From: Eubacteriales bacterium OttesenSCG-928-K08
Lineage (GTDB): Bacteria; Bacillota; Clostridia; Christensenellales; CAG-138
Direction: 5' to 3'
Length of the DNA stretch: 36,800 nucleotides
Assembly (NCBI GenBank): GCA_030266105.1
Contig: JAJDHH010000013.1
Span: 1 to 36,800, forward strand
Position 1 is the stretch's first letter. Every line of letters begins with the position of its first letter. The notes under the pieces were generated by a model. That model was not told the DNA's origin and made no database searches. It worked only from the letters and a program-made list of their open reading frames with translations. Both the position numbers and the translations under genes were made by a program. Below, piece by piece: positions 1-36,800 of this stretch.

Positions 1-251
1 ACTTCATCACCCGGGCCGATATCCATAGCCCAAAGAGCAATGTCCAGCCCTGTGCCGGCGGAATTTACGGCGCTGGCAAACGGCGCGCCTTCATGCGCTG
101 CAAACGCCTGCTGAAATTGCGGCTCATCCGGAAGGCGGAAAAAACCTTTCGGACTGTGCGCACATTCCTGCGCTACTTTTGAAGCGATGTCAATGTCCTC
201 CTGCTCCATCAGCCCACCCATGGCATACCAAGGCAAGTTTCTTTTTTCCAT
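1..251 (-). CDS. DegT/DnrJ/EryC1/StrS-type PLP aminotransferase, N-terminal part
   Basis: Only the first 83 codons are present; the gene runs off the left edge of the window. The ATG at 251 follows a GGAGAG ribosome binding site that overlaps the stop region of the preceding dehydrogenase gene, 12 bases away. The visible part reads like the start of sugar aminotransferases of the DegT/StrS family: a short N-terminal WYAMGG stretch, an EPQFQQAF helix, then SAVNSAGTGLDIAL and MDIGPGDE, which match the family's VNSGTxAL and GIGPGDEV segments. The PLP-binding lysine lies outside the window. Family members transfer an amino group to a keto-sugar or keto-cyclitol. The upstream Gfo/Idh/MocA dehydrogenase could make such a keto substrate. 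The family call is good; the substrate is unknown. Confidence 0.8.
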   Translation of the reverse strand, partial: MEKRNLPWYAMGGLMEQEDIDIASKVAQECAHSPKGFFRLPDEPQFQQAFAAHEGAPFASAVNSAGTGLDIALWAMDIGPGDE

Positions 252-263
252 GATCATTCTCTC

Positions 264-1274
264 CTATAACGATATTTCTTTACCGGTAACAGCGGATTCT
301 TCGATCGCTGCCAGGATTCTGTTGGTTTTCATTCCCTCTATGCCGCTGATGCGCGGCTCGCGCCCTTCGATGAGTGCTCGGGCAAAATCATCCACCAGCG
401 GCGCATGCACATTCGCATGGTTTGGAATGCCCACTGTTGTAACCTCCGCACCAAGCCCGCGCATAGCGCGGGGCGTACGTTCCAAAATAACGCCATCCCC
501 ATCACAGGGCAGCAATGTGATTTTTCCTTTGGTGCCCAGTATTGTAAATTCATCCGACCAAACAGCGCTGTTCCAGTTGAAGCTTGCCATGCAGTGTGCG
601 CCGCTTTCCAGTTTCATGAGCACGCTGCACGAATCCTCTACTTCATAAGAATAGGTTTGTGTATCCATCAACGCATATACCTTTTGGGGCATCCCCAGCA
701 GATCAACCAGCATATCGAGCTTATGGCAGCCCATGTCCCATAGCGGGCCGCCTCCGGCCTTAGCTTTTACCACACGCCAACGTTTAGGATCATCATCCCG
801 TGGATTGTAATTAGAATGGAAGATAATGCGCACCTGAATCACCTGGCCAATTTCGTCTTCCTCAATCAATCGCTTTACCTCAGCAAGCTTGGGGAAAAAC
901 CGCCTGAAATAGCAAACGCCCAACTTCCTGTTCTGGTTTTTTGCCTCCAGAATCAATGTTTCACATTCCTCCACGGTCATGGCCATTGGTTTTTCGACCA
1001 GTACGTGTTTTCCTGCCTTGAGCGCCTGCAGGGCAATCCCATAATGCAGAAAAATTGGGGTTGCAACATAAATGACATCAATATCCGGGTCCTGCACCAT
1101 ATCTTCCATGGTCAGATATCCCCGAGGCACCTGATGTTTTTCCATAAAGCCATCCAGCTCCTGCTGGTATGGGCTCATCACCGCGAGCAGGTTGCTATCC
1201 GCCTGCGCCTGAATGGCCGGGGCCACCCTCTTGTTTGAAATATCTCCACAGCCTACCAATCCCCAATTCAACAT
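264..1274 (-). CDS. Gfo/Idh/MocA family NAD(P)-dependent oxidoreductase
   Basis: A 336-residue protein, the usual length for this family. The N-terminal Rossmann fold shows GLVGCGDI at residues 5-12. The family motif EKPMAMT lies near residues 94-100 and includes the conserved Lys-Pro (K95, P96). DMGCHKLDMLVDLLG near 180-194 supplies the usual histidine (H184) of the second domain. Members oxidise or reduce sugars, sugar phosphates or inositols with NAD(P). I place the start at the ATG at 1274 because AAGGAG lies 9 bases upstream; a GTG 21 bases further up is in frame but has a worse site. It follows the deacetylase gene by 27 bases and precedes the aminotransferase by 12. This dehydrogenase-aminotransferase pair is typical of amino-sugar or aminocyclitol formation. 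The substrate cannot be read from the sequence. Confidence 0.88.
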   Translation of the reverse strand: MLNWGLVGCGDISNKRVAPAIQAQADSNLLAVMSPYQQELDGFMEKHQVPRGYLTMEDMVQDPDIDVIYVATPIFLHYGIALQALKAGKHVLVEKPMAMTVEECETLILEAKNQNRKLGVCYFRRFFPKLAEVKRLIEEDEIGQVIQVRIIFHSNYNPRDDDPKRWRVVKAKAGGGPLWDMGCHKLDMLVDLLGMPQKVYALMDTQTYSYEVEDSCSVLMKLESGAHCMASFNWNSAVWSDEFTILGTKGKITLLPCDGDGVILERTPRAMRGLGAEVTTVGIPNHANVHAPLVDDFARALIEGREPRISGIEGMKTNRILAAIEESAVTGKEISL

Positions 1275-1301
1275 GAAACCATTCTCCTTCTCCACGACAT
1301 T

Positions 1302-2183
1302 CTATGCCTGTGCACTTTTCGTTGCGTGAAACCAGGTGTGGTATTCCTGCAGCGTACAACCATGAACTGCAAGTTCCTGCTGATCCGCACATGCGCTGAT
1401 TTCCTGCAAAACCCCTTCCAGCACCTGGCGCCGGAATTCCCCAAGGTCAGTGTAATCGAATATATTGTGCGTAAGCGCACACAGATAAGGCTCCTCTATG
1501 CCCTCTTCCCGCTGCCGTTCCACGCTTTTGCGAATGGTAAAACCATGGGCGCGAGCATCTACCATTTCGATGCGCAGCTCAAGCTTGGTCAATCCGCCCC
1601 ACATCACACTTTCCCAATCGGCCGTTGCAGGAACCTCCAAAAAATTCATGTCCCCTGCGAGCAAACGGTTTGCCTTGTGCATATGGTGGGGCCACATCTC
1701 CGCGCCCGCCCAGTTGGATTTTACGCGTGTGAAGTTTCGCCCCGGCACACTCAGGCTGCCTTGCTTATAGCCCAAATGAGAGAGTGCGGGGGCAGTGGCA
1801 TCGTTTCCGGAAAAATTGCCTCCGCGAAAGCTTTCCGGGCGAAACCCAAGCGCATCTGCCCAATCCTGTGTCACACGATCCAGCATGGCGACCTGTTCCT
1901 CATATGAATATCCGCCCAGATAATCCGCATATCCAAAATCCTGCGGATGCAGGTGCAGGCCCAGCTCTGCGCCTTTATTCTTCAGTTCCAGCAATGCCGC
2001 CGAGTGCGCCTGAGCCGTTTGCGGCACCACAAACAATGTGGGACGATAACCATGCTGCAGCAACAAATCGGTATAACCTTCCATGGATCGCCTGCAAAAG
2101 GCCCAATCCGGCGGCCCACCTTCCGTGGCGATGTCATTACGCGCCTCGCAATCCATGGTGAACATCACATGCAGTTTTTTCAT
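1302..2183 (-). CDS. Polysaccharide deacetylase-like protein (NodB/CE4 fold)
   Basis: A 293-residue protein with no signal peptide or membrane segment, so probably cytoplasmic. It shows a variant of the NodB metal site: an acidic FTMDCE motif at residues 8-13 in place of TFDDG, GLHLHPQ with H77 and H79, and SFRGGNFSG with R120. A late LTHNIFDYTD segment could supply another catalytic histidine. These fit CE4-like hydrolases acting on acylated or amidated sugars. Its ATG at 2183 overlaps the stop of the upstream gene in an ATGA, suggesting coupled translation. In context it probably removes an acyl group from a sugar made by the neighbouring enzymes, but this is inference. It is unrelated in detail to the degenerate deacetylase-like gene at 25666. 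Confidence 0.72.
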   Translation of the reverse strand: MKKLHVMFTMDCEARNDIATEGGPPDWAFCRRSMEGYTDLLLQHGYRPTLFVVPQTAQAHSAALLELKNKGAELGLHLHPQDFGYADYLGGYSYEEQVAMLDRVTQDWADALGFRPESFRGGNFSGNDATAPALSHLGYKQGSLSVPGRNFTRVKSNWAGAEMWPHHMHKANRLLAGDMNFLEVPATADWESVMWGGLTKLELRIEMVDARAHGFTIRKSVERQREEGIEEPYLCALTHNIFDYTDLGEFRRQVLEGVLQEISACADQQELAVHGCTLQEYHTWFHATKSAQA

Positions 2184-3451
2184 GGATTACCTCCTTCGCG
2201 TGCAATCATATCCCGCTTCACTTTGCTAAGCGCAATAAATATGCTGTCGAAAACGCATTCTATTTCCCTGGCGATTGAAATTTCCGCCCCATCCTTCCAA
2301 GTGCCGGGTGTCAGCCGGGAAAATGTTAAAACATCCTGTACTTCCTGTACAGTAAGTATCCCCTCCTGCCCTAAACGGCGTGTGATTTCATCCGGATCGT
2401 TCAGCTCTTGCCCATGTACCGCTTTCCAGTAAATCTGAAACGGCGAGCGGTAAAACATTGCGCCACAGCGTGAAAGTTCGTTTTGTATGAGCCAGATATT
2501 ATCAAAATGGGCGGGTGCATTTACGTAAAAATATAAACGACCCTTAAATAACCTACAGAATTTGCTGCTATCAAACAGTGCCATTAGGGGCGAAATGGGA
2601 ACGGAATTGATCTCCTTTTTGACTTCTTGCGCCGTCATCCGCCCAGCATCGGGCACACAGGTAATTGCGGTGCGCAGTTTTTCCCAAATGATATCAAGCG
2701 CCTGTTGGAGCTCCTGCTCAAAGTCGCCAAGGGCAGGGTCCTTATATAAATGAGGCAGCTCATAATGGACTTGCAGCATTTCAGCAATCCGATCAAATAC
2801 TTTAATCTCAGGAAACATGCGCTGCGCCATCTGAAGGGATTCCAATTTTCCTTTTACCGGGCGGCGTTCCAATATGGACACTGCCGCCTGCACCGGAGGT
2901 GTAAAATAGTGCATGGCGCGGCTGTGCAAAGGATATTTATTTTCAAATTCGCCTAAGTTTATGGCCGGGTCTATTCCCCGGTTATATGGCCCATAAAACG
3001 ACAGGAATTTCTTGAGAAAGAAATATTCATCCTTGAGGTCCCATGGACGGTTATCCAACACTCTTATCGTTTTTTCAAGGTCATGCGAGTTGGATGAACG
3101 GTATAGCGACCACTGCCTGTATTCCGGATAATAATAGGGCTCCTGCTGCATTTCATCCCATGTGGGGTTGACGCCGGGCAGATGCTCTAATATGCGAGCC
3201 CATTCCGGGTGTTCGCGGCATAGTTCCAGGTGAACCATTCCCACCGCCATGGACATTTTGCACCAGTCCGCATCCGTAGTTTGATTCGAGCAGATAAACC
3301 GCGTATCAAAATCGCTCATACCCGGGATTAGGTCTTCAAACTTCCACTTTCCCGCAATGGCCTCAATTTGCGGCGCTTTTTTTCGGCACTCCGCATAGTA
3401 GACTTCCAAAAACGTTTCGAAAATATTTTCGGGTTTGGGCGTAAAGTACAT
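2180..3451 (-). CDS. Uncharacterised protein, possibly nucleotidyltransferase-like
   Basis: A 423-residue soluble protein and the first gene of the sugar-modification operon. I do not recognise it with confidence. Near residues 43-51 it has IPGMSDFDTRF, which resembles the G-S-x-D-x-D signature of the polymerase-beta-type nucleotidyltransferase fold (two carboxylates that bind metal). After that it is rich in aromatic residues and helices, with no transmembrane segment. The start ATG at 3451 has an AGAGGGG site upstream. It ends in an ATGA overlap with the deacetylase gene. If the nucleotidyltransferase reading is right, it might activate or adenylylate a sugar or aminocyclitol in the same pathway. 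That role is a guess; the motif alone is weak evidence. Confidence 0.5.
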   Translation of the reverse strand: MYFTPKPENIFETFLEVYYAECRKKAPQIEAIAGKWKFEDLIPGMSDFDTRFICSNQTTDADWCKMSMAVGMVHLELCREHPEWARILEHLPGVNPTWDEMQQEPYYYPEYRQWSLYRSSNSHDLEKTIRVLDNRPWDLKDEYFFLKKFLSFYGPYNRGIDPAINLGEFENKYPLHSRAMHYFTPPVQAAVSILERRPVKGKLESLQMAQRMFPEIKVFDRIAEMLQVHYELPHLYKDPALGDFEQELQQALDIIWEKLRTAITCVPDAGRMTAQEVKKEINSVPISPLMALFDSSKFCRLFKGRLYFYVNAPAHFDNIWLIQNELSRCGAMFYRSPFQIYWKAVHGQELNDPDEITRRLGQEGILTVQEVQDVLTFSRLTPGTWKDGAEISIAREIECVFDSIFIALSKVKRDMIAREGGNP

Positions 3452-3593
3452 AAACGACCCCTCTTTTGTTCTTCTATTTAATAACTGGAAAGATAAAGTT
3501 AATTACGCACTATTATGGTTGGTATTGGATTGTACAATTATTCAGGAATTTTGTTGCAGAACTTTTTAAACACTAGATACTAACTTTTTTCAT

Positions 3594-3622
3594 ATTATAA
3601 TATTCTGTTACTTTCTTGTCAA
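3594..3622 (-). promoter_or_regulatory. Consensus sigma-A promoter of the sugar-modification operon
   Basis: On the minus strand this reads TTGACA, 17 bases, TATAAT, a perfect match to the vegetative consensus. Transcription would begin near 3587, giving a leader of about 135 bases before the gene at 3451. Confidence 0.8.
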
Positions 3623-3668
3623 GCCCAATTTTAAAAATGGTACAATGTTTATATTTACTAATGTTTTT

Positions 3669-3696
3669 ACAATAAAAGTGAATTGTGTTTTGTCAA
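3669..3696 (-). promoter_or_regulatory. Second, upstream promoter candidate
   Basis: TTGACA, 16 bases, TATTGT on the minus strand, about 75 bases upstream of the consensus promoter. The 330-base gap between the operon and the ROK gene (3452-3781) holds these two candidates, A+T-rich sequence, and no other gene or clear terminator that I can see. Confidence 0.4.
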
Positions 3697-3781
3697 AAAA
3701 AGTTGAACATGCGCAGCGACACAGTTTAAAGTAATATAAGAGTGTTTCAAAAGAAATAGGCAAAAAGCAGCGCAGTTTAGC

Positions 3782-4984
3782 TCATATTGCAAATTGTGAA
3801 GGATAAGAAAACACTTCGTTGAGCACCAATGTAGCAGCACCAATGGCAAACGCATCGCGCCCCAAAGCCGATGGAGAAATTTTAACATAGGGATTTAGGG
3901 AATATAGCATCCGATCCAAATGCCTACGGAGCGGATCGAACAGCACATCCCCTGCAAGAGCTATTCCGCCACCAACTATGATCAAATCCGGATCAAACTG
4001 CATCGCCAGATTCTTAATCACAATAGCAAGATTCTCCGCCACATAGTCCATAATGGAACAGGAAAGAATATCCCCCTCTTTTGCCTTTTCTGCAATCAGC
4101 TTTACCGTCAGCGGTTCATACTCACACAATACGGATTGCCGGTATTCGGGCCTTGATTTGCAGGTACGCACAATAGCTTCCGCCGTTAGCAGCGTTTTTA
4201 CGCATCCCCTGCTGCCGCATTCGCACAATAGTCCATTAGCGTCAATCACCATGTGGTTCACATTTGGCCCAACCAAACCATGGCTGCCGGTGAACAGGCC
4301 GCCATTAAGCATAAATCCCGCGCTAATGTCATTGCCTATGCGCAAGCAGATGATATCCTTATATTGTTTTCCGGCGCCAAACCAGTTTTCCGCAAATGTC
4401 AGCAGGCGTACGTTTTCATCCACAAATGTTGGAATATGAAATGAGTTTTCTATGATTGACTTGATGGGAACATCCTTCCAATCCAAGCGTGTGGCACGCT
4501 TGACCACGCCCGCCTCCGAATCGATCTCCCCCGCAACGCCAATGCCCATGCCGATAAAACGCGTTTTATCTTTTTCTGAAAGGCGCATAGCCTCAGATAT
4601 GGTGGCGATCGTTTTATCAAATATGGTAAAGTTGCTATCACCCGGCATGATTTCCGTCACTTTTTTCGCAATTATATCGCCTAAAAAATCAACTACAATG
4701 GATGTAATGTGATCATCGCCGATTTCAGAGCCGATCACATAAGCGCCATCCGGGTTGATATCGTAAAGCATGGGCCTGCGCCCGCCTTCAGAATCGCCTA
4801 TGCCCGCTTCATGAACTACGCCCACGCCCATCATACCGGTGATGATCTTCGTTACAGTAGGAATGCTTAGGCCGGTGGACTTTGCAACATCGTGCTTTGA
4901 AATACGCGGCGATGTTTTTAAAGTGTCCAATATAAGTGACGTATTGATCTCGCGTATCAAATCAAGGCTACCTGTTGTTTTCAT
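3782..4984 (-). CDS. ROK family transcriptional regulator
   Basis: A 400-residue protein. The N-terminus is a winged helix-turn-helix (about residues 25-60, with ISKHDVAKSTGLSIPTVTKI) as in NagC/XylR-type ROK repressors. The sugar-kinase-like ROK domain follows. The zinc site CECGSRGC is intact. Two kinase features are altered: the Glu of the GEIGH motif is missing (GLVGPNVNH, with a short insertion), and the first phosphate-binding Asp appears as Glu in GSEIG. This suggests a sugar-sensing repressor rather than an active kinase. It lies directly upstream of the sugar-modification operon, on the same strand, and is a good candidate to control it. It has its own promoter. The ATG at 4984 has only a weak GAGAG site. 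Confidence 0.9.
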   Translation of the reverse strand: MKTTGSLDLIREINTSLILDTLKTSPRISKHDVAKSTGLSIPTVTKIITGMMGVGVVHEAGIGDSEGGRRPMLYDINPDGAYVIGSEIGDDHITSIVVDFLGDIIAKKVTEIMPGDSNFTIFDKTIATISEAMRLSEKDKTRFIGMGIGVAGEIDSEAGVVKRATRLDWKDVPIKSIIENSFHIPTFVDENVRLLTFAENWFGAGKQYKDIICLRIGNDISAGFMLNGGLFTGSHGLVGPNVNHMVIDANGLLCECGSRGCVKTLLTAEAIVRTCKSRPEYRQSVLCEYEPLTVKLIAEKAKEGDILSCSIMDYVAENLAIVIKNLAMQFDPDLIIVGGGIALAGDVLFDPLRRHLDRMLYSLNPYVKISPSALGRDAFAIGAATLVLNEVFSYPSQFAI

Positions 4985-5036
4985 ACTCTCACACCCGTAG
5001 ATTCCTAATATTACGATCTTGTTCGGCTATGAATCA

Positions 5037-5066
5037 ATCATACTAGAGATCGAAATCCATTGTCAA
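5037..5066 (-). promoter_or_regulatory. Promoter of the ROK regulator gene
   Basis: TTGACA, 18 bases, TATGAT on the minus strand, about 50 bases upstream of the ATG at 4984. The rest of the gap up to tRNA-Gly (to 5306) shows only a 5-bp hairpin (5141-5155) without a T-run and no gene I would support. Confidence 0.6.
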
Positions 5067-5306
5067 TATGAAAGACTGTTTTCTATTAGTATAAACGAAA
5101 GCGTAAATGATTATAATTGATGACACGTTGATCGTATTACGCACCACATCGGTGCTCACATTTAATAGGATAGAATAAGTATTATCATGGTTTTTAACAT
5201 ACTCACATGCTGCATTTTGCCCCCAAGCGCAACATAATCAACACAAAAGAAAAACCACCCACCAAACACAATGCGATTGAAATGGGCAGTTTCACTTGTT
5301 TTAGAT

Positions 5307-5380
5307 TGGAGCGGGTGATGGGAATCGAACCCACACGACCAGCTTGGAAGGCTGGAGTTCTACCATTGAACTACACCCGC
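5307..5380 (-). tRNA. tRNA-Gly (anticodon TCC)
   Basis: Read on the minus strand this is a complete cloverleaf of 74 bases including an encoded CCA. The acceptor stem GCGGGTG pairs with CACCCGC, the anticodon loop reads CTTCCAA (anticodon TCC), and the T-arm carries GGTTCGATTCC. It lies 46 bases downstream of tRNA-Leu, in the same direction, so the two probably form one transcript. I see no clear terminator after it. Confidence 0.97.
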
Positions 5381-5426
5381 GCAATTCTTTAATTGAGCGC
5401 ACAAAAGAGTGCGATATAAACCAAAA

Positions 5427-5511
5427 TGGTGCGGGCGAAGAGACTTGAACTCATACGCCTGTTGGCACCAGAACCTAAATCTGGCGCGTCTGCCGATTCC
5501 GCCACGCCCGC
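5427..5511 (-). tRNA. tRNA-Leu (anticodon TAG)
   Basis: An 85-base class II tRNA with a long variable arm and encoded CCA on the minus strand. The acceptor stem is GCGGGCG/CGCCCGC and the anticodon loop contains TTTAGGT, giving anticodon TAG for CUA-type leucine codons. It is the first gene of a two-tRNA unit with tRNA-Gly. Confidence 0.97.
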
Positions 5512-5545
5512 ACGATTTATTGCAAAATCCTTAATTTTGGCGCTT

Positions 5546-5603
5546 TCTATATGCCAAATTTCAGAACTTTTTCAATTTTACTAGATTAGTTTCAATTAGT
5601 CAA
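5546..5603 (-). promoter_or_regulatory. Promoter region of the Leu-Gly tRNA unit (two candidates)
   Basis: Two overlapping minus-strand candidates are visible: TTGACT-N17-TAAAAT (5575-5603) and TTGAAA-N18-TATAGA (5546-5575). Either would start transcription shortly before tRNA-Leu at 5511. Confidence 0.5.
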
Positions 5604-5647
5604 CTAAATAAGGCCATACTTTTTATGTTTTATCCACCTTTTATAAA

Positions 5648-5680
5648 ATAGGATGGCTGCTTAAAAAGTAGCCATCCTAT
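5648..5680 (-). terminator. Terminator hairpin downstream of the HAD gene
   Basis: A 13-bp stem with one mismatch (ATAGGATGGCTGC against GTAGCCATCCTAT) and a 7-base loop, about 120 bases after the HAD stop. The following minus-strand sequence has only a short T-run (ATTTTAT). Apart from this hairpin, the tRNA promoter region and the small hairpin at 5792, the gap 5512-5800 holds nothing I can identify. Confidence 0.55.
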
Positions 5681-5791
5681 GTGTGCCTCAACTTTTGAAC
5701 AAATTGGCCTCACACATTCGAATTTGAGCAGAACATCGCAAACGTTTCCGCGTTTTGTTATGTAAGTGCCAACCTTAATTTCATCCAATCG

Positions 5792-5815
5792 CATGCTTTT
5801 TCAAGAAAAAGCATG
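5792..5815 (-). other. Perfect hairpin across the HAD stop codon
   Basis: CATGCTTTTTC, AA, GAAAAAGCATG: two perfect 11-base arms almost back to back. The HAD stop codon (5801-5803) lies inside. There is no T-run, so it is not a standard terminator. It might protect the mRNA 3' end or be chance. Confidence 0.5.
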
Positions 5816-6562
5816 TGATTTTGGATCAACCTGCGGATACTCCGGGAAAATATCCAGCAAATCCAAGCATGATTCAATGATTGCGTCAGGCGTAGTGTCC
5901 GGAGTAAAGCTGCTTCTATCTACCGCACGCTTGTGGTCGATGAGAATTTTCATTCCAAATCCGACCTTTGCTGCACCCCCCATATCACGCTCAACATTAT
6001 CTCCTATATATGCGCAATAAACAGGATCAATTTTGGCTTCGTCAAGCGCAATTTGGAATATCCTTGGATCCGGCTTTCGAATGCCCGTTAAAGATGAAAG
6101 CACCACCGGTGAAAAATAGGGTGCAAACCCATCCTCCTCCAACCAATCCGGCAGCTCGCGCGAAGTTATTACATTGCTGATAATTCCAAGCTTATAACCT
6201 CTTTTGGTGAGCTCCTGAACCACTTCCATCGCATTATCCGCCACATAGCGCAGCCCTTTAAACTGACGCAGCAAAAATGTTAGCTCAACAGCATTTTCTT
6301 CAACCAATTCCTGCGGGTACTCCGGCGCAAGGAATTTTCGCCACAAATCCTGCTCGTTTAGTTCAACCCAGCATTTTGTGGCCCAACTGCGGTATTCCTC
6401 ATAGCGCTCCATGATCATTTCGCCAAAGTCCTCAGGTGAGTAGTCAGCGCCCAGTATTTCAACAGCACGGCGCATTGCAGCGAGCTGATGTTCCGGCTTT
6501 TTGTGGGTGATGCGCAGTGTATCCCCAACATCAAAAAAAATATGGCGCACATCTTGTGTCAT
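5801..6562 (-). CDS. HAD superfamily hydrolase
   Basis: A 253-residue soluble protein with all four HAD motifs. Motif I is FFDVGDTL (D11, the nucleophile, and D14, although Val-Gly replaces the usual residues in DxDxT). Motif II is GIISNV. Motif III is the lysine of GIRKPDPRIF. Motif IV is YIGDNVERDMGGA. A helical cap lies between motifs I and II (about residues 25-110). Such proteins are usually phosphatases of sugar phosphates or nucleotides. The ATG at 6562 follows GGAGG at 7-base spacing. It stands alone as a single-gene unit; its promoter carries a perfect LacI-type operator, so it may respond to a sugar. A link to the sugar-modification operon 2 kb away is possible but unproven. Confidence 0.85.
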   Translation of the reverse strand: MTQDVRHIFFDVGDTLRITHKKPEHQLAAMRRAVEILGADYSPEDFGEMIMERYEEYRSWATKCWVELNEQDLWRKFLAPEYPQELVEENAVELTFLLRQFKGLRYVADNAMEVVQELTKRGYKLGIISNVITSRELPDWLEEDGFAPYFSPVVLSSLTGIRKPDPRIFQIALDEAKIDPVYCAYIGDNVERDMGGAAKVGFGMKILIDHKRAVDRSSFTPDTTPDAIIESCLDLLDIFPEYPQVDPKSHAFS

Positions 6563-6653
6563 ACTTATACCTCCAGATTTTAATTAAAAAAATTGCTGAC
6601 AACTCAAGCCCGAAACGTGCTAAACATGTTAACACTGCTTGCACACAATAGTT

Positions 6654-6669
6654 ACGTAAACGTTTACGT
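6654..6669. promoter_or_regulatory. Perfect 16-bp palindrome, LacI/GalR-type operator
   Basis: ACGTAAACGTTTACGT has the central CG and flanking A/T pattern of LacI/GalR-family sites. It begins 2 bases downstream of the HAD gene's -10 box and covers the expected start point, an ideal place for repression. No LacI-type regulator is in the window. Confidence 0.65.
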
Positions 6670-6670
6670 T

Positions 6671-6700
6671 AGTATATCATATTTCACAACAAATTGTCAA
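6671..6700 (-). promoter_or_regulatory. Promoter of the HAD hydrolase gene
   Basis: TTGACA, 18 bases, TATACT on the minus strand, followed at once by the palindromic operator. The start point would fall near 6664, about 100 bases before the ATG. Confidence 0.6.
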
Positions 6701-6737
6701 TCTCGTTTGTCCGTTCCTACTTAAGCTGCTTTTTGCG

Positions 6738-6766
6738 TTGTGACGCATTAAAAAGTGATATATAAT
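6738..6766 (+). promoter_or_regulatory. Promoter of the DUF1905-like gene
   Basis: TTGTGA, 17 bases, TATAAT. The start point would be at about 6773, only about 3 bases before the probable ATG at 6776, implying a leaderless or nearly leaderless message. Confidence 0.6.
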
Positions 6767-6775
6767 AGAAACGTT

Positions 6776-7033
6776 ATGTTATACGAATTTGACGCAATAA
6801 TTATTAAAAACCCCGATATGGATGCCGCATATGTCGAACTACCTTTTGACGCAAAAGAGGTGTTTGGTAAAGGGCGAGTGCTTGTGCATGCCACATTTGA
6901 TGGCGAACCCTATGATGGGCAGGTGGTAAAAATGGGGACACCATGCCATATCATAGGTATTCGAAAGGATATTCGAGCAAAAATCAAAAAGCAGCCGGGC
7001 GACAGCGTCCATGTAACGCTCACTGAGCGTTAA
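6776..7033 (+). CDS. DUF1905-like small beta-barrel protein
   Basis: An 85-residue soluble protein resembling the DUF1905 family: [19 protein letters not shown], then [17 protein letters not shown], then [16 protein letters not shown] and a closing VHVTL. These phrases are characteristic of the family, whose biochemical role is not established. I choose the ATG at 6776 because family similarity begins there. An upstream GTG at 6755 is in frame but lies inside the promoter spacer. No ribosome binding site precedes the ATG, and the promoter predicts an almost leaderless transcript. It is followed after 65 bases by thyA on the same strand and could be co-transcribed with it. Confidence 0.82.
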
Positions 7034-7098
7034 TCGCGAAAATTCGCCACGCCGTTTTTATAACACAATAAACACATACAACAGCCAGGAGGTGCACT

Positions 7099-7926
7099 AT
7101 GAGCCGCGCTGATGAACTATTCATTTCAAACTGCAAAGAAATCCTTAACCAGGGTTACTGGGACACTGAGCTTCCCGTGCGCCCCCGCTGGGAGGATGGA
7201 ACACCGGCGCACACAGTCAAACGTTTTGGAATTATTAACCGATATAATCTTAAGGAAGAATTCCCTATTCTGACTCTGCGGCGCACATTTTTAAAAAGCG
7301 CCGTTGATGAGTTGCTGTGGATATGGCAAAAAAAATCAAACAATATCAAGGATTTAAGCAGCCATGTGTGGGATAGCTGGGCTGACGAAAACGGAAGCAT
7401 CGGCAAGGCATATGGTTATCAGCTTGGTGTTTTGCATAAGTATAAAGAGGGCCAGTTCGATCAGGTGGACCGTGTGCTTTATGACCTGAAAAACAACCCT
7501 CAAAGCCGCAGAATAATCACCAACCTGTATAACCATGTGGATTTGCACGCAATGGGCCTTTATCCCTGTGCTTATAGCATGACATTTAATGTATCGGGCA
7601 ATACTCTAAATGCCATACTTAACCAACGTTCACAGGATATGTTGACCGCTAATAACTGGAACGTGTGCCAATACGCCATACTCGTGCATATGATGTCCGC
7701 AGCAAGCGGGTTGGAAGCCGGCGAGCTTGTGCATGTGATTGCGGATGCGCATATATATGACCGCCATGTGCCGCTTGTGGAGGAGATCATCAAAAAAGAG
7801 CCTCTTCCTGCACCCACGCTTGTTTGGGATGGCACAACTGATTTTTATGCTTTCACCAAAAACAGTTATACGCTTGAAGGCTATCAATTCCATACTTTTG
7901 AGCACACAATTCCGGTGGCTATTTAG
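7099..7926 (+). CDS. thyA: Thymidylate synthase
   Basis: A 275-residue enzyme that methylates dUMP to dTMP using methylenetetrahydrofolate. The nucleophilic cysteine is C157 in LYPCAYSMTF. The phosphate-binding arginines lie in NPQSRRII (about 133-140) and NQRSQDM (about 175-181). QRSQDMLTANNWNVCQYAIL is the form I associate with the B. subtilis ThyA type rather than the E. coli type (QRSCD...). Late HVIADAHIYDRHV and the C-terminal HTIPVAI are also canonical. The ATG at 7099 has AGGAGG seven bases upstream. It is followed after 8 bases by dihydrofolate reductase, the enzyme that regenerates its cofactor. The stop codon is TAG, which matters for reading the TAG inside pnp. Confidence 0.96.
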   Translation: MSRADELFISNCKEILNQGYWDTELPVRPRWEDGTPAHTVKRFGIINRYNLKEEFPILTLRRTFLKSAVDELLWIWQKKSNNIKDLSSHVWDSWADENGSIGKAYGYQLGVLHKYKEGQFDQVDRVLYDLKNNPQSRRIITNLYNHVDLHAMGLYPCAYSMTFNVSGNTLNAILNQRSQDMLTANNWNVCQYAILVHMMSAASGLEAGELVHVIADAHIYDRHVPLVEEIIKKEPLPAPTLVWDGTTDFYAFTKNSYTLEGYQFHTFEHTIPVAI

Positions 7927-7934
7927 GAGAAAAC

Positions 7935-8456
7935 ATGGAACTTGAATTGATCGTTGCTGTGGATCGGCACTGGGGTATTGGCCAGAAAAACTCGCTGCAA
8001 TTTCACATCAGGGAAGATATGCAACGTTTTAAAAAAATGACTATTGGCCAGGTTGTTGTGCTTGGGCGCAACACGCTTGATACTTTCCCCAAAAAGGCCC
8101 CTTTGCAGGGGCGGCAAAATATTATATTGACTAAAAACCCCGCATTCGCAGCACAGGACGCAATAATCCTCCATTCGATAAAAGAGCTTGGCGCACTGTT
8201 GCGCCTGCCCGCATACTCTGAAAAAAAGGTTTTTGTCATTGGCGGCGCGCAGGTTTATTCGCAGCTTTTGCCCTATTGCACGCTTGCTCATGTAACCCAT
8301 GTGTGCGCAAGGCGCCCTGCGGATGCAAAATTCCCCCGGCTTACCCGGCTTGAAAATTGGAGCCGCGCTGCTTGCCCGGATTGGCAACAAACAGAGGACG
8401 GGTTGAGATACATGTATGTTACATATCAAAACCAAAACCCGTTGGCGATGCCCTGA
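7935..8456 (+). CDS. folA: Dihydrofolate reductase
   Basis: A 173-residue enzyme reducing dihydrofolate to tetrahydrofolate with NADPH. Visible motifs are VAVDRHWGIGQKNSL near the start (substrate loop), an acidic residue at E27 or D28 in IREDMQRFKKMT, VVVLGRNTLDTFP (the usual GRxTxxS/TxP cofactor motif), NIILTKN, and VFVIGGAQVYSQLLP. The usual LPW of the Met20 loop is LQF here, a modest departure that may affect antifolate binding, but the overall pattern is clear. The ATG at 7935 has AGGAG upstream, immediately after the thyA stop, so the two genes form an operon that couples dTMP synthesis to folate recycling. The C-terminal part diverges from textbook members. Confidence 0.93.
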   Translation: MELELIVAVDRHWGIGQKNSLQFHIREDMQRFKKMTIGQVVVLGRNTLDTFPKKAPLQGRQNIILTKNPAFAAQDAIILHSIKELGALLRLPAYSEKKVFVIGGAQVYSQLLPYCTLAHVTHVCARRPADAKFPRLTRLENWSRAACPDWQQTEDGLRYMYVTYQNQNPLAMP

Positions 8457-8482
8457 ATTTTTCGCTTTAATGAGGTTTAACG

Positions 8483-9127
8483 ATGCACAAAACAGCAAAC
8501 GAAATAGGCGTTAAAACACCGGAATATCTTCACCTGTCCGATGGAAAAAGAATTCACTATGGTGGCAACCAGATTTGGTATAAATCCCTCTGGCAGCGTA
8601 AAGCAGGCTGCGGCCCAACTGTTGCCGCAACGGTTTGCGCGTATCTTGCAAAAAGCAGGCCGGAATGCGCCTCACTGTGCGAGCACAATTCCTCAACAAA
8701 AGAGGGTTTTCTTTTGTTGATGCAGGATTTGTGGCGTTATGTTACGCCCGGCATGGGTGGCTCCTCCGTAGAAATATTCACTGACGGCATAACTCGATAT
8801 GCCCGATCAAAAGGGGTTGAGCTTGTTTGCGATGTGCTGGATATCCCCAAACAAAAGGAGCTTCGCCCCTCTGCCGCCAATGTTTTGGAGTTTTTTCGCA
8901 AGGCGTTTGAGGCGGATTTACCAATAGCCTTTCAAAACTATTCAAACGGTGCGCTTACAAACCTGGAAGCATGGCATTGGGTCACGCTTTTATCCTTTAA
9001 GCAGGATACGTTTTTTGCGCAGATGTACGACCAAAGCATCCGCGATTTTATAGACATTCCCCTTTATCTTAGCACCGCCACAAATGCCGGAAAATTTGTG
9101 GTTACACGACCTAATTTACAGGTTTAG
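8483..9127 (+). CDS. C39-like (papain-fold) cysteine peptidase-like protein
   Basis: A 214-residue protein without a signal peptide or membrane segment. KAGCGPTVAAT (C43) looks like the catalytic cysteine block of C39-like papain-fold peptidases, and EAWHWVTLL (H165) like the catalytic histidine block. MYDQS (D183) could give the third residue. It lacks the transporter domains of bacteriocin-processing C39 peptidases, so it is a stand-alone cytoplasmic protein with no known substrate. It begins 26 bases after folA with a GAGG site and ends 3 bases before the response regulator gene. The setting links it to the BceRS-type system, perhaps in handling a peptide signal, but that is inference. Confidence 0.65.
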   Translation: MHKTANEIGVKTPEYLHLSDGKRIHYGGNQIWYKSLWQRKAGCGPTVAATVCAYLAKSRPECASLCEHNSSTKEGFLLLMQDLWRYVTPGMGGSSVEIFTDGITRYARSKGVELVCDVLDIPKQKELRPSAANVLEFFRKAFEADLPIAFQNYSNGALTNLEAWHWVTLLSFKQDTFFAQMYDQSIRDFIDIPLYLSTATNAGKFVVTRPNLQV

Positions 9128-9130
9128 ACA

Positions 9131-9823
9131 ATGAATAACCAGCAAGAAGAAAAAATCAGAATATTGCTCGTTGAAGATGACGCTACTATCGCCACCCAGA
9201 TACAGCGCACGCTTGAGGCCCGTGGTTTTCAGGCCACATGCGCACGCGATTTTTCTGCCGTTATGGAGACTTTTGAAGCATTTGACCCCCAGCTTGTGCT
9301 TATGGACATTTCATTGCCTCAATATAACGGCTATTATTGGTGCTCACGCATACGTGAAAAAAGCGCTGTCCCTATAATTTTCATATCTTCTCATAACGAG
9401 GATATGGATATTGTGCTCGCCATGCAAATGGGTGGTGACGATTACATCACAAAACCTTTTTCGATGGATGTGCTAATCGCAAAAATTCAGGCGGTGCTGC
9501 GCCGCACAAACGGCGCCATGGACTTAGAGCCCGGCTTTTGTGGTGCCACGCTCAGCGTTGCAAAAAGCTGCGTTTGCTTTAACGGGCAAGAGGTTGAATT
9601 AACCCGCAATGAGCTTCGCATACTTCAAACGCTGCTTGAAAAAAAGGGTGCGGTCGTATCGCGTGATTTGCTTATGCAGCGCCTGTGGGACACCGACGAG
9701 TATGTTGACGATAACACGCTTAGCGTAAATGTCAACCGCCTTAGGAAAAAGCTTGGGCAGCTTAATCTGCAGGACTGCATCGCCACCAGAAAGGGCGAAG
9801 GGTACATTTTGAATGATACGTAA
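9131..9823 (+). CDS. OmpR-family response regulator, BceR-like
   Basis: A 230-residue two-domain regulator. The receiver domain (about 9-120) has the acidic pocket LVEDDA, the phosphorylated D59 in LVLMDISLP, and K108 in DDYITKPF. The winged-helix DNA-binding domain (about 135-228) ends with the RLRKKLG and RKGEGY segments typical of the OmpR family. It overlaps the histidine kinase gene by 11 bases and lies upstream of an ABC transporter with a BceB-like permease, the standard arrangement of peptide-antibiotic sensing modules. It most likely activates the transporter promoter at 10851-10878. A weak AGGT site precedes the ATG, so its translation may depend on the preceding gene. Confidence 0.93.
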   Translation: MNNQQEEKIRILLVEDDATIATQIQRTLEARGFQATCARDFSAVMETFEAFDPQLVLMDISLPQYNGYYWCSRIREKSAVPIIFISSHNEDMDIVLAMQMGGDDYITKPFSMDVLIAKIQAVLRRTNGAMDLEPGFCGATLSVAKSCVCFNGQEVELTRNELRILQTLLEKKGAVVSRDLLMQRLWDTDEYVDDNTLSVNVNRLRKKLGQLNLQDCIATRKGEGYILNDT

Positions 9824-10790
9824 ATACATATCCTACAGAAAACCTCTGTTCTTTTTCACTTTACTGGTTAGCGTGCTTAGCTGTTCGTTCTGGTGGCTTA
9901 ATGATGCACCAACACAGGATATTCTCTACAGCCTGTTGCTTATGATCGCAGCGCTTATACTAATTACCGTGCCGGATTGCTTTTTGTTTATCCTGCGCTA
10001 TAAAGAGCTAAATCTGCTCAAGCAAAACATTGCCAGGTTTGAGCAGGAGGTTCCCGAAGGGAACAATGCCATTGAGCAGACATATGCCAAAATTGCCATA
10101 GGATTGCTTGAGCGCCTGCGAAACGACACGGATAAACTCGACCATATGCACCGCAGGGATGTTGAATACTACACTATGTGGATGCACCAAATAAAAACTC
10201 CGCTTTTTGCTCTGCGCCTGTTGATCGAAAATGGTTCTGCAACTGATGCGCAGCTAAGCCACGAGCTTTTTGAAATTGAGCGCTATGTTGAAATGGCGCT
10301 TTCTTATGCTCGTGCAACACGCTTGGAAAACGATATCGTAATTACATACTGCAATGTTGAAGAAATACTTCGAAAAAGCATACGAAAATACGCCCCACAG
10401 TTTATCTCCAAAAATTTGCGTGTTGAAATTGAGGGTGGCGACTTATATGCGCATACGGATGAAAAATGGCTTGCTTTTATATTGGAGCAGCTTTTATCAA
10501 ACGCCGCAAAATACACACATTCAGGCGGGCTTACGGCCCGCATGCTTGAAGGCGCGCTGGTGCTGGAAGACACAGGCATAGGCATACTCCCGCAGGATTT
10601 GCCACGCGTATTCGAGCGAGGATTTACTGGCTTCAACGGGCGTGTGGATCAGCGTGCCAGCGGGCTTGGGCTTAGCATGGCCCGCCGTGTAGCGAAAGCT
10701 CTTAATATTTCCATCCAACTCGAAAGCGAATACGGCAAGGGCACAAAAGTGATTTTGCGTTTGCCGCAGGACGGATTGATGTTTGAATAG
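9813..10790 (+). CDS. Intramembrane-sensing histidine kinase, BceS-like
   Basis: A 325-residue membrane kinase. Two N-terminal transmembrane helices (about 12-29 and 38-62) are joined by a loop of under ten residues, leaving almost no external sensor. That is the hallmark of BceS-type kinases that sense through their partner transporter. The H-box is MWMHQIKTPLF (H125). The ATPase domain shows QLLSNAAKYT (N-box), DTGIGI (G1) and GLGLSMARRV (G2). The gene starts inside the end of the regulator gene (11-base overlap), so the pair is translationally coupled. It should phosphorylate the adjacent regulator when the BceAB-type transporter engages a peptide antibiotic. This function is taken from the family, not shown here. 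Confidence 0.92.
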   Translation: MIRKYISYRKPLFFFTLLVSVLSCSFWWLNDAPTQDILYSLLLMIAALILITVPDCFLFILRYKELNLLKQNIARFEQEVPEGNNAIEQTYAKIAIGLLERLRNDTDKLDHMHRRDVEYYTMWMHQIKTPLFALRLLIENGSATDAQLSHELFEIERYVEMALSYARATRLENDIVITYCNVEEILRKSIRKYAPQFISKNLRVEIEGGDLYAHTDEKWLAFILEQLLSNAAKYTHSGGLTARMLEGALVLEDTGIGILPQDLPRVFERGFTGFNGRVDQRASGLGLSMARRVAKALNISIQLESEYGKGTKVILRLPQDGLMFE

Positions 10791-10850
10791 CGGTTATTCT
10801 TACATTTTTGAAAGAAACCGGGCGCTAATTGTAATGTTGCGTTATGGTAG

Positions 10851-10878
10851 TTGCCTTTTTAAGCGGATACACTATAGT
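10851..10878 (+). promoter_or_regulatory. Promoter of the BceAB-type transporter genes
   Basis: TTGCCT, 16 bases, TATAGT in the 135-base gap between kinase and transporter genes. TTACA (10800-10804) and TGTAA (10830-10834) lie upstream as an inverted pair and could be part of the regulator's site; this is weak. A 6-bp GGCGGT/ACCGCC hairpin (10884-10906) lies in the leader. Confidence 0.6.
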
Positions 10879-10925
10879 TACCGGGCGGTGGCAAAATAAA
10901 ACCGCCGCTATGTTTGGAGGTAACA

Positions 10926-11717
10926 ATGGAACTTTTAAAAATTGAAAACGTAAAGCGGATTTATAACACAAAGCTTGGCTTTAGCCAATGCATCGCGCTC
11001 AGTGGCGTTAGCTTTGAGGTCGCCGCGGGCGAGTTCGTCTCCATCATGGGGCCTTCGGGCAGCGGAAAAAGTACGCTCCTGAATATAATCGCCTCGCTTG
11101 ATAAACCCACCTCAGGAGATGTTTATCTTGATGGCCGCGGCGTAAAAAACATTCCCGAGCGCGAGCTTGCCGCTTTTAGGCGGGATAACCTTGGTTTTGT
11201 TTTTCAGGAGTTTAACCTGTTGGATACATTCAGCGTACGGGATAACATACTCTTGCCGCTTGTGCTATCCAACATGCGCGTTGGCAAAATGCAATCCAGG
11301 CTTGCGCCAGTTGCTCAATCGCTTGGCATAAGCCACCTGCTTGATAAATTCCCATTCGAAATATCCGGCGGCGAAAAGCAGCGCACAGCTGTTGCGCGCG
11401 CGATTATCACAAACCCGAAGATCATTCTGGCGGATGAGCCAACCGGCGCGCTGGACACTCGCTCTTCCACAAACCTATTAGAGTTGTTCTCTTCATTAAA
11501 TAAAAGCGGCCACACATTGTTGATGGTTACGCACAGCGCCATGGCCGCAAGCTACGCCTCCCGCGTGCTGTTTATACGCGATGGCGAGCTGTTTAATCAA
11601 ATATACCGCGGGGCTGATAATAACCGCACATTTTACGAGCGCATCGTTTCAAACCTCACCGTGCTTGAAGAAGAACCGCCGCGCCTTAGCATTGCGGGAG
11701 GAAAAAGCAATGCCTAA
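10926..11717 (+). CDS. ABC transporter ATP-binding protein, BceA-like
   Basis: A 263-residue ATPase of the MacB/LolD/BceA class. Walker A is GPSGSGKST (42-50), the Q-loop lies in FVFQEFN, the signature is ISGGEKQR (146-153) and Walker B is IILADEPTGALD. It ends with a C-terminal tail of about 30 residues beyond the core domain. I place the start at the ATG at 10926, which follows TTTGGAGG; an in-frame upstream start would lie inside the ribosome binding site. The last codons overlap the permease gene by 8 bases. With that permease it should form an exporter-type complex that removes cell-wall-targeting peptides (such as bacitracin) from their lipid targets and reports flux to the kinase. The exact drug is unknown. 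Confidence 0.93.
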   Translation: MELLKIENVKRIYNTKLGFSQCIALSGVSFEVAAGEFVSIMGPSGSGKSTLLNIIASLDKPTSGDVYLDGRGVKNIPERELAAFRRDNLGFVFQEFNLLDTFSVRDNILLPLVLSNMRVGKMQSRLAPVAQSLGISHLLDKFPFEISGGEKQRTAVARAIITNPKIILADEPTGALDTRSSTNLLELFSSLNKSGHTLLMVTHSAMAASYASRVLFIRDGELFNQIYRGADNNRTFYERIVSNLTVLEEEPPRLSIAGGKSNA

Positions 11718-13440
11718 AAACCTGTATTTGCGGCTGGCCATAGCAAATGTAAAAAGAAGCCGCGAGGTGTATGTGCCATATTTTATCGCTGCGACAATCA
11801 TGAGCTGCGTATATTTTTTGATTTTGTCGCTGATATTCTCTACAAGCATCAAAAATGTACCAGGCGGTGAAACCGCAAGATCGGTTTTTATGGCCGGCAC
11901 CGTGGTTTTCACAGCATTTGCATTTGGTTTTATGCTTTATATAAACGCGTTTTTAACCAAGCGAAGAAAAAAAGAGTTCGGGCTTTACAGCGTGCTGGGC
12001 ATGAACCGCCGCCATGTAGCGCGGGTGCTGCGCTGGGAGATGCTTATAATCGTTGGCCTTGGGCTGATCTTCGGAATGCTGCTTGGCATGGTGTTCGGCC
12101 GCCTGGTTTTCCTGCTGCTGCTGCGCGCAATGCGCGCAACCGTGGAGGGAAGCACATTCCAAATGCCATTTATCGCTTTTATTGGCACCATAGCGCTCTT
12201 TGCCGCCGTGATGATAGGCAACAACCTTTATAATGGCTTACGCGTGCGTATCGTGAATGTCGTTGACCTTTTGCAAAGCGATAAGCGTGGCGAAAAGGAC
12301 TCAAAGCTTGTTATTCCCGCAGCAATTTTAGGATTGTTGCTGTTGGGCGGCACATATGCGTTTGTTTTGATTAACGATGATCCTTATTTTGCCCTTGGTG
12401 TGTTTTTCCCTGCCGCGTTTGTGGTTATAATAGCAACGTTTTTGCTGTTTTACTCAGGCAGCATCGCGCTTTTGCGCCTTTTGCGCAATAACAAAAACTT
12501 TTACTATAAAAGCGGGAACTTCGTTGCGATATCCGGCATGTTCCACAGGATGCGGGTAAACGCACGTGGCCTGGCCAGCATATGTGTGTTTTGCACGATG
12601 CTGCTTGTTACTGTGGCGGGCGCAAGCTCACTCTACTTTGGGCAGGAGCAGATTGCAAGAACAAACAACCCTTATGACGCATACGTTGCATTTACCTACG
12701 ATCATGATGAGGAGCTTGATGAATTAGAAAACCAGAAACGACTTGATAACACCGTGCACGAGCTGGTTGCCCAGCTTGACGCGCTGGCTCTGGCGCACAA
12801 TGTGCAGCTGCAGGGCAAACTTGATGATCGTGTGCAACCTTCGCGAGGTTATTTGCAGCCCGGTAAGGTTACTTATGCGCCTGATGATGCCCCCATCCAG
12901 TACGTTAATTCCGTATTGTTAGGCAATTCCTTGTATATGGATGTTATGGGTAAAGCAGCCGATGCTGAAGCGTTCTGCAAGGAAATAGAAAACATTCCTA
13001 ATGTGATTTGGACTAACAGCATCTATGAAGCACGACAAGATGGTTACGGCGCTTATGGTGGGCTTTTATTCCTGGCTGCATTTTTTGCGATACTCTTCTT
13101 AGTGATGATGGTCATGATGATTTATTTTAAGCAGATCACCGAGGGTAGCGAGGATAAGGAACGCTTTGCCATCATGCAAAAGGTCGGCATGAGGAGCGAG
13201 GACGTTAAATCCGTTGTAAACAAGCAAATTTTGTGGGTGTTTTTCCTGCCGCTTGGTTTGGCAGTGTGCCATATTCTTGCGGCAAGCAAAATCATGATGC
13301 AAATGATTTCCCAGTTTGGCATGTTTGACTACAGCATCACGCTCATGTGCATCGGATTAACAAGCATTGTGTTTGCGGCAATTTACCTAATTGTGTATAA
13401 GCAAACAGCACGGGTTTATTACCGGATTGTTAAATGGTAA
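11710..13440 (+). CDS. FtsX-like ABC transporter permease, BceB-like
   Basis: A 576-residue membrane protein of BceB type. The N-terminal helix pair (about 20-45 and 60-85) flanks an external loop. After EFGLYSVLGMNRRHV, the typical FtsX coupling segment, come further helices, then an external domain of about 150 residues (roughly 330-480) between two membrane helices, then three C-terminal helices with a second coupling segment near FAIMQKVGM. I estimate about ten membrane segments. The external domain is somewhat short beside B. subtilis BceB. The ATG at 11710 overlaps the end of the ATPase gene and has a GGGAGG site. It should detect and displace peptide antibiotics together with the ATPase. 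It is the last gene before a strong terminator. Confidence 0.92.
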   Translation: MPKNLYLRLAIANVKRSREVYVPYFIAATIMSCVYFLILSLIFSTSIKNVPGGETARSVFMAGTVVFTAFAFGFMLYINAFLTKRRKKEFGLYSVLGMNRRHVARVLRWEMLIIVGLGLIFGMLLGMVFGRLVFLLLLRAMRATVEGSTFQMPFIAFIGTIALFAAVMIGNNLYNGLRVRIVNVVDLLQSDKRGEKDSKLVIPAAILGLLLLGGTYAFVLINDDPYFALGVFFPAAFVVIIATFLLFYSGSIALLRLLRNNKNFYYKSGNFVAISGMFHRMRVNARGLASICVFCTMLLVTVAGASSLYFGQEQIARTNNPYDAYVAFTYDHDEELDELENQKRLDNTVHELVAQLDALALAHNVQLQGKLDDRVQPSRGYLQPGKVTYAPDDAPIQYVNSVLLGNSLYMDVMGKAADAEAFCKEIENIPNVIWTNSIYEARQDGYGAYGGLLFLAAFFAILFLVMMVMMIYFKQITEGSEDKERFAIMQKVGMRSEDVKSVVNKQILWVFFLPLGLAVCHILAASKIMMQMISQFGMFDYSITLMCIGLTSIVFAAIYLIVYKQTARVYYRIVKW

Positions 13441-13468
13441 GCTGCAAAAATAAAATATGATTCAAGGA

Positions 13469-13504
13469 AAAACCCCTAAGCGCAATAACGCTTAGGGGTT
13501 TTTT
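13469..13504. terminator. Strong two-way intrinsic terminator
   Basis: A near-perfect stem AAACCCCTAAGCG / CGCTTAGGGGTTT with loop CAATAA. It is followed by a T-run on the plus strand (TTTTTT) and by TTTTT on the minus strand. It ends the transporter operon and the convergent tRNA unit. Confidence 0.93.
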
Positions 13505-13581
13505 GGGGTGGGTAATGGGAGTTGAACCCATGACCTCCAGAGCCACAATCTGGCATTCTAACCAACTGAACTATACCCACC
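13504..13581 (-). tRNA. tRNA-His (anticodon GTG)
   Basis: A minus-strand cloverleaf with encoded CCA and the extra 5' G (position -1) pairing with the discriminator C, diagnostic of tRNA-His. The anticodon loop contains ATTGTGGC (GTG). The T-arm reads GGTTCAACTCC. It is 4 bases downstream of tRNA-Arg in the same transcript. Confidence 0.96.
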
Positions 13582-13585
13582 AAAA

Positions 13586-13662
13586 TGGCGCGCCTGCAGG
13601 GATTCGAACCCGGGACCTACGGCTTAGAAGGCCGTTGCTCTATCCTGCTGAGCTACAGGCGC
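13586..13662 (-). tRNA. tRNA-Arg (anticodon TCT)
   Basis: A 77-base minus-strand tRNA with encoded CCA. The acceptor stem is GCGCCTG/CAGGCGC, the anticodon loop is CTTCTAA (TCT, reading AGA/AGG), and the T-arm is GGTTCGAATCC. It is the first gene of the Arg-His tRNA unit. Confidence 0.97.
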
Positions 13663-13728
13663 AGTAATAGGGTGCGGAGCCGGTTCGGTGTTGTGCGGCT
13701 TTTGCCATGATACTACCGACAGTTAGTT

Positions 13729-13757
13729 ATTCTAGCAGAAAGCACATAGGCTGTCAA
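13729..13757 (-). promoter_or_regulatory. Promoter of the Arg-His tRNA unit
   Basis: TTGACA, 17 bases, TAGAAT on the minus strand, placed between the SEC-C gene stop and tRNA-Arg. A near-consensus vegetative promoter. Confidence 0.75.
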
Positions 13758-13805
13758 TCAAAACTTGCTATATGCCCCCTGCTACGCTCTGCACCAAATT
13801 AACAA

Positions 13806-14309
13806 TCAGCCTGCTTGTCCGCAGCATTTTTTGTATTTTTTCCCGCTCCCGCATGGGCAGGGATCGTTGCGCCCCACCGTGGTTTCGCGCACATACATTT
13901 TAGAAGAGCGGTGCTCTTTTGCAATTTCCTTGCGACGCTCTTCGCTCAAAAGCCCATCCCATTGATCGAGCGTATACAGCCAATCCGCCTTTGCATCAAG
14001 CATGTTAAAATACAGTTTTTCGAGGTTAACCTCAAGCGAAATTTTGCTGCCAAGCTTTACACTTTCCATATCAAGCTCTTTTTTAAGGCTGGAATTAATG
14101 CCGTCCAAAAAGCCTGCAAACACGACCGGCTCCATCTCAAATGTATCCGCTAGCTCCGCAAGTGTCCCCTTAAAGGGTTCGTTTGGCTGGTCGAGTATTT
14201 TTTTATAGTTTTCAGTCTCCGCATCGAAGTAGGTTTCCCAAAACTCGGTATGCTCTTTTTTGCCGCGTTCCTGTTGGGCAAGCTCGTTCCAATCGCTAAA
14301 TAAGCTCAT
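13806..14309 (-). CDS. SEC-C metal-binding motif protein
   Basis: A 167-residue soluble protein. The C-terminus (about 145-165) is a SEC-C motif, [19 protein letters not shown], with the C-x-C...C-C zinc ligands that SecA also carries at its end. The N-terminal 140 residues are helical and acidic, without a recognised domain; a segment near residues 49-75 ([20 protein letters not shown]) is reminiscent of small clostridial SEC-C proteins of similar length. Its role is not known; the motif can bind zinc and ribosomes or SecB in SecA. AAGGAG precedes the ATG. It follows the Ddl-type gene by 30 bases and is probably the last gene of that operon. Confidence 0.82.
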
Positions 14310-14339
14310 CTTTTTCTCCTTTGTAGCCGTAAAGTTTGT

Positions 14340-15551
14340 TTATTTATGAGCGGGCATCCCGCTTTTTGTTTTTGCACCTTTTGCGCCAACGCCGGAAATA
14401 ACCTTTTCGAGTATCGCCGAATCGTAGGAGAACATCGACGCCTGCTTCTCTGCCTGGGCGGCAAAAGCATATTCCACCAGCTTATTTATAAGCTGCGAAT
14501 AAGGAATGCCAACCGGCTCAAAAAGATAGAACGCAAATGACCCGGGGATCGTATTTATTTCGTTAACATAAATCGTATCATCGTCCTTATCCACTATGTA
14601 GTCGATGCGGACAACACCTTTGCATTCCAGCATCCTGAATATTTCGCAGGTCGTATCCTGAATATACTTTGTGCGTTCCTCGCCTATGGGCGCTGGAATA
14701 ATGCGCGAAAGTTGCTCCATGCCCTGCCCTTTTGCGTTGCTCAAATACTTTTCATCAAAACCAAGCAGCTCCATATCCGCAGTTGTTACAGGCTGCTCAC
14801 ATGCGGAGGGCAAGCAGTTCTCCCCATATCCAAGCGCTGCGCAGTTGATCTCCTCGCGATTAACAACGGCCTTTTCCACCAAAATGCGCCGATCATAGCG
14901 GGTTGCGACCTCTATGCGGTTGCGCAGGCTTTCACGATCCTCCGCTTTGCCGATGCCTATGCTAGAGCCAAGGTTGGCGGGCTTTACAAACAGCGGGAAA
15001 CCAAGCTGCTCCATATCATCCAGCACACGCTCAGGCTCCTGCTGCCAATAGCTTCTATAACAATACTTTGAGGGCAGCACGTTTAGGCCCATGCTTTCAA
15101 ACACTGCCTTCATTATGATTTTATCCATCCCCACGCCGGAGCCTGTTACCCCCACGCTGGAATATGGGATATCCGCCATTTCAAAAAGACCCTGTATGCT
15201 TCCATCCTCACCGTGCATACCATGCAGAGCTAATATGGCGCAATCTATATGCGCTATCTTTTCATCCGCCTTTTGAAAAAAGCCGCCTGTACGCTGCGCA
15301 TAAAGCCCATTCATTCCGGGAACTGGTGGTAAATACACCTTTGTCAGCCCCTTTGCGGATGGATCAAACGCGCGGTAGAATTTCATGCTGTTAAGCGGCT
15401 GGCCCACAAACCATTCGCCTGTGCGCGAAATGTAGACCGGATAAGGATCGAACTTGGATTTATCCACATTTTCAATCAACTGCATACCTGAAATTATTGA
15501 AACATCATGTTCAGCCGAACGGCTGCCAAATATAACCGCCAACTTTTTCAT
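14340..15551 (-). CDS. ddl: D-alanine--D-alanine ligase family protein (divergent clade)
   Basis: A 403-residue ATP-grasp enzyme that joins two D-amino acids for peptidoglycan. It begins KLAVIFGSRSAEHDVSIISG, the standard Ddl entry motif. FVKPANLGSSIGIGKA (ATP-binding) and INCAALG follow. The metal-binding end is VNEINTIPGSFAFY, whereas classical Ddl proteins have EVNTxPGxT; the residues after PG differ. It is also longer than typical Ddl (about 300-370). The D-Ala-D-Ala call is the default, but a different second substrate cannot be excluded from sequence alone. The ATG at 15551 has a GGAG site; a longer in-frame extension upstream lacks similarity. The MurF-like gene that would consume the dipeptide ends 37 bases upstream. 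Confidence 0.85.
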   Translation of the reverse strand: MKKLAVIFGSRSAEHDVSIISGMQLIENVDKSKFDPYPVYISRTGEWFVGQPLNSMKFYRAFDPSAKGLTKVYLPPVPGMNGLYAQRTGGFFQKADEKIAHIDCAILALHGMHGEDGSIQGLFEMADIPYSSVGVTGSGVGMDKIIMKAVFESMGLNVLPSKYCYRSYWQQEPERVLDDMEQLGFPLFVKPANLGSSIGIGKAEDRESLRNRIEVATRYDRRILVEKAVVNREEINCAALGYGENCLPSACEQPVTTADMELLGFDEKYLSNAKGQGMEQLSRIIPAPIGEERTKYIQDTTCEIFRMLECKGVVRIDYIVDKDDDTIYVNEINTIPGSFAFYLFEPVGIPYSQLINKLVEYAFAAQAEKQASMFSYDSAILEKVISGVGAKGAKTKSGMPAHK

Positions 15552-15588
15552 AGGGACGCTCCTCTCCTCTTTGCGCAATTCTTCTAAC

Positions 15589-17229
15589 TTATTCGCCGCT
15601 GTAGTTATCCGGCAGGTCGTTTTCGAACAAAACAACGCTGCCCGGCGGCGCATATTGGGGCAGCATCTTAGTCACCTGCGCCAGGTTTTGTGCGCGCAGA
15701 ATGTTCCCCTCATCAAAACCTGCAGCAATAAGCCCGCGAAAAATTGGCTCCACGCGCTGCTGGCCAACTAAAATCACCACATCTGCGGCGCTTGCAATAT
15801 CCTTGCCAAATGCCTCGTTAAGCGCCTCTTCCTCATCGCCCAGCTCAACCATCCCGGGGGTGACCACAACGCGGTTTGCAGGCGCAAACGCGCGCAAAAC
15901 CTCCATGGCTGCTTTTGTGCCTGCTGGGTTTGCGTTAAACGCATCGTCAATCACGGTAACAGGGCCCTCAATGAGCTGCAGCCTATGCTCCACCGGCTGC
16001 ACATTGGAAATTCCAGAGGCGATCTGCTCCAATGTCAGTCCCATATGTTTTGCGACTGCCGCAGCACCAGTTATGTTTAGTATGTTGTGCTTGCCAAGCA
16101 AAGAGGTTTTGCACTCCACCCGCTCTTTGCTCGATGTTTCCAGAGTAAATGTGCTGCCTTGCTTTGTTACTCGCACATCAGTTGCCCGCAAAAACAGCTC
16201 ACCCTCATAATCCAAACCAAACAGATATTTGTTTTTTAAATTGCAATTCTCGTACATTTGCCTGCAATCTTCATTATCGCCATTCAAAAAGGCAGCGCCG
16301 TCTTCCGGCAGCCTGAGCAAAAGCTCCGATTTTGTTTTAATCACGTTCTCGTAAGAGCCAAAAGTATCTAAATGCTGCTTGCCCACTGAAGTGATTATCC
16401 CATATGTCGGCTGAACAAGATCGCATAACTCATCGATATCGCCAGCGTAACGCGCGCCCATTTCAGCGACAAACGCCTCGTGTCCGGCTTCAAGCTGCTC
16501 ACGAATAACTCGGGTGATACCCATGGGCGTGTTAAAGCTTTGCGGGGTCACAAGCGTATTAAATTTTTCCTGTAAAATTGTACCCAGAATAAACTTTGTG
16601 CTGGTCTTGCCATAGCTTCCGGTAACAGCTATCTTAATGATATCCTCCCTTGCCTGAAGTTTACGTTTTGCATCATTAAGATATCTGTTTTTAACGGCAT
16701 TTTCAATCGGTAGCGCAACGCAGGCGCACAGCAACACAAACGATGGAAGCATCAGGCCGGGAAGATAGCGCAGAATGTTCATCGTAATTAGCAATGGAAA
16801 TGTAGTGTAAGCTTTTGTCGTGAACAGATTGACATTCATGTGGAAAAGAAAGCTTAAAACCGCCAGTATGGCCAGCAAGCGTTTAACGCGGCTTGTGTAC
16901 ACTATGGGCTTTTTTTGTTCCGCGCGCTTTCGGTTGCTAATGCTCAGATACACCATCGCCGCAATGTAGAGCACATCGCAGCCATAAAGCAAAATTGTGC
17001 TAATAACAGCACTATCATGATACAGCAGCATCCATGCCATTCTAAGCAACATCGCCGCAGCGCCAAAAAGCATGCAGGTCAGCACATCGTTTTTACCCGC
17101 ACGCCTAAGCCACTTTACATACATATTCCCCTGATAGCTTTCCAGCTGAAGCATATGCACATAACGAAGCGAGGCAACTACAACGGCCCCCGCACCCAAT
17201 ATTGAAAAAATTATATCAAAAGTTCTCAT
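15589..17229 (-). CDS. MurF-like Mur ligase with an N-terminal membrane domain
   Basis: A 546-residue protein, about 90 longer than cytoplasmic MurF. Residues 1-180 form about five or six membrane helices (around 6-25, 49-70, 75-97, 116-134, 142-156, 157-176). The Mur ligase begins near 196: P-loop VTGSYGKTSTK (202-212), then EMGARYAGDI, NGDNED, the substrate segment LLGKHNILNITGAAA and VIDDAFNANPAG. It ends LFENDLPDNYSGE. MurF adds D-Ala-D-Ala to UDP-MurNAc-tripeptide; here the ligase appears tethered to the membrane. It lies between an alpha/beta hydrolase gene (19 bases upstream) and the Ddl-type gene. It may be this organism's MurF or a second, specialised enzyme; the window cannot tell. 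Its start has only a weak GGATGG site. Confidence 0.85.
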   Translation of the reverse strand: MRTFDIIFSILGAGAVVVASLRYVHMLQLESYQGNMYVKWLRRAGKNDVLTCMLFGAAAMLLRMAWMLLYHDSAVISTILLYGCDVLYIAAMVYLSISNRKRAEQKKPIVYTSRVKRLLAILAVLSFLFHMNVNLFTTKAYTTFPLLITMNILRYLPGLMLPSFVLLCACVALPIENAVKNRYLNDAKRKLQAREDIIKIAVTGSYGKTSTKFILGTILQEKFNTLVTPQSFNTPMGITRVIREQLEAGHEAFVAEMGARYAGDIDELCDLVQPTYGIITSVGKQHLDTFGSYENVIKTKSELLLRLPEDGAAFLNGDNEDCRQMYENCNLKNKYLFGLDYEGELFLRATDVRVTKQGSTFTLETSSKERVECKTSLLGKHNILNITGAAAVAKHMGLTLEQIASGISNVQPVEHRLQLIEGPVTVIDDAFNANPAGTKAAMEVLRAFAPANRVVVTPGMVELGDEEEALNEAFGKDIASAADVVILVGQQRVEPIFRGLIAAGFDEGNILRAQNLAQVTKMLPQYAPPGSVVLFENDLPDNYSGE

Positions 17230-17248
17230 ACTTGTACCATCCCACGAA

Positions 17249-18019
17249 TTACTGTCCGCCCTGCCCTAAAAAAACCCTCAGCACCGCGCAAAATTGCGGA
17301 TAGCGCTCCGCATAACTAAAATGACCTGCACCCTCAATCCGAACCAGACCCGCATCGGGTATGAGCTTTTCCATCATCTCGCCCATGTATAGCGGAGTCG
17401 ATGTATCTTGCGTGCCCCAAACAAGCAGCGTAGGGTTCTTAATGTGCTTTAGTCTATCCTTCAAATCGAGATTCACAACCTTAACAAACACCGCACGCAT
17501 CAAATCGCTTTTGAGCGCCTTATAATCCTCAGAGCCTGCATTTTTCCGGCGTTCGCTCAGATGGAACAGCTTATCTATCCACCTGACTTTTGAAAGCAGC
17601 TTCCCCAGCTTATATGTATATGTGCGCAAATACCATTTTAATGTGCGCCTCGGTCGAATGCCCGCAGCATCCACCAGCACCAGCCTGTTAAAAAGTTCCG
17701 GTTCTTCGCTTGCAAGCGCTATTGTGACCCGCCCGCCAAATGAATGGCAAACAACATCGCAGCCTTCTATATTAAGCGCTTTGATAAACGCACGCGTGTT
17801 TTTAGCATACTCAGGCACGCCCCAAACCTCGGGCGGCTCCTGGCTTTTTCCAAAGCCGGGAAAGTCGAGGGATATGGCGCGCTTTCCCAGGCGCTCCACC
17901 TCATTGGCGATGCACTGCATCGCCTCAACGCTGGCCATCCAGCCGTGTAATATCAAAACGGGAGCACCCTCCCCCTGCTGTGTGTAATGCAGGGAAACGC
18001 CCTCAACCGTAACAAACAA
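17249..18019 (-). CDS. Alpha/beta hydrolase
   Basis: A 256-residue soluble hydrolase. HGW near residue 25 is the oxyanion-hole motif, CHSFGG holds the nucleophilic serine (about S93), WGTQDTSTP carries the acid, and EGAGHFSY the catalytic histidine. A helical cap of about 60 residues (roughly 125-185) separates the two halves. The most likely start is a TTG at 18019, preceded by AGGGGAG at good spacing, since the sequence from there fits the family. It heads a unit with the MurF-like and Ddl-type genes and has its own promoter upstream. A role in cell-wall peptide or lipid metabolism is suggested only by these neighbours; the substrate is unknown. Confidence 0.85.
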   Translation of the reverse strand: MFVTVEGVSLHYTQQGEGAPVLILHGWMASVEAMQCIANEVERLGKRAISLDFPGFGKSQEPPEVWGVPEYAKNTRAFIKALNIEGCDVVCHSFGGRVTIALASEEPELFNRLVLVDAAGIRPRRTLKWYLRTYTYKLGKLLSKVRWIDKLFHLSERRKNAGSEDYKALKSDLMRAVFVKVVNLDLKDRLKHIKNPTLLVWGTQDTSTPLYMGEMMEKLIPDAGLVRIEGAGHFSYAERYPQFCAVLRVFLGQGGQ

Positions 18020-18070
18020 GCTTTTGCTCCCCTTTTTCGTGCCGGTAAAATCCAGCCACGTTACTGTGCT

Positions 18071-18100
18071 ATTATAGCTTGCATCACACTAAGCGCGCAA
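18071..18100 (-). promoter_or_regulatory. Promoter of the hydrolase-MurF-Ddl unit
   Basis: TTGCGC, 18 bases, TATAAT on the minus strand, in the 69-base gap after rimI. The -10 match is perfect and the -35 partial. Confidence 0.55.
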
Positions 18101-18568
18101 CTGCCTAATCTCTTTTTCAATATCCATGTTCCACAACACCAGCGCATCCTCATCCGTATCGGAATAGTATTTTTTTCTGCGCCCTGCTATTGTAAAGCCC
18201 AGCTTTTCATACATCGCCTGCGCTGCAATGTTGCTCTCGCGCACCTCAAGCGTCATCTGCCGGGCGCCTTTGTCGTTGGCATCCTCCATGGCAAAAAGCA
18301 TTATTTTTCTTCCCCAGCCCTGCCTGCGGTATTGCGGAAGCACCGCAACATTCGTCACATGCGCTTCCCTTAAAATAAGCCACATGCCGATGTATCCCAT
18401 CAACGCACCATCCGGCGCCTCCAACACAAAATAGCGGGCAACAGCGTTCTTTAGCTCAGAATAAAGCATGTTCTTTGTCCAAGGGGAACGAAAACAGATG
18501 CTTTCGATTTCCGCAACGCCGGGAACATCCTCTTTCTTCATTTTCCTAAATAGCGGTTCCTTTTGCAT
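18089..18568 (-). CDS. rimI: Ribosomal protein S18-alanine N-acetyltransferase (RimI-like GNAT)
   Basis: A 159-residue GNAT acetyltransferase. The acetyl-CoA pyrophosphate loop is RRQGWGRKI (81-89), preceded by the beta-4 strand AHVTNVAVLPQYR. It ends with the family features LEVRESNIAAQAMYEKLGF and GRRKKYYSDTDEDALVLW, typical of RimI (the C-terminal YYxxxxEDAxVM segment). RimI acetylates the N-terminus of ribosomal protein S18. The ATG at 18568 has a GAGGA site; the upstream in-frame extension overlaps tsaB and has no site. It follows tsaB after 22 bases, the common Firmicute order tsaE-tsaB-rimI. A tsaD gene, often next, is not in the window. Confidence 0.92.
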   Translation of the reverse strand: MQKEPLFRKMKKEDVPGVAEIESICFRSPWTKNMLYSELKNAVARYFVLEAPDGALMGYIGMWLILREAHVTNVAVLPQYRRQGWGRKIMLFAMEDANDKGARQMTLEVRESNIAAQAMYEKLGFTIAGRRKKYYSDTDEDALVLWNMDIEKEIRQLRA

Positions 18569-18590
18569 GGTATTCCTCACCCTGTTTGTA

Positions 18591-19264
18591 CTATTCCTGA
18601 TTGCGCTTTTCCCACATGCGTTCAGCCTGCGAAACACGAAGATAAAGCGGCTCCGCCTGCTGTGTGCCATCAACCTCTCCGCTTTGCAGGCGCCGATGAG
18701 CAATATAACAAAGCGAGCCTGCGCGGCAGAACATGCTTGCTGCTGGAGCGATCGTTGCGTTTGCCGCGGATTTGCGAATTTGCGCTTCGTATTGAATTGC
18801 GCCATCCCCAACAAAAATTGTCCCTTCAGGAACATCTTTTAAGCACTGCTCAACAGTAAGCGCAACCGGCGGGCGCACAACCTCGCCGAATTTATACTGC
18901 GCTGTATAAACGCTATCGTTTCGCGCATCGATCATCACGCAAACATTTCCGGGATAGAATGCAATATTCTCATTCAGGCAAAGCAGCGAATTTATCGAAA
19001 TCACCGGAATGTTAAGCGCAAGCCCCATGGCGTTTGCAATACAAACGCCAATACGAACGCCTGTGAAAGATCCCGGGCCACAGTTTACTGCAAGCGCTGT
19101 AAGTTCATTTGGTGCAAACCCGCATTCCTCCATAAGCGCCTGCGCCATAGGCAAAAGCGTTTTGGAATGTGTGCGCGTGCTATGCAAGGAACGCTCCGCA
19201 ATCAGCTCACCATTGGATAAAACAGCGACCGATGCAGTCGCGCTGGATGATTCAAACGCGAGTA

Positions 19265-19268
<4 letters not shown>
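18591..19268 (-). CDS. tsaB: tRNA threonylcarbamoyladenosine biosynthesis protein TsaB
   Basis: A 225-residue member of the ASKHA fold. The N-terminus MILAFESSSATASVAV and the segment VNCGPGSFTGVRIGV are signatures of TsaB. TsaB partners TsaD and TsaE in adding the threonylcarbamoyl group to A37 of ANN-reading tRNAs. It lacks the metal ligands of TsaD and probably acts as a scaffold. The ATG at 19268 follows GGGGAGG and overlaps the tsaE stop by 4 bases (ATGA), so the two are coupled. The last third is less conserved, as usual. Confidence 0.94.
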
Positions 19269-20859
<1,591 letters not shown>

Positions 20860-20908
20860 TCATCCGCCCAGCGAAAACAGCCGCCGAACCTTCTTTATCC
20901 GCCGCAAT

Positions 20909-20937
20909 ACTATACCACACGCAAAAGGGAAAGGCAA
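20909..20937 (-). promoter_or_regulatory. Promoter of the tgt-tsaE-tsaB-rimI unit
   Basis: TTGCCT, 17 bases, TATAGT on the minus strand with TGG directly before the -10 (extended -10). It begins 2 bases after the divIVA terminator hairpin. Confidence 0.65.
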
Positions 20938-20938
20938 C

Positions 20939-20968
20939 TTAGCGCTTCACCAAACGGTGAAGCGCTAA
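20939..20968 (-). terminator. Terminator hairpin after divIVA
   Basis: A perfect 13-bp stem TTAGCGCTTCACC / GGTGAAGCGCTAA with a 4-base loop, 12 bases beyond the divIVA stop. The T-run downstream is broken (GTTGCCTTTCCCTTTT), so termination may be partial. Confidence 0.7.
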
Positions 20969-20979
20969 TAAAGAGTCTT

Positions 20980-21393
20980 TTAACCCAGCGGGGGCAGGTT
21001 TTCTTGATCAGGCTGTGTGCTTGTGTTTAATTCCGGTTGCGTAGGTTGCGCAAAATTATTTTGAGCATAATCCTCCGCCTGCCCAAGCGCAGGCATAGGT
21101 TCTGCCGCGCGGATATGGCGTTTGTGCGTGCGCACAGTCCTTTTTGCATTTTGCCCGGACTGCAAAGCGGGCTGCTGCGGGTCCCTTTGCTTATCCTTGT
21201 GCATCTGCACAAGCCTGTCGCTACGGTCAAGCTCCTGCAAAAGCACCTCAAGGCGCGTTAAAAGCTGATTGCGTTCAGCTTCCAGTTCTTCAATAGTGCG
21301 AATAACCTCATCTAAAAAAAGGTCGACCTCCTGCACATCGTATCCGCGAAACACCTTTGTGAAACGTTGGCGTACAATATCATCCGCACGCAT
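20980..21393 (-). CDS. DivIVA domain protein
   Basis: A 137-residue protein. The N-terminus RQRFTKVFRGYDVQEVDLFLDEV (residues 8-30) is the DivIVA membrane-curvature domain. A coiled coil runs from about 30 to 62, and the remaining tail is rich in Gln, Pro and basic residues. DivIVA proteins sit at the division site or cell pole and recruit partners. It is shorter than B. subtilis DivIVA (164) and lacks the long second coiled coil, so it may be a GpsB- or YlmH-region-type variant. GGGAGG precedes the ATG. It follows sepF on the same strand but a terminator hairpin lies between. Downstream stands its own terminator. Confidence 0.85.
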   Translation of the reverse strand: MRADDIVRQRFTKVFRGYDVQEVDLFLDEVIRTIEELEAERNQLLTRLEVLLQELDRSDRLVQMHKDKQRDPQQPALQSGQNAKRTVRTHKRHIRAAEPMPALGQAEDYAQNNFAQPTQPELNTSTQPDQENLPPLG

Positions 21394-21421
21394 TTTCTTT
21401 CACCTCCCGTGGTTCCTTTTC

Positions 21422-21449
21422 AAAAAAAACGCGCCGCTAAACGACGCGT
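21422..21449 (-). terminator. Terminator or attenuator between sepF and divIVA
   Basis: On the minus strand, ACGCG-TCG...CGGCGCGT folds into a stem with one mismatch, followed by eight T. It lies 29 bases before the divIVA ATG. I see no promoter between it and divIVA, so divIVA would need read-through. Confidence 0.75.
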
Positions 21450-21500
21450 AAAAATTGTTCAAAGCGCGTAATGCAAAAATCACGCAGCTTTTTGAAGCAC

Positions 21501-21953
21501 TTATATGAGCCCGTCGTCCCCAAGTTCGCTGTCCCCATTGCCAATTACATCATAGTTAACCGGCGCAATTACGAAAATTCCCTTGGAAATTTTGAAAATG
21601 TCGCCATCCAGTGCATAGGCCGCTCCGGATATAAAATCCAAAATACGCTGCGCTACTTCCACCTCAAGGTCTTCCATGTTAACGATAACTGGCTTGCGGC
21701 TCCTGAAATTGTCGATAATGCTTTGCGCATCCTGATAGTTGATCGGATGGTAAAGTATCATCTTCATTTGGGAAGCAGCCGCCATACTAACAACGTTGCT
21801 GGCCGAACGGCGCTTCTCCCGCGTACCAAACGACACTACATTATCGTTTTGTTCCGCAGGCGCTTCATAGTCCTGCTCCTGGAAGGAGTATTCCTCCTCC
21901 TCGGATTCCTCAATGCCGATGTAATTGAGAAATTTGTTGAAAAAATCTGCCAT
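21501..21953 (-). CDS. sepF: Cell division protein SepF
   Basis: A 150-residue protein. The first residues MADFFNKFLNYIG form an amphipathic membrane-binding helix, followed by an acidic linker (ESEEEEYS...), and a C-terminal SepF domain (about 60-140) with YHPINYQDAQSIIDNFRSRK, VNMEDLE, AQRILDFISGAAYAL and ISKGIFVIAP. SepF polymerises into rings, tethers FtsZ to the membrane and shapes the septum. GGAGG eight bases upstream fixes the ATG at 21953. It lies downstream of yggS in the usual Gram-positive division neighbourhood. AT-rich direct repeats (two copies of AAAAATATATAT near 22023 and 22062) lie in its upstream gap. Confidence 0.95.
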   Translation of the reverse strand: MADFFNKFLNYIGIEESEEEEYSFQEQDYEAPAEQNDNVVSFGTREKRRSASNVVSMAAASQMKMILYHPINYQDAQSIIDNFRSRKPVIVNMEDLEVEVAQRILDFISGAAYALDGDIFKISKGIFVIAPVNYDVIGNGDSELGDDGLI

Positions 21954-22083
21954 TTTGTTTTCCTCCAATACGAAAGTATTTTCGTTGGCGCTTGGAGAGA
22001 AAATTTAGTCTTTGGCCTCCGCAAAAATATATATACGCGGATAACCATGTATTAGTAACGGAAAAATATATATCTACTTCCGA

Positions 22084-22764
22084 TTACATCCTGTTGCCAA
22101 AAAGAGCGCTGCCTACGCGAACCATAGTCGCCCCTTCTTCAACCGCCTCCTTGTAGTCGCTGCTCATTCCCATTGATAAATGCTGCATTTCGACATTGGG
22201 CAAACCCTTGCAGCTTTCAAAAAGCTCCCGCATTTTTATGAAATACGGCCGGGTTTGCTCAGGCGCCAGCGCGGGAGGAATGCACATCAGGCCCTTAACA
22301 TGAATGTTTTCATACGCATTCATGCTTTCCAAAAATGTGCGCAAATCACGAGCCCCAACTCCGCCCTTTTGTGCTTCATCGCCTACATTCACCTGAACGA
22401 GGATATCCTGCACGATGCCTCTTAAGGCGGCAAGCCTATTCACTTCGGCAACAAGCGCGACCCTATCCACCGATTGGATAAGCTCCACTTTTCCTATGAT
22501 ATATTTTACCTTATTTGTTTGTAATTGTCCAATAAAATGCTTGGTGCATTTGTGCTCATCAAAAAAATCCATTTTTTCAACAAGCTCCTGGGAACGGTTC
22601 TCACCCACATTGGTTACTCCCAGCTCCAAAACGGGCGCAATCCGATCCACAGAAACAAATTTTGTGACGGCAATCAGCGTCACTTCCGACTCATCCCGAT
22701 GCGCCTTTGCACAAGCCAACGAAATATTTTCGCGTATGTTTTTTAAGTTGTTGCTTATATCCAT
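22084..22764 (-). CDS. YggS family PLP homeostasis protein
   Basis: A 226-residue protein of the YggS/YlmE/PROSC family, a single-domain PLP-binding TIM barrel. The PLP-lysine lies in LIAVTKFVS. Other motifs are GVTNVGENRSQELV, HFIGQLQTNKVKYI, LVQVNVGDEAQKGG, GLMCIPP and LSMGMSSDYKEAVEEGATMVRVGSALFG. It manages pyridoxal phosphate and amino-acid balance and has no known catalytic activity. The ATG at 22764 has a TTGGAG site; an earlier ATG at 22782 lacks one. It sits directly upstream of sepF, as ylmE does in B. subtilis. Confidence 0.94.
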   Translation of the reverse strand: MDISNNLKNIRENISLACAKAHRDESEVTLIAVTKFVSVDRIAPVLELGVTNVGENRSQELVEKMDFFDEHKCTKHFIGQLQTNKVKYIIGKVELIQSVDRVALVAEVNRLAALRGIVQDILVQVNVGDEAQKGGVGARDLRTFLESMNAYENIHVKGLMCIPPALAPEQTRPYFIKMRELFESCKGLPNVEMQHLSMGMSSDYKEAVEEGATMVRVGSALFGNRM

Positions 22765-22783
22765 ATTTGCTCCAAGCCGCATG

Positions 22784-23977
22784 CTACTTTTTGTAGCGTA
22801 TTCCGGCCATCAAATTATCCTGCGCTTTAGCGGCCTGTATGATTGCCTCATCCTCATTTGCCGCAAGCACATCCACCTGCACCCACACGCTCTCATTTCC
22901 GGTTACACGGGTTATCCCCGCAAGCCCTTCTTCATTTACCGTGATCGCACTTAGCGGCACGGATAAGCCTGCAACATCCTGCATGAGCGTAATGTCCATC
23001 AGGCGCACACCCATTAGATCACCCATAGGTTGGCCGTTAATTTCGAGTATGTTCACCACCTGCTTTTCGCCAATAACGGGTGCAAGCGCAACGGCCTCAA
23101 ATGGTTTATCGGCATAACCCGCAAAAACAACCGTATAGCGCATGCCATTGACAACCCTAAACGGGTTTGTGCTGTCCGTCAAAAATGCGATGTAAAAATG
23201 CTGATCGTCGATCAAACGATAAAGTGGTGTTTCTGCGGATGAATCCGAGTTAATCGCAGCGCCCGCTCCTTTAAGCACGCTCGCAAGCTGATCCGCATTT
23301 AAAAGTTCCAGCTTGCCAGCGCTGATGGACTTTTCATAACCATCAAAGTAAAAGCTGACAACACCTTCGTTTTCGGCACTGACCACTCGCTTCCATGTTG
23401 AAAGGTTGTTCTGCTGCTGCTCTTCTTTTTGATAAAGCGATGTCAACGTTTCATCCGCCTGATGAATTCCGCGCAGCAGTTCCATTCTGCTATTCAAAAG
23501 CGCCTTTAGCTCCTGCTCCAACGCAAGCATATCCTTTTCGCTCTTTCCGTTTGCGGCGGCGCGTATTTCATCCTGCTTTGCGTTGATCTGGCTGACTAAG
23601 GAAGTCAGATCCTGATTGACGATACCTTCCATGAGTGTGAGCTGGTATTCTAAAATCTGCTGTTGTGCTTCAATCAGGGCCTGCATCGTTTCTTCCTGAT
23701 AGCCCCATTTGAAAATTTCAGCGATCTGATCCCCTGCCGACACCCGCGCACCTTCGGCTACGCTAAAAACTATTCTATCGTATTTTTCTGTTGAAATGCT
23801 TTGTTCATCGCGTATTATAACCGAGCTTGCCGGATAGGAAAGCCGCATCGTACCCGTTTCAAGCTCGCCCTCCCTGCCACCGCCGAACAGAAAATAGAGC
23901 CCCACGCCTATAGCGGCGACAAAAGGAAATATTATAACGTAAAACCTTCCGCGAACTTTCTTTTTAACCATACGCAC
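22784..23977 (-). CDS. HlyD-like membrane adaptor protein
   Basis: A 397-residue protein with one N-terminal membrane anchor (about 11-31). The first lipoyl-like half is RLSYPASSVIIRDEQ...VFSVAEGARVSAGDQIAEIF. A coiled coil follows (about 98-205). The second half begins VVSAENEGVVSFYFDG, and further beta-rich domains complete the HlyD/MFP-type fold. No transporter or outer-membrane partner is encoded nearby. It may be an envelope protein of Gram-positive type seen near sepF in clostridia. A GTG at 23977 has GGAG at good spacing and I prefer it; an ATG two codons later is also possible. It follows the MazG-like gene by 3 bases. Confidence 0.78.
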   Translation of the reverse strand: MRMVKKKVRGRFYVIIFPFVAAIGVGLYFLFGGGREGELETGTMRLSYPASSVIIRDEQSISTEKYDRIVFSVAEGARVSAGDQIAEIFKWGYQEETMQALIEAQQQILEYQLTLMEGIVNQDLTSLVSQINAKQDEIRAAANGKSEKDMLALEQELKALLNSRMELLRGIHQADETLTSLYQKEEQQQNNLSTWKRVVSAENEGVVSFYFDGYEKSISAGKLELLNADQLASVLKGAGAAINSDSSAETPLYRLIDDQHFYIAFLTDSTNPFRVVNGMRYTVVFAGYADKPFEAVALAPVIGEKQVVNILEINGQPMGDLMGVRLMDITLMQDVAGLSVPLSAITVNEEGLAGITRVTGNESVWVQVDVLAANEDEAIIQAAKAQDNLMAGIRYKK

Positions 23978-23980
23978 CCG

Positions 23981-24343
23981 CTACTCCGTAATCTCATAAC
24001 CCGGTTTTTTTGAGCGGCCATGCTGCCTGTCAAAGTTTTCCCGGTTTTTGTCCATATAGATATCATACATCGTTTGTGCGTCCATGCCTGAGCGAATACA
24101 CATGCTTATAAAAAAATGCAAAATATCGATCAGTTCCTCCTGCAATGCAGGCTGATCAATCTCTTTTGGGTTTTTCCACCATTTGAAATTAATTTCATCC
24201 AAAAGCTCGCCAAGCTCGGAAATTATGGCGAGCACATCCTTTTGAATCCACTGCTCCATCGTGTAATGCTCCAAGCCACGCACGCTCACGATATCATCGT
24301 CCAGCATTTTTTGCATTTGAAAAATATGCTCAAGCTTGTCCAT
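23981..24343 (-). CDS. MazG-like / dimeric dUTPase-like nucleotide pyrophosphatase
   Basis: A 120-residue all-alpha protein. It shows the metal-binding pattern ISELGELLDEINFKWWKN (E-x-x-E) and EELIDILHFFISM (E-x-x-D) of the MazG/dUTPase superfamily, followed by YMDKNRENFDRQHG. WWKN and KNRENFDRQ fit the dimeric dUTPase-like branch, which cleaves dUTP to dUMP. That would supply thyA, which is elsewhere in the window. The substrate cannot be settled by sequence. The ATG at 24343 follows AGGGGG at 7 bases. It is sandwiched between the peptidase and adaptor genes. Confidence 0.8.
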   Translation of the reverse strand: MDKLEHIFQMQKMLDDDIVSVRGLEHYTMEQWIQKDVLAIISELGELLDEINFKWWKNPKEIDQPALQEELIDILHFFISMCIRSGMDAQTMYDIYMDKNRENFDRQHGRSKKPGYEITE

Positions 24344-24380
24344 AACCAATCCCCCTGTTTGCCATCCGAATTAAAGCCCG

Positions 24381-25643
24381 CTAAACGCCAAGCAGCGCAC
24401 GAATTTCTTTTTCCTGCTTTTTCAGCTTGCCTACGCACACCGTTGCTAAATTTTCAATATCAAGCACCTTGGGTATTACGCGCATAATGTCCTCCTGGGT
24501 CACTGCCTCAATCCTTCGTATGGCCTCCTGCTCGTTATATTCACGGTTAAGCAAAAGCAAGGTTTTGCCAAGCGCATTCATGCGGCTGGATGTTCCCTCC
24601 TGCCCGAGCAAATAGCTGCCCTTAAGCTGCTCACGGCTGCGAACGAATTCTTCCTTCGTGAGGCCCTTTGCTTTTAAATCGTCAATTTCCTCTAACATGA
24701 GCTTAACTACCTGCGCCGCCTGTTGTTCGCCTGTACCTGCATAAAGCGCAAAGCTGCCCGCTGTTTTGTAGCAGCTTGGGTAGGAATATATCGTGTAGGC
24801 AAGGCCGCGTTCCTCGCGTATGCGCTGGAATAGGCGCGAGCTCATGCTGCCGCCCAAAGCATTGCTCAAAACAAATAGTGGATATTGATCATCCGAATCC
24901 ATTGCTGTGCCGGGCAGCGCCATGCAGATATGTATCTGCTCAATATCCTTTTCGATGCCCAAAAATCTACTTCCGCCGGGGGCAGTATTAGGCTCATCTT
25001 TAATTAGTTCGCCTTTTTTTACATGCGCGAACTTTTCACGCAGCATATCAAACAGTTTATTCTTTTCAAAATTACCCGCCACAGCAATTACAATGCGTTG
25101 CCCAATATACTGGCGGGCCATGTATTTTTGAAAATTCTCTTTGCCAAATGAGCGCACACTTTGTTCAGTGCCCAAAATCGGCTTTGCGAGCGCATCCTCT
25201 AAATAATAAAGCGAAGCGACCTGCTCATGCGCTAAATCCTCAGGGCTATCCTGTGTCATGAGAATTTCTTCGCAGATTACGCCTTGCTCCTTTTCGATTT
25301 CTTTAGGCGCTAGCACTGAGTTTTGCACAATGTCAGCCAGCATGTCCACCGCGATATCAAGGTGCTCATCCAGCACCTTAGCGTAATAGCAGGTGCACTC
25401 CTTGGAAGTAAATGCATTAATTGTGCCGCCAATGCCATCCATTTGGGCTGCAATATCCTGCGCGCTGCGCTTTTGCGTTCCCTTAAAAAGCATGTGCTCA
25501 ATAAAGTGGGAAATCCCCCCCTCATCCGGAAGTTCATTTTTTGAGCCGGTGCCCACCCACACGCCAACCGCACAGGAGCGCACCTGCTCGATAGGCTCAC
25601 ATATTACTCGAATGCCATTTGCTAATTCTTCATTAAAAATCAT
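24381..25643 (-). CDS. M16 family zinc peptidase (YmxG/MlpA-like)
   Basis: A 420-residue peptidase. The inverted zinc motif is HFIEH (H46, E49, H50) with the third ligand E126 in VICEEI. The C-terminal half contains GSMSSRLFQRIREERGLAYTI, the second-domain motif of pitrilysin-like proteases. It is soluble, without a signal peptide. Its place, two genes downstream of pnp with a YlxY-like gene between, matches the B. subtilis order pnpA-ylxY-mlpA, supporting orthology with YmxG/MlpA. Family members of this kind degrade peptides; the native substrate is unknown. AGAGG precedes the ATG. Confidence 0.92.
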   Translation of the reverse strand: MIFNEELANGIRVICEPIEQVRSCAVGVWVGTGSKNELPDEGGISHFIEHMLFKGTQKRSAQDIAAQMDGIGGTINAFTSKECTCYYAKVLDEHLDIAVDMLADIVQNSVLAPKEIEKEQGVICEEILMTQDSPEDLAHEQVASLYYLEDALAKPILGTEQSVRSFGKENFQKYMARQYIGQRIVIAVAGNFEKNKLFDMLREKFAHVKKGELIKDEPNTAPGGSRFLGIEKDIEQIHICMALPGTAMDSDDQYPLFVLSNALGGSMSSRLFQRIREERGLAYTIYSYPSCYKTAGSFALYAGTGEQQAAQVVKLMLEEIDDLKAKGLTKEEFVRSREQLKGSYLLGQEGTSSRMNALGKTLLLLNREYNEQEAIRRIEAVTQEDIMRVIPKVLDIENLATVCVGKLKKQEKEIRALLGV

Positions 25644-25665
25644 GTCTTTTCCTCTGCCTTATTCT

Positions 25666-26358
25666 TTAGCCCAGCGCCTGACTAACCGTGCCTATTTTGT
25701 AACCCTGCTGGCGCAAGCCATCCAGGCATGCAGGCAACGCTTTAAACGCTTCCATCGTGGGCTGTATAAGTAATATACTGCCATCAAAAGGCCTATCCAA
25801 TGCACGCGAAAGAATATCCTGCGCATCTCCTCTGCCGCTCAAAAGATCCACCGTGCACATCACATGCACAAGCCCAACACGCCCTGCTGCCTTTGTTGAG
25901 CTTGAGACCTTGCGCGTTCCCGAATAATACAATTCGGGCCTTACGCCGCATGCTGCATGAATAACCTCGATGGATTTTTCAATATCCTTAACCAGCGCAT
26001 CCCTGTCACCATCAAAAAACGGTGTCATGCCCATTGTGCCAATTTCATGGCCATTTTGCACCATTTTGTTAAGGAGACCGGAGTTTTCCTTCGCCCAATC
26101 GCCACTGACCATAAATGTAATTTTAACATTTTGATCCTTCAGCAAATCGAGCATGTCCGGCAGCGCGTCGGCATTCCAGCTAACGGCGCATTCAAGCGCA
26201 AGCGTATCTTCCGCATGGCCACGATATACGGGGCTGTTATATAGCTCGCTCATTGCCGATTGAGCTGTGGGCGTTGAAATCGCGATGTATAGCACAACAA
26301 TCAAAGTTGCAAGCAACGCGTTTGTTAAGGCCCTTCCCTTTTGGTTAAACTTGCGCAT
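25666..26358 (-). CDS. YlxY-like polysaccharide deacetylase homologue, probably inactive
   Basis: A 230-residue protein with an N-terminal membrane anchor (about 11-29). The fold is that of NodB deacetylases (ALPDMLDLLKDQNVKITFMVSG, then NGHEIGTMGM), but the catalytic site is broken: TFDDG is replaced by ALECAVSWNAD, the second metal-binding His of HxxxxH is Met (about M109), and the RPPYG motif is replaced by RPELYYSG. H104 remains. It is therefore probably not a deacetylase. The position between pnp and the M16 peptidase gene equals that of B. subtilis ylxY, and it is shorter than YlxY. The ATG at 26358 has AAAGGGG at 7 bases. A long hairpin lies just upstream. Confidence 0.8.
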   Translation of the reverse strand: MRKFNQKGRALTNALLATLIVVLYIAISTPTAQSAMSELYNSPVYRGHAEDTLALECAVSWNADALPDMLDLLKDQNVKITFMVSGDWAKENSGLLNKMVQNGHEIGTMGMTPFFDGDRDALVKDIEKSIEVIHAACGVRPELYYSGTRKVSSSTKAAGRVGLVHVMCTVDLLSGRGDAQDILSRALDRPFDGSILLIQPTMEAFKALPACLDGLRQQGYKIGTVSQALG

Positions 26359-26372
26359 AGACATTCCCCTTT

Positions 26373-26408
26373 CGCCTGTTACACCATGTATATGCGGCGT
26401 AACAGGCG
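26373..26408 (-). other. Inverted repeat beside the ylxY-like ribosome binding site
   Basis: Perfect 10-base arms CGCCTGTTAC / GTAACAGGCG separated by 16 bases. In RNA the hairpin would end directly before AAAGGGG, the ribosome binding site. No T-run follows, so it is not a terminator. It may be an operator or an RNA element. Confidence 0.6.
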
Positions 26409-26424
26409 AGAATGTCTGCCTGTC

Positions 26425-26458
26425 AAAAAAGCGGCGCAGATTGCCGCGCCACTTTTTT
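26425..26458 (-). terminator. Terminator after pnp
   Basis: A 13-bp stem with one mismatch (AAAAAAGTGGCGC / GCGCCGCTTTTTT as read on the minus strand) and an 8-base loop, followed by the T-run. It lies about 60 bases beyond the pnp stop and separates pnp from the YlxY-like gene. Confidence 0.85.
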
Positions 26459-26516
26459 TAAAACTCAACCACGGCCCCGCGATCCACCGGCCAAGGTTAA
26501 CTTTGTTGCCGGTAAT

Positions 26517-27014
26517 CTACTGTTGATCCTCCGGAAGCAAGCCCTTCCTCGTCAGGTTGATTTTGCCCTGCTTATCAATTTCAGTTACGCGCACGAGGAT
26601 TTCATCGCCAATGTTAACAACATCCTCAACCTTTTCCACGCGCTTATTATCAAGCTTTGAAATGTGAACTAGGCCATCCTTGCCAGGAGTCAGGTTAACA
26701 AAGGCGCCAAATGTCATTATGCGCACAACCCGGCCCAGGAACACATCGCCAACCTCGATATCTTTAACAATGCCATCGATGATCTTTTTCGCTTCATCCG
26801 CAGCCGCAGCATCCGGCGAGGCGATAAAAACGCGGCCATCATCTTCAATATCGATCTTTACGCCGGTATCAGCAATGATTTTATTGATAGTTTTGCCGCC
26901 CGAGCCAATAACATCCCTGATTTTGTCGGGGTTAATGCTAAACGAAATGATGCGCGGGGCATACGCCGAAAGCTCCTTGCGGGGCTCCGGCAAGGTTTCG
27001 AGCATTTTGTCCAA
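26517..27014 (-). CDS. pnp: Polynucleotide phosphorylase, C-terminal fragment (KH and S1 domains)
   Basis: This 165-residue fragment continues pnp in the same frame after the internal TAG. It holds the KH domain (about 27-80; [17 protein letters not shown] with the GxxG loop) and the S1 RNA-binding domain (about 92-160; [31 protein letters not shown]). It has no catalytic residue. The frame is open back to the TAG at 27039-27041; the sequence [12 protein letters not shown] just after the stop is native PNPase, so the join is exact. A separate product could begin at TTG 27014 or ATG 27005, with only a weak GGCAGG upstream. Otherwise this part is made only by read-through. Confidence 0.85.
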
Positions 27015-27038
27015 TATGAACAGCCTGCCAACACGCGC

Positions 27039-28610
27039 CTATTCCAGCGCACGGGTGAGAATTTTTTCATCAATGCCCTTGATTTTGATATCCATCTGGA
27101 TCGCCGTGATGCCATCCTTTGTGCCGGCAACCTTAAAGTCCATGTCGCCAAGGAAATCCTCAAGGCCCTGAATATCTGTCAAAACAGCGATGTTTCCATT
27201 GTTTTCGTCCTGAATGAGGCCCATCGCAACACCGGCAACCGGCTTTTTCAGGGGTACGCCAGCATCCATGAGCGCCAGCGTGCTTGCGCAAACCGAAGCC
27301 TGGGATGTGCTGCCGTTGGAGCTTATCACCTCAGAAACAAGGCGCATGCAATATGGGAACTCCTCTTCGCTTGGAAGCATTGGCTCAAGCGAACGCTCAG
27401 CAAGCGCACCGTGGCCGATTTCTCTGCGGCCGGGGCCACGCATCATGCGGGTTTCACCCACGCTATAGGGCGGCATGTTGTATTGGTGCATATAACGTTT
27501 GGTTTCCTCAAGCGACAAACCATCCAACATCTGAGCCTCTCCGATTGTGCCCAATGTGGCAATTGTCAGCACCTGTGTTTGCCCGCGTGTGAATACGCCG
27601 CTGCCATGTGTGCGCGCAAGCACACCCGTTTCGCACCATATGGGGCGAATTTCGTCATGCTTTCTTCCATCGGGGCGAATGCCCTTGTTTATGATTTTGT
27701 CACGCACGACCTCTTTGGTCATGGAATACAATATCGCGTCAATATCCTTTGCACTCTCAGGGTATTCCTCGGCAAAGGCGGCAATCGTTTCTTCTTTCAC
27801 CTGCGCGGAGCGCAATTCGCGTTCCTTACGATCGAATGTATCGAGCGACCATACGACTTTGTCAGCCGCATATTCGCGCACCTTTTGCAAAAGTGTTTCT
27901 TCCGGCGCGTGGATGTTCACTTCGCATTTGGGTTTGCCAACCTCAGCGGCGATGCCTTCAATAAAAGTGACTATCTTTTTAATTTCTTCATGGGCAAAAA
28001 GAATGCCATCGAGCATTTCCTTTTCGGAGACTTCATTTGCGCCCGCTTCAACCATCATAACCGCATCGCGCGTGCCTGCAACGGTCAACTGCATAACGCT
28101 ATTTTCGCGCTGATCGCAATCGGGGTTGATTATATATTCCCCATCCACAAGGCCAACGTTTACTGAGCCTGTAGGCCCCATAAACGGCGCATCGCTTATG
28201 GATAGAGCTATTGATGAGCCAATCATGCCCAGCACATCGGGCGTAACATCCTGCTCAACGGAGAGCACGGTCGCCACAACCTGCACATCTTTATAAAAAC
28301 CTTTGGGAAACAGCGGGCGCAGCGGGCGATCGATCAATCTCGAAGTGAGCACTGCCTTTTCGCTCGGCCTGCCCTCACGCTTGATAAACCCACCGGGGAT
28401 TTTACCCACGGAATACATTTTTTCTTCAAAGTCGCAGCTAAGGGGGAGAAAGTCCACACCATCGCGCGCGGTTTTAGCGACTGTCGCGCAGGTCAGCACC
28501 GCGGTATCGCCACAGCGAACCAGGCAGGAGCCGCCCGCCTGCTCGGCATACTTCCCCGTTTCTACAATTAGTTTTCTGCCGCCTAGCGACATTTCAAATG
28601 TTCTTTCCAC
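27039..28610 (-). CDS. pnp: Polynucleotide phosphorylase, N-terminal catalytic part ending at an in-frame TAG
   Basis: The 523 residues cover both RNase PH domains and the helical linker of PNPase (phosphorolytic 3'-5' exoribonuclease, usually about 700 residues). Landmarks are [12 protein letters not shown] (first PH domain), [31 protein letters not shown], and [20 protein letters not shown] with the catalytic acids. The reading stops at a TAG where homologues have CAG (Gln) in ALEQARxGRLFI. The frame continues for 174 more codons. The core is intact, but KH and S1 are cut off. Start: GTG at 28610 with AAGGAG seven bases upstream. It may be a real nonsense mutation, a recoding site or an assembly error. 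Confidence 0.9.
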
Positions 28611-28655
28611 TTGTTTTCTCCTTCGTCTTATCTCATTCTATTTTTTCACCAGCTT

Positions 28656-28664
28656 AGTATAGCA
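28656..28664 (-). promoter_or_regulatory. Extended -10 promoter of pnp
   Basis: TGCTATACT on the minus strand, an extended -10 element, about 45 bases upstream of the GTG start. The -35 region (TGGTAT at 17 bases) is poor. Confidence 0.5.
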
Positions 28665-28728
28665 TGAGTGAGCCTGCCATACCAGTAAAATTGCGGAATT
28701 TATTTGGTAACAGACCTTTTTATTGCTA

Positions 28729-29418
28729 TTATGGCCGCCTGTTTGCTTTTGCCATCATCAACGCACCGCTAACGGTGTTTTCACGATGAATTTTCGCTGC
28801 CATTGCCGCACCCTGTGAATCCCCTGAAGCGATCGCTTCATAAATCATCTTGTGCCAGCGATACGCATCGGGCAGCATATCCGAAATCAAAGTTGCGGTT
28901 CTAAAAAGGTCGAACTTTTTCTCAAATTGTCTATATGTCTCAATCAGATAAGGGTTTTGAGAAGCGCTTATTATAATTTCGTGAAACTCCGAATCCAGCA
29001 ACGAAAAAGTTACCATGTCGTTTTTCTCGACCGCATTTTTGGTTTTAGCGACATTTTGTTTAAGCTTTGCAAGTTGATCGCCCAATATGTTTTTGACAGC
29101 AAGCTCGGAGGAGTATATCTCCAGCATCAGCCTAAACTCGTTAATCGCTAGATAATCCTCCATCTTTAGCGTGTAAACAGAATAGCCCGAAGCACCCTCG
29201 CGCACAAGATAACCATCAAGCGCAAGCCTGTTCATCGCCTCGCGCACGGGTGAGCGCGATAAGCCCAGCTGCGCGGATAAATCCTCCTGGCTAATCCGCT
29301 GCCCGCACTTTAAAAAACCTGACAAAATCGCATCTATCACGACCGTATGCACCAAATCTGTTTTGCTTAGAAAAGGATTGTTTAAGCGCAGGTTTTCCAG
29401 CTGTTCTTTTAAATCCAT
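28729..29418 (-). CDS. GntR family transcriptional regulator with FCD domain
   Basis: A 229-residue regulator. The winged helix-turn-helix (about 18-80) shows ISQEDLSAQLGLSRSPVREAMNRLALDGYL, a classical GntR motif. The FCD ligand domain (about 90-220) has the acid/histidine metal pattern FRLMLEIYSSELA, LDSEFHEIIISAS and HKMIYEAIASGD. FCD regulators bind small carboxylates. It is divergent from the P-loop/oxidoreductase operon, sharing a 273-base gap, and so is a candidate to regulate it. The ATG at 29418 has AAAGGA at 6 bases; the upstream extension has no site. It lies 118 bases upstream of pnp on the same strand. Confidence 0.92.
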   Translation of the reverse strand: MDLKEQLENLRLNNPFLSKTDLVHTVVIDAILSGFLKCGQRISQEDLSAQLGLSRSPVREAMNRLALDGYLVREGASGYSVYTLKMEDYLAINEFRLMLEIYSSELAVKNILGDQLAKLKQNVAKTKNAVEKNDMVTFSLLDSEFHEIIISASQNPYLIETYRQFEKKFDLFRTATLISDMLPDAYRWHKMIYEAIASGDSQGAAMAAKIHRENTVSGALMMAKANRRP

Positions 29419-29482
29419 TTTGAGTCCTTTCTCCGTGAATACGACCTTATTATATATTTTCCTTGTATGCATAATTATATCA

Positions 29483-29511
29483 ATTATAAGCAACTTTTTG
29501 CGCACCCGCAA
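29483..29511 (-). promoter_or_regulatory. Promoter of the GntR-family gene
   Basis: TTGCGG, 17 bases, TATAAT on the minus strand. TATGCATA, an 8-base palindrome, lies just downstream (29466-29473) and may be part of an autoregulatory site. Confidence 0.6.
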
Positions 29512-29613
29512 GGCCGTAAATAAGTACTGTTCAGTGAAAATTGTACACATATTTGTCCACCCCTTTGCTTTTCGACCGCAACTTCATACATAAGCCGCCT
29601 TTTGCCGACAAAT

Positions 29614-29642
29614 TTGGTGAGTGAAATCGTGCATGTTATACT
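29614..29642 (+). promoter_or_regulatory. Promoter of the 2-oxoacid oxidoreductase operon
   Basis: TTGGTG, 17 bases, TATACT. The start point would be near 29649, about 43 bases before the ATG of the P-loop gene. It is back to back with the GntR promoter. Confidence 0.6.
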
Positions 29643-29691
29643 TTTTATAAATAAGTTGCAAAATATGTACAACATATGGGAGCAAAAGGTT

Positions 29692-30378
29692 ATGAAAAAA
29701 ACCTATCAAGCACTGCTCGAAGGCGCCAAAAACTTTGTTTTTCTTGGCGAAGCGGGCTCCGGAAAAAGTGAAATTGCACTTAATTGCGCTATTGCACTCG
29801 CAAAAGATAGCGAGCAAGGCGTGCACTTTTTTGATCTTGACCAAACTAAGCCGCTCTACCGTTCAAGGGATGCGCGGTCTGTTCTTGCTACCCATAACAT
29901 CACGCTCCACCATGAAGTGCATGATTTTGATTCGCCAACGATCGTTGGCGGCGTAACCCAAAGCCTTAATAGCGCCGACTTTACTTTGCTCGACATTGGC
30001 GGAGGAGAAAACGGCGCAAAGATGATCGGCCGCTTTGCAAAGTTCTTAAACCGTGACGATACGGCGGTTTATTATGTTGTTAACCCATATCGCCCATGGT
30101 CGCGCGATATTTGGGCGGTGGATCAAACACTGTCCGCAATACTTCAGGTTTCAAGGATCAATAAAGTGCGCATGCTTGTTAACCCAAACCTTGGCGCAGG
30201 CACCAGCGCCGAAGAGTTTTTGGAAGGGCTTAACCGTGCAAAAGCAATGCTTGATGAGCACATCACGCTGGAGGCTGCTTTTGTGCGCGAGGAACTGCTT
30301 GAAGATGTATCCAATAAAACGCAGCTGATGACGCTGCCTTTAAATTTATACTTAAAATACGATTGGATTGATGAATAA
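29692..30378 (+). CDS. P-loop NTPase leading a 2-oxoacid oxidoreductase operon
   Basis: A 228-residue soluble protein. FLGEAGSGKSEIALN (17-31) is a Walker A motif; VHFFDLDQTKPLYRSRD (about 47-63) resembles the switch I region of MinD/NifH/SIMIBI ATPases; LLDIGGGENGAKM (about 103-115) could be the Walker B/switch II. The second half has a Rossmann-like run (AVYYVVNPYRPW, VRMLVNPN). I recognise the superfamily but no named family. The ATG at 29692 has GGAG and AAAGG upstream. It is followed 15 bases later by the ferredoxin subunit gene. Its constant setting here suggests a role in assembly or metallo-centre loading of the oxidoreductase; this is inference. Confidence 0.68.
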   Translation: MKKTYQALLEGAKNFVFLGEAGSGKSEIALNCAIALAKDSEQGVHFFDLDQTKPLYRSRDARSVLATHNITLHHEVHDFDSPTIVGGVTQSLNSADFTLLDIGGGENGAKMIGRFAKFLNRDDTAVYYVVNPYRPWSRDIWAVDQTLSAILQVSRINKVRMLVNPNLGAGTSAEEFLEGLNRAKAMLDEHITLEAAFVREELLEDVSNKTQLMTLPLNLYLKYDWIDE

Positions 30379-30393
30379 AAGGAGGTAACGACA

Positions 30394-30597
30394 ATGGCCG
30401 AAGTAAAAATCCGGCAGGAGAGCTGCAAAAGCTGCGAATATTGCGTTCGCTTTTGCAACAAGGATGTGCTTGCAATAGGCAGCGAAGTGAATGCCAAGGG
30501 GTACCCTTATGTGGTGGTGAAAAACCCCGAAAACTGCATAGGCTGTGCGCTTTGCGCGCAAATGTGCCCGGACGCGGCAATCGAAGTCTATAAATAG
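30394..30597 (+). CDS. 2-Oxoacid:ferredoxin oxidoreductase, delta (2[4Fe-4S]) subunit
   Basis: A 67-residue ferredoxin. Two cluster motifs are present: CKSCEYCVRFC (first) and CIGCALCAQMCP (second). The first lacks the usual proline after the fourth cysteine (FCN instead of CP). As a subunit it passes electrons between the TPP site and external ferredoxin. AAAGGAGG precedes the ATG. It is followed 11 bases later by the alpha subunit gene, the order delta-alpha-beta-gamma seen in Vor/Kor-type complexes. Confidence 0.93.
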   Translation: MAEVKIRQESCKSCEYCVRFCNKDVLAIGSEVNAKGYPYVVVKNPENCIGCALCAQMCPDAAIEVYK

Positions 30598-30608
30598 GAG
30601 GAAATACC

Positions 30609-31682
30609 ATGAGCAGAATCTTTCTCAAGGGCTGTGAAGCAATCGCGGAGGCCGCTGTTAGATCCGGCTGCCGTTTTTTTGCGGGTTATCCCATCACGCC
30701 CCAAAACGAAATACCGGAATATCTCTCCCGGCGTTTGCCTGAGGTTGGCGGCACATTTGTGCAGGGCGAAAGCGAGGTCGCTTCAGTTAACATGGTCTAT
30801 GGCGCGGCACAGACAGGCACCCGCGCGATGACCTCCTCATCAAGCTGCGGCATCAGCCTCAAAAGCGAAGCCATTTCGTTTTGTGCTTCCGCACGTATCC
30901 CGATGGTGTATGCAAACATAGCACGCGGCGGCCCCGGCATTGGCAGCATCCACCCCGCGCAGCAGGATTACATGCAGGCAACAAAGGCCAGCGGCAACGG
31001 CGGCTTTAGAATGATGGTGTTTGCGCCGGCCACCGTGCAGGAGGCTGTGGACATGACATACGCCGCATTTGATTACGCGCAGCGTGACCGCAACCCCGTG
31101 CTCATATTAGCCGACGGTGTGCTTGGCACGATTATGGAGCCTGTGGTTTTGCCCGAGCTTAGAAGCGAGCAGGAGGTCAAAGCCCTTAAGGATGCACAAA
31201 GGGATTGGGCGCTTGTTGGCCACAACCCGGCAGATGGCCGCGCATTCATAAAACCCGGCCGCTGGTCCACGCTTGATCAGGAACAGGCCTGCAAGGATAA
31301 TGAAGCGCTCTATGCCTCATGGGAAAATGATGTTCAGGTTGAAGAATATCTGGTTGACGACGCGCAGTATATTATCACCGCGTATGGCATTTCCGGCCGT
31401 ATCGCAAAATCGGCAGTCAACAAGCTTCGCGCCGAGGGTATTTTGGTGGGACTTATTCGCCCAAAAACAGTCTCACCCTTCCCCTATGGCGCAATTGAGC
31501 AGCTGGACTATTCGCGCGTGAAGGCGATCTTGGATGTGGAAATGTCCATACCCGCACAGATGGTGTTTGATGTGAAGCTTGCGGTTAAGGATCGCTGCCC
31601 AATCCACACCTGCCTGCGTTCGGGTGGAGAGATCATGAGCCGCGAAAAAATCGTGGAAGCCGTTCGGGCGCTCGCACAGTAA
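30609..31682 (+). CDS. 2-Oxoacid:ferredoxin oxidoreductase, alpha subunit (VorB/KorA-like)
   Basis: A 357-residue subunit. FFAGYPITPQNEIPEYL is the N-terminal signature, followed by GARE-type sequence FVQGESEVASVNMVYGA, then TSSSSCGISLKSEAISF, ARGGPGIGSIHPAQQDYM and DGVLGTIMEPV. The C-terminal domain (about 240-357) is the transketolase-C-like region. It forms the substrate/TPP pyrimidine-binding half of the enzyme that decarboxylates a 2-oxoacid with CoA to acyl-CoA and reduced ferredoxin. GGAGG precedes the ATG. Whether the substrate is branched-chain oxoacid, 2-oxoglutarate or another cannot be told here. Confidence 0.93.
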   Translation: MSRIFLKGCEAIAEAAVRSGCRFFAGYPITPQNEIPEYLSRRLPEVGGTFVQGESEVASVNMVYGAAQTGTRAMTSSSSCGISLKSEAISFCASARIPMVYANIARGGPGIGSIHPAQQDYMQATKASGNGGFRMMVFAPATVQEAVDMTYAAFDYAQRDRNPVLILADGVLGTIMEPVVLPELRSEQEVKALKDAQRDWALVGHNPADGRAFIKPGRWSTLDQEQACKDNEALYASWENDVQVEEYLVDDAQYIITAYGISGRIAKSAVNKLRAEGILVGLIRPKTVSPFPYGAIEQLDYSRVKAILDVEMSIPAQMVFDVKLAVKDRCPIHTCLRSGGEIMSREKIVEAVRALAQ

Positions 31683-31692
31683 GGAGGTCGCT

Positions 31693-32430
31693 ATGAAACA
31701 AGTATATAAACGCACTGAAACATTTCAGGAAAACATGGTTTCCGGCTTTTGCCCGGGCTGCATGCACGGCACAGTTTTTAAGCTCATAGGCGAAGTGCTT
31801 GAAGAGCTCAATATCGTCAACCGCACAGCCGTAGTTCTTGGCGTGGGCTGCTGCGGCCTTGCGATGGAATACATCACCTACGATAACACAACCTCTCCGC
31901 ACGGGCGCGCCTGCGCAGTTGCAACGGGCATTAAACGCGCTAACCCCGACACGGTTGTTTACACCTATCAGGGCGATGGCGATCTTGCGGCAATCGGCCT
32001 GGCGGAAACACTTTCCGCAGCCAACCGCGGCGAAAACTTCACCGTCATTTTTGTAAACAACGGCATTTATGGCATGACAGGTGGCCAAATGGCCCCCACA
32101 ACGCTTGTTGGCATGAAGGCCACAACCGCGCAAAATGGCCGCAACCCCAAAGAGCACGGCTACCCCATGCATATGTGCGAAATCTTAAACCAGCTCACCG
32201 CCCCTACATACCTTGAGCGCTGCAGCTGCAACACACCTGCGAATGTTATCAAAACCCGCAAGGCCATTCGCAAGGCATTCCAAAACCAGCTGGATAACAA
32301 GGGCTTCTCGTTGGTGGAAATAGTCACAAGCTGCCCCACCAACTGGGGGCTGGACGCGATGGAATCCTTAAAATTCCTCGAAGAAAAGATGCTGCCCGAA
32401 TACCCGCTGGGTGTTTTCAGGGACAGGTAA
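31693..32430 (+). CDS. 2-Oxoacid:ferredoxin oxidoreductase, beta subunit (TPP-binding)
   Basis: A 245-residue subunit. FCPGCMHG gives the early conserved cysteine pair region, GVGCCGLAMEY follows, and the TPP-magnesium motif is GDGDLAAIGLAETLSAANRG with VNNGIYGMTGGQMAPTT. The late CPTNWGLDA is typical of KorB/VorA. AAGGAGG precedes the ATG and the gene starts 10 bases after the alpha subunit stop. It binds the thiamine diphosphate that attacks the oxoacid. The stretch YLERCSCNTPANVI contributes further cysteines, possibly structural. Confidence 0.93.
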   Translation: MKQVYKRTETFQENMVSGFCPGCMHGTVFKLIGEVLEELNIVNRTAVVLGVGCCGLAMEYITYDNTTSPHGRACAVATGIKRANPDTVVYTYQGDGDLAAIGLAETLSAANRGENFTVIFVNNGIYGMTGGQMAPTTLVGMKATTAQNGRNPKEHGYPMHMCEILNQLTAPTYLERCSCNTPANVIKTRKAIRKAFQNQLDNKGFSLVEIVTSCPTNWGLDAMESLKFLEEKMLPEYPLGVFRDR

Positions 32431-32440
32431 GGAGGAGAAT

Positions 32441-32989
32441 ATGGAACGAAACTTAATGATCGCTGGTTTTGGCGGGCAGGGCGTTATGGTGATGGGCAAG
32501 CTCCTATCCTACGCAACCTGCTACTCGACGGACAAAAACGTAACGTTTTTCCCCTCCTATGGCGCTGAGCAGCGCGGCGGCACAGCAAACTGCTATGTTG
32601 TAATTTCCGATGAAGACATAGGCGCACCGCTTGGCGACATTATGGACGACCTTATTGTTATGAACGGGCCGTCGCTCAACAAGTTTTTGTATAAGCTCAG
32701 GCCGGGCGGAACGCTTTATGTGAACAGCTCCATCGCCAAGGACCCAATCACACGAGACGATATCACAGTTGTTCAAGCGCCGGTTACAGAGCTTGCGCTG
32801 GAGCTTGGCAACGCAAAGGTGCTTAACGTTATCATGCTGGGCGTTTACATTGGTTTTACGGATGTTATTCCCGAAGATGTTGTTTGGGAGACAATCATGC
32901 AGCAGCTTGGCAAAAAAGAAGCGCTCATTCCGCTCAACAAACAAGCCTTTGCTAAAGGGCTGGAAATTGGACGAAACGCAAGGAAATAG
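32441..32989 (+). CDS. 2-Oxoacid:ferredoxin oxidoreductase, gamma subunit
   Basis: A 182-residue subunit. MIAGFGGQGVMVMGKLLSYA at the N-terminus and PSYGAEQRGGTANCYVVIS are the family signatures (CoA-binding region). AAGGAGG precedes the ATG at 32441, 10 bases after the beta subunit stop; an in-frame upstream start overlapping the beta gene has no site. It is the last gene of the five-gene operon and is followed by a strong terminator. Confidence 0.93.
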   Translation: MERNLMIAGFGGQGVMVMGKLLSYATCYSTDKNVTFFPSYGAEQRGGTANCYVVISDEDIGAPLGDIMDDLIVMNGPSLNKFLYKLRPGGTLYVNSSIAKDPITRDDITVVQAPVTELALELGNAKVLNVIMLGVYIGFTDVIPEDVVWETIMQQLGKKEALIPLNKQAFAKGLEIGRNARK

Positions 32990-32995
32990 CCTAAT

Positions 32996-33030
32996 AAAAA
33001 AGATGTGCGGCATAACCGCACATCTTTTTT
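32996..33030. terminator. Two-way intrinsic terminator
   Basis: A perfect 15-bp stem AAAAAAGATGTGCGG / CCGCACATCTTTTTT with a 5-base loop. It ends the oxidoreductase operon on the plus strand. Its symmetric A/T arms serve equally for the lipoprotein gene on the minus strand. Confidence 0.95.
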
Positions 33031-33430
33031 ATTTCACGTAAAATCCGGTAATTTCTTTTTGACTATCAAGCGCCGCGGTATATATAAGCTCTTTGCTTTC
33101 ATACTTTACTTCAAGCACAACGGCATAGCTTTCCTCACCATCCCCGCTCTTTTGGGGCACTACTTTTGTCTGCCCAAACTCAATAAAATCGCCTGCAGCG
33201 CTGATGTATTCTTCCACGCCCTGCATCACCTCATCAGAAAATTGGGGGCGCAAATCCTCACGAATATAAGCGCGAAACCCGCCATACTCTCTTTCGTTAA
33301 CGCACTGCACAGCGCCTTTTGTCAGCGCCACAAGCTCCTGCCCAAGATCTGTTGAAGAAATATCCTTCGAGCAACCGGTAACAGATGCTATAAGAAGCAC
33401 AACCACAAACAATATCGTTAGTTTTTTCAT
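33029..33430 (-). CDS. Small lipoprotein, DUF3887-like
   Basis: A 133-residue protein. The N-terminus is a lipoprotein signal: KK, a hydrophobic stretch (LTILFVVVLLIASV), then TGCS with the lipidated cysteine (C20). The rest is a small alpha+beta domain resembling DUF3887 (ALTKGAVQCVNEREYGGFRAY... and a closing IYTAALDSQKEITGFYVK), thought to sit at the outer face of the membrane. The DUF assignment is from memory of its shape and is uncertain. Its ATG overlaps the stop of the YhfC-like gene in an ATGA. Confidence 0.68.
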   Translation of the reverse strand: MKKLTILFVVVLLIASVTGCSKDISSTDLGQELVALTKGAVQCVNEREYGGFRAYIREDLRPQFSDEVMQGVEEYISAAGDFIEFGQTKVVPQKSGDGEESYAVVLEVKYESKELIYTAALDSQKEITGFYVK

Positions 33431-34218
33431 ACTTCACCCTCCCCATGTTTTGTTTTTTCCACAATTGGCGGATTTATAAACCATTTTTTTGCTCGCACAG
33501 CCCAAAACACAAGCAAAGAGGACATCAGCAGCAGCATAATTTCAATACCCAGCGTGCTTATGTTTATAAACGATGGCACTATCACGATGGATGCGTCCAT
33601 CAAGGCATGCAGAAGTATTGCAGCAACAAGATAGCGCAACTTCCTGCCCCGCTCAAACCCTGCAAGCACCATTATTGATAGTGAAACATGCAGCCCCATT
33701 GCGCTTATGCGCTCAAGCACGGCAAGCATTATTTTTCCGGGTGTGAGCGATAAAACAATCGCCTCAGTGGCCGCAAGCTGATCCCCCGCCAATGCCGCAA
33801 GCGTGCCGTTATTATAGGCAAAAAGCAGCACAAGCGTATTAACAAAGGAAAGCACCGTTATAAGCAGCACCTCAATGCCGCCATGCCCTAAACCAAAAGC
33901 GATGCCCTCATTATATGACCGGCGATCCTTTAGCAACAAGGCAAAGGCCCCAAAACGGGCAAGCTCCTCAACCAGCCCGGCAGTAAGACCCAAAAACAGG
34001 CCATAGGCCACCGGGCTTTGCGCGAGCGCCTGATACCAGAATGTGCCGGCAAGCATATTAAGCAGGGGAATTCGCAGCACAATCTGCGAAACAAAAAACG
34101 CCGCCGCACCAATCAAGAAAGGCTTTAGGACGCGAACGCCCTTTTTTCGCAGCAAAACAAACCCAACAATGGGCAAAAGCAGGCAAAGCACAATCGCAAG
34201 TATTATCCAAAATGTCAT
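33427..34218 (-). CDS. YhfC-like intramembrane glutamic protease
   Basis: A 263-residue membrane protein with about seven or eight hydrophobic helices. Motifs placed in helices match the CPBP/YhfC intramembrane protease superfamily: GLVEELARFGA (E84, E85), FGLGHGGIEVLL (H112, E116) and LLHALMDAS (H, D near 217-221). These enzymes cleave within membranes and some act in stress or spore signalling. The ATG at 34218 has GAAGG at 7 bases; a longer upstream frame overlaps the aldolase gene and is not supported. Overlap with the lipoprotein gene suggests a pair, perhaps protease and regulator or substrate, but that is inference. Confidence 0.82.
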   Translation of the reverse strand: MTFWIILAIVLCLLLPIVGFVLLRKKGVRVLKPFLIGAAAFFVSQIVLRIPLLNMLAGTFWYQALAQSPVAYGLFLGLTAGLVEELARFGAFALLLKDRRSYNEGIAFGLGHGGIEVLLITVLSFVNTLVLLFAYNNGTLAALAGDQLAATEAIVLSLTPGKIMLAVLERISAMGLHVSLSIMVLAGFERGRKLRYLVAAILLHALMDASIVIVPSFINISTLGIEIMLLLMSSLLVFWAVRAKKWFINPPIVEKTKHGEGEV

Positions 34219-34240
34219 ATACGAACCTTCACTTCTAAAT

Positions 34241-35011
34241 CTATTCCACAATTGTATCCAGCAAGCTTTTTGCCACCTGTGTAAGTAAAGCCGCATCAAT
34301 ATTGCACGCCACGGATGAATAGCCCAGCGCAAAATATTTTTTCGCCGTAGCCGCATTGCCCGCAAATATAAATGAAAGCTTGCCATTCTCGGCGCACACC
34401 CTTTGCACAAGCTGAATGGCCTCGTTGAGTCTTGCATCATCCATCTGCCCCGGAACTCCCAGCGCCACAGATAGATCATACGGGCCTACAAAAATACCAT
34501 CCACACCTTCAAGCGCAACAATCTTATCAATCTGCTCAAGGCAGCCCAGAGTTTCGCATTGGGGCAAAAGCAATGTTTCCCGGTTGCTCAGCGCAAAATA
34601 TTCTTTTGTGTCTTTTGCGTAATCCGCCTGCCCAAAACCCGAAGCGCGCACTATCCCAAAACCACGGCTGCCAATTGGTGCATATTTTGCAAAGCCAATC
34701 AGTTTTTCCACTTCTTCAACGCTGTTAACGCAGGGCACAATCAGCCCCGCCGCGCCACAATCCAACGCTTTGAGCACGGATGCCCTTTCCACAGCGCGCA
34801 CGCGCACAAATGGCGACATGCCGCGCCGCTCAGCCGCAATGATGGCACTGTTTATATCCTGCGTTTCCATTGGGCTGTGTTCAGTATCAACAATCAAATA
34901 GTCAAATCCCGCGATGCCCAAACATTCCACCACCGCTGTGCTTCCCATGGTATAGAATGTGCCTATCGCCCGTGCGCCGCTTTGCAGCTTTTCCTTCACG
35001 GCATTTTTCAT
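34241..35011 (-). CDS. HpcH/HpaI aldolase family protein
   Basis: A 256-residue class II pyruvate-type aldolase with the TIM-barrel fold. VDTEHSPMET (H45) carries the catalytic base, GAAGLIVPCV and SRGFGIVR the next motifs, QCET (E153) and GPYDLSVALG (D179) the metal ligands. Such enzymes cleave 2-keto-3-deoxy sugar acids or hydroxy-ketoheptanedioate to pyruvate and an aldehyde. It is the first gene of a three-gene minus-strand operon, 22 bases before the YhfC-like gene. AGGAGG precedes the ATG. The natural substrate is not evident. Confidence 0.92.
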   Translation of the reverse strand: MKNAVKEKLQSGARAIGTFYTMGSTAVVECLGIAGFDYLIVDTEHSPMETQDINSAIIAAERRGMSPFVRVRAVERASVLKALDCGAAGLIVPCVNSVEEVEKLIGFAKYAPIGSRGFGIVRASGFGQADYAKDTKEYFALSNRETLLLPQCETLGCLEQIDKIVALEGVDGIFVGPYDLSVALGVPGQMDDARLNEAIQLVQRVCAENGKLSFIFAGNAATAKKYFALGYSSVACNIDAALLTQVAKSLLDTIVE

Positions 35012-35074
35012 ATTTTCCTCCTAAACAATTTGCATTCTGCACCTACGTTAACATGCTGCAGCCCTTTGCGTAAT

Positions 35075-35083
35075 ATTTTACCA
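35075..35083 (-). promoter_or_regulatory. Extended -10 promoter of the aldolase operon
   Basis: TGGTAAAAT on the minus strand (extended -10), about 65 bases upstream of the aldolase ATG. A -35 match is poor (TTGCTG lies 20 bases away). Confidence 0.4.
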
Positions 35084-35155
35084 CAGGGACACTCGCTTTT
35101 CAGCAATTTTCCGCATATATATGCAAATGCCGATAACAACCGTTTGTGCTTTTAC

Positions 35156-35184
35156 TTGCAACCCAACCTATTTATGGCTATACT
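35156..35184 (+). promoter_or_regulatory. Promoter of zapA
   Basis: TTGCAA, 17 bases, TATACT. The start point would be near 35191, followed by GGAGG and the ATG at 35221. Confidence 0.65.
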
Positions 35185-35220
35185 ATTAACAAGCAGCTTT
35201 ATGGTTGGAGGAAGTAATCA

Positions 35221-35565
35221 ATGCAGCAAACGCGCGCTACAGTTCATATCGCAGGGCAAACAATTAATCTTCGCGGAACGGATGATGAAGCATATATTCA
35301 AAGCCTAGCAAGCTATGTGCAAAAGTGCATTTCGCAGGTGGAAAATAAAAACCCTGCGCTTAGCACAACCAACTGCGTAATTATGAGCGCGCTAAACATT
35401 GCGGATGAACTTTTTAAGCTCCAGCAAAAATACGATGAGCTGGATCAACGCATTGAAGAGCTTCGCCAGCTTAACGCACCGGCACCTGCAAGCAGCCCAA
35501 CACCCCGGCGAACAAACAAAACCCCTGTAAAGCGCCCTTTTGAAGAGCCGGTCAACACAAAATAA
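35221..35565 (+). CDS. zapA: Cell division protein ZapA
   Basis: A 114-residue protein. The N-terminal domain (1-50) has TVHIAGQTINLRGTDDEAYIQSLASYV, the ZapA globular head; a coiled coil follows (about 52-85, NIADELFKLQQKYDELDQRIEEL) and the tail is Pro/Lys rich. ZapA bundles FtsZ filaments at mid-cell. GGAGG precedes the ATG, with its own promoter upstream and terminator downstream, so it is a single-gene unit. The tail is longer than in many ZapA proteins. Confidence 0.92.
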   Translation: MQQTRATVHIAGQTINLRGTDDEAYIQSLASYVQKCISQVENKNPALSTTNCVIMSALNIADELFKLQQKYDELDQRIEELRQLNAPAPASSPTPRRTNKTPVKRPFEEPVNTK

Positions 35566-35572
35566 GCAGTTC

Positions 35573-35607
35573 AACGGAGCTGCCGCAATTGCGGCAGCTC
35601 CGTTTTT
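35573..35607 (+). terminator. Intrinsic terminator after zapA
   Basis: A perfect 14-bp stem AACGGAGCTGCCGC / GCGGCAGCTCCGTT with a 4-base AATT loop and five T at the end, 8 bases beyond the zapA stop. On the minus strand the T-run is short. Confidence 0.93.
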
Positions 35608-35638
35608 GTGTTTGGAGCAACACGCATCAAACTGTCGA

Positions 35639-36670
35639 TCATTCTTCAAATAAATTATCTATGAGCGCATTCTCAAATTCAAAGCGAAACATACGCACGG
35701 GCGTAATTCCAAGCTGTTCTTCGCCCAGCAGGCCAATCGCACGATCAGCCTTTGTGACGGGTGAGCGCGCGCCGATAAACTCGCCCATACAAGCACGAAG
35801 CATCTCCACATCCAACCCTTCACGAAGCGCCGGGGTCAAAAACGCAAACGCATCATCCCAAAGGCCATGCAACACCGCCTCGCAAAACGCGGTGATTTTC
35901 TGCGCGTTTGTTTCAAGCGCCATAGGCGAGTGGGTGAAAAACCCGATCTGCTCGGGCGCTGCAACATAACCGTTATCTTCGTATGTAAAGATCTGCTTTT
36001 TATCATGCCTTAGTAATGTGTTTAACTGTTTGTAACAAACAGGATTGCCCTCACTCAGGCCAACGGCATCCCCCTCAAGGCGAATTAACTCATTATATTC
36101 CACATCCAATATCAACAAAAGGCGGGCATATTCCTGCAAAAAATCCATGCCTTCCGCAACAGCTGTGCCCGCAAACACAGCAAGGCGCCCACCGTCAATA
36201 AGCTCCAACCACCCATGATGCATGCTTCCAAGCACCGTGCCATAACGTATGCGTGTGCCTTCTTCGACTGCCAGGCGCAACCCGCCCTCATAATACAATG
36301 TTGCAATACAGCCATCTGGCAAACGCAACTGATCCACAGTAAACGGAAAAACCAGCCTGGCCTGTTGCGGCAAAATTCCGGCAGAGAACACCACCTCAAA
36401 CACACGATCAGGCCATGCGTAAACCTCCACATCCTCACTTTCCACAGGCAGCAAAGCGCCCGAAACAAAGCTGAGCTTGCGCACTACAGGAAAATATTTG
36501 TGTGCATTACCTCGGATGGGATATATGCCGATATAATACTCGCCGCTTTCAGAAAGCGGCAGCGCGATATGCGCACTGGAGGATGCTTCGCCCACAAACG
36601 CGCCATTCATCTCAACGGCGGCTGTTACATTTTGTGTGCGCACCACAAGCATAGGCAAATAGGCAGCCAA
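35639..36670 (-). CDS. Uncharacterised protein with beta-rich N-terminal half
   Basis: I do not recognise this 343-residue soluble protein. The best start is a TTG at 36670 with GGAGGG seven bases upstream; the ORF is open further up but has no site there. Residues about 5-55 look like a small beta sandwich of PEGA-like character (VEMNGAFVGEAS, PLSESGEYYIGIYPI). The centre is rich in strands, and about 245-343 is helical, with FCEAVLHGLWDDAFAFLTP and LDVEMLRACMGEFIG. No catalytic motif, signal peptide or membrane helix is visible. It converges with zapA across the terminator at 35573. Role unknown. Confidence 0.68.
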   Translation of the reverse strand: MAAYLPMLVVRTQNVTAAVEMNGAFVGEASSSAHIALPLSESGEYYIGIYPIRGNAHKYFPVVRKLSFVSGALLPVESEDVEVYAWPDRVFEVVFSAGILPQQARLVFPFTVDQLRLPDGCIATLYYEGGLRLAVEEGTRIRYGTVLGSMHHGWLELIDGGRLAVFAGTAVAEGMDFLQEYARLLLILDVEYNELIRLEGDAVGLSEGNPVCYKQLNTLLRHDKKQIFTYEDNGYVAAPEQIGFFTHSPMALETNAQKITAFCEAVLHGLWDDAFAFLTPALREGLDVEMLRACMGEFIGARSPVTKADRAIGLLGEEQLGITPVRMFRFEFENALIDNLFEE

Positions 36671-36800
36671 AATAGTCCCTCCACCTGTTTTTTCTTTTGC
36701 GGGAAAACTCAATTATTCCCTGTTTACATCACTATGCGGAAAAAGGACAAGAAAGAATGATAATTCATCTCCAATAGCGTCTGTTTTTGATGCTGGCATT
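36671..36800. other. Right end of window: no supported gene
   Basis: About 130 bases. On the minus strand two frames are open from the edge; one ends at TAA 36713-36715, just before the ribosome binding site of the gene at 36670, so this may be the last 28 or so codons of an upstream operon gene, but I cannot recognise it. No promoter was seen. Confidence 0.3.

Follow-up and report, generated by a model that had tools for sequence, protein, structure and literature searches.

The locus lies in a window of 36,800 nucleotides, positions 1 to 36,800 of contig JAJDHH010000013.1 (assembly GCA_030266105.1) of Eubacteriales bacterium OttesenSCG-928-K08, and consists of three genes on the minus strand, encoding an alpha/beta hydrolase, a MurF-like ligase with an N-terminal helical membrane domain (here called TM-MurF), and a D-Ala-D-Ala ligase (Ddl) carrying the sequence INTIPGSFAFY (Table 1). 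Pfam and NCBIfam searches confirmed the three identities, and thus the observation made in the first-pass annotation holds, with one correction described below. The Ddl reading frame as listed (437 aa, to position 15653) is over-long, and the likely start is the ATG behind GGAGAGGAG.

Table 1. Features of the locus and its surroundings (positions in the window)
Coordinates	Strand	Feature	Length
18089..18700	-	rimI, end of tsaE-tsaB-rimI; conserved left border	
18071..18100		proposed promoter, TTGCGC-N18-TATAAT	
17249..18019	-	alpha/beta hydrolase; Ser93-Asp205-His233, cap motif GSxDY	256 aa
15589..17229	-	membrane-embedded MurF-type ligase (TM-MurF)	546 aa
16699..17229	-	N-terminal helical membrane domain of TM-MurF in place of the UDP-binding domain	residues 1-177
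15592..16638	-	catalytic part of TM-MurF: P-loop GSYGKTS, K300, DDAFNANP, C-terminal ENDLPD	residues 198-546
14340..15551	-	Ddl of the Y type (INTIPGSFAFY), from the ATG at 15551	403 aa
13806..14309	-	SEC-C protein (NF004088); right border	
9131..10790		two-component pair, next to an ABC transporter	

The three-gene locus

The left border gene scored 130 bits with the rimI profile TIGR01575 (cut-off, 86), and tsaE and tsaB were likewise over their cut-offs. The same two borders were found in one of the genera compared (g53), where an isocitrate dehydrogenase gene lies between on the SEC-C side. The first-pass annotation had proposed that the three genes share an operon and the promoter listed in Table 1, but a consensus scan did not list this promoter, whose first box matches in only 3 of 6 positions, and so the support for it is weak; the genes may equally be read through from tsaE-tsaB-rimI upstream. 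A search for plasmid matches, made to ask whether the triad is a mobile cassette, returned none at 1e-40.

The MurF-like protein has five hydrophobic segments before residue 178 (residues 3-21, 49-67, 75-93, 115-136, and 157-175), and an AlphaFold2 model predicts helices over residues 2-193 (mean pLDDT, 91). The first-pass annotation had described this region as about 180 extra residues, but it is not an addition to a complete MurF, because the classical N-terminal domain is absent and has been replaced. Mur_ligase_M and Mur_ligase_C are the only Pfam domains, and the UDP-MurNAc-binding domain (PF01225) was detected in 0 of 51 TM-MurF sequences, whereas it was detected in 23 of 23 classical MurF sequences used as a control. 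In an alignment of the 51 TM-MurF sequences, Q28, Y32, K107, T112, R114, and R117 are present in 51 and H25 is present in 49, and these residues lie in or at the edge of loops predicted to be cytosolic. The fold of the membrane domain was not resolved by structure comparison, which barely tested residues 1-177.

The rest of the protein resembles classical MurF (TIGR01143; Escherichia coli MurF, PDB 1GG4; A. baumannii, 4QF5; T. maritima, 3ZL8), with which it aligns over the middle and C-terminal ligase domains, including the P-loop, the lysine at the carbamylated position, and the NANP motif. However, it has NTPMG where most classical enzymes have GNxNNxxG, and ENDLPD where classical enzymes have K-x-S; the K and S columns are invariant in 23 of 23 classical sequences, and KxSR is exact in 15 of these 23 but occurs in 0 of 51 TM-MurF sequences. 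TM-MurF also forms a separate clade and has its own hydrolase partner. It scored 238.0 bits with TIGR01143, under the curated cut-off of 288.6, and 0 of 34 TM-MurF genomes had any match over that cut-off.

The low TIGR01143 score and the different C-terminal motif leave room for the possibility that TM-MurF is a MurT-like or capsule-type ligase and that an undetected protein carries out the MurF step. We consider this very unlikely, since the nearest solved folds are MurF (Z, 39.3 over 371 residues; rmsd, 3.9), a Ddl gene is next door in 53 of 80 loci, the protein is nearly exclusive with classical MurF, and in one genome it occupies the murF slot (see below). The score with the MurT profile (NF045635) was only 42.5 bits, against a cut-off of 800. 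MurT of the lipid II-amidating MurT/GatD enzyme is nonetheless comparable in being a Mur ligase without the UDP-binding domain that is tied to a second enzyme and, in its case, has a lipid-linked substrate, although only a short flexible N terminus is described for MurT and its partner is a glutaminase-like protein (PMC6113224).

The Ddl scored 292 bits with subfamily profile NF002528, over the curated cut-off of 262. In 58 of 58 Ddl sequences from TM-MurF loci, S281 is changed to Y and M277 is changed to S, whereas the catalytic residues, including K215-Y216, are kept. The curated cut-offs of the D-Lac- or D-Ser-type Van ligases were not reached among the best 25 of 36 profiles listed, where the highest score was that of VanG (210 against 495 bits).

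The hydrolase gene adjoins the TM-MurF gene in 77 of 80 loci (75 by a strict distance rule), and the Ser, Asp, and His residues are conserved in 77, 78, and 78 of 78 sequences, respectively. The protein has a Pfam Abhydrolase domain, and its AlphaFold2 model (mean pLDDT, 95) matched many different esterases and hydrolases about equally, as did its sequence profile, so that nothing specific about its function follows from either.

No vanX or vanY domain was seen among the 27 window proteins scanned with Pfam, a set that does not include every open reading frame. A two-component pair does lie about 3.5 kb from the triad. On the proteins scanned, a van cluster, which the first-pass annotation had already argued against, is not supported. 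The vanI cluster is similar in being a D-Ala-D-X ligase gene cluster that includes a murF copy (murF_I), but it is a resistance cluster with vanX, R, and S (PMC4229326), whereas here neither vanX nor vanY was seen and no second murF was found.

Distribution of the membrane and classical types

The first-pass annotation had interpreted the locus as a dedicated unit for dipeptide synthesis and its addition to the wall precursor at the membrane, perhaps with a nonstandard D-amino acid and hydrolase editing. The absence of another murF or ddl from the genome, together with ordinary D-Ala-D-Ala activity, had been named as what would refute this reading, and the genome half of that test leans against it: searches of the genome found neither a second murF nor a second ddl, the two weak Mur hits being murC and murE. 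The genome is only 59% complete, so these absences are weak by themselves. However, its own dcw cluster reads ftsI-murE-mraY-murD, with 75 bp between murE and mraY and no murF, and nine other Bacillota clusters that we examined are alike.

To address this question more broadly, we typed genomes from the order and from the phylum. Of 198 genomes sampled from the order, 170 have the membrane type, 23 have the classical type, none has both, and 5 have neither, and of 299 genomes sampled from the phylum, 17 have the membrane type only, 281 have the classical type only, and 1 has both (Fisher P = 1.4e-25 and 8.3e-27, respectively, although the genomes are not independent). Seventeen of the 170 order genomes were typed without listed coordinates, so that their helices were not seen. 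In the two samples together, 187 of 188 genomes with the membrane type (the window's own genome being counted in both) have no classical MurF match. Holders of TM-MurF include cultured species such as Alicyclobacillus cellulosilyticus and Lactimicrobium massiliense.

Gene order pointed the same way. In a Thermodesulfovibrionales genome (locus L154), the triad sits exactly in the murF slot between murE and mraY, and within one genus, some species carry the triad whereas others have an empty site at that position and a classical murF elsewhere. Two planctomycetes with the triad keep short remnants matching classical murF and ddlB, although these matches are short and their E values come from a database of four loci. 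The two systems can nevertheless coexist, since one genome (G522) carries both on one contig, and Scalindua sp. P6-7 carries the triad with a classical ddlB and a classical murF split over two contig ends.

A side pathway operating beside a normal MurF and Ddl, for special wall chemistry or antibiotic tolerance, could draw on these two exceptions, on the changed dipeptide-side residues, and on the fact that most described vanI clusters hold a murF copy (PMC4229326), but the near exclusion of the two types and the ten Bacillota dcw clusters without murF make it very unlikely. The interpretation in the first-pass annotation is therefore partly supported: a single functional unit, ligation at the membrane (by inference from the helices), a Ddl with a changed acceptor end, a hydrolase that belongs to the unit, and the lack of a van cluster among the proteins scanned are supported, whereas a dedicated or accessory pathway beside the housekeeping one is not.

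Discussion

Taken together, these results suggest that the triad is the housekeeping system of the cell for the last peptide step of the wall precursor, in a membrane version that has replaced soluble MurF and its Ddl (probability, about 0.92). What the analysis shows directly is the near exclusion of the two types, the placement of the triad, the lost domain, and the linkage of the hydrolase, whereas every activity is inferred. That Ddl makes a D-Ala-D-Ala-type dipeptide is inferred from its kept catalytic residues, and that TM-MurF joins this dipeptide to the tripeptide stem is inferred from its fold, its kept catalytic residues, and, above all, the replacement of classical murF in the genomes.

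We further infer, without proof, that ligation takes place at the inner face of the membrane. Because the UDP-gripping domain is gone and a helical membrane domain with conserved basic loops has taken its place, the likeliest substrate is polyprenyl-diphospho-MurNAc-tripeptide, in which case MraY would act before MurF (probability of the replacement together with this substrate, about 0.5). There is precedent in MurT, which lacks the same domain and acts on lipid II and for which it has been argued that the domain would likely clash with the membrane (PMC6113224). Such an order also appears feasible, in that Bacillus subtilis MraY accepts a precursor analogue with only L-Ala-D-isoGlu (PMC4987650).

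A tethered enzyme that uses soluble UDP-MurNAc-tripeptide is not excluded. In this view, which remains possible though we hold it less likely, the membrane domain would only keep TM-MurF near MraY for channeling and UDP would be bound by some other part; murE is present and ordinary, the triad at L154 lies between murE and mraY, and the ligase core aligns with MurF over its middle and C-terminal parts. Against it stand the absence of the UDP-binding domain from 51 of 51 sequences and the concentration of conservation in the membrane domain in or beside the loops predicted to be cytosolic, with K107, R114, and R117 in 51 of 51, which is more than a plain anchor needs.

The hydrolase would serve TM-MurF, perhaps by editing or unmasking. 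A bolder and improbable possibility, not excluded by the evidence, is that the stem peptide is completed on the lipid carrier after MraY and that the dipeptide added is not plain D-Ala-D-Ala. The changed acceptor-end residue of Ddl (S281 to Y) and the changed C-terminal motif of the ligase (K-x-S-R to E-N-D-L-P-D) go together with the membrane type, so the C-terminal end may be different or masked, and the nearly obligatory hydrolase may edit or unmask it.

In literature searches confined to the PMC open library, and so leaving out subscription papers and preprints, no listed title or opening of an abstract named a membrane MurF. A Bulleidia extructa study that analyzes MurF trees in Erysipelotrichia (PMC12786226) did not mention a membrane domain or a hydrolase in the sections consulted.

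MurF is usually treated as a soluble enzyme common to walled bacteria and as an antibacterial target. Most genomes sampled from this order (170 of 198) and scattered members of other groups appear to have done away with its classical form, and the swap within one genus offers a ready comparison of the two systems. If the membrane enzyme works on a lipid-linked tripeptide, the order MurC-D-E-F-MraY is not fixed and may be changed in many bacteria, pathway searches that look for classical MurF miss or misname the step, and inhibitors made for classical MurF might not act alike on these bacteria.

Organization of the locus

The window holds three minus-strand genes, which lie in the order alpha/beta hydrolase, MurF-like ligase, Ddl behind tgt-tsaE-tsaB-rimI and before a gene for a SEC-C protein. 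The window is a whole contig of a draft genome of 1.83 Mb in 111 contigs that is 59% complete. Elsewhere on it we found a response regulator and a histidine kinase beside an ABC transporter ATPase and an ORF that reads as a membrane permease, which is the layout of a peptide-antibiotic sensing and export module, and a polynucleotide phosphorylase ORF lacking the usual C-terminal KH and S1 domains in a Pfam search at 1e-8, the rest of which may lie in a neighboring stretch after a frame change.

Features of the window
Feature	Coordinates	Strand	Length
Alpha/beta hydrolase	17249-18019	-	
MurF-like ligase	15589-17229	-	
Ddl	14340-15551	-	
Response regulator and histidine kinase, ABC transporter ATPase and ORF that reads as a membrane permease	9131-10790 and 10914-13440		619 aa (permease-like ORF)
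Polynucleotide phosphorylase ORF	27039-28610		523 aa
Possible remainder of polynucleotide phosphorylase	26517-27014		

A MurF-like ligase with a predicted membrane domain

Residues 198-546 of the membrane-type ligase (TM-MurF) are a Mur ligase middle plus C-terminal domain. Profile comparison aligned residues 189-535 with classical MurF, and MurF structures are the nearest solved folds (Foldseek E 1.1e-25 to 4QF5; VIA-align Z 39.3, 371 residues, rmsd 3.9, to 3ZL8). The P-loop, K300 and N432/N434 of the NANP motif were present in 51 of 51 TM-MurF sequences. In contrast, the classical N-terminal domain PF01225 was absent in 51 of 51, whereas it was present in 23 of 23 classical MurF proteins, that of E. 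coli included. In its place are about 190 residues of helices (AF2 mean pLDDT 91, pTM 0.88), with five hydrophobic segments in the window protein, although the same simple count gave 3 to 8 segments across the 51 sequences, such that the exact number is uncertain. The loops 24-50, 96-116 and 174-200 carry 4, 7 and 7 K/R, respectively, against 0 and 1 in the loops 66-76 and 132-145, and by the positive-inside rule the N terminus is then outside and the ligase inside. The most conserved residues of this domain (H25 in 49/51; Q28, Y32, K107, T112, R114, R117 and P174 in 51/51) fall in the loops predicted to be cytosolic or, in the case of R117, at the edge of one.

Replacement of classical MurF across genomes

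To ask how TM-MurF is distributed relative to classical MurF, we first searched 198 genomes of the order with the window ligase as the query and found that 189 matched at 1e-22. Classical MurF over the curated cut-off was present in 22 of the 198, and all 22 were among the weak matches of the first search (1e-34 to 1e-45). For the nine genomes without a match, a further search gave three divergent membrane-type matches (genomes G051, G117 and G139), one classical fragment (G084) and five genomes with neither type (G092, G118, G209, G217 and G218). Two of these five, G118 and G209, are given as 95 and 98% complete and had no match at 1e-30 in the TIGR01143 search, which elsewhere also picks up MurE. 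The order sample therefore comprised 170 genomes of the membrane type, 23 of the classical type, 0 with both and 5 with neither. Seventeen of the 170 scored too low for coordinates to be listed (two of these, G048 and G054, appeared in another search), and for them the type rests on the match and on the absence of a classical MurF, without inspection of their helices. Several TM-MurF matches, for example those in G015, G036 and G053, were reported with one stop codon inside, perhaps only because the alignments ran past the end of the gene.

In a sample of 299 genomes of the phylum, 18 matched the membrane profile at better than 1e-160; the next genome fell from 546 to 278 bits, with the match starting at the ligase domain. 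Classical MurF was found in 276 genomes at 1e-82 plus six with split or interrupted copies, 282 in all; three of the genomes without a match at 1e-82 (G514, G530 and G539) were identified by subtraction. Only one genome, G522, had both types: it carries the triad of hydrolase, TM-MurF and Ddl and a classical murF with another ddl on one contig, making it a natural case for comparing the two. Fisher tests were applied to the counts of the two samples, but because the genomes are related their p-values overstate. Across phyla, of 34 genomes holding TM-MurF loci, chosen for spread from a set of 80, none had a classical MurF over the cut-off, but one (G240) had a strong piece of it.

Genomic context of the replacement

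In the window's own genome, the dcw cluster runs mraZ-rsmH-ftsI-murE-mraY-murD, with 75 bp between murE and mraY. In nine other Bacillota genomes with TM-MurF (loci L151, L152, L153, L157, L158, L159, L160, L161 and L164), murE and mraY are also direct neighbors; these nine are a selection from, and not the whole of, those genomes in which murE and another mur gene had been seen on one contig. In a Thermodesulfovibrionales genome (locus L154), the order is murE-hydrolase-TM-MurF-Ddl-mraY-murD. Within a single genus (g53), species G133 and G155 have tsaE-tsaB-rimI-[hydrolase-TM-MurF-Ddl]-(gap or gene)-SEC-C, and in G133 the gene before SEC-C is an isocitrate dehydrogenase gene. Species G063 and G082 have the same neighbors with that gene (90% identical) directly behind rimI, and G098, which was left out of the comparison of the middle gene, has rimI and SEC-C at the same spacing. 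G063 and G082 have classical ddlB-murF elsewhere, and G098 has a classical murF.

As we read them, other genomes show the replacement caught part-way. Scalindua sp. P6-7 has the triad, a classical ddlB and a classical murF in two pieces at two contig ends. Scalindua rubra has the triad and, between murE and mraY, only an N-terminal piece (85 residues, 58% identical) and a C-terminal piece (36 residues, 72%) of that murF, plus a 32-residue stretch matching ddlB. All of these remnants, like those of a third planctomycete, which has a 30-residue piece beside mraY and a 44-residue stretch matching ddlB, are short matches in a database of four loci.

The partner Ddl and hydrolase

In the comparison with E. 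coli DdlB, E15, H63, K97, K144, S150, E187, K215, Y216, R255, D257, E270 and N272 were kept in 57 or 58 of 58 Ddl proteins from TM-MurF loci (53 adjacent to TM-MurF and 5 elsewhere in the stretch retrieved). However, S281 was Y in 58 of 58, against S in 25 of 26 DdlB-type proteins, and M277 was S in 58 of 58. S281 helps hold the carboxylate of the second D-Ala, and K215-Y216 goes with amino acid acceptors. A DNA pattern for NTIPGSxxFY occurred in 15 of the 299 phylum genomes, all 15 among the 18 with TM-MurF and within about 1.4 kb of it, and in none of the 281 classical-only genomes (the reversed control pattern gave 0); it missed G278, G421 and G530. Two TM-MurF genomes (G050, locus L034, and G058, locus L036) carry elsewhere a second Ddl that is closer to the DdlB type.

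The hydrolase stands directly before TM-MurF in 75 of 80 loci by rule. Loci L092 and L093 have it too, but there the ligase ORF was called too long; in L085 and L103 the contig ends at that point, and L126, from a record named Rhodothermus, has neither hydrolase nor Ddl as a neighbor. Ddl is next door in 53 of 80 loci, and 23 of the other 27 are Erysipelotrichia-type records (Solobacterium and Lactimicrobium included), so the hydrolase is the tighter partner. In 23 classical ddl-murF loci, no hydrolase of this kind was seen, although 21 of these are only about 3.5 kb and show little beyond the two genes. The Ser-Asp-His residues of the hydrolase are kept.

Origin

The 51 TM-MurF ligase domains form one clade (support 0.88) apart from the 23 classical MurF proteins (0.96) in a tree rooted on a single MurE, because the MurE sequences did not form a clade in the tree as first read. 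Loci occur in records named Clostridia, Erysipelotrichia, Alicyclobacillus, Kyrpidia, Planctomycetes, Thermodesulfovibrionales, Treponema, Bacteroidetes and Rhodothermus. Most of these are metagenome bins, such that single odd names may be binning errors.

How TM-MurF most likely works

Replacement of classical MurF by TM-MurF is well supported by these results, whereas a lipid-linked substrate for the enzyme is an inference. It rests on the lost UDP domain, the conserved basic loops, the precedent of MurT (PMC6113224) and the tolerance of B. subtilis MraY for short peptides (PMC4987650). The main rival is that TM-MurF is a tethered enzyme that uses the UDP-linked substrate. The C-terminal motif ENDLPD (47 of 51 exact; N537 and D538 in 51 of 51) stands where classical MurF has K-x-S. 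In MurE, a glutamate on a loop (Glu-460 in S. aureus, Glu-468 in E. coli) helps hold the incoming residue (PMC3829189), and that the MurF motif is its counterpart is our inference. This leaves open the possibility of a non-standard dipeptide.
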